34,520 nt of DNA, taken from contig JAJDNY010000074.1 of assembly GCA_022340425.1 (NCBI GenBank), positions 1 to 34,520 on the forward strand. The letters run 5' to 3'. The first letter of the stretch is position 1. Each line of letters begins with the position of its first letter. Shown one piece after another: positions 1 through 34,520 of the stretch. The translations under genes and the position numbers were made by a program. This DNA is from Desulfobacteraceae bacterium (lineage in GTDB: Bacteria; Desulfobacterota; Desulfobacteria; Desulfobacterales; JAABRJ01). Under the pieces are notes generated by a model, which saw only the letters and a program-made list of their open reading frames with translations, had not been told where the DNA came from and made no database searches.

Positions 1-44
1 GCCGGGCCCCTTAAAGTTGGTGGACCGGTACAAAGTAAAAATCA

Positions 45-168
45 GACAGTTTCGTAGAAAGCCCAAGTTCAAGGCGCGCAAATCTCGAGGATTGCGGCGT
101 ACTTATGTACGCCGCAGCGACCTCGAGATGCAGTGCAACGCGGAAATTGGGTTTTCTACGAAACTGTC
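45..168. repeat. Dispersed palindromic element, copy 1
   Basis: A 124-bp imperfect palindrome. Its two ends are near-perfect inverted repeats: GACAGTTTCGTAGAAA reads in from both ends, and the first 22 positions match at 21. Inside lies a second inverted pair, ATCTCGAGG (82-90) against CCTCGAGAT (121-129), and a central hairpin GCGGCGTAC (94-102), loop TTAT, GTACGCCGC (107-115). A second full copy lies at 6911-7036 and a solo end at 20618. Similarity to copy 2 continues about 28 bp to the left. No gene is seen in positions 1-208; the element sits just upstream of the flavoprotein gene. It could be a non-autonomous mobile element (MITE/REP-like) or a structured RNA repeat. No transposase is encoded. 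Confidence 0.85.
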
Positions 169-208
169 AAAGTTCCACTCCCGCCCGCCCCGGCCAAAGG
201 AGGCCCCG

Positions 209-1447
209 ATGCAGTACGTCATCATCGGCAACGGCGTGGCCGGCACCCACGCCGCCGAAAGCATCCGCCGCCTGGACCCCCACGGGGTCATCACCCTGAT
301 CGCCGCCGAAGAGGACGCCCCCTACTGCCGACCGATGATCAGCATGCTGCTGGAGGGCTCGGCCGCCGCCGCACAGCTGCCCATCCGCGGCCCCGATTTT
401 TACGACGCCCTCAAAATCGACGCGGTCATCGGCAAGCGCGTGCGCGCCATCGACGTGGCCGCCCGCACCGTCACCACCGACGCCGGGCGCCGCTTCGCCT
501 TCGACCGCCTGCTGATCGCCAGCGGGGCCGATCCCCGCCCCATCAAGGCCCGCGGGCTGCACCTGGAAAATCTCTTTTTCATGCGCACCGCGGCCCAGGT
601 CCGGGCCATGCTGCGGGCGCTGCCGGCCTGCCGCCGGGCTCTCGTCCTGGGCGGCGGGCTGGTGGGCTTCAAGGCGGCCTACGCCCTCCTGCGGCGCGGC
701 CTGGCGGTCACCCTGCTGATCCGCTCGGGCCACCCCCTTTCCATGCAGGTGGACCCCCAGGCCGGCGCGATGATCCTGGCTTCGCTCCAAGAACAGGGCC
801 TCACGGTGCGGGTCCAGGCCGAGGTGACGGCCTTCGAGGGCCAGACGACGGTGAGGAGCGCACATCTCTCCGACGGCAGCACGGTGCCCTGCGACCTGGT
901 GGTGATCGGCAAGGGCGTCTTGCCGGCGCTGGATTTCGTCCCCCGGGAGGCCATTGCGGTGGACCTCGGGGTGGTGGTGGACCAGTACCTGGAAACCAGC
1001 GCGGCGGGGATCTTCGCCGCCGGGGATGCCGCCGAGGCCCACGACATCGCCCGCAAAACCCGCTGGGTGAATGCCATCTGGCCCGAAGCGGTGACCCAGG
1101 GGCGTCTTGCCGGGATGAACATGGCCGGCCGCCCCACACCCTACAGGGGCAGCCTGGGCCGCAACGTGATCCGCATCTTTGACCTGGACGTGATGAGCGG
1201 CGGGCTGGTCAACCCGCCGCCGGATGCGCGCTACACGGTGCTGCAGCACCACAACCCCGGCCGGCGGCGCTACCGCAAGCTCGTTTTCCGCTACGATCGC
1301 CTGGTGGGCATGGTGCTAGTCAACGCCATCGAACAGGGCGGGGTGCTGCTGTCCCTGATCCAGGGGGAGATCCCCATCCGGATTCGCCGTGAGGCCCTCA
1401 TGGCGCCGACCTTCAATTTCCGCCAGCTGCTGCCGGCGACGGTCTGA
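209..1447 (+). CDS. FAD-dependent NAD(P) oxidoreductase of the CO dehydrogenase cluster (FNOR)
   Basis: A 412-residue two-dinucleotide-fold flavoprotein. The N-terminal FAD Rossmann motif is GNGVAG (residues 7-12), the NAD(P) motif is GGGLVG (148-153), and the second FAD motif IFAAGD ends at D273. This is the pyridine nucleotide-disulfide/rubredoxin reductase fold without a redox CxxxxC pair. The start is set by AAAGGAGG at 197-204, five bases upstream; an in-frame extension to base 17 would run through a palindromic repeat and is unlikely. The next genes are cooF and cooS on the same strand (48-bp and 16-bp gaps). From known CooS/CooF/FNOR clusters I infer that it passes CO-derived electrons from CooF to NAD(P)+, or reduces an oxidative-stress partner. 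A C-terminal ~100-residue region follows the FAD fold, as in related reductases. The electron acceptor cannot be read from sequence. Confidence 0.88.
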   Translation: MQYVIIGNGVAGTHAAESIRRLDPHGVITLIAAEEDAPYCRPMISMLLEGSAAAAQLPIRGPDFYDALKIDAVIGKRVRAIDVAARTVTTDAGRRFAFDRLLIASGADPRPIKARGLHLENLFFMRTAAQVRAMLRALPACRRALVLGGGLVGFKAAYALLRRGLAVTLLIRSGHPLSMQVDPQAGAMILASLQEQGLTVRVQAEVTAFEGQTTVRSAHLSDGSTVPCDLVVIGKGVLPALDFVPREAIAVDLGVVVDQYLETSAAGIFAAGDAAEAHDIARKTRWVNAIWPEAVTQGRLAGMNMAGRPTPYRGSLGRNVIRIFDLDVMSGGLVNPPPDARYTVLQHHNPGRRRYRKLVFRYDRLVGMVLVNAIEQGGVLLSLIQGEIPIRIRREALMAPTFNFRQLLPATV

Positions 1448-1495
1448 CGCCGGCCGCGGCCCACGGGCCGCAACCCGCAACCGAAAGGAGGTTCC

Positions 1496-2095
1496 ATGAA
1501 ACGCGTCGTCGTTCACCCCGAACGCTGCGTCGGCTGCATGCAGTGCATGCTGGCCTGCGCAACGGCCCACTCCCAAAGCGGGACCCTTTTTGCGGCCGTG
1601 CGCGAAAGTCCCCCGCCCCGGCCGAGGGTCCACGTGGGGGCCGGCCTCTACGGCGAGGGCTTCCCCAACCGCTGCCGCCACTGCGACCCGGCCCCCTGCC
1701 AGCTGGCCTGCCTGCCCGGCGCGATCTCGCGCGACCGCGCCAGCGGCACGGTCCTGATCGACCCCGAGCGCTGCATCAACTGCGCCTCCTGCGCCATGGC
1801 ATGCCCCTTCGGGGTGATCCGCTACCACCCGGAGCACCACGCGCCGCTGGGCAAAACCGTGGCCGTCAAGTGCGACAATTGCCTGGCGCGGCTTCGCCAG
1901 GGAGGGATTCCGGCCTGCGTCGAGGTCTGTAAAACCGGCGCGCTGACCTTTGAAGAGGCCGACGCGGCGCTCAAGCGCCAGACCGACGCGGTGGCCCGCA
2001 GCGTTTCGCGCACCGCCGAGGAGGTTCAGCCGGCCCCCGGATTTGCCCTGCTCAATGCCCAGCGCAAGGCCCAACTGGCCCTTAAAAACCCATGA
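1496..2095 (+). CDS. cooF: CooF-type four-cluster ferredoxin, electron acceptor of CO dehydrogenase
   Basis: A 199-residue polyferredoxin that should carry electrons between CooS and the upstream flavoprotein. Four cysteine groups are visible: C11-x2-C-x2-C-x3-C (CVGCMQC...), CRHCDPAPC...C, CINCASCAMACP, and CDNC...CVEVC, matching four [4Fe-4S] sites of the CooF/HycB/DmsB-like family. There is no Tat or Sec signal, so it is cytoplasmic. A strong AAAGGAGG (1484-1490 region) lies just before the ATG. The stop is 16 bp before cooS. The C-terminal ~40 residues after the last cluster are Ala/Arg-rich and carry no recognised motif. The order flavoprotein-cooF-cooS supports a CO:NAD(P)+ route rather than an energy-converting hydrogenase, because no cooMKLXUH genes are present in the window. 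Confidence 0.93.
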   Translation: MKRVVVHPERCVGCMQCMLACATAHSQSGTLFAAVRESPPPRPRVHVGAGLYGEGFPNRCRHCDPAPCQLACLPGAISRDRASGTVLIDPERCINCASCAMACPFGVIRYHPEHHAPLGKTVAVKCDNCLARLRQGGIPACVEVCKTGALTFEEADAALKRQTDAVARSVSRTAEEVQPAPGFALLNAQRKAQLALKNP

Positions 2096-2111
2096 ACCCA
2101 TGGAGGCCGAG

Positions 2112-3992
2112 ATGAAACACCCCTTTGGAGAAAATACCATCACTGAAGATGGTCGCCTGATGCTCAAAAAAATGGAAAAGGACCAGGTGGCGACGGTCTG
2201 GGAGCGTTTCAACGCCCAGCAGCCCCAGTGCGGCTTCTGCGAGATGGGGCTGAGCTGCCGGGTCTGCAACATGGGGCCCTGCCGGGTGGACCCCTTCGGG
2301 GAAGGCCCCCAGCAGGGGGTCTGCGGCGCGGATGCCGACATCATCGTGGCGCGCAACCTCGGCCGCATGATCGCGGCCGGGGCGGCGGCGCACTCGGACC
2401 ACGGCCGCGACCTGGTGGAGGTGCTGGCCTCCGTGGCCGAGGGGCGGGCGCCGGGCTACACCGTCAGCGATGATCCCAAGCTGCGGCGGGTGGCCGCCGA
2501 GTACGGCGTCGCCACCGGGGACCGGGCGGTTGCCGAAATCGCCGCCGACCTGGCCCGCGCCATGCAAGAGGACTACGGCACCCGCCGCAAGGCCCTTACC
2601 CTGATCAATCGGGCGCCCCGCAAACGCCGCGAGCGCTGGGCCCAGCTGGGCATCACCCCCCGGGGAATCGACCGCGAAACCTCGGAGATGATGCACCGCA
2701 CCCACATGGGGGTCGACAACGGCTGGCAGAGCCTGCTGCTGCACGGCCTGCGCAACGCCCTCTCCGACGGCTGGGGCGGCTCGATGATCGCCACCGAGGT
2801 CTCGGACATCCTCTTCGGTACCCCCCGGGTGACCCCCAACAGCGTCAACATAGGGGTCCTGAAGGCCGACCAGGTCAACATCGTGGTTCATGGCCACAAC
2901 CCGGTGGTATCCGAAATGCTTCTGCAGGCCTGCCAGTCGCCGGAACTCACGGAGCTGGCGCTGGCCCGCGGCGCCCAGGGGATCAACCTGGCCGGGCTGT
3001 GCTGCACGGGCAACGAACTGCTCATGCGCCACGGCATTCCCATGGCCGGCAACCACCTGATGACCGAGCTGGTGATCGCCACCGGCGCGGTGGAGATGAT
3101 GCTGGTGGACTACCAGTGCATCATGCCCTCCCTGGGGGCGGTCGCCGCCTGCTACCACACCCGGATGATCAGCACCAGCGACAAGGCGCGCTTCCCGGGC
3201 ATGACCCACCGCGAATTCCACCCGGACAACGCCCGGGAGCTGGCCCGGACCCTGGTTGCCGAGGCCATCGAGAACTTCAGCCGCCGGGGCGAGGTTTATA
3301 TCCCGGTGGCGCCGGCCCCGTCCCTGGGCGGTTTTTCGGTGGAAACCATCATCGAGGCCCTCGGCGGCTCGCCCGAGCCGCTGATCGCGGCCCTGAAAAG
3401 CGGCCAGATCCGCGGGGCGGTGGGCGTGGTGGGCTGCAACAACCCCAAGATCCGCCACGACTACGGACATGTGACCCTCACCCGCCGTCTGATCGAAAAC
3501 GACATCCTGGTGGTGGACACCGGCTGCGCCGCCATCGCCAACGCCAAGGCGGGCTTCAAGGTGGCCGAGGCGGCCCGCCTGGCGGGACCCGGTCTGAAGG
3601 AGGTCTGCGGGGCGCTGGGCATCCCCCCGGTGCTGCACATGGGCAGCTGCGTCGACAACGTGCGCATCCTGGTGCTGGCCGCGGCCCTGGCCGACGCCCT
3701 GGGGACCGACATCAGCGATTTGCCCATCGCCGGTGCGGCGCCGGAGTGGTACTCGGAAAAGGCGGTCTCCATCGGCGCCTACTTCGTGGCCTCGGGGGTC
3801 ACCACGGTCCTCGGCCCCATGCCGCCCATCACGGGCAGCATGAACGTGGTCAATCTGCTGACCGAAGGGCTGGAAGATCTCCTGGGGGCCACCTTCGCCG
3901 TGGAACCCGACCCCGAAAAGGCCGCCCTCCTGATCCGGCGGCACATCGAAGACCGCCGGGCCAAGCTGGGACTGGCGGCGGTTCAGGTCTAA
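2112..3992 (+). CDS. cooS: Anaerobic Ni-Fe carbon monoxide dehydrogenase catalytic subunit
   Basis: 626 residues, the usual CooS length. It oxidises CO to CO2 at a Ni-4Fe-4S C-cluster. C-cluster ligands are visible: H260 in VHGHNP, C297/C298 in GLCCTG, C336 in DYQCIMP, C442 in VGCNNP, C472 in DTGCAA, C513 in MGSCVDN. The acid-base Lys is K550 in YSEKAVS. The N-terminus has C40-x2-C43, then C49, C52, C57 and C71 (B-cluster). The D-cluster pair is spaced CX2C instead of the CX7C of Carboxydothermus CODH-II; S48 sits where the second D-cluster Cys would be. The start at 2112 is favoured by GGAGG at 2102-2106; an in-frame ATG at 2100 is possible. No acetyl-CoA synthase gene is adjacent, so this is a monofunctional CODH. 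A CooC Ni-insertase is encoded 13 kb away. Confidence 0.97.
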   Translation: MKHPFGENTITEDGRLMLKKMEKDQVATVWERFNAQQPQCGFCEMGLSCRVCNMGPCRVDPFGEGPQQGVCGADADIIVARNLGRMIAAGAAAHSDHGRDLVEVLASVAEGRAPGYTVSDDPKLRRVAAEYGVATGDRAVAEIAADLARAMQEDYGTRRKALTLINRAPRKRRERWAQLGITPRGIDRETSEMMHRTHMGVDNGWQSLLLHGLRNALSDGWGGSMIATEVSDILFGTPRVTPNSVNIGVLKADQVNIVVHGHNPVVSEMLLQACQSPELTELALARGAQGINLAGLCCTGNELLMRHGIPMAGNHLMTELVIATGAVEMMLVDYQCIMPSLGAVAACYHTRMISTSDKARFPGMTHREFHPDNARELARTLVAEAIENFSRRGEVYIPVAPAPSLGGFSVETIIEALGGSPEPLIAALKSGQIRGAVGVVGCNNPKIRHDYGHVTLTRRLIENDILVVDTGCAAIANAKAGFKVAEAARLAGPGLKEVCGALGIPPVLHMGSCVDNVRILVLAAALADALGTDISDLPIAGAAPEWYSEKAVSIGAYFVASGVTTVLGPMPPITGSMNVVNLLTEGLEDLLGATFAVEPDPEKAALLIRRHIEDRRAKLGLAAVQV

Positions 3993-3994
3993 CC

Positions 3995-4051
3995 CGCAAA
4001 CACGCACCCCCCCGAGGGGCAGTTTGGGCTGCCCTCACCGGGGGGTTTGCG
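3995..4051 (+). terminator. Large hairpin after cooS (terminator or operon boundary)
   Basis: Arms CGCAAAC (3995-4001) and GTTTGCG (4045-4051) enclose C-rich and G-rich stretches that pair, and an inner GGGCAG/CTGCCC stem. It begins three bases after the cooS stop. There is no U-tract, so it may act as an mRNA 3' stabiliser or processing barrier instead of a classical terminator. Confidence 0.55.
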
Positions 4052-4107
4052 CCACAAGCGCCGGCAAGCCGCCCGTTTCGGGGGGTCGAAAACCCGAGGA
4101 GAATTTT

Positions 4108-5004
4108 ATGAAACTCGCCACCGCCGCCTTCGACGACCGCGAAGAGGCCTGCATCCTGACGCCCCGCGGGCTCATCCCGATCGCGGCCGTCAACCGCCGC
4201 TGCAGCGCCCACTGGCCCACCGACCTGTTCCATCTGCTGGCAACGGAAGCCCTGGAAGGGCTGCAGGCCTGGTACACCGGCACCGGGCAAAATACCCTGG
4301 AGGTCCTGCCCGAAGCGGAAATCGTTCCGACCGCGGCGGTGCGCTGGCGGCCCCCTTACCACCACCCCCGCAAGATCTGGGGCATCGGCCTCAACTACCG
4401 CGCGCATGCCGCCGACCTTTCCGAAAGCGCGCCCCAGGGCATCCCGGCCAGCTTCATGAAGCCCGACACGGCCCTGATCGGCCCCGGCGATGCAATCGAG
4501 ATCCCCACCCTCTCCGAACGCACCACGGCCGAAGCCGAACTCGGGGTGATCATCGGCCGCCGGTGCCGCCACGTGGCGCCCGGCGACTGGCTGAAGGTGG
4601 TGGCCGGCTTCACCCCGGTGATCGACATGACGGCCGAGGACATCCTGCGCCAAAACCCCCGTTACCTGACCCTGGCCAAGAGTTTCGACACCTTTTTCAG
4701 CTTCGGGCCGGTGGTCCTGACCCCCGATGAGGTCCCGGACGTCAGCCGCCTGGAGGTCGCCACGGTGGTAAACGGGGGGGTGCACGCCGCCAACGCGGTG
4801 GCCAACATGACCTTTGCACCGGATTTTCTGGTGGCCTTCCACTCCCGCGTCATGACGCTCCTGCCCGGGGACATCCTCTCCACCGGGACCCCGGGCGCGG
4901 CCATGATCCGCGACGGTGATCTGGTGGAAGCCCGCATCACGGGGTTCCCGGCGCTGGCCAACCCGGTGCGAGACCTCAAAGCGGCGCCGCACCCCGGCAC
5001 GTGA
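4108..5004 (+). CDS. Fumarylacetoacetate hydrolase (FAH) family protein
   Basis: 298 residues. The C-terminal two-thirds is an FAH fold: metal ligands E142 and E144 in AEAELG and D173 in VIDMTAED, plus GIGLNYRAHA and the STGTPGAA loop near the end, which are hallmarks of this family. Members hydrolyse C-C bonds, decarboxylate 2-oxo acids or isomerise 2-hydroxydienoates (for example aromatic or homoprotocatechuate degradation); the substrate here cannot be assigned. The N-terminal ~80 residues are the small accessory domain. The start ATG follows GAGGAG with good spacing. It is on the same strand as cooS, separated by a 115-bp gap with a strong hairpin, so it may be a separate transcription unit. 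A 56-bp gap precedes the next gene. Confidence 0.88.
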   Translation: MKLATAAFDDREEACILTPRGLIPIAAVNRRCSAHWPTDLFHLLATEALEGLQAWYTGTGQNTLEVLPEAEIVPTAAVRWRPPYHHPRKIWGIGLNYRAHAADLSESAPQGIPASFMKPDTALIGPGDAIEIPTLSERTTAEAELGVIIGRRCRHVAPGDWLKVVAGFTPVIDMTAEDILRQNPRYLTLAKSFDTFFSFGPVVLTPDEVPDVSRLEVATVVNGGVHAANAVANMTFAPDFLVAFHSRVMTLLPGDILSTGTPGAAMIRDGDLVEARITGFPALANPVRDLKAAPHPGT

Positions 5005-5060
5005 CGGGCCGACTTTGCAGCCGAGGCCGCCGACGATGCCCAACCCCCCACGAGGTGAAC

Positions 5061-6833
5061 ATGGCCGCCCCCCACGCCCCCTCCGTTATCAAAGGCAAGC
5101 TGCGCGCCCTGCGCCGCCGGCGGCGGGAGATCCTGGCGCTGCCGCCCGAAAAGGCGCTCGCCGCGATCATCGATAGCCCGGAGGCCCTGCCCCTGGTCCA
5201 TTCGCTCCCGGAGCAGGACTTCTATTTTTTGGTGCAGGAGATCGGCCCCGAAGACGCCCTGCCGCTGCTCAGGATGGCCACCGGCCGGCAGTGGGAGTTT
5301 TTGCTGGACCGGGAAACCTGGCGCGGCGACCGCTGGGGTGACGCGCCCCTCACCCGCTGGCTGGGGCTCCTGTTGCAGGCCGACCCCAAGCGGGTGGTGG
5401 ACTGGGTGCTGGCTGATAAAACCGAGGAGGTCAAACTCTACCTGTTCCGCAACATCGAGTTGCGGGTGCGGGAACACGACCAGGACCCCTCGGATCTGGG
5501 CGAGGGCTTCGAGACCTTCGACGACGTCTTCTACTTCCGCTTTCGCAAGCCGCCGGCCGATGTGGAGGCGCCAGCGGCCCCGCAAGCGGAGCGCGAGGCC
5601 GTCATCACCCGTCTGCTGGCGCTCCTGGCGGACCGCGACCTCACCGTATTAAACGGCCTGCTGCTGGAAGCGGCCGGCATCATCGCCGCCGAAGTCGAGG
5701 ACGAAGCCTACCGCCTGCGCAACGTGCGCCTGGCCGAAAGCGGCTTTCTGCCCCTGGAGGAAGCCGTGGCGATCTACCAGCCGCTGGCGCCGGAGGACCT
5801 GCAACGCTTCGCCCGCCGAACGGCCGGCAGAAACGCGCGACAGGATTCGCCACTTCCGGTGCCCCTGTCCAGCGCAGGGCTTCTAGGGACCGAGAGTCTA
5901 TTCGAGCGCGCCCTGGGCCGGGTCAGCGCCGAGGCCGAGCACGACCGCCTGCAGCAAGAGTTTGCGGCCCTCTGCAACCGCCTGATCGCCGCCGATCAGA
6001 GCCCCGTGCGGCAGCGCGAGGAGCTGCGGGCGGTGGTCCGCAAGGCCTGCGGCTACCTCAGCATCGGGCTTGAGCAACTGCTGGGCCCCTTAGCCCGGGA
6101 GGATCACGCGGCCGCCGCCGGAGCAGCCGATCTGCTGCAGCGCCATTTCCTGGAACCCCTTTTCCGGGTGGGCTACGGGCAGGCGGCGGCGCTCAAGCGC
6201 CGGACGCAGCGCTGGCAGCGGGAGAGCTGGTTCGGAGAGCGCGGGCTGCCCCTGGGGTTCTGGGGCGAGGAGGGGCTGGGGCTCGTGGGCGGGCTGCTGC
6301 TCAAACGCCCCCTTTACTTCGAGGGCTACCGCAGGGGGCATTTATACCGGGATTTCGCCGCCATGGGCGAGATCCACGAAACCCGGCGCGAGTTGGACGA
6401 CCTGATTTGGCTGGACCAGCTGCTCTCGCTTTTGAACCCGCCGCTGCCGCGGGGCGAGCGGCGCTTTCTGACCTACAAGAACCTGCTGCTGACCCTCTGG
6501 GCCTGCAGCTGCCTGGGCCTGCCGGCCGCGGAGAAGTTCCCGCCGTTGGCGCTGGCCGATTTCAGGCAATTCTGCGAGGGCCTCTTCACCCCCCGCGCGC
6601 CGACTGCGGCCCCCGGTCCCCGGCGCATCCCAACCGAGCGCCGGACGGCCTTTCTGGACTGGCTGGCGGCGGGCAGCGGGCTGCGCCCGGACGAGATCTC
6701 GACCCGCCTGGGAAGCCGCCTGGAGGCGCTTTTCAGCGAAATCGAAGCGGAGCTGGGCCCGGTGGCGCCGTCGGACCTCGACCCGCGCTTCATTGGGCTC
6801 TTCCTGCTGGCCGGCGCTAAACCGCCGTCTTGA
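5061..6833 (+). CDS. DUF6178-like protein of unknown function
   Basis: 590 residues, no signal peptide and no clear membrane segment; mostly helical, rich in Leu, Arg and Glu. The N-terminal ~150 residues resemble, from memory, the DUF6178 family found mainly in Desulfobacterota (ILALPPEKAL..., a conserved FYFLVQEIGPEDALPLL-like stretch, and R-Q-W-E-F-L-L-D). I see no catalytic motif, metal-binding cluster or nucleotide loop. Start chosen at ATG 5061, preceded by GAGGTGA; the frame stays open 60 bp further upstream. It follows the FAH gene on the same strand at 56 bp and is followed by a small U-tailed hairpin and a palindromic repeat, so it probably closes the transcription unit. The function is unknown and context offers only a loose link to CO and aromatic-acid metabolism. 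Confidence 0.8.
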   Translation: MAAPHAPSVIKGKLRALRRRRREILALPPEKALAAIIDSPEALPLVHSLPEQDFYFLVQEIGPEDALPLLRMATGRQWEFLLDRETWRGDRWGDAPLTRWLGLLLQADPKRVVDWVLADKTEEVKLYLFRNIELRVREHDQDPSDLGEGFETFDDVFYFRFRKPPADVEAPAAPQAEREAVITRLLALLADRDLTVLNGLLLEAAGIIAAEVEDEAYRLRNVRLAESGFLPLEEAVAIYQPLAPEDLQRFARRTAGRNARQDSPLPVPLSSAGLLGTESLFERALGRVSAEAEHDRLQQEFAALCNRLIAADQSPVRQREELRAVVRKACGYLSIGLEQLLGPLAREDHAAAAGAADLLQRHFLEPLFRVGYGQAAALKRRTQRWQRESWFGERGLPLGFWGEEGLGLVGGLLLKRPLYFEGYRRGHLYRDFAAMGEIHETRRELDDLIWLDQLLSLLNPPLPRGERRFLTYKNLLLTLWACSCLGLPAAEKFPPLALADFRQFCEGLFTPRAPTAAPGPRRIPTERRTAFLDWLAAGSGLRPDEISTRLGSRLEALFSEIEAELGPVAPSDLDPRFIGLFLLAGAKPPS

Positions 6834-6847
6834 TGGCTCGCGAGAAG

Positions 6848-6866
6848 ACCCCACCGCGGGGGTTTT
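6848..6866 (+). terminator. Short intrinsic terminator after the DUF6178-like gene
   Basis: ACCCC (6848-6852), six-base loop, GGGGT (6859-6863) running into TTTT. It lies 15 bp after the stop codon. Short stem, so moderate confidence. Confidence 0.5.
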
Positions 6867-6910
6867 ACGCCGTCTTCAAAATTGATGAACCAGTAAAAAG
6901 TCAAGATCTA

Positions 6911-7036
6911 GACGGTTTCGAAAAAAGCGCCAAGTTACGGCGCGCAAATCTCAGCGGCGTGAGGCGTACTTATGGTACGCCGCAGCGACTTCGAGATGCG
7001 ACGCAACGCAGAAATTGGCCTTTTTGCGGAACCGTC
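6911..7036. repeat. Dispersed palindromic element, copy 2
   Basis: A 126-bp relative of 45-168. The outer arms read GACGGTTTCGAAAAAAGC from the left and GACGGTTCCGCAAAAAGG from the right; the centre is GGCGTAC-TTATG-GTACGCC. Compared with copy 1, arm position 4 is A in both arms of copy 1 and G in both arms here, and position 13 is G in both arms of copy 1 and A in both here. So pairing was kept while sequence changed. The right half is better conserved between copies than the left. The right end overlaps the stop codon of aceA (TGA at 7037-7035 on the minus strand). Confidence 0.85.
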
Positions 7037-8372
7037 AGAACTGCGCCTCCTCGGTTGAGCCCGACAAGGCCCCCACCGAGGTCTTGCCCTCGGTGATGCA
7101 GTTCATCACTTGATCGAAATAGCCGGTCCCGACGAACTTCTGATGGGTGGTGGCCATGTAGCCGCCCTCCTTCTCACGGGCGAATTCCTGCTGTTGAAAG
7201 CGCGAGTAGGCCAGCATCCCCTCCTCCCGGTAGCCGCGGGCCAGTTCGAACATCCCTAGGTTGAGGGAATGGAAGCCGGCCAGGGTCACGAACTGGAACT
7301 TGTAGCCCATGGCGCCCAGCTCGCGCTGAAAGCGGGCAATGGCGGCGTCGTCCAACTTGGCCTGCCAGTTGAAGGAAGGGGAGCAGTTGTAGGCCAGGAG
7401 TTTTCCCGGAAAGGCTTCGTGAATGCCCTCGGCGAACTTGGCGGCCTGCTCCAGATCGGGGGTCGCGGTTTCGCACCAGACCATGTCGGCATAGGGCGCG
7501 TAAGCCCGACCGCGGGCGATGGCCGCCGCCAGACCGCCGCTGATGGGGAAAAACCCCTCGGAGGTGCGCTCGCCACCGGTGATAAACGGCTGGTCGCGCT
7601 CGTCGATGTCGCTGGTCAAGAGGCGTGCGGCCTCGGCGTCGGTGCGCGCGATCAGAATGGTCGGCACCCCGCAGATATCCGCCGCCAGGCGCGCGGCGAC
7701 CAGTTTGACGATAAACTCGCGGGTGGGCACCAGCACCTTGCCACCCATGTGGCCGCATTTTTTGGCCGACGCCAGCTGGTCTTCGAAGTGCACGCCGGCC
7801 GCCCCGGCCGCGATCATGGCCTTCATCAGCTCGAAGGCGTTCAGCGGCCCGCCGAAACCGGCCTCGGCATCGGCCACGATCGGCGCAAACCAGTAGGGCC
7901 CGATCTTGCAGCACTCCAGCACCGCAATCTGGTCGGCGCGGCGCAGGGCGTTGTTGATCCGTTGAACCACGGCGGGAACGCTGTTGGAGGGGTAGAGACT
8001 CTGGTCGGGGTACATTTCCCCGGCCAGGTTGGCGTCGGCCGCCACCTGCCAGCCGCTGAGATAAATCGCCTTGAGCCCCGCCTCCACCTGCTGCACCGCC
8101 TGGTTGCCCGTCAGGGCCCCCAGCGCGGCGACATAGTCCTCGGTCTGCAGCAGGTGCCAGAGCCGCTCGGCGCCGGCCTGGGCGAAGGTGTATTCCACCT
8201 TGAGCGTCCCCCGTAGCTTGAGCATCTCCTCGGGAGTGTAGGGCCGCACAATGCCCTGCCAGCGGCGATCCTGCCCCCAGAGGGTCTGCAGATGGGCGAT
8301 GCGCTCGGGGTCCACCGCGTGGCTTTCGATCCGTTTGCTCAGTTCGATGGCGCGTTCTTCAATCGTCCGCAT
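7035..8372 (-). CDS. aceA: Isocitrate lyase
   Basis: 445 residues. It cleaves isocitrate to glyoxylate and succinate in the glyoxylate bypass. The catalytic signature KKCGHMGGK holds C206; other family blocks are visible: ADAEAGFGG (Mg-binding D168), [21 protein letters not shown], and NCSPSFNW near the C-terminus. The length suits the bacterial enzyme. The start [11 protein letters not shown] follows AAAGGA on the minus strand; the frame remains open far upstream through the antisense of aceB, but that is not coding. aceB lies 68 bp upstream on the same strand, with a long palindrome in the gap. The stop TGA is formed at the edge of the palindromic repeat 6911-7036, so the last codons abut an inserted element. 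With malate synthase it allows net assimilation of acetyl-CoA. Confidence 0.97.
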
Positions 8373-8408
8373 GGCGAAATCCTTTCCGTATCTTGGCTGG
8401 TAGCCCAT

Positions 8409-8441
8409 GCACGACCGGCGGCAGCTGCCGCCGGCGGGTGC
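8409..8441. other. Long palindrome between aceB and aceA
   Basis: A perfect 20-bp palindrome CCGGCGGCAGCTGCCGCCGG (8415-8434), flanked by GCAC (8409-8412) and GTGC (8438-8441). It starts at the aceB stop codon and ends about 37 bp before the aceA start codon. In RNA it would be a very stable hairpin. No U-tract follows, so an intra-operon processing or stability element is more likely than full termination. Confidence 0.6.
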
Positions 8442-10033
8442 TAGGGCAGGTATTCGTAGGCGCGCAGGGTGAGAAACTCCTCCAGACTGTCGTTGGCGAT
8501 GATCTCGTCGAAGAGGCGCGCTGCCGTTTGGTAGTGGCCGGCGTCGAATGCGCCCCCCCCGACGGCCTCCCGGATGCGCGCCAGCTCCTCGCCGAGAACC
8601 GCACGGAAAAGCGCCAGATCGATCTTGCGGCCGTCGCTGAGCACCCCATCGGGGTGGTGGACCCACTGCCACAGCTGGGTGCGCGATATCTCGGCTGTGG
8701 CCGCATCCTCCATCAGGTTGTAGAGCGGCACGCAGCCGCTGCCGCTGAGCCAGTGGGCCATGTACTGCACGCCCACGCTGACGTTGGTCCGCAGGCCGGC
8801 CTCGGTGATCGTGCCGCCGGGCAGTTTGAGCAGATCCGCGGCGGTCACCGCCACGTCTTCGCGCTGGCGGGCCACCTGGTTGGCCGCCGGCATGAGGCGG
8901 TTGAACTCCTCCAGGGCCAGACCCACCAGCCCGGGATGGGCCACCCAGGTGCCGTCGTGCCCATCGCCGGCCTCGCGGCGCTTGTCCTCGCGCACCTTGG
9001 CCAGGGCGGCGGTGTTGGCTGCGGGGTCGTTCTTGATCGGGATCTGGGCGGCCATGCCGCCGATGGCATGCGCGCCCCGGCGGTGGCAGGTTTTGATCAC
9101 CAGCAGGGAGTAGCTGCGCATGCAATGGCGCGTCATGGTGATCTGGGCGCGGTCGGGGAAGAGATAGCCCGGCACGTTTTTGAAGCGCTTGATGAAGCTG
9201 AAGATATAGTCCCAGCGGCCGCAGTTGAGGCCGGCGATATGCTCGCGCAGCTCGTAGAGGATTTCGTCGACCTCGAAGGCCGCCGGCAGGGTCTCGATCA
9301 GGACCGTGGCCTTGATGGTGCCCTGGGGGATCCCCAGCAGGGCCTGGGCGCGCACGAACACCTCGTTCCACAGCCGGGCCTCCAGGTGGCTTTCCAATTT
9401 GGGCAGGTAGAAATAAGGGCCGCTGCCGTCCGCCATCAGCCGTCGCGCGTTGTGGAAAAAGAAGAGGGCGAAGTCAAACAGGCTGCCCGATACCGGCCGG
9501 CCGTCCACCAGCACGTGTTTTTCCACCAGGTGCCAGCCCCGCGGCCGGACGATCAGGGTGGCGGGCTGCGCAGCGAGGCGATAGTCTTTGCCCTCCGGGC
9601 TGGTGTAGGCGATCTCGCGGCGCACCGCGTCGCGCAGGTTGATCTGCCCCTCGATGGTGTTGACCCAGGTGGGCGCGTGGGAGTCCTCGAAATCGGCCAT
9701 GTAGGTGCGCGCACCGGAGTTCAGTGCGTTGATCACCATTTTGCGGTCCACCGGGCCGGTGATTTCCACCCGGCGGTCCTGCAAATCCGCCGGCAGCGGA
9801 GCGATGCGCCAGTCCCCGGTGCGGACATGGCGGGTTTCCGGAAGAAAATCGGGCAGGCGCCCGGCGTCGATTTCGGCCTGGCGGACAACCCGCCGCGCCA
9901 GCAACTCCAGCCGGCGGCGGTCGAACTCGGTCTGCAGGGTGCTGACGAAGTCCAGCGCGGCGGGGGTCAGGATGGTGTCGAAGCCCGGGGCCGGCGGAGC
10001 TGTGATCTCGATCTTGGAAGCGGGTTGGATCAT
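8441..10033 (-). CDS. aceB: Malate synthase A
   Basis: 530 residues, the typical malate synthase A length. It condenses glyoxylate with acetyl-CoA to malate. Family blocks visible: [23 protein letters not shown] (catalytic Arg region), [39 protein letters not shown]-like (here [12 protein letters not shown]), [11 protein letters not shown], and GTWVAHPGL. These distinguish it from the longer malate synthase G. The start MIQPASKIE follows AAAGGAACC on the minus strand. It is first in an aceB-aceA pair. About 190 bp upstream to the broken GxxExxY gene contain no other gene. The glyoxylate bypass next to CO dehydrogenase genes is notable in a presumed sulfate-reducing lineage, where it is not universal. 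Confidence 0.97.
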
Positions 10034-10195
10034 GGGGGGTTCCTTTCGATGGCCGCCGCAAGGCGCCGGCGCCCGTCTGGGGGGTTCGAAGCAGGCGGCG
10101 GCCCCAAGCCGGTCCGGAGCCGGCCGCGAAAGCCCGGCATCAGCGGTGCAAAGTATTGACCGTCTGCCTGCATGCCGTTTTGAAGATTGTGTTCA

Positions 10196-10221
10196 CCACG
10201 AAGGACACGAAGAGCACGAAG
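10196..10221 (+). repeat. Heptad inverted repeat, left arm, flanking the GxxExxY pseudogene
   Basis: CCACGAAG-GAC-ACGAAG-AGC-ACGAAG. It is the inverted counterpart of 10598-10623, identical at 22 of 26 positions; the only difference is that the GAC and AGC spacers are swapped. Repeats of this ACGAAG type commonly flank GxxExxY genes (recollection, not a search). Confidence 0.8.
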
Positions 10222-10224
10222 GGA

Positions 10225-10596
10225 TCAGAGGACAAAGCGCTTAATGCCATTCTTCAGCCGGGTGACGTTGAAGTTGATCAGCAATCCGGTCTTGACCCCG
10301 GCCAGCTTCATATATGTCAGCAGCTACGCCTCGTGGATGCCCTTGACTTCCTCAACGCTCTTCAACTCGATGATCAGGGCACCTTCCACCAGCACGTCAA
10401 CACGGTAGCCGCAGTCCAGCCGCATGCCCTTGCACTGCACAGGCTGGGGATGCTCGGGTTTGAACTCGATGCCGTTCAGCTTGAGTTCGTGTGCCAGCCA
10501 CTGTTCATACGTGGACTCAAGCAGGCCCGGTCCGAGCTCTCGGTGAACCTCGATCGCACAGCCAATCACCCGGCTCGACAGCTCGTCGAATTCCAT
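10225..10596 (-). pseudogene. GxxExxY family protein, interrupted by an in-frame amber codon
   Basis: Reading from ATG 10596: MEFDELSSRVIGCAIEVHRELGP..., with the namesake G-L-L-E-S-T-Y motif and the PDDEXK-like core DVLVEGALIIELKSVEEV. The frame meets TAG at 10326-10324 after IHEA, then continues open for 32 codons as [20 protein letters not shown]...NGIKRFVL before TGA at 10225. The family normally reads H-E-A-Q-L-L-T-Y here, so a CAG to TAG change explains the stop. The intact protein would be 123 residues, the normal family length. The loss removes the C-terminal strand/helix, so it is probably inactive. GxxExxY proteins are nuclease-fold relatives of unknown function carried as cassettes between short inverted repeats, as here. 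No ribosome-binding site is clear, since the start abuts the right repeat arm. Confidence 0.85.
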
Positions 10597-10597
10597 T

Positions 10598-10623
10598 CTT
10601 CGTGTCCTTCGTGCTCTTCGTGG
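10598..10623 (-). repeat. Heptad inverted repeat, right arm, flanking the GxxExxY pseudogene
   Basis: On the minus strand CCACGAAG-AGC-ACGAAG-GAC-ACGAAG, inverted relative to 10196-10221 with the two spacers swapped. It ends one base before the ATG of the pseudogene, so it may also carry its leader. Together with the left arm it delimits a ~430-bp cassette. Confidence 0.8.
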
Positions 10624-10639
10624 TAAAATCATCGACTCA

Positions 10640-12217
10640 TCAGCCGCAGGGCCAGGGTTTTACCGTCGGAAAGCGAGCGGGGTCGGTGTGCGGCAGGAAT
10701 TTGGCCGCACTGAAGCGGTTCATGAACTCCTGATTGACGTTGAGCTCCAGATAGGTGACGGCATCCCGGATGGCGTCGATCTCCCCGATCCGGCCGGCGT
10801 CGCAAAGCGCCAGGGTGGCCCCGCCCAGGGAGCTGTTGCCCAGGCTGCGATAGGCGCCCAGCGGCAGGTCGGGCATCATCCCGATGGTGATCGCCGAGCG
10901 GGGGTCGATGAACGCCCCGAAGGTGCCGGCGACGTAAATGGCGTCGAGCTCCTCGAAACACAGCCCGACCGTGGCGGTGAGGGTCCGCAGGATGGTGTAC
11001 ATGGCCGCCTTGGAGCGCACCAGGCTATCGAGATCGGCCTGGCTGATGGTCAGGTCCCGGCCGCTCTCCGACGCCGCGGCCGGCACCAGCACCAGGTGGT
11101 TGAGGCCGTCCAGCTCGCGGCAGCGCTCGCCGCAGACCTCGGGGCGCAACTTGCCGCGAATGTCGATCAGGCCGGCCAGAAAGAGCTGGGCGGCGAGATC
11201 GATGACCCCGGAGCCGCAGATCCCCCGCGGCGGCAGGTCATCGATGGTGTGAATCTCGAACGCGCCGCTGGCCGGGTCGATGCGCACCCGGTCGATCACC
11301 CCGGGGCCGGCCATCATCCCGATGGCGCTCACCCCCCCTTCCAGGGCCGGCCCGGCGGCCCCAGCGCAGCCCATCAGCCAGTGGCGGTTGCCCACGACCA
11401 CTTCGGCGTTGGTGCCGACATCCACCAGGATGGCGGTCTCCTCCCGGCGGTGCAGCCCGGCGAAGAGAATCCCGGCGATCAGGTCCCCCCCGAAGTAGCT
11501 GCCGATGTTGGGAAACACCAGGACCCGGCCGGCGGGGTTGAGCCTCAGCCCCAGCGCGGCGGCCGGTAGCACCCCGGGCCGGTTGACCGCCGGGGTGTAG
11601 GGCTCGCGGATGACCCAGCGCGCCGGCAGCCCCATGAAGAGATGGGTCATGGCGGTGTTGCCGGCCACCGCCGCCAGGTAGACGTCCTCGGCCTCAAGGC
11701 CGCCGGCGCGCGCCAGCTCGCCGATTTCGGCGTTCAGGCCGTCGACGATCAGGCTCCGCAGGGATTCCCGGCCGCTGTCGCTTTCGGCCTGCTGGATGCG
11801 CACCAGGACGTCCGGCCCAATGGCGATCTGGGGGTTGTCGAAAGCGCGCTCGGCCAGCGTCGCCCCGGTCTCGAGGTCCACCAGGCGCAGCACCACCCGG
11901 GTGGTGCCCAAGTCCACCGCCAGTCCTGCCAGGGGTGCGGGGTCCTCCGGCGCCGTGACCGCCACCAGCTGCCCGACGGGGCCGTCCTGAAAGAGCAGGC
12001 AGCGCGCCCGATAGCCCCAGCGCCGCAGCCGCTCGGGAAGCGTCCGCAACAGGGGCAGGCCGATATCCAGGCGCGAAACCCCCAACCGCGCTTTCAGTAC
12101 AGCCGCCAGGCGGTCGGCATCGGCGGTGTTGTCCTTGAGGCTGGGGGGCGCCAGGGTCACCTCCTGGACCCAGCGCCGGGGGGGGCTCGATTCGGGGGTA
12201 TCGACGGCAGCGCTCAT
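10640..12217 (-). CDS. RACo-like ASKHA ATPase (corrinoid protein reductive activator family), lacking the ferredoxin domain
   Basis: 525 residues. RACo proteins use ATP to re-reduce inactive Co(II) corrinoid proteins. The family's middle domain is recognisable early (LAPPSLKDNTADADRL) and the ASKHA core begins near residue 98 with VDLGTTRVVLRLVD. Later blocks are AVAGNTAMTHLFMG, VFPNIGSYFGGDLIAG, LVDVGTNAEVVVG, GCAGAAGPALEGG, GICGSGVIDL and AGTFGAFIDP. Canonical RACo starts with a ~90-residue [2Fe-2S] domain; here the first 97 residues contain only one Cys (C73), so that domain is absent. Thus it needs an external electron donor or has a different role. It is the last gene of a minus-strand run that also includes cooC, 47 bp after a Sir2 gene. 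The ribosome-binding site is weak. Confidence 0.88.
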   Translation of the reverse strand: MSAAVDTPESSPPRRWVQEVTLAPPSLKDNTADADRLAAVLKARLGVSRLDIGLPLLRTLPERLRRWGYRARCLLFQDGPVGQLVAVTAPEDPAPLAGLAVDLGTTRVVLRLVDLETGATLAERAFDNPQIAIGPDVLVRIQQAESDSGRESLRSLIVDGLNAEIGELARAGGLEAEDVYLAAVAGNTAMTHLFMGLPARWVIREPYTPAVNRPGVLPAAALGLRLNPAGRVLVFPNIGSYFGGDLIAGILFAGLHRREETAILVDVGTNAEVVVGNRHWLMGCAGAAGPALEGGVSAIGMMAGPGVIDRVRIDPASGAFEIHTIDDLPPRGICGSGVIDLAAQLFLAGLIDIRGKLRPEVCGERCRELDGLNHLVLVPAAASESGRDLTISQADLDSLVRSKAAMYTILRTLTATVGLCFEELDAIYVAGTFGAFIDPRSAITIGMMPDLPLGAYRSLGNSSLGGATLALCDAGRIGEIDAIRDAVTYLELNVNQEFMNRFSAAKFLPHTDPARFPTVKPWPCG

Positions 12218-12264
12218 GGCGGTGGTCTTTCGGGTGGTGGCTTCCGGTTGCAGCGGCGGCCTGC

Positions 12265-13005
12265 TCAGGCGGCCAGCTGCGCCAGGATGCGGTTCATGAT
12301 CTCGCCGGCGGCCCCCAGAATGGTGTAATCACTGATGCGGCCGGTAAGCGGTGTGGGCTCGGCGTTGATCTCGATTACGGTGGCACCGGCCTCCTTGGCG
12401 AAGACCGGTACGTAGGCCGCCGGGTGCACGCTGGCCGAAGTCCCGAGCACCAGCATGACGTCGCACTCCCGGGCGCTTTGACGCGAGCGCCAGAGCATCT
12501 CGGCGGGGATGTCCTCGCCGAAGAAAACGCATTCCGGCCGGAAAATGCCCCCGCAGAAACAGCGCGGCGGCATCCGGTCCAGGCAGATCTCGGCGGTGGT
12601 TTTGCGTTCGCCGCAGGCCAGACAGCGGTGGCGGGCGAAGCTGCCGTGGAATTCGACCACATCGCGGCTGCCGGCTTTCTGGTGCAGGCCGTCGACGTTC
12701 TGGGTGATGACCGTCCGCACCAGCCCCATCTCCTCCAGCCGCACCAGCGCGCGGTGGGCGTCGTTGGGCAGGGCCGCATCGATGACGCGCTTCATCTCGC
12801 GCAGCAGCACCTCCCAGACCTTGGCCGGGTCGGCCATGAAGGCCTCGATGGTGGCGTACTCCATGGGGTCGATCTTCTCCCAGACCCCTCCCGGACCCCG
12901 AAAGGGGGGGATCCCGCTTTCCACCGAAACGCCGGCGCCGGTCAACGCGGCCACCCGCCGCGCGCTCTTCAGGTCGGCAACCGCGCGCTGAATCAACTCC
13001 TGCAT
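12265..13005 (-). CDS. Sir2-family NAD-dependent protein deacylase
   Basis: 246 residues, a compact bacterial sirtuin. NAD-binding GAGVSVESGIPPFRG (residues 23-37), TQNVDGLHQKAG (101-112), catalytic H120 in VEFHGS, zinc cysteines C128-x2-C131 and C149-x-C151, and GTSASVHPAA for the second NAD loop. It removes acetyl or related acyl groups from lysines with NAD consumption. I see no clear Y-x2-R acyl-specificity pair of the desuccinylase type after residue 60, so deacetylation is the simplest guess. GAGGTG precedes the start. It lies 18 bp after a metallo-beta-lactamase-fold gene and 47 bp before the RACo-like gene, and shares its strand with a zinc-dependent AcuC-like deacetylase, giving two mechanistically different deacylases in one gene run. 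Confidence 0.93.
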   Translation of the reverse strand: MQELIQRAVADLKSARRVAALTGAGVSVESGIPPFRGPGGVWEKIDPMEYATIEAFMADPAKVWEVLLREMKRVIDAALPNDAHRALVRLEEMGLVRTVITQNVDGLHQKAGSRDVVEFHGSFARHRCLACGERKTTAEICLDRMPPRCFCGGIFRPECVFFGEDIPAEMLWRSRQSARECDVMLVLGTSASVHPAAYVPVFAKEAGATVIEINAEPTPLTGRISDYTILGAAGEIMNRILAQLAA

Positions 13006-13023
13006 AGCCCACCTCGTTTCAGC

Positions 13024-13863
13024 TCAGACGTCAAAGCCCATCCCGACGGCGACGGCGAAACACTCCAGCGGTTTCCCGGCGGCGGCGATCCGCTGCCGGC
13101 AGTCGGCGACGATTGCATCGATTTGCGCATCGGTGCGCTCCTGATTGTGGTGAAACAACCCGAAGCGCCGCACGCCGGCCTGCAGCGCCAGTTCCAGCGC
13201 ATCGGTGTAGGCCGAATGGCCCCACTCCATTTTCTGCAGATGCTCGGCCGGCGTGTACTCGGCATCGTGCAGGAGCAGATCGGCACCCCGCACGAAATCC
13301 AGATAGGCGCTGTAAGGCAACCCCTTGGGGTGCTTAACCTTGAGTTCATTGTCGGTCAGAAAGACAAACGATTTGCCGTTTTCGCAGAACTTGTAGCCAA
13401 AACCGGAATTGGGGTGGTTGAGGGCGATCGGGGTGATCGCCAGCGAACCGGCGTCAAATCGCCCCGGACAGGCGTCCAGGTAAGTGATCTGGGCCTTCAG
13501 ATCGGAAAAGCGCAGGGGGAAATGGGGCGGCGCCATGACGCTGGAGATCATCTTGGTGACGTAGCGGTTGGGAAACGGGCACTTGAAAATCAACAGCTCC
13601 GCATTTTCGCAGTAGAGCGGTTTGAAAAAGGGAAACCCGATGAGGTGATCCCAGTGCGCATGGGTGAAGAGAAAATTGAAGCGCCGACGGTTTTGGCTGA
13701 AAAGCATGTTGCCCAATGCGCGGATCCCCGTGCCGGCATCGACGATCAGGATGTCGTCGTCTGCGCTGCGGATCTCGAGGCAGGTGGTGTCGCCGCCGTA
13801 ACGGTTGAAATCGGGGCCCGAAACGGGAATCGATCCCCGGGATCCCCAGCAGGTGATGCGCAT
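13024..13863 (-). CDS. Metallo-beta-lactamase-fold hydrolase
   Basis: 279 residues. The zinc motif THAHWDH gives H68, H70, D72 and H73; later ligands are likely the His in LNHPNSGFGY, the Asp in LHDAEY and the His in GLFHHNQ. The opening MRITCWGSRGSIPVSG and the LLLHDAEYTP...GHSAYTDAL stretch resemble the group that includes cyclic-nucleotide phosphodiesterase and RNase Z-type folds; the true substrate is unknown. Start chosen at 13863 because AGGGGA precedes it; an ATG seven codons upstream is possible. It is 46 bp after the PrmA-like gene and 18 bp before Sir2 on the same strand, so co-transcription is likely. No signal peptide, hence cytoplasmic. Confidence 0.87.
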   Translation of the reverse strand: MRITCWGSRGSIPVSGPDFNRYGGDTTCLEIRSADDDILIVDAGTGIRALGNMLFSQNRRRFNFLFTHAHWDHLIGFPFFKPLYCENAELLIFKCPFPNRYVTKMISSVMAPPHFPLRFSDLKAQITYLDACPGRFDAGSLAITPIALNHPNSGFGYKFCENGKSFVFLTDNELKVKHPKGLPYSAYLDFVRGADLLLHDAEYTPAEHLQKMEWGHSAYTDALELALQAGVRRFGLFHHNQERTDAQIDAIVADCRQRIAAAGKPLECFAVAVGMGFDV

Positions 13864-13909
13864 GGTGTCCCCTAATGGTGCCACATCGGTGAGGGCTGAA
13901 CACCGGCTC

Positions 13910-14758
13910 TCAGAGGGTCCGGCCGCAAAAGGTCGACCAGACCCCCTCCTGATGCCACTCTTCGATAATCTCCACAGGTTTGGCGGTCAGCTGGGTCAGC
14001 ACCCAGCGGGCCTCGCTTGGCAGCAGCCCCGACAACACGAACCAGCGTTTGCGGTAAAAGCCTTGGGAGCGCAGCAACAGCCGCATCACGTCGAAATGGA
14101 TGTTGGCGATCACCAGGTCGGCCGGCTGCTCGACGAATGCCTCGGCGCGCCCGCGCACCACCAGGACGCGGTTTTGCAGGCTGTTGCGGCGCACGTTGGC
14201 GGCCGCCGTCCGGGCGCAGAGGGGGTTGAGGTCCACAGCCAGGGTCCGCCGGGCGCCCAGGCGGGCGGCAGCCAGTGCCAGGAGACCGGTACCGGTGCCC
14301 AGGTCCTGGACGTCCGCGGGCGCCTCCCGGGAATACAGCATTTCCAGGGCGTACAGACAGTCCCGGGTGGTAGGGTGCGTTCCGGTTCCGAAGACCACCC
14401 CGGGGTCGAGCACGATCCCCCGGCGGCCGCCGGCAGGCGGCGTCTGCCAGGGGGGATGAACCTGCAAGCGCTCGGTCTGCAAAGCCAGGTCGTGCGCGCC
14501 CTGCCAGTCGGCATAGGCCATCTGGTAGCTGTCGATCAGCGCCAGCCCGGGCTGGCGCCGCAGCAGGCGGGCGACGGCATCGGCGGACGGCCGGGAAAAG
14601 AAGAGAAACGAGAAGCCGTCCTCTTCCCAGTTGCCGATATAGGCGTCGCTGAAGACCTCGTTTTCGGGCCGCAGGCACCCCTTGAGGTAATAGATGAACA
14701 GCTCGTCATAAGGCATCGCGGCGCCTGCCGCCGGAGGAGAGGATGCCCCAGGGGTCAT
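13910..14758 (-). CDS. PrmA-like (ribosomal protein L11 methyltransferase family) SAM methyltransferase
   Basis: 282 residues from the proposed start. SAM-binding motif I is QDLGTGTG (151-158); motif LDPGVVFGTGTHPTTR (117-132) is the PrmA/ETFB-KMT signature, and VIANIHFD replaces the usual N-[IL]-[LV]-x-x catalytic loop. The start is chosen where ATG overlaps the TGA of the upstream CBS gene in ATGA, indicating translational coupling; an internal start at 14716 (MPYDELFIYY) is an alternative. PrmA trimethylates L11, while relatives methylate other proteins at lysine. Here the N-terminal domain (residues 15-100) is recognisable but divergent, and the neighbourhood of deacylases suggests some lysine-directed role, which is inference. 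Confidence 0.85.
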   Translation of the reverse strand: MTPGASSPPAAGAAMPYDELFIYYLKGCLRPENEVFSDAYIGNWEEDGFSFLFFSRPSADAVARLLRRQPGLALIDSYQMAYADWQGAHDLALQTERLQVHPPWQTPPAGGRRGIVLDPGVVFGTGTHPTTRDCLYALEMLYSREAPADVQDLGTGTGLLALAAARLGARRTLAVDLNPLCARTAAANVRRNSLQNRVLVVRGRAEAFVEQPADLVIANIHFDVMRLLLRSQGFYRKRWFVLSGLLPSEARWVLTQLTAKPVEIIEEWHQEGVWSTFCGRTL

Positions 14759-15429
14759 TTCGGGGGCTGCCGATCGATGCACCAATCCATGGGATCCATA
14801 AGGGTAAAGCCCATGGAGGCCAGCTTTCTTTTGATCTTGGCGACGTTGTTGGTCAACAGATAGGGGAAGACCGCACGCTTGTCCTCCTCCCAGTAGCGGG
14901 CCACGAGCACGCTGCCGATGGAGATGTTCTCCTCGGTGATGGCGTCCACGATGCGCTTGAGCTGCCCGATCTTCTCCTCCACCAGAATGCCCACCAGGGT
15001 GCCGGGCTCCCCGATGCCCAGCACGTTGATAAAGGCCCGCAGCAGGTCGCGTACCGATATGATGCCCCGGAGGCGATGGTTTCTATCCACCACCGGCAGC
15101 GCCCCCACTTTGTGCTGCTGGACCAGCAGGAGGGCGTCCTGGATAGTGTCGGTGGGGGAAACGGTGATCAGTTTGCGGCTCATGATCTCCCCGACGGTGA
15201 GCGCGCCCAGCCGCGCGCGCTCCTCGGGCGGCAGGGCCTGCTGGATGAACGCCATCGGCAGGGCGCTGCGGATGTCGCGGTCGGTGATGATCCCCACCAG
15301 GCGGTCGTTCTCTTCCACCACCGGCAGATGACGGATCTGCTTGTCGGCCATCATCTTCTGGGCGTCGAGAATAAGCGCCTGGGGGGTGGTGGTGAGGACT
15401 TTGCCGGTCATTGATTTGCTGACAAACAT
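14755..15429 (-). CDS. AcuB-like protein: paired CBS domains plus ACT-like C-terminal domain
   Basis: 224 residues. Two CBS domains occupy about residues 5-60 (MTGKVLTTTP...GIITDRDIR) and 76-130 (MSRKLITVSP...GIISVRDLLRA). The last ~85 residues (GTLVGILVEEKIGQLKRIVDAITEENISIGSVLVAR...) look like an ACT fold. This CBS-CBS-ACT layout is that of AcuB, from the Bacillus acuABC operon that controls acetyl-CoA synthetase acetylation. It probably senses an adenylate or amino-acid ligand. A strong GGAGG precedes the ATG. A 176-bp gap separates it from the AcuC-like deacetylase upstream; it overlaps the methyltransferase gene by four bases downstream. Confidence 0.88.
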   Translation of the reverse strand: MFVSKSMTGKVLTTTPQALILDAQKMMADKQIRHLPVVEENDRLVGIITDRDIRSALPMAFIQQALPPEERARLGALTVGEIMSRKLITVSPTDTIQDALLLVQQHKVGALPVVDRNHRLRGIISVRDLLRAFINVLGIGEPGTLVGILVEEKIGQLKRIVDAITEENISIGSVLVARYWEEDKRAVFPYLLTNNVAKIKRKLASMGFTLMDPMDWCIDRQPPK

Positions 15430-15605
15430 GGTTTCCTCCAGTCTGGTGTGGGGGCAAGGGTCAACGCCGCCGGGCGGCTGCCGCGGACCCCGGGTCGCCC
15501 ACAAAGGCCGTTGGTCCGCGCGGGTGGCGACGGGCACCGGTGGATGACGCGCGGCAGACGGGCGCAAGGTCAAGCCCCTTGGGGGAATTCGACCCCCGGG
15601 GGCGG

Positions 15606-16559
15606 TCAGTCGATGCCCAGCAGGACCCGGACATGCCCGGCGATCAGTTCCGGCAGGCGCTTGAGGTTGTATCCTCCCTCAAGGATGGAAATCAACTTTC
15701 CGCCGCAGTGGCGTTCGGCCAGCCCCACGATGGTCTGCATGATCCAGGTAAACCCCTCGGTGGACACCCGCATATCGGCCATCTCATCGTCGACGTGGGC
15801 GTCGAAGCCGCTGGAGGTCAGAATCACCTGGGGGGCGAATTTGTCGAAGGCCGGCAGCAGATCCCGGGTGATCAGTTGCTTGTACTCCGCATCCCCCTGA
15901 CCGGGCAGGACCGGGGTGTTCTTGGTGAAGCCGAAGCCTTCCCCGGAGCCCTGCTCGAACTCGCGGCCGGTGCCGGGAAAGGTGAACGAGGGGTGCTGGT
16001 GAATGGAATAATAGAAAACAGTCGGATCGTCTTCGAAGATGTGCTGGGTGCCGTTGCCGTGGTGCACGTCAAAATCGACGATGCCCACCCGCTGGACCCC
16101 CCATTCGTGCTGCAGGTAGCGGGCGGTGATGGCGATGTTGTTGAAATAGCAAAACCCCATGCTCTTGGCGCGTTCCGCGTGGTGGCCGGGGGGTCGCACG
16201 GCGCAGAAGGCGTTGTCGATCTCGCCGCGCATGAGAAATGCGGCCGTGTCCAGGACCCCGCCCACGGCCAGCAGCGCGGTATCGAAGCTGTCACAGCACA
16301 TCTGGTTGTCGGGATGCTGAAACTCTTTGCGCCCGGCAACGCAGGCATCGTTGAAGCTGTCGATAAAGGCGGGGTCGTGGACCATCTCGATCCAGCGGCG
16401 CTCGGCCGGGCTGGCCTTGATCAGCAGCAGCTTGCCGAGCAGATCATTATCCTTGAGACCCCGAAAGACCGCCACCAGCCGTTCGGCCGTCTCGGGGTGA
16501 TAGAGCCCGGTTTCGTGAAGCATGTAGCGTTGATCAAACAGCAGACCCGTTTTGCGCAT
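15606..16559 (-). CDS. Histone deacetylase-like (AcuC-type) zinc amidohydrolase
   Basis: 317 residues, a complete class I/II HDAC-like fold. Charge-relay histidines H126-H127 in RPPGHHAE, zinc ligands D164 and H166 in VDFDVHHGNGT and D253 in SGFDAHVDD, and the transition-state tyrosine in LEGGYN are all present, so it should be active. Bacterial members deacetylate lysines, for example AcuC on acetyl-CoA synthetase, or act on acetylpolyamines. The start MRKTGLLFD is 40 bp after the cooC stop, implying co-transcription. The neighbouring AcuB-like CBS protein and a Sir2 deacylase make an acetyl-protein regulatory role the best guess. There is a weak ribosome-binding site only. Confidence 0.92.
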   Translation of the reverse strand: MRKTGLLFDQRYMLHETGLYHPETAERLVAVFRGLKDNDLLGKLLLIKASPAERRWIEMVHDPAFIDSFNDACVAGRKEFQHPDNQMCCDSFDTALLAVGGVLDTAAFLMRGEIDNAFCAVRPPGHHAERAKSMGFCYFNNIAITARYLQHEWGVQRVGIVDFDVHHGNGTQHIFEDDPTVFYYSIHQHPSFTFPGTGREFEQGSGEGFGFTKNTPVLPGQGDAEYKQLITRDLLPAFDKFAPQVILTSSGFDAHVDDEMADMRVSTEGFTWIMQTIVGLAERHCGGKLISILEGGYNLKRLPELIAGHVRVLLGID

Positions 16560-16599
16560 AGCTCACACCGCTCTTTCCCCTGCACCGGCGCTCCTGCTT

Positions 16600-17352
16600 T
16601 CACGGGAGAAACCTTGCAAAGAGGTCAAAAGCCGCCCGCACCGAGGGGCTGTCTTGGGGCATCTCGATGGTCGGCCGGCCGTTTAAGTCATATTCGTAGA
16701 TGGTTTCGTCCTCGGGGATGGTTCCCAGCAGCTCGGGGCCCTGGGCGGCGGCGATGATGTCCAAAACGGCCTGGGAGGGTGCCGCTTTGGCCTGGTTGAG
16801 CACCAGGTAGCTCTTGCCCACCCCGATGTTGAGGTCCCGCGCCAGCTTGTCGATCCGCAGGGCGGCCTGCAGGCCGCGACGCGAGGTGTCCGAGACGATC
16901 AGCAGGACATCGACGTTCTTGGTAGTCAGCCGGCTGATATGCTCCATGCCGGCCTCGTTGTCCATTACGATAAAGGGGTAATTGTCCGTCAGCCGTTCGA
17001 GAAAATTGGTCAGCAAGGAGTTGGCGGCGCAGTAACAGCCAGCGCCCTCCGGCTGCCCCATGACGATCAGGTCGTACCCGTCGCGCTCGACGATGGCTTC
17101 CTCCATGCGCATGGAGATGAAGATGTCTTTGGTCATCCCATCGGGCACCTTGCCTTTTTTCATGTCCTCGCGGGCGTCGCCGAGGGTGTCGGCGACCGCG
17201 ACGCCGAGCACCTCGTTGAGGTTCGCGTTGCAGTCCGCATCCACCGCCAGGACCGGGGTTTTTCCATGCTGCACCATATATTTGATTAGGATGCCGGCAA
17301 GCGTCGTCTTTCCCGTGCCGCCTTTTCCGGCCAGGGCTATTGTAAAGGCCAT
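16600..17352 (-). CDS. cooC: CooC-type nickel-insertion ATPase for CO dehydrogenase
   Basis: 250 residues, a MinD/ParA-type P-loop ATPase. The deviant Walker A is GKGGTGKTT (residues 9-17) with the signature lysine, and the metal-binding C106-x-C108 is in GAGCYC, as in CooC and AcsF proteins that bind Ni at a dimer interface. DADCNANL gives switch I and MDNEAGMEHISR the switch II region. It matures the Ni C-cluster of CooS or CODH/ACS. It is on the opposite strand 13 kb from cooS and heads the minus-strand gene run that ends with the RACo-like gene, so it may serve an ACS/CODH complex encoded elsewhere instead of, or as well as, this cooS. Start MAFTIALAGK; AAGGA lies 12-13 bases upstream. 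Confidence 0.94.
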   Translation of the reverse strand: MAFTIALAGKGGTGKTTLAGILIKYMVQHGKTPVLAVDADCNANLNEVLGVAVADTLGDAREDMKKGKVPDGMTKDIFISMRMEEAIVERDGYDLIVMGQPEGAGCYCAANSLLTNFLERLTDNYPFIVMDNEAGMEHISRLTTKNVDVLLIVSDTSRRGLQAALRIDKLARDLNIGVGKSYLVLNQAKAAPSQAVLDIIAAAQGPELLGTIPEDETIYEYDLNGRPTIEMPQDSPSVRAAFDLFARFLP

Positions 17353-17403
17353 AACGTCATCGTTCCTTTCAAGTGGGTCGCGTTGGGGAGAGAGTAAAAA
17401 GCT

Positions 17404-17432
17404 AAGTTAGGGCAAACGGTTGTATCCGTCAA
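17404..17432 (-). promoter_or_regulatory. Candidate sigma-70-type promoter and inverted repeat upstream of cooC
   Basis: On the minus strand: TTGACG (17432-17427), 17-base spacer, TAACTT (17409-17404). The spacer holds a small inverted repeat ACGG-N6-CCGT (17416-17429), a possible operator. The 254-bp gap 17353-17606 is shared with the divergent acyl-CoA dehydrogenase gene, for which I see no convincing promoter. The -10 match is weak. Confidence 0.4.
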
Positions 17433-17606
17433 GGGAGATTTGGGGCCGCAGCCGGCTTGGGGCGGCGGCGGCCGGAGCAATCTCCTTGCAATCAGCGGGG
17501 GTCTATGGTAACCGTCAGTTTGGGGAGGCCCGCGGCCCGCCGCGGTCCATCCGGTTCATGCCCGTTCAGCCCGATCCTTATCAATCCAGACGCAAGGGGG
17601 ATTCCC

Positions 17607-18764
17607 ATGGAGTTTGAACTAACCAAGGAGCAACAGCAGATCCAGAAAGCGGTGCGGGATTTTGTCAAAGGCGAGTTCAAGAAAGACGCCATCCTGGAGT
17701 TGGAGGAAAAACACGAGTACCCGGTGAAAATGTGGAAAAAGGCCGCCGAGCTGGGATTCATCGGGATCCATTTCCCCGAGGAGTATTCCGGCCAGGGGAT
17801 GGGCGTGATGGAGAACATCCTCGTCGCCGAGGAGCTCTGCCGGGGCGACTCCTCGGTGGGCGCCTGCCTGATGCTGGCCGATTTCGCCTCGGAAATCGTT
17901 CTGCACTTCGGCAGTGAATCCCAGAAGAAGACCTGGCTGCCCAAGGTGGCAGAGGGAGAAGTGCTCTCCTGCGGCGCCTTCACTGAGCCCGACCACGGCT
18001 CCGACATCACCTTCATGGACACCAGCGCCGTGCGCGACGGGAACGAGTGGGTGATCAACGGCAGTAAGATATTCATCACCAACGGCGGGCCGCTGGCCGG
18101 CTTCTACTCGGTCCTGTGCCAGACCAACCCCGACGCCCAGCCCAGCCACCGGGGCATGAGCCTGATCCTGGTGGAGGCCGACCGCCCCGGGGTTTCCACC
18201 GCCAGCGTGGGGGTCAAGATGGGCATCCGGATGATGCACACCGCCGAGGTGACCTTCAAAGACGTCCGGGTGCCGGCGGAAAACCTCATCGGCGAGGAGA
18301 ACCGAGGGTTCTATCAGGTGCTGGAGTTTTTCGACGAAAGCCGGATTTTGATCGCCGCCCAGGGGCTCGGGACCGCCCAGGGGGCCTTCGACCGGGCGCT
18401 GGATTATGTCAAATCCCGCGAGCAGTTCGGTCGCAAGATCGCCAAGTTCCAGATCACCCAGCACAAACTGGCCGACATGGCCACCAAGATTGAAATGGCG
18501 CGCCTGCTGACCTACAAGGCGGCCTGGAATTTCGATCAGGGCCGGATCGACCCCAAGCTGACCTCCATGGCCAAGATGGTGGCCGGCCGCACCGCGGTGG
18601 AGGTCGCCGACGAGGCCATCCAGCTCATGGGCGGCTACGGCTACATGCTGGAGTACGAGGTGGAGCGCTTCTACCGGGACGCCAAGATCTGCGAACTCTA
18701 CGAAGGCACCAAGGAAATCCAGAAAAACACCATCGCCAGCGCGCTGGTGGGCAAACTCAAATAA
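17607..18764 (+). CDS. Acyl-CoA dehydrogenase
   Basis: 385 residues, full length for the family. Three-domain layout: N-terminal helices 1-120, beta domain with AFTEPDHGSDI (signature 1), and C-terminal helices with REQFGRKIAKFQ and QLMGGYGYMLEYEVERFYRDAKI (signature 2). The catalytic base is E366 in LYEGTKEIQ, the usual position for short/medium-chain and aromatic-pathway members. It introduces the alpha-beta double bond in an acyl-CoA and passes electrons to ETF. Start at 17607 after AAGGGGG; a longer in-frame extension has no family similarity. It is divergent from cooC. Chain length or aromatic substrate specificity cannot be decided from sequence by eye. Confidence 0.94.
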   Translation: MEFELTKEQQQIQKAVRDFVKGEFKKDAILELEEKHEYPVKMWKKAAELGFIGIHFPEEYSGQGMGVMENILVAEELCRGDSSVGACLMLADFASEIVLHFGSESQKKTWLPKVAEGEVLSCGAFTEPDHGSDITFMDTSAVRDGNEWVINGSKIFITNGGPLAGFYSVLCQTNPDAQPSHRGMSLILVEADRPGVSTASVGVKMGIRMMHTAEVTFKDVRVPAENLIGEENRGFYQVLEFFDESRILIAAQGLGTAQGAFDRALDYVKSREQFGRKIAKFQITQHKLADMATKIEMARLLTYKAAWNFDQGRIDPKLTSMAKMVAGRTAVEVADEAIQLMGGYGYMLEYEVERFYRDAKICELYEGTKEIQKNTIASALVGKLK

Positions 18765-18786
18765 ATCCTCCCAAGTGGGCGCCAGC

Positions 18787-18819
18787 CGGCACCGCGCCAC
18801 CCCCTGCGGCGCGGTGCCG
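18787..18819 (+). terminator. Perfect 12-bp stem hairpin after acyl-CoA dehydrogenase
   Basis: CGGCACCGCGCC (18787-18798), nine-base loop, GGCGCGGTGCCG (18808-18819). It lies 22 bp after the stop codon and about 100 bp before the UbiB-family gene. No U-tract, so termination is only possible with help; an mRNA 3' end or processing hairpin is equally likely. Confidence 0.5.
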
Positions 18820-18921
18820 ACCGGCCCGATCCGGCCAACCCCGCCCGAACCGATCCCCCGCGGCAATACCGGCTGCGGCGGACCCGCCCTGCAGCCGCTG
18901 GCCCCGGGTACCCATGCGACT

Positions 18922-20619
18922 ATGCTGAGCATCCGCAAAATCGGCGTCATCGGCCGGACCTACCGCCACCTCAGCCGCTACCGCCAGATCCTGTCGATCC
19001 TCTTCAAATACGGCTTCGGCGACCTGGTCGAGTCCCTCAAAATCGATCAGTACATCGAGATCGGGCTGCAGTTGATCTCTCGCCGGCAGCGCCCGCGCGA
19101 CGACAAGCTGACCCGCGCCGAGCGGGTCCGGATGGCGCTCGAGGAGCTGGGGCCGACCTACGTCAAGCTCGGCCAGACGCTCTCCACCCGGCCGGATCTG
19201 GTGCCGGTCGAGTTCACCGAGGAGCTGGCCAAGCTCCTGGACGAGGTGCCGCCCTGCAGCTTCGAAGCCATTCGCGCGATCCTCGAGGGCGAACTCAAAC
19301 GCCCCACCGCCGAGGTCTTCACCCGCTTCGACCCCCAGCCGCTGGCCTCGGCCTCCATCGGCCAGGTCCATCGCGCCCGGCGCCATGACGGGGACGAGGT
19401 GGCCGTCAAGATCCAACGGCCGGGGATCCGCAAGGTCATCGAGGTGGACCTGGAGATCATGCTGCACATGGCCACCCTGATGGAGCGCCACATCGAGGAG
19501 CTCGCCCTCCACCGGCCCGTCAAGATCGTCGAGGAGTTCGCCCGCACCATCGAAAGGGAGCTGGACTACACCCTGGAGGCGACCCACATGGAGCGCATCG
19601 CCCTGCAGTTTCTGGACGACCCCAGGGTTTACATCCCGGCGGTCTACCGCGACACCACCACCGAGCGCGTCCTGACGATGGAGTACGTCTCGGGCATCAA
19701 GGTCTCGGAGGTCGCGCAGCTCAAGGCCGCCGGGCTGGACCCCAAGGTGATCACCGACCGCGGCGCGGATCTTTTTCTGCGCCAGGTCTTCGATTTTGGC
19801 TTTTTTCACGCCGACCCGCACCCCGGCAACATCCAGGTGCTGGCCGGAAACGTGATCTGTCTGCTGGACTTCGGCATGGTGGGCAGCGTCGACCGCGCCA
19901 CGCGGGAGCTTTTCGTCGACCTGATCGACGCGGTCGTCCACCGCAACGAAATCCTCGCCACCCAGGCCATGCTGCGGCTCACCGAGTGGCGCGACGAGCC
20001 CGATACGCGTGAACTGGAGCGGGAGGTGGCCGATTTCATGGGCCGCAACCTCTACCGCCCCCTCAAGGAGGTCAAAATCGGCCGCATCGTCCAGCAGTTG
20101 CTGGAAATGGTGTCGGTCTACCGTCTGCGGATCCCGCCGAACATCTTCCTGATGATGAAGGCTTTCAGCACGGTGGAGAGCGTGGCGGCCCGCCTGGACC
20201 CGGATTTCGACATGATCGCCAAGAGCGCCCCGTTTCTGGAAAAGGTCAAACTGGCGCGCTTCTCTCCCCAGCGCATCACCCAGGAGGGCCTGCAGCTGGG
20301 GGCCGAGCTGCTGCATTTTGCCCGCCAGTTCCCGCGCGACCTGCTGGAGGTGACGCGGCTGCTCAAACAGCGCAAGATCGCCCTTCAGGTCGACATCGTC
20401 GGCTACCAGGGCATGCGCGCCACCCAGGATCAGACCAGCAACCGGCTGGCCTTTGCGATCATCATCGCGGCGCTGCTGATCGGCTCGGCCCTGATCGTCA
20501 TCTCCGAGACCCCGCCGCTGGTCTACGGCATTTCGCTGATCGGAATTCTGCTTTTTTCCGCCGGTGCCCTGATGGGTATCTGGCTCTTGATAGCCATCTT
20601 GCGCAAGGGAAGCCTCTGA
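18922..20619 (+). CDS. UbiB/ADCK/AarF-family atypical kinase
   Basis: 565 residues. ADCK hallmarks: KLGQTLSTRPDL with the K-x-G-Q motif at 82-85 (in place of a glycine-rich loop), ASIGQVHRA, VAVKIQRPG (catalytic Lys), FHADPHPGN (H296 onward) and LLDFGMVG (D316 metal ligand). Two hydrophobic segments at the C-terminus (AFAIIIAALLIGSALIVI and ISLIGILLFSAGALMGIWLL) anchor it in the membrane, as in UbiB. Family members support quinone or other isoprenoid-lipid biosynthesis through ATPase activity; a menaquinone role is inferred. Start chosen at MLSIRKIGVIGRTYRH, which fits the family; no clear Shine-Dalgarno is seen. The TGA stop coincides with the end of a palindromic-repeat fragment. Confidence 0.93.
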   Translation: MLSIRKIGVIGRTYRHLSRYRQILSILFKYGFGDLVESLKIDQYIEIGLQLISRRQRPRDDKLTRAERVRMALEELGPTYVKLGQTLSTRPDLVPVEFTEELAKLLDEVPPCSFEAIRAILEGELKRPTAEVFTRFDPQPLASASIGQVHRARRHDGDEVAVKIQRPGIRKVIEVDLEIMLHMATLMERHIEELALHRPVKIVEEFARTIERELDYTLEATHMERIALQFLDDPRVYIPAVYRDTTTERVLTMEYVSGIKVSEVAQLKAAGLDPKVITDRGADLFLRQVFDFGFFHADPHPGNIQVLAGNVICLLDFGMVGSVDRATRELFVDLIDAVVHRNEILATQAMLRLTEWRDEPDTRELEREVADFMGRNLYRPLKEVKIGRIVQQLLEMVSVYRLRIPPNIFLMMKAFSTVESVAARLDPDFDMIAKSAPFLEKVKLARFSPQRITQEGLQLGAELLHFARQFPRDLLEVTRLLKQRKIALQVDIVGYQGMRATQDQTSNRLAFAIIIAALLIGSALIVISETPPLVYGISLIGILLFSAGALMGIWLLIAILRKGSL

Positions 20620-20637
20620 CGGTTCCGCAAAAAAGGC
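20618..20637. repeat. Solo end of the dispersed palindromic element
   Basis: GACGGTTCCGCAAAAAAGGC, matching the right end of copy 2 (reverse complement of 7036 leftwards) over its first 16 bases and then with one extra A. The rest of the element is absent. The preceding T makes the TGA stop of the UbiB-family gene, as the same end does for aceA. Confidence 0.65.
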
Positions 20638-20656
20638 ACGGGAGTCTGGTGTGAAA

Positions 20657-20800
20657 ATGTCCCTGACCCGCCTGATGCACGGGTGCCGGCCGATGCTCAT
20701 GGTGGCGCTCTTTCTGGTGGGCTTCATCTTCGAATTCCTGGTGGAGCTGCCCTTTCGGGCCATCCTGGCGCTGGGCGGCCGGCGCCCTCCCGGCGCTTGA
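20657..20800 (+). CDS. Small predicted membrane protein (47 residues)
   Basis: Open frame MSLTRLMHGCRPMLMVAL... ending ...GGRRPPGA. It holds one strongly hydrophobic helix (about residues 13-32, MLMVALFLVGFIFEFLVELP) preceded by basic residues, giving an inside-positive orientation. An alternative GTG start is two codons upstream (20651). GGGAG lies close before. It sits between the UbiB-family gene and the CoA-transferase/GNAT gene, directly after a repeat fragment. I do not recognise a family. It could be a real small membrane protein or a chance ORF. Confidence 0.45.
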   Translation: MSLTRLMHGCRPMLMVALFLVGFIFEFLVELPFRAILALGGRRPPGA

Positions 20801-20845
20801 CCCCGCCGGCCGCACGGCCGCAGAAGCCCGCAGCGGAGGTTGCCC

Positions 20846-22732
20846 ATGAACGGCCCGTCGGAAAACCAGTGGCGCAGTCGGATCGTTCCGCCCGAGGCGG
20901 TCCTGGAGCGCATCGAACCCGGGATGAGCATCTTCCTGGGCACCGGCGTGGCCGAGCCGCGCACCCTGGTCAAGCACCTCACCACCTCGGAGGCCCGCAA
21001 CCTCCAGGACCTGGAATTGATCCAGCTCGTCAGCCTGGGGGAGGCCGTCTCACTGCAGCAGCAGCGCTCCCAGAACTATCGTCTGAAGACCTTTTTTTCG
21101 GGCTGGATCGCCAGCGAGGCCATTACCGCCGGGCAGGTGGACCTGATCCCCAGCCGCTTCTGCCGCATTCCCCAGCTGATCGCCTCCGGCTGGCTTTCCA
21201 TCGATGTCGCCTTCGTGCAGGTGACGCCGCCCAACGAGGCCGGCTACTGCAGCCTGGGGGTGGCGGTGGACGTCGCCCGCCAGGCCATGGAACAGGCCTC
21301 CCTGGTGGTCGGCGAAATCAACCCCGCCATCCCGGTCACCATGGGGGACACCTTTGTGCCGGTGGCGGATTTCGATCTGCTGGTGGCTGCCACCGAACCG
21401 CCCATCTATTTCCAGCGCTGGCCGGTGGACGACGTTTACGACCGCCTGGGGGCCAACATCGCCTCGGTGATCGAAAACGGCAGCTGTCTGGCCTTCTCCA
21501 TCGGCATGCTCTACGATGCCCTGGCCCGCCACCTCACCGGCAAACGCCACCTGGGGATCCACTCCTCCTTTTTTACCGACGCCCTGATGGATCTAGTCAA
21601 AAGCGGCGCGGTCACCAACCGCCAGAAGGAGGTCTTCCGCGGCAAGTCGCTGGTTTCCTACGCCTTCGGCACCCCGGAGCTGCTGGCCTGGCTGGACCGC
21701 AACCCGCTGGTGGAGTTCCAGAGCATCGAAAAGGTCTTCGACCCCCTCCAGATCGGCAACAACCCGCGCTTTATGGCCATCCTGCCGGCGCGGCGGGTGG
21801 ACCTCTCGGGCCGCATCGCGCTGCACTTCGGCAAGGGTAACATCGCCGGGCCCGCCGAGGCCATCAACTTCGCCAACGGTGCGGACCTATCGACCGGCGG
21901 ACGCACGATCTTCGCCCTGCCCAGCCGCAACCTCAAGGGCAGCCCCAACATCAGGGTCTCGGTGGCGGCCCTGCCCAACCAGTTCGGGCTGCCGGAATCG
22001 GTTTCCATGCTGGTCACCGAATACGGGGTGGCGCACCTCACCGGCCGCACTGTGCGCGAGCGCGCCCAGGCCCTGATCGACATCGCCCACCCCGACGACC
22101 GCGCCAACCTCGTGGCCCAGGCCAAGGCCGCTCACATCCTCTATCCCGACCAGATCTTCCTGCCCCAGAGCGCCCATCTCTACCCTTCGGAGATCGAGAC
22201 CACCCATACCTTCAAAAACGGCGTTCAGATCCGCTTTCGCGCCATCCGCCCCTCGGACGAGGAGGCCATGCGCCGCCTGTTTTATCGTTTCTCCGACAAA
22301 GCGGTCTACTACCGCTATTTCACCCCCATCAAGACCATGCCGCACGCTCGGATGCAGGCCTATGTCAACGTGGACTACAGTGACACGCTGTCCATCGTGG
22401 GGCTGGCCGGGGAGTCCGGCGAGGGCCGCATCATCGCCGAGGCCCGCTTCGTCCGCGACCTTCAGGGCGCCAAGGCCGACGTGGCCTTTGTGGTCGATGA
22501 AGCCTACCAGGGCATGGGCATCGGCACCTTCCTTTACCGCATGCTGATCCGCCTGGCCCGCCAGCGGGGGATCCAGGGCTTTCACGCCGACGTGCTCTCC
22601 TCCAACCGCAATATGCTCAAGGTCTTCGAAAAGGGGGGGCTGCCGGTCAAGGCCAGTTTGGAGGACGGGATCTACTCCCTGTGGATGCCCTTCGGGCGCA
22701 CGGACGACGGCGGCGCCCTCAATCGCCCCTGA
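20846..22732 (+). CDS. Acetyl-CoA hydrolase/transferase-like domain fused to a GNAT acetyltransferase
   Basis: 628 residues. Residues 1 to about 445 are the class-I CoA-transferase (acetyl-CoA hydrolase) fold: TPPNEAGYCSLG, ENGSCLAFSIGMLYDAL, SLVSYAFGTPELL and the C-terminal MLVTEYGVAHLTGRTVRERA. Residues about 460-615 are GNAT: FRAIRPSDEEAMRRLFYRFS, then AFVVDEAYQGMGIGTFLYRML with the acetyl-CoA loop Q-G-M-G-I-G. In related CoA-transferases the catalytic Glu follows G-I-H-[ST]; here the stretch is LGIHSSFFTDA and the Glu position is S241. So the first domain may bind but not process acyl-CoA. GGAGG at 20835-20839 sets the ATG (a TTG at 20840 is less likely). The gene overlaps the convergent acyltransferase by 14 bp. 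Such Pat-like fusions may acetylate metabolic enzymes. Confidence 0.9.
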   Translation: MNGPSENQWRSRIVPPEAVLERIEPGMSIFLGTGVAEPRTLVKHLTTSEARNLQDLELIQLVSLGEAVSLQQQRSQNYRLKTFFSGWIASEAITAGQVDLIPSRFCRIPQLIASGWLSIDVAFVQVTPPNEAGYCSLGVAVDVARQAMEQASLVVGEINPAIPVTMGDTFVPVADFDLLVAATEPPIYFQRWPVDDVYDRLGANIASVIENGSCLAFSIGMLYDALARHLTGKRHLGIHSSFFTDALMDLVKSGAVTNRQKEVFRGKSLVSYAFGTPELLAWLDRNPLVEFQSIEKVFDPLQIGNNPRFMAILPARRVDLSGRIALHFGKGNIAGPAEAINFANGADLSTGGRTIFALPSRNLKGSPNIRVSVAALPNQFGLPESVSMLVTEYGVAHLTGRTVRERAQALIDIAHPDDRANLVAQAKAAHILYPDQIFLPQSAHLYPSEIETTHTFKNGVQIRFRAIRPSDEEAMRRLFYRFSDKAVYYRYFTPIKTMPHARMQAYVNVDYSDTLSIVGLAGESGEGRIIAEARFVRDLQGAKADVAFVVDEAYQGMGIGTFLYRMLIRLARQRGIQGFHADVLSSNRNMLKVFEKGGLPVKASLEDGIYSLWMPFGRTDDGGALNRP

Positions 22733-23438
22733 GCGGTAGCAGCAGGGTCCGCAGCCAGTGGCCGAAGGTGTTGCGGGCCAGGTTGGCGCGGTCCAGGAGT
22801 TCAAAATCCCGCGCCAGGCGCGCCGGATCGGCGTACCAGTCGGCGCGCGTGATCAGCGCCGCGGCGGGATCCAGGAGCTTGACCACCCGGGCGGGATTGC
22901 CGGCGGCGATGGCATTGGCCGGGATGTCGCCGACCACCACCGAACCGGCACCGACGATGCTGTTGGCGCCGATGGCGACCCCCTTGCAGATGATGGCGCT
23001 ATCGCCCACCCAGACGTTTTGCGCCAGGCTGACCGGCTGCGCGCGTCCCATCGAGACGCGGTCGTAGATGCCGTGCCAATCCCCGTCGGTGATGTAGACC
23101 CCGCTGGCCAGCATGCAGCTGGAACCGATGCTGACCGCGGCCGCCGAGCTGATCCTGACCCCCGGGCAGAGCAAGCTGCAATCCCCCACCCGGATGGCGC
23201 CGCGCCCGGGCCGGTCCGACCAGACCGACAGCCGCACCTTACGGTCGGCGGTGGCGATGATCGTGACGTTATCCCCCAGGGTCACGGGGCCGCCGAAAAC
23301 CTCCACGTGCCACGGCTTGATGAAAAAGGCGCCGCTGCCCACGCGGTCGAACTGGGGTTTCAGGAAGTGGCGGGCGTAAAGCTTCTGGAAGCGCAGGTAA
23401 CCCTTTTTAACGGCGTAGGGTCGATGGTCTTTTCTCAA
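22719..23438 (-). CDS. Hexapeptide-repeat (left-handed beta-helix) acyltransferase
   Basis: 239 residues. The middle is a left-handed beta-helix: repeated [LIV]-G-x4 steps from VTLGDNVTI through GVRISSAAAVSIGSSCMLASGVYIT to NVWVGDSAIICKGVAIGANSIVGAGSVVVGDI, closing with the typical AIAAGNPARVVK. The catalytic His is probably the one in DGDWHGIYD. It O-acetylates a sugar or small molecule using acetyl-CoA, in the LacA/WbbJ-like group. Start: TTG at 23438, whose TTGA overlaps the TGA of the upstream gene, preceded by GGGGAGG. A longer reading frame upstream is the shadow of the neighbour. The last 14 bp overlap the convergent CoA-transferase/GNAT gene. Likely co-transcribed with the upstream alpha/alpha-barrel gene; an envelope-polysaccharide role is only a guess. 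Confidence 0.87.
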   Translation of the reverse strand: MRKDHRPYAVKKGYLRFQKLYARHFLKPQFDRVGSGAFFIKPWHVEVFGGPVTLGDNVTIIATADRKVRLSVWSDRPGRGAIRVGDCSLLCPGVRISSAAAVSIGSSCMLASGVYITDGDWHGIYDRVSMGRAQPVSLAQNVWVGDSAIICKGVAIGANSIVGAGSVVVGDIPANAIAAGNPARVVKLLDPAAALITRADWYADPARLARDFELLDRANLARNTFGHWLRTLLLPLRGD

Positions 23439-24511
23439 GCTCGCCTCCCCGGACCCCGATCCAGCCCCCCGGGGGCCCCGCCCGCCGCCCAGAGGCGATG
23501 GTCGAACAGGCGCCCGGCGGGGGTCAAATCGAAGAGCGCATCGGCCGCCAGCAGGGCCACCGCCTGGGTCCAGGTGACCTTTTCCGATGGCCAGACCACC
23601 ATTTCCGGGAAGGTGAACCCGCACCAGAAGGCCCCGTCGGGATAGCGCTTGCCGCTGATCCAGCCGAAAATCATCCCGGCCAGGTCGCGCCGGCCGATGG
23701 CCGCCAGGGCCAGCACCAATTCGCAGGTCTCGGCGATGGTGACCCAGGGCTGGTCCGAAACGCAGCGTACCCCCTGGCCCTGGACGATGAATTTTTTCCA
23801 GGAGCGCCGGATGCGGCTCTCGGCGGCCGCCCCGGTGACCGCCCCGGCCAGCACCGGGTAAAACCAGTCCATCGAAAAACGCGATTTGGCCATGTTGAAG
23901 TGGTGGGGGCGCTGGCGGATGGCCTCCCCCAGGCGCTCCAGGGCCGCCTGCCAGCCCGGCCGGGGGCGACCCAGAAGGCGCGCCACTGCCAGGGCGCACT
24001 TGAGGCTCATGAAAATCGAGCTGCAGCCGGTCAAAAGCGCCATGCGGTCGACCTTGCCGGCGGGGCTGACGGCCCAGTGAACTTCGCCGCCCTGGGCCTG
24101 CAAGCCCAGGGCGAAGTCGATCCCACCGCAGAGGGTGGGCCACATCTGATGCAGCAATCCGGGGTCCCCGGTCACCAAGTAGTAATGGTAAAGCCCCACG
24201 GCGATGTAGGCGGCGTGGTGGGCCTCGCGCCCCTTCTGGGCGGGTTGCCCGTCCCGGTAGGACTGGTACCAGCTGCCGTCGGGAAGCTGCGTGCGCGCCA
24301 GCCAGCGGAAGGCCTGACGGGCTTCGGCCAGATAGCCACCCAGTTGCAGGCCCATGGCGGCCTCGATGTGGTCCCAGGGGTCAGTCTTGTCGCCCGGGCT
24401 CCAGGGGATTTCGCCGCTGGGTTTCTGGGCGGCCGCGATCAGCCCGGCAAGGACGGCTACCGAGACCGCCGGGCGCTCTTTGAGGGGGGATACGGGCATT
24501 TCCATGAGCAT
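23435..24511 (-). CDS. Alpha/alpha-barrel protein (six-hairpin glycosidase/prenyltransferase-like fold)
   Basis: 358 residues, no signal peptide. Repeated helical hairpins with aromatic motifs such as LPDGSWYQSY, AYIAVGLYHYY, GGIDFALGLQ, and YPDGAFWCGF typify (alpha/alpha)6 barrels annotated as prenyltransferase-like or GH15-like proteins. I cannot identify catalytic acids with certainty (candidates: the Glu in AETCELVLAL and the Asp in DKTDPWDHIEA), so the activity is unknown. It translates into the acyltransferase gene through a four-base TTGA overlap, so the two proteins are probably made together and may act on the same glycan. ATG 24511 is followed by two more in-frame ATGs (MLMEM); the precise start is uncertain. 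Confidence 0.75.
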   Translation of the reverse strand: MLMEMPVSPLKERPAVSVAVLAGLIAAAQKPSGEIPWSPGDKTDPWDHIEAAMGLQLGGYLAEARQAFRWLARTQLPDGSWYQSYRDGQPAQKGREAHHAAYIAVGLYHYYLVTGDPGLLHQMWPTLCGGIDFALGLQAQGGEVHWAVSPAGKVDRMALLTGCSSIFMSLKCALAVARLLGRPRPGWQAALERLGEAIRQRPHHFNMAKSRFSMDWFYPVLAGAVTGAAAESRIRRSWKKFIVQGQGVRCVSDQPWVTIAETCELVLALAAIGRRDLAGMIFGWISGKRYPDGAFWCGFTFPEMVVWPSEKVTWTQAVALLAADALFDLTPAGRLFDHRLWAAGGAPGGLDRGPGRRA

Positions 24512-24582
24512 CAGCGTTTAGGGCGAGAATCGTCTGCCGCCGGTGGCGGTAAAAAGCCCGCCGCCGGCAGCCCGCGAAAATT

Positions 24583-25818
24583 TCAAACCGGTTTTGGGCG
24601 GCGCCGACCCGCCCAGCCGAACCAGGCCAGCGCGAGGAACTGCAGTCCCAGCATCGCCCCGAAGCCGGCCTGATAGCCTTCGGGGGCGTAGCCGCCGGCG
24701 GGGCCGGGCAGCCACAGGGTGATCACGGCGCCGATCCCCCACTGGGCGGCAAAGGCCGCAACGAACACCAGCAGGTTGAGTCCGGTGTTGACCCGCCCGG
24801 CGAGAGTGTCGGGAAACTGCTGGGTCAGGTCGGCGTAACAGAGGATCCCGCTCGTGCCGAAGAGCCCGAAAGCGGCCCAGAGAAGCAGCGGCGGCAGCGG
24901 CGCCTCCAGGATCACCAGAATCTGGACCGCCATGAAGATTCCCATCCCCGCGGCGGCCACGCTGCGCACCGGGACGCCCCGCTGGGCCAGCCACTGGGTG
25001 AAGCGCCCCATGACGATGAAGCCGGCCACCATCGCCAGCGCCACCCAGAACAGCACCTGGGCCACGGCCAGTCTCGGCAGCCCGGCCACGTCCCGCAGCC
25101 AGGGGCCCGCCCACAAGCCTTGAATGGAGAGAAACGTCGCCTGCGAAAAGGTGCACCAGGGGGCAACGCGCCAGAAGACCGGACTGGTGAAGACCGTCAC
25201 GATGCCCCGCAGCTGGGACCGCAGCCCGGCGCCGCGGTCGGGCGGGCGCCCTTCGGGCACCACCAGATAGACGCCAGCGGCGGCGGCCAGGGTCACCACC
25301 CCCAGCATCAGAAAAACGCCCCGCCAGTCGGTCACCTGCAGCGCGAACTGCACCGGCGCCGTGGCCGTCACCGCTCCCAGGCCGCCGGCGGCCAGCTGGA
25401 GCCCGTTGATGCCCGGCAGGCGCTGGCGTGGAAACCAGAAAACGAAGGCGGTGAAGGCCGCCATCAGGCAGGCCGAAACGCCCAGGCCGATCAAGGCCCG
25501 CCCGAGCACCAGCCCGGCGGTGGTCTCGGCGCGAGCGAAGAGCAGGGCCCCGCTGCCGGCCAGAACCAGCAGCACGGCCTCCACCCGCCGCGGCCCGAAG
25601 CGGTCCAGCAGCACCCCCAGGGGCAGCTGGAAGGCGGCGAAGGTCAGAAAATAGACCGCCGTCAGCAGCCCCAGCCCGGCCGAGCCGATCCCCAGGTCGG
25701 CCACCAGGTCGGGGGCGATGACGGCGTTGACGACCCGGTAGAGGTAGGAGAGAAAATAACCCAGGGCGAAGGGAATAAAAACGCGCAAGCGCTGGCTGCG
25801 TGATACGGTACTCTCCAC
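24583..25818 (-). CDS. Major facilitator superfamily transporter
   Basis: 411 residues from a GTG start. Twelve hydrophobic segments in two bundles of six. The signature loop after TM2 reads GVLLDRFGPRRVE (G-x3-D-R-x-G-x-R-R), and RALIGLGVSACLMAAFTAFVFWFPRQR resembles the TM4-TM5 region of organic-anion/nitrate-type MFS carriers. The substrate is unknown. Start chosen at GTG 25818, preceded by AAGGAA; the reading frame stays open upstream through the YkgJ-like gene but that stretch lacks membrane segments. The gap to the upstream YkgJ-like gene is only 14 bp, suggesting one transcript. 71 bp separate it from the downstream barrel gene. Confidence 0.88.
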   Translation of the reverse strand: MESTVSRSQRLRVFIPFALGYFLSYLYRVVNAVIAPDLVADLGIGSAGLGLLTAVYFLTFAAFQLPLGVLLDRFGPRRVEAVLLVLAGSGALLFARAETTAGLVLGRALIGLGVSACLMAAFTAFVFWFPRQRLPGINGLQLAAGGLGAVTATAPVQFALQVTDWRGVFLMLGVVTLAAAAGVYLVVPEGRPPDRGAGLRSQLRGIVTVFTSPVFWRVAPWCTFSQATFLSIQGLWAGPWLRDVAGLPRLAVAQVLFWVALAMVAGFIVMGRFTQWLAQRGVPVRSVAAAGMGIFMAVQILVILEAPLPPLLLWAAFGLFGTSGILCYADLTQQFPDTLAGRVNTGLNLLVFVAAFAAQWGIGAVITLWLPGPAGGYAPEGYQAGFGAMLGLQFLALAWFGWAGRRRPKPV

Positions 25819-25832
25819 GGCGGCGGTTTCCT

Positions 25833-26354
25833 TCAGGTGCTGGCGCGGATAAACGCGTTTTCCATTTCCCGGCGCAATTGCGCGACGGCCCCCAGCTGTC
25901 GGCGGAGCCGCCCGAGCGCCTGGCGGCCGTCCCGGCCAAGCAGGGCCGTCTGCTGCGGGCACAGGTACCAGATGCACACCCACGGCCGCAGCGGACGCGA
26001 CAGGCGGCAGCCGGCCGCGCCCAGATAGCGGCAGGGGTCGTGCAGGCGCCGGCGCAGCTGGGCCGGCGGTCGGGGCTGCCCGCTGAGGTGCAGGTAGAGC
26101 AGGTCACGAAAATCGAACCAGACCCGCGCGCGCTCGCAGCAGGACGACAGGCAGCGGCTGCAGCTCAGGCTGCCCAGGGCCGTCATCACGGGTGCCACCT
26201 GCGCCAGCAGAAGGCGGATCTCGGCGGCACACGCAGCGGCCGCCGCCAACCGCGGCCGATGGCGGCCGACGGCCTGGGCCAGGCTGTCCTCGACGGCTTG
26301 CCAGGCCGCGGCGCCGTCCCATGGCGGCAGCGGCGGATTGTGTGCACCAGACAT
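25833..26354 (-). CDS. YkgJ-like cysteine-cluster protein
   Basis: 173 residues. Two cysteine groups are spaced like the YkgJ (UPF0153) family: LSCSRCLSSCCERA (C-x2-C-x3-C-C) and DPCRYLGAAGCRLSRPLRPWVCIWYLC, whose C-R-L-x-x-x-x-R-P-x3-C core matches the typical CxxL...RPxxC. Such proteins bind zinc or an Fe-S cluster; no function is proven. Start chosen at MSGAHNPPLP with GGGAA upstream; the frame is open 29 codons further but that portion is Ala/Gly-rich and unlike the family. The N-terminal ~70 residues are Ala-rich and helical. It leads an operon with the MFS transporter. Confidence 0.75.
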   Translation of the reverse strand: MSGAHNPPLPPWDGAAAWQAVEDSLAQAVGRHRPRLAAAAACAAEIRLLLAQVAPVMTALGSLSCSRCLSSCCERARVWFDFRDLLYLHLSGQPRPPAQLRRRLHDPCRYLGAAGCRLSRPLRPWVCIWYLCPQQTALLGRDGRQALGRLRRQLGAVAQLRREMENAFIRAST

Positions 26355-26576
26355 GGACGTGATTCCCGTTTTTCCCGCAAGTTCGCTACCCGCGCCCAAC
26401 GCCGCGGGCGCCGCACCCCTTGAGCTTTCCCCGCATATCACAGGCCGGCTTCGGGCGCCAGCCGCAGATTGCGATTGACAGGCGGCGGGCCGGGGAATAA
26501 GCGTGAATCAAACCCCGCCGAATACGGCGGCTCGTCAAACGCACGCCCTTCAGCCGAGGGGGGAAAGGACGGCAGC

Positions 26577-26813
26577 ATGTCCGAGATTCGAATGACAGCG
26601 GAACTGCGCACCGATTACGATGCGGAGGTGACCGGTCTGCCCGCCGAACGGTGGGGTGAGGCGGTCTTCAAAGTGGGGCAGGAGGAGATCGTGTTGGAGG
26701 TCAGCGTGGAAAAAAACGTAATCGTGGCCGTCATGGCCGGCGAGGATGCGGTCTGGAAGGGAACCCTGGCGGGTCTCAAAATGCTGCTGCGGGGCGAAAT
26801 CGGCGGCCGCTGA
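26577..26813 (+). CDS. Small conserved-looking protein of unknown function (78 residues)
   Basis: MSEIRMTAELRTDYDAEVTGL... to ...LLRGEIGGR. It reads as a compact alternating beta-strand protein (EEIVLEVSVEKNVIVAVMAGEDAVWKGTLAGLKMLL) with one C-terminal helix; no Cys, no signal peptide, acidic. AAAGGA precedes the ATG with seven bases of spacing, and GC and codon usage match the neighbours, so I consider it a real gene. It is convergent with the alpha/beta hydrolase, leaving 13 bp between stops. I do not recognise the family. Confidence 0.65.
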   Translation: MSEIRMTAELRTDYDAEVTGLPAERWGEAVFKVGQEEIVLEVSVEKNVIVAVMAGEDAVWKGTLAGLKMLLRGEIGGR

Positions 26814-26826
26814 GCGCCCGCTGCCG

Positions 26827-27429
26827 TCAGAGCGCCGCCGCCAGCGCCATCTCCAGCTGCGCCAGTGCGCCGCCGTAGAAATGATCGGCCCGGGGAATCA
26901 CCACCACCCGCGCCGCCGGGTTGAGGCGTTTGGCGAGTGCACCGACCGCCTCGGCGGGCGCGATCTCGTCGCTGGCCCCGGTCACCGCCAGCCGCAGCCC
27001 GGGCAGGGCCGGCACGGCGCTGAAGTCCATGACGGCCACCGGCGGCGAGACCATGATCTGATCCGCATTCACATCGGCCGCGACCGCGGCGCGGGCGTTC
27101 ACCCAGCTGCCGAACGAATACCCGGCGACCAGGGGGGCCTCGAAGCCCGCCGTGCGCAGGTAGCCCAGCGCGGCCAGCAGATCCTGCTGCTCGCCGAGGC
27201 CGTCGCTGTATGCCCCCTGGCTGGCGCCCACCCCCCTGAAGTTGAAGCGCAGGGCGCTCACCCCTTTTTTGCGGCAGGCCGCGGCGATGGCCATCACCAC
27301 GGGGTTGTCCATGTCCCCGCCGTAGAGCGGGTGGGGATGGGTGATCACCATCGCGCGCGCCGCGCCGTTTTCCTCGAGGACCCCCTGGAGCCACAGATTT
27401 TCGCAAAGAAACCGGATGGGACGCGCCAT
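26827..27429 (-). CDS. Alpha/beta hydrolase
   Basis: 200 residues, a compact lid-less alpha/beta hydrolase. Nucleophile S105 in GYSFGS, acid probably D154 in TGASDEIAP and base H183 in RADHFYGG form the triad. HPHPLYGGDMDN (31-42) is the oxyanion-region signature of the small 'HPHP' hydrolases, and FNFRGVGASQG follows. Substrates of this group are generally unknown; esterase or peptidase activity is possible. Start MARPIRFLCENL. It lies between RNase D (64 bp upstream) and the convergent small gene. No signal peptide, so cytoplasmic. Confidence 0.9.
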   Translation of the reverse strand: MARPIRFLCENLWLQGVLEENGAARAMVITHPHPLYGGDMDNPVVMAIAAACRKKGVSALRFNFRGVGASQGAYSDGLGEQQDLLAALGYLRTAGFEAPLVAGYSFGSWVNARAAVAADVNADQIMVSPPVAVMDFSAVPALPGLRLAVTGASDEIAPAEAVGALAKRLNPAARVVVIPRADHFYGGALAQLEMALAAAL

Positions 27430-27493
27430 TTTGCATTCCGCTGGTCTGCCGAGACCTGCCGGGGGCCGGCCCCGTCAGAATCTGGGCCAGCCG

Positions 27494-28696
27494 CTAGGGG
27501 GAGATTTTCCTGAGAACCTGGAGGATTTCATCCCCGAAAACCTGCTTCTGCCAGTTCTTCAAATCCGGCAGGCTGTCGAGGTCCGCCGGGCGGCGGGGGT
27601 TGCGGGCCGCAAGCGCCGTAATGAGGGTGTTATTGCACAGCAGCCCCGGTGAGAGGCCGAGGGCGCTGCCCCGCTTCTCCCGCCAGCGTTTGAGGGCCTC
27701 GGCGCGGTTGGCCACCTCGGGGCCGACCGCCGGCACCCGCGTGCGAGGGTAGCGCGGCAGACGGTTGGGCGGCAGGGCCTCGGCCTCGGCCACCGTCGCG
27801 AGCAGCGGACGCGCCAGCATCTTGACCTGCTTGGGGCTCAGGGCGCCGGTGGCTTTGAGGGCCTCCAGGCTGCGCGGCCGAGCCTGGGCCAGTTTCATGA
27901 CCGCCGCGTTGGAAAGCACCTTGAACGGCGGCCGGTCCTTCTGGGCGGCCAGCGACTGCCGCAGCTGCAGCAGCGCTTCCAGCACGGCCAGGGTCGCGCG
28001 GTCCAACCGCCCGGCCCCCTTGAAGCGCAGAAACAGCGGCTGGGCGTTGTCCTCTGGAACGCGCACCCGGGTGAGCAGGTCGCACTCCTCCTGGACCCAG
28101 GAAAGACGCCCGGCCGCCTTCAGCTCGGCGGTCAGGGCCGCCGCCAGGGGCAGCAGCAGGCTGACGTCGGCCGCGGCGTAGGCCAGCATCTCCGGCGGCA
28201 GCGGACGCTGGGACCAGTCGCGTTTCTGGTATTTCTTTTCCAGGGCCACGCCGAAGCGCGCCTGCAGCACGGCGTTCAGCCCCGACTGCTGATGGCCCAA
28301 AAAGCGGCAGGCCAGTTCGGTATCGAAGAGCGACTGGAGCTCAATCCCGAAATCCCGGTGGAGGGAGCGGACATCGTAGTCCGCCCCGTGAAAAACCTTT
28401 TGCACGCGAGGGTCGGCGAAAAAACGTTTGAGGGGCTCGAGATCCGGCAAGGCCAGCGGGTCGAGCACGAAATTTTCCGTGCCGGTGGTGATCTGCAGCA
28501 GGCAGACCTTCTCACGGAAGTGAAACATCGAGTCGGCTTCCAGGTCCACTGCCAGGGCCGGGGCTTCCTCCAGGCGGCGCGCCAGTTCCGCCAGCTGCAC
28601 GGGAGTGGTGATCAGGTGAAAAGATTCAGCCTCGGCGGCATCCGACGGGGTGAACCCCGACGGGGCTTGGTGCAGAGAAGCGGCGGGTACGGTCAT
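27494..28696 (-). CDS. rnd: Ribonuclease D
   Basis: 400 residues. DEDDy exonuclease: D51 and E53 in VDLEAD, D108 in HGADYD, Y173 and D177 in YAAADVSLL. Two HRDC-like helical domains follow (roughly residues 220-290 and 310-395), completing the RNase D layout. It trims 3' ends of tRNA and other stable RNA. The proposed ATG at 28696 has no Shine-Dalgarno in the preceding bases; upstream on the minus strand is an A/T-rich stretch (TTATATTTGAC) that could be a -10 of a leaderless or short-leader transcript. Divergent from thrS across 202 bp. Confidence 0.94.
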   Translation of the reverse strand: MTVPAASLHQAPSGFTPSDAAEAESFHLITTPVQLAELARRLEEAPALAVDLEADSMFHFREKVCLLQITTGTENFVLDPLALPDLEPLKRFFADPRVQKVFHGADYDVRSLHRDFGIELQSLFDTELACRFLGHQQSGLNAVLQARFGVALEKKYQKRDWSQRPLPPEMLAYAAADVSLLLPLAAALTAELKAAGRLSWVQEECDLLTRVRVPEDNAQPLFLRFKGAGRLDRATLAVLEALLQLRQSLAAQKDRPPFKVLSNAAVMKLAQARPRSLEALKATGALSPKQVKMLARPLLATVAEAEALPPNRLPRYPRTRVPAVGPEVANRAEALKRWREKRGSALGLSPGLLCNNTLITALAARNPRRPADLDSLPDLKNWQKQVFGDEILQVLRKISP

Positions 28697-28862
28697 GTCA
28701 AATATAATTTTTTTTCCTTGACCCGGGGGAGCATTTCCCGTAAGGGTTCTTTTTTACTGATGATATCAAACTTTACTGCCGATTGCGGACTGCTTTGCGG
28801 CGGCCATTGAAAGAGGCCGCGGCTGTAAAAGGCGCCCGGCCGGCAGCGGCCAAGCGGATCAC

Positions 28863-28880
28863 GGGGGCCTGCGAGCCCCC
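28863..28880 (+). promoter_or_regulatory. Hairpin in the thrS leader
   Basis: GGGGGC (28863-28868), loop CTGCGA, GCCCCC (28875-28880), ending seven bases before the GAAAGGG ribosome-binding site of thrS. It could modulate initiation. The remainder of the 202-bp gap contains an A/T-rich stretch near 28700-28715 and TTGACC at 28718-28723, a possible -35 without a good -10. I see no convincing T-box. Confidence 0.35.
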
Positions 28881-28898
28881 CTCCCCGAAAGGGACATT

Positions 28899-30833
28899 AT
28901 GATACATATCACACTTCCCGACGGAACCCTAAAGAAATTTGAGGCCCCCCCCACGGGCCTTGAGGTCGCCCGCACGATCTCCGAAGGCCTTGCCCGCAAC
29001 TGCGTCGCCATGGAACTGGATGGCCGGGTGGTCGATCTGAACACCGAAATCACCCGTGACACCCGGCTGCGCCTGATCACGACCCGCGACCCCGAGGCGG
29101 TCGAGATTTTACGCCACTCGGCGGCCCACGTGATGGCCCAGGCGATCCTGCACCTTTACCCGGACGCCAAGCTGACCATCGGCCCCGCCGTGGAAAACGG
29201 CTTCTACTACGACATTGACATGGCGCCGGTCTCCGAGGAGGATTTCCCAGCCATCGAGGCCGAAATCCAGAAGATCATCAAGGCCAAGCTGCCCTTCAAG
29301 CGCCGCCTCGTGCCCAAAGAGGAGGCGCTTGCCTTCTACCGCGCTGAACCCTACAAGCTGGAGATGCTCAACGCCCTGGAAGACGGGCAGATCTCCTTTT
29401 ACAGCCAGGGGGATTTCACCGACCTCTGCCGCGGGCCGCACCTGCCCCACACCGGCTTTGTCAAGGCCATCAAGCTCATGAAGGTCTCCGGCGCCTACTG
29501 GCGCGCCGACCAGAAAAACGCCCAGCTGCAGCGGATTTACGGCACGGCTTTTTTCGACAAGAAAGAGCTTGCGGCCTATCTCAACTTCCTCGAGGAGGCC
29601 AAGAACCGCAACCACCGCAAAATCGGCGAGGCCATGGCGCTTTTCAGCTTCCACGAGGAGGCGCCGGGCATGCCGTTTTTCCACGCCAAGGGCATGGTGC
29701 TGTGGAACTGCCTGCTGGACTACTGGCGTGAGGAGCACCGGGCGGCCGGCTACGTGGAGACCAAGACGCCGATCCTGCTCAACCGGGGGTTGTGGGAGCG
29801 CAGCGGCCACTGGGAAAACTACCGTGAGAACATGTACACCACGGTCGTCGACGAGGAACAGTACGCCATCAAACCGATGAACTGCCCCGGCGGCATGCTG
29901 ATCTACAAGAACCGCCCGCACTCCTACAAGGATTTCCCGATCCGGGCGGCGGAGGTCGGTCTGGTGCACCGCCACGAACTGAGCGGGGTGCTCTCCGGGC
30001 TTTTCCGGGTGCGCGCCTTCCACCAGGACGACGCCCACATTTTCATGACCCCGGAGCAGATCCAGGATGAAATCCTGGGCGTTCTGCGGCTGGTGGAACG
30101 CATCTACAGCACCTTCGGACTCGGGTTTCACCTGGAGCTCTCCACCCGGCCGGAGAAGTCCATCGGCACCGACGCCCAGTGGGCCACGGCCACCCAGGGG
30201 CTGGAGTCGGCCCTCAAACGCTACGGCCGCGACTACAAGATCAATGCCGGCGACGGTGCCTTCTACGGGCCCAAAATCGACATCCACATCAAAGACGCCC
30301 TGGGGCGCACCTGGCAGTGCGGGACGGTCCAGCTGGACATGGCGCTGCCCGAGCGCTTCGACCTCTGGTACGTGGCCAGCGACAACGAAAAGCACCGGCC
30401 GATCATGATCCACCGGGTGATTTACGGCTCCATCGAGCGTTTTTTCGGCATCCTGATCGAACACTTCGCCGGCAAGTTCCCCCTCTGGATGGCGCCGGTG
30501 CAGGCGATCCTGCTGCCCATCAACGACGATCTGGCGGCCCATGCGCGGGAGCTGCGCCAGCAGCTGGAAGCAGCCGGCATCCGCACCGAGGTGGACGATC
30601 GCACCGAGAGCCTCAACAAAAAGATCCGCGAAGCCCAGCTCAACCGGGTCCCCCTGATCCTGACGGTGGGCGCCAGGGAAAAGGCCGCCGGGACCTTCGC
30701 CGTGCGGACCCTCGACGGGCAGGTACACCAGGGGCTGGCCCGGGAGAGTTTTTTTGATAAAGTCCGCGACCACATCCGCAAGCGCCGGCTGGACCTGGAC
30801 ATCTTCGGCCCGCCGCCCGCCCGGCAGCCCTGA
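28899..30833 (+). CDS. thrS: Threonyl-tRNA synthetase
   Basis: 644 residues, the full bacterial length. TGS domain 1-60; editing domain with H73-x3-H77 (HSAAH) and CRGPHLPHTG; class II core with motif 2 around FRVRAFHQDDAHIF and the zinc Cys in MNCPGGM; anticodon domain in the last ~100 residues (LPINDDLAAHARELRQQL). It charges tRNA-Thr. Ribosome-binding site GAAAGGG. A leader hairpin lies directly upstream. In many bacteria thrS is followed by infC-rpmI-rplT, but here a terminator and a VanZ-like gene follow, so the translation cluster is not conserved. Confidence 0.98.
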   Translation: MIHITLPDGTLKKFEAPPTGLEVARTISEGLARNCVAMELDGRVVDLNTEITRDTRLRLITTRDPEAVEILRHSAAHVMAQAILHLYPDAKLTIGPAVENGFYYDIDMAPVSEEDFPAIEAEIQKIIKAKLPFKRRLVPKEEALAFYRAEPYKLEMLNALEDGQISFYSQGDFTDLCRGPHLPHTGFVKAIKLMKVSGAYWRADQKNAQLQRIYGTAFFDKKELAAYLNFLEEAKNRNHRKIGEAMALFSFHEEAPGMPFFHAKGMVLWNCLLDYWREEHRAAGYVETKTPILLNRGLWERSGHWENYRENMYTTVVDEEQYAIKPMNCPGGMLIYKNRPHSYKDFPIRAAEVGLVHRHELSGVLSGLFRVRAFHQDDAHIFMTPEQIQDEILGVLRLVERIYSTFGLGFHLELSTRPEKSIGTDAQWATATQGLESALKRYGRDYKINAGDGAFYGPKIDIHIKDALGRTWQCGTVQLDMALPERFDLWYVASDNEKHRPIMIHRVIYGSIERFFGILIEHFAGKFPLWMAPVQAILLPINDDLAAHARELRQQLEAAGIRTEVDDRTESLNKKIREAQLNRVPLILTVGAREKAAGTFAVRTLDGQVHQGLARESFFDKVRDHIRKRRLDLDIFGPPPARQP

Positions 30834-30837
30834 CCGG

Positions 30838-30879
30838 CGACCGGCCGCGCCGCCCGCGAGGCGGCGGAGCCGGTCGTTT
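30838..30879 (+). terminator. Long GC-rich hairpin with short U run after thrS
   Basis: CGACCGGC (30838-30845) pairs with GCCGGTCG (30869-30876); inner CGCCGCC (30848-30854) pairs with GGCGGCG (30860-30866), loop CGCGA. TTT follows at 30877-30879. It starts four bases after the thrS stop. Confidence 0.6.
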
Positions 30880-30899
30880 GGGAAGCCCGTGGCCCCCGC

Positions 30900-31340
30900 T
30901 TGAAAGCCCGTATCCCAGAGCTGCTGAGCGCCTGGCTGCCCCCAGCGGCATACTGCCTGTTGATTTTCAGCGCCTCCGCGCGCCCCGCGCTGCCCGGCAT
31001 GGACGCCTTTGCCCACCAGGACAAACTTGTCCACGGTTTAGCTTACGCGGTGATGGGGGCCCTCTTCCACCGCGCCCTGAAACGCACCCTGCCACCCCGA
31101 TTTTCGGGCCTGACGGTGGCCTTCGCCATCGGGCTGGCCACCCTCTACGGCCTCAGCGACGAGTTCCACCAGAGTTTCGTCCCCGGCCGGACCGCCGCGG
31201 CCGGCGACCTGGCCGCGGATTTCCTGGGCAGCCTGGTGGGCGCCCTGCTCCACCGACGCCTGGCGCTCACCCGCCGGCCGCGGCCCGGCGCAATTCGCGG
31301 ATTGACAAAAGACCGCCGTTCCGATAAGGAAACCAGGTGA
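30900..31340 (+). CDS. VanZ-like family membrane protein
   Basis: 146 residues from a proposed TTG start. VanZ hallmarks: an N-terminal hydrophobic helix ending in SASARP, then HQDKLVHGLAYAVMGALF, a central helix LTVAFAIGLATLYGLSDEFHQSFVPGR with the conserved D-E-x-H-Q, and a fourth helix ADFLGSLVGALL. Four membrane segments. Family members include VanZ, linked to teicoplanin resistance in enterococci, but most have unknown function. No ATG precedes the first helix in this frame; the next Met is in the loop after it, so TTG at 30900 is the likely start, with a poor Shine-Dalgarno. It follows thrS after a hairpin. Its 3' end overlaps a possible promoter for the formate dehydrogenase gene. Confidence 0.82.
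   Translation: MKARIPELLSAWLPPAAYCLLIFSASARPALPGMDAFAHQDKLVHGLAYAVMGALFHRALKRTLPPRFSGLTVAFAIGLATLYGLSDEFHQSFVPGRTAAAGDLAADFLGSLVGALLHRRLALTRRPRPGAIRGLTKDRRSDKETR
31302..31330 (+). promoter_or_regulatory. Candidate promoter for the formate dehydrogenase gene
   Basis: Perfect -35 TTGACA (31302-31307), 17-base spacer, TAAGGA (31325-31330), a weak -10. It lies within the 3' end of the VanZ-like gene, about 85 bp before the formate dehydrogenase start. Shifting the -10 by one base gives GATAAG. Confidence 0.35.
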
Positions 31341-31415
31341 CGGAAATCGCCCCGGAAGTCAGCTTGCGCCGTTTTGCGCGGCTTTTTACCCCCCCTTCAA
31401 GGAGAAGTTGCTGTC

Positions 31416-34184
31416 ATGAGCGAACCCAACACGATCACGATCAATGGGAATGCGTTCAGCTTCGAACCCGGCGAAACCATTTTGGACGTCGCCAAGCGCC
31501 AGAGCATCGACATCCCGACCCTCTGCCACCTCAAAGGGGCGACACCCACCGGGGTCTGCCGGATCTGCGTGGTGGAAGTCGCGGGGGCCGACAAACTGCT
31601 GCCGGCCTGTGCCACCCGGGCCACCGACGGCATGCAGGTGCAGACCGAGTCCCCCCAGGTGGTCGCCGCCCGGCGCTTGATTCTGCAGATGATGCTGGCC
31701 TCCGGCAACCACAACTGCGCCGTGAGGGGCTCCGACGGTCAGGACTGGACGCGCTTCCAAATGGGCGTTCACCGGGACGATCAGAGCGGCGAGCTCTGCC
31801 CGGTGTGGGGCGACTGCCGCCTGCAGGACCTGGCCTACCGCTACCAGGTCGACGGCCAGGCCTTCCCGCGCAACCCCTCGCCCTACCCCATGGAAACCGT
31901 CAACCCCTTTATCGTCCGGGATTTCGCCCGCTGCATCCAATGCGGCCGATGCGTCCAGGCCTGCAACGAGATTCAGGTCAACAACGCCATCAATTTCGGC
32001 TACAAAGGCGCCTTCACCAAGATCGTGGCGGCCGGCGACCGGCCCCTGCGGGATTCCGATTGCGTCTTCTGCGGTGAGTGCGTCCAGGTTTGCCCGGTGG
32101 GCGCCCTGGTGGAAAAGGATGTGCGCTACCGGGTGCGCCAGTGGGAGACCGAGACGGTGCGCACCACCTGCAGCTACTGCGGCGTCGGCTGCCAGCTGAA
32201 CCTGCACGTCAAGGACAACCGCGTGGTCAAGGTCAGCGGCGTCGAGGGTGCGGCCCCCAATTATGGCAGCCTGTGCGTCAAGGGCCGCTTCGGCTACGAC
32301 TTCGTCAACTCACCCGAACGCCTCAAGACCCCGCTGATCAAGGAAAACGGCCAATTCCGCGAGGCCTCCTGGGATGAAGCGCTGGATCTGGTGGCCGCCC
32401 GCCTGGGGAAGATCAAAACCGACCATGGCCCCGACAGCCTCGGGGTCCTGACCTCCGCGCGGGTCACCAACGAGGAGAACTATCTGGCCAGCAAGTTCAC
32501 CCGAGCGGTGCTTCAAACAAACAACATCGACCACTGCGCCCGTCTCTGACATTCCTCCACCGTGGCCGGTCTGGCCGCAGCTTTCGGCAGTGGCGCCATG
32601 ACAAACACCATCGGCTGTATGGAAAAAGCCGATCTCATCCTGGTCACCGGGTCCAATACCACCGAAAATCACCCGGTGATCTCGGCTTACATCAAACGCG
32701 CGGTGTCCTTCAAAGGCGCCAAACTGATCGTGGTGGACCCCCGCCGCGTCAAGATCGCCAGCTTCGCCCACCAGTGGCTGCGGCCCAACCTGGGCACCGA
32801 CGTCGCCTGGATAAACGGCATGATGCATGTCATCATCAACGAGGAGCGCTACGCCAGGGAGTACGTCGAAAGCCGCACGGTAGGCTTCGACGAGCTCAAG
32901 AAGGCCGTCGCCGACTACACCCCCGAGCGGGTCGAGGAGATCACCGGCATCCCGGCCAAACAGCTGATCGATGCGGCCCGGATGTACGCCGGGGCCAAGG
33001 CCGGCAGCATCGTCTACTGCATGGGCATCACCCAGCACACCACCGGCACCGACAACGTCAAATCCCTGGCCAACCTGGCCATGCTGTGCGGCTTTGTGGG
33101 CATCCCCGGCGGCGGGGTCAACCCCCTGCGGGGTCAGAACAACGTCCAGGGGGCCTGCGACATGGGCGGTCTGCCCGACGTCTACAGCGGCTACCAGAAA
33201 GTCGCCGACCCCCAGGCGCGGGCGCGCATGGCGGCCGCCTGGGGAGTGAGCGCGCTGCCAGACAAACCCGGGTTGAAGGTCACCGAAATGATCCCCAAGG
33301 TTCACAGCGGGGAAATGAAGGCTCTCTACATCATCGGGGAAAACCCGCTGGTCTCGGATCCGGACCTCAACCACGCCCAGAAGAGCTTCGAGCACCTGAA
33401 TTTTCTCGTGGTCCAGGACATCTTCCTGACCGAGACCGCCCGCCTGGCCGACGTGGTCCTGCCGGCGGCCTGCTTCGCCGAGAAGGACGGCACCTTCGCC
33501 AACACCGAGCGGCGCGTTCAGCGGGTGCGCAAGGCTGTCGCGGCACCCGGCCAGGCGCGCCAGGACTGGGAGATCATCTGTGATTTGGCCAGCCGCATGG
33601 GCTACCCCATGGCCTACGAGAGCAGCGAGGCCGTCATGGCCGAAATCGCCTCCGTGACGCCCTCCTACGCCGGCATCAGCTACCCGCGCATCCAGCAGGA
33701 GGGCCTCCACTGGCCGTGCCCGAACCCCGAGCACCCGGGCACCCCGATCCTGCACATCGGCCAGTTCTCCTCGGGCAAGGGGGTTTTCCACGGCCTTGCC
33801 TACATCCCGCCGGCCGAGGCGGTGGACGCGGACTACCCCCTCTACCTGACCACTGGGCGGGTGCTCTACCATTACCACACCGGGACCATGACGATGAAAT
33901 CCGAAGGTCTCATGGACCGGGCGCCGGAGAGTTTCGTTGAGATCGCCCGGCAGGACGCCAGCGCCCACGGGTTGGAGGAGGGGGCCATGGTCACCATCGC
34001 CTCGCGCCGGGGCAGCATCGAGGCCCGGGTCAAGATCTCGGATAAAGCGGTGCCGGGAACGATCTTTATCCCCTTCCACTATGCCCAGGCCGCGGCCAAC
34101 AAGCTCACCAACGCGGCTCTGGACCCCATCTCCGGGATTCCCGAGTTCAAGGTCTGCGCGGTCAAGCTCTCCAAAGCCGCGTAG
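31416..34184 (+). CDS. fdhA: Selenocysteine-containing formate dehydrogenase, alpha subunit with NuoG-like N-terminus
   Basis: 922 residues, read through an in-frame TGA at 32547-32549 as selenocysteine 378 (HCAR-L-U-H-SS, the FdhF active-site context). Both flanking frames are the same phase. Domains: [2Fe-2S] ferredoxin with C37, C48, C51, C65; a degenerate NuoG-type H/C cluster (H99, C101, C128, C134) with a ~26-residue spacer between C101 and C128; two [4Fe-4S] sites (C173, C176, C179, C183 and C216, C219, C222, C226); the FdhF [4Fe-4S] C252, C255, C259, C287; then the molybdopterin/tungstopterin fold and the C-terminal MGD-binding domain. It interconverts formate and CO2; the chain of clusters suggests a soluble enzyme with ferredoxin or NAD(P) partner subunits, not encoded here. 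No Tat signal. ATG follows AAGGAG. A strong terminator follows. Confidence 0.95.
32547..32578 (+). promoter_or_regulatory. Bacterial SECIS hairpin directing UGA recoding
   Basis: After TGA (32547-32549) come 12 bases, then GTGGCC (32562-32567), loop GGTCT (32568-32572), GGCCGC (32573-32578): a six-pair stem with one U-G pair. The loop GGUCU and the 18-base distance from UGA to the loop equal those of the E. coli fdhF SECIS as I recall it, and a U occupies the position of its functional bulged U. It should bind SelB. Confidence 0.85.
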
Positions 34185-34210
34185 CGGCCACAGTTCGACA
34201 AATCAGCGGC

Positions 34211-34245
34211 GCGGGCGGGGCGATCGACCCCGCCCGCGCTTTTTT
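34211..34245 (+). terminator. Intrinsic terminator of the formate dehydrogenase gene
   Basis: GCGGGCGGGG (34211-34220), seven-base loop, CCCCGCCCGC (34228-34237), then GC and six T. A perfect 10-bp stem 26 bp after the stop codon. Confidence 0.92.
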
Positions 34246-34279
34246 GACCCCGTCCGCCCCGACGGCCGCGCCTGCCGGC

Positions 34280-34321
34280 AAAAAAAACCCCGGCCGTTGC
34301 GTGTTGACGCATCGGCCGGGG
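34280..34321 (-). terminator. Intrinsic terminator for the minus-strand gene at the window end
   Basis: CCCCGGCCG (34288-34296) pairs with CGGCCGGGG (34313-34321), with inner TGCGT/ACGCA and loop GTTG. Eight A on the plus strand (34280-34287) become the U-tract for minus-strand transcription. It faces the preceding terminator, so the two genes converge. Confidence 0.9.
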
Positions 34322-34375
34322 TGGGTTGGCGTCCGGCATTTCCCCGCCCGCTAAGCGCTGGGCGCGGGGTGTCCG

Positions 34376-34520
34376 CTAGGCCGCCGATTCGGGGTGAAAC
34401 ACGTTGACCTCCTTGAGGTCCTCGCCGAGGTACTCGCGCTCGTTGGGGCCCAGGATCCCCAGCGACAGACAGATCAACGTCCACAGGTGCACCGTGTGGT
34501 AGCCGGCCTCGAAGTGCTCG
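34376..34520 (-). CDS. C-terminal end of an unidentified protein (gene runs off the window)
   Basis: 47 residues before TAG at 34378-34376, reading EHFEAGYHTVHLW... and ending ...NVFHPESAA. A hydrophobic stretch (VHLWTLICLSLGILG) precedes a charged tail with ERE-YLGEDLKEV. The gene is open to the window edge, has a terminator placed just after it and codon use like its neighbours, so it is probably real. I do not recognise the family from this fragment; a membrane or membrane-associated protein is possible. Confidence 0.6.
   Translation of the reverse strand, partial: EHFEAGYHTVHLWTLICLSLGILGPNEREYLGEDLKEVNVFHPESAA

Follow-up and report, generated by a model that had tools for sequence, protein, structure and literature searches.

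Among described protein acyltransferases, the closest counterparts of the protein considered here are Salmonella Pat, E. coli PatZ and S. lividans PatA (type I/II), which likewise join a dead acyl-CoA-enzyme domain to a related GNAT domain. In Pat and PatZ the inactive domain is an NDP-forming acyl-CoA synthetase that binds acetyl-CoA and is tied to oligomerisation and to the activity of the GNAT domain (available text of PMC8556138). The same text covers the mycobacterial cAMP-Pat Rv0998 (type III; 4ava/4avb/4avc), in which an N-terminal ligand domain of 300-400 aa similarly precedes a Pat-type GNAT domain. Type III ligand domains bind cAMP, NADP or amino acids, and a CoA-transferase fold is absent from the set described in that text.

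For the CoA-transferase fold, catalysis has been described in AarC. Its external oxyanion hole consists of the Gly388 amide and CoA, components said to be strictly conserved across the superfamily, and Gly388 N interacts with the carboxylate of the catalytic Glu294. Contact between CoA and Glu294 has been proposed to prop the site open; the AarC-E294A variant has no activity but still shuts completely around CoA or a non-hydrolysable analogue of acetyl-CoA. Lys408 touches the CoA 3'-phosphate, which in the same paper is given little influence on affinity (all from the available text of PMC4876117).

The window, a stretch of 34,520 nucleotides from a Desulfobacteraceae bacterium (contig JAJDNY010000074.1, assembly GCA_022340425.1), encodes a fusion protein in which the domain preceding a Pat-type GNAT is of the class I CoA-transferase type, in place of the synthetase of Pat/PatZ (Table 1). 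Among the papers listed by searches of the open-access PMC literature, no description of a CoA-transferase/GNAT fusion or of a CoA-transferase pseudoenzyme was found. The fused architecture itself is probably already known to automatic annotation. The original prediction for this locus was that the CoA-transferase domain had lost its catalytic glutamate and may have become an acyl-CoA sensor controlling the attached acetyltransferase. The explanation favoured here, with somewhat better than even confidence and on grounds of sequence and analogy, is that the fusion is a lysine acyltransferase whose dead CoA-transferase domain acts as a ligand-binding regulator of the GNAT domain, as in Pat/PatZ. 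The protein is accordingly classed with the Pat-type acyltransferases that a pseudoenzyme regulates, its regulatory domain being new.

Table 1. Features of the fusion gene and of the deacylase gene in the window
Feature	Position	Strand	Details	Basis
CoA-transferase-like/GNAT fusion gene	20846..22732	+	628 aa, ATG start	ORF, Pfam
Likely Shine-Dalgarno GGAGG	20835..20839	+	6 bases 5' of ATG	Read from sequence
Class I CoA-transferase-like (putative pseudoenzyme) domain	20870..22135	+	About residues 9-430	Pfam, PDB sequences, fold match
Motif LGIHSSFF	21551..21574	+	Residues 236-243	Translation and PDB alignment
Ser241 codon	21566..21568	+	Catalytic Glu position (AbfT Glu238; AarC Glu294)	Alignments
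Glu338 codon	21857..21859	+	AbfT Gly336 position (equated with Gly388 of the AarC external oxyanion hole)	Alignments
Arg361-Asn362 codons	21926..21931	+	Clade-specific change in old SxAK loop	Alignment
Pat-type GNAT acetyltransferase domain	22211..22681	+	About residues 456-612	Pfam, phmmer, fold match
Asp545 codon	22478..22480	+	Position of Glu in AEVAF of solved Pat GNATs	Alignment
GNAT P-loop QGMGIG	22508..22525	+	Residues 555-560 (Q/R-x-x-G-x-G/A)	Translation
SIR2-family (CobB-like) deacylase gene	12268..13005	-	Same window, about 8 kb from fusion, non-adjacent	

Domain organisation and predicted fold

Both parts of the acetyl-CoA hydrolase/transferase fold passed the Pfam cut-offs in the N-terminal part of the fusion, with AcetylCoA_hydro at 2.6e-17 (residues 23-182) and AcetylCoA_hyd_C at 1.1e-36 (275-426), while the C-terminal part matched Acetyltransf_1 at 1.9e-09 (residues 518-596). 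The NCBIfam models for butyryl-CoA:acetate CoA-transferase and acetyltransferase Pat scored 138.4 and 94.4 bits, far under their cut-offs of 674.8 and 460, which places the fusion outside the curated equivalogs among those models. The closest PDB relatives of the N-terminal part were 4-hydroxybutyrate CoA-transferases (phmmer), and those of the C-terminal part were S. lividans PatA, mycobacterial Pat and E. coli PatZ.

An AlphaFold2 model of the fusion, built from a 46-row alignment (pLDDT 87.2, pTM 0.84), matched 2oas_A with a Z of 49.3 (2.2 A over 416 residues, 33% identity). Residues 4-439 matched 3gk7_A, the 4-hydroxybutyrate CoA-transferase AbfT of Clostridium aminobutyricum, with a Z of 47.4 (2.5 A over 428 residues, 29% identity). 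These fold matches, together with the Pfam matches, bear out the original claim that the CoA-transferase fold motifs are kept. Compared with AbfT, however, the window protein lacks Glu238 and Gly336, has Gln213 and Gly215 replaced, and carries the C-terminal GNAT domain as an addition. The modelled GNAT domain lies close to Pat, with a Z of 24.6 to the SlPatA GNAT 4u5y_A (1.4 A over 164 residues), a Z of 23.6 to PatZ 9it0 over 176 residues, and a phmmer match of 2.2e-20 to 4nxy.

Loss of the catalytic glutamate

In a phmmer comparison with PDB sequences, LGIHSSFF paired without gaps with LGIHSEMI of 3gk7. It paired likewise with the motif of each of four further solved 4-hydroxybutyrate CoA-transferases among the alignments listed (LGVHTEMI, LGIHTEMF in two of them, and LGVHTELF). 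Ser241 stood opposite Glu238, the residue that forms the acylglutamyl anhydride and the glutamyl-CoA thioester, and occupied the catalytic-Glu column in an alignment of 221 rows that included the window protein and AbfT. The replacement named in the original prediction is therefore exact. An assembly search found six full-length fusions in the genome of the window, with Ser (window), Pro, Pro, Gln, Gln and Gln at this position. PF02550 matched seven proteins of the assembly, these six and one standalone protein that, by eye, shows YSEV at the motif, so Glu loss and fusion coincide in this genome (6/6).

Relatives came from three sources: the 58 genomes nearest the window, counting its own, of which 55 matched at 0.001; a set of 247 genomes from the phylum, of which 111 matched at 1e-60; and contigs of named genomes, where 80 of at least 578 confirmed loci were kept. 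They were picked by likeness to the window protein, so the counts given here are not population frequencies and may include near-copies. Across the 208 fused rows the catalytic column held P 72, E 56, Q 39, L 11, D 9, Y 5, F 5, H 4, S 2, A 2 and one each of T, G and I. The 13 rows without GNAT held E 10, P 2 and Q 1; the three P/Q rows sit inside Glu-less clades and may be truncations.

Phylogenetic trees, reconstructed by FastTree with the catalytic motif omitted, placed the fusions and the three GNAT-less P/Q rows in one clade (support 96). Within it, the window protein belonged to a clade of 104 tips (support 99), none of which had Glu at the catalytic column, an absence too consistent to be chance. 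Conservation of Ser among fusion homologues, a check suggested with the original prediction, was not observed; Ser occurred in two of these tips and Pro in 74, the others being L 11, Y 5, F 4, H 3, A 2 and one each of T, G and I. Two further clades were largely Glu-less, namely Q1 (n=24; Gln 23, His 1) and Q2 (n=21; Gln 17, Glu 3, Phe 1). A quick IQ-TREE reconstruction of 74 chosen rows supported the P rows at 99, Q1 and Q2 at 100 each and the standalones at 97. Since Glu is found in standalones and in fusions of many phyla, it is most simply ancestral. From the trees, the window's P clade, Q1 and Q2 each seemed likely to have lost Glu independently, but this was not adopted, as AU tests rejected neither P+Q1 (p 0.491) nor P+Q2 (p 0.737) as one clade. 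Constraining P+Q2 even improved on the free tree by 9.97 log units, indicating that the 74-row IQ-TREE is not the best tree.

Glu-bearing CoA-transferase/GNAT fusions occur in many phyla, share the architecture of the window protein and fall in one clade with it. They differ in having kept Gly215, Glu238 and Gly336 together in 53/53 cases, as have 9/9 standalones, against 0/104 members of the window clade; Glu was the grouping criterion for the two Glu-bearing sets and the glycines were not. With the catalytic residues kept throughout, the Glu-bearing fusions are probably still enzymes.

Asp was observed at the catalytic-Glu position in nine fusions (L221, L224, L246, L256, L259, L263, L265, L081 and L085). 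A Glu-to-Asp change in a related enzyme is reported to give a hydrolase, and these nine fusions may be thioesterases.

Changes in the former active site

AarC lies outside the alignment, and its Gly388 was equated with AbfT Gly336 by motif reading (GG-x-x-D-F, with AarC Phe392 as ruler). The corresponding column contained Gly in 66/66 Glu-bearing rows. The window protein has Glu338 there, and Gly was absent from all 104 tips of its clade, in which E (59), Q (18), N (11) and D (3) made up 91/104 and the rest were others; an acid was thus present in 62/104 and absent in 42/104. Q2 kept Gly336 in 21/21 members, with the preceding Gly changed to T, S or A. The full Gly-Glu-Gly set was found in 0/21, so the three Glu-bearing Q2 members lack Gly215.

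The changes extended beyond this column. Most members of the window clade (95/104) had A, S or G at the AbfT Gln213 position, and just 10/104 retained Gly215. The loop S-T-A-K (SxAK) had become S-R-N-[R/L], with Arg361 in 100/104, Asn362 in 96/104 and Asn368 in 103/104, and further residues were fixed in the old pocket loops, namely Pro336 (94/104) and Phe/Tyr223 (102/104). By these alignments, the pocket was remodelled and then re-fixed in a new form. With Glu238 and Gly336 absent from 104/104 and Gln213 and Gly215 mostly lost, the loss of CoA-transferase catalysis put forward in the original prediction is strongly supported at the sequence level.

A dead domain need not bind a metabolite; it could instead be a scaffold that supports oligomerisation or brings protein substrates to the GNAT domain. 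Class I CoA-transferases are oligomeric, the pocket residues have changed, and no conserved operon partner was found around the window-clade loci; at 54 loci with 137 neighbour ORFs, of which 129 were scanned (six very long and two others were omitted), the commonest Pfam family occurred in 7/129. However, a pure scaffold would have no need of new fixed pocket residues, and Arg361, Asn368, Pro336 and Phe/Tyr223 are fixed at the frequencies given above. This explanation is considered unlikely, though it is the strongest of the alternatives.

Less probable again is a rebuilt active site, in which relocation of the acid to the oxyanion-Gly column (Glu338, or Asp in Q1) would yield an acyl-CoA hydrolase or unusual transferase and leave the protein bifunctional. 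The contact between Gly388 N and Glu294 in AarC implies that an acid at the Gly388 position would fall within the active site, and Glu338 is probably an acid inside the former active site of the window protein. The invariance of Gly336 in Glu-bearing rows, against Asp in 24/24 of Q1 and no Gly in the window clade, also favours such a relocation. On the other hand, the clade members without an acid at this column make a Glu338-type acid a poor general replacement nucleophile, though Glu338 might still act as one in the window protein itself, and Gln213 and Gly215 have mostly gone as well. The original prediction presupposed that no other Glu had taken over in the active site; this is qualified by the alignment of Glu338 with the oxyanion Gly, but a clade-wide nucleophile at this position is unlikely.

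As a separate observation, the Q1 fusions (L004, L251 and others) pair Glu-to-Gln in 23/24 with the oxyanion Gly-to-Asp change and might hold a relocated acid.

Maintenance of the CoA-transferase domain

Columns conserved at 95% or more comprised 77/422 of the CoA-transferase part in the window clade, compared with 68/420 in the Glu-bearing fusions, which are the more divergent set. For the GNAT part the corresponding proportions were 32/157 and 11/156. In 10 close pairs, selected from 30 listed and with one protein shared by two pairs, dN/dS ranged from 0.035 to 0.109 for the CoA-transferase part and from 0.037 to 0.116 for GNAT. Taken with the fold match to solved CoA-transferases, these low values indicate strong purifying selection and a maintained pseudoenzyme, with no decay. 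That the domain has been kept to serve another purpose, as originally proposed, is likewise supported by the column conservation, the low dN/dS and the precedent of Pat, in which the dead synthetase domain is a sensor of acetyl-CoA (available text of PMC8556138).

Decay of the CoA-transferase domain was rejected on the low dN/dS and the column conservation, and the idea that this half is an unneeded, drifting relic is largely contradicted by the same data and very improbable. Some observations do point towards a relic. The median ratio of CoA-transferase to GNAT distance was 1.00 in the window clade and lower in the Glu-bearing fusions (0.81), Q1 (0.75) and Q2 (0.83); the catalytic column is variable (P, L, Y, F, H, S, A, T, G, I); and some matches are frame-split (L173, L178) or, in 12 of those listed from the class survey, contain in-frame stops somewhere in the match. 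Automatic names would label the fusion as an active hydrolase or transferase and 53 Glu-bearing fusions exist, but an ordinary acetyl-CoA hydrolase/CoA-transferase plus GNAT, with Ser as a sequencing error or harmless substitution, is the least credible explanation, with Glu missing from 104/104 clade tips across many assemblies.

The GNAT domain and candidate targets

Asp545 faces the Glu of solved Pat GNATs in the alignment, and an acid was found in 102/102 window-clade members with a residue at this position, which we take to be that of the GNAT general base. The strict P-loop, as defined in the available text of PMC8556138, was present in 78/101 members of the clade, including the window protein, and absent in 23/101. 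From these motifs the GNAT half looks active.

The genome contains two SIR2 genes, one in the window and the other at G000:C134, and one AcsA above the curated cut-off. AMP-forming ligases are usually acetylated at the motif P-x4-G-K, which was found in 8/12 of the AMP-binding_C loci of this genome. A candidate writer, candidate erasers and the usual targets therefore coexist in this genome. Two further loci of the same genome (L007 and L008) are large frames ending in a Pat-like GNAT; by eye, they resemble acyl-CoA synthetase/GNAT fusions with an SHTGA motif.

Proposed mechanism

At the level of sequence and predicted fold, the domain has kept the class I fold under constraint, and the nucleophilic Glu, the oxyanion Gly and nearby pocket residues have been lost clade-wide. 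Acyl-CoA binding by the N-terminal domain, the identity of its ligand, its control of the GNAT domain and the targets are what we infer from this. Under the favoured explanation of a regulated lysine acyltransferase, the dead domain would still bind a CoA-type ligand, its loops closing without chemistry, and its ligand state would be relayed to the GNAT domain. As a built-in sensor of this kind, it would probably inform the acetyltransferase of how the cell is fuelled. The GNAT domain would then acylate lysines, most plausibly those of acyl-CoA ligases and other acyl-CoA enzymes, and CobB-like deacylases would undo the modification. The closure of AarC-E294A without activity suggests that removal of the Glu could yield a site shut on its ligand, a plausible first step towards a sensor.

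Several observations are counterpoints to this scheme. The change from SxAK to SRN[R/L] alters the old CoA pocket loop in the window clade, and E, Q, N or D in place of the oxyanion Gly could block an acyl-CoA thioester. The distance ratio in the window clade, the lack of a conserved neighbour at the loci scanned, the members without a strict P-loop and the 12 listed matches with in-frame stops also count on this side.

Distribution and significance

Matches resembling the window clade (E <=1e-200, clade called by score) were found in 80/147 genomes drawn from the class of the window, its own included, and the matches listed, the window itself apart, were 51-70% identical to the window protein. 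Some named window-clade loci were labelled SAR324 or Proteobacteria in their titles, or Myxococcota by taxonomy. Cultured relatives in which a window-clade protein was found include Desulfospira joergensenii DSM 10085 (L144), Desulfocicer vacuolatum DSM 3385 (L163) and Desulfobacter latus AcRS2 (L171). Plasmid records matched in 136 cases, none of them across at least 80% of the query.

The window-clade family suggests a second origin, from an unrelated CoA enzyme, of the pairing of pseudoenzyme and GNAT seen in Pat. Labels of the acetyl-CoA hydrolase/transferase kind probably misname every member of the window clade, which bears on models of acetate and acyl-CoA metabolism. More speculatively, sulfate-reducing and syntrophic bacteria might possess an array of such acyltransferases (six Glu-less paralogues here), in which each retired CoA-transferase would be remodelled to sense its own CoA ester or CoA state, and lysine acylation would thereby follow the acyl-CoA profile of anaerobic degradation; this would be an undescribed type beside types I-V, a possibility held only tentatively. 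In Syntrophomonas wolfei, acyl-lysine modification tracks acyl-CoA intermediates, and the words GNAT and acyltransferase are absent from the available text of that study, dedicated writers being outside its subject (PMC9676460). The window-clade family provides candidate acyl-lysine writers in bacteria of a related lifestyle.

Other genes in the window

On the forward strand, 31374-34181 encodes a formate-dehydrogenase-like molybdopterin oxidoreductase (Pfam) with one in-frame TGA at 32547-32549 (NNIDHCARL*HSSTVAGL). This TGA is most likely a selenocysteine codon, at which ORF callers would split the gene. The window also contains genes for a Prismane/CO-dehydrogenase-family protein (1950-3989, +), a RACo-type protein (10643-12217, -) and a CbiA/NifH-like ATPase (16603-17352, -), which are possibly parts of an acetyl-CoA pathway setting. 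A further gene (5001-6830, +) encodes a DUF6178 protein (Pfam 5.1e-152), a member of a function-unassigned family.
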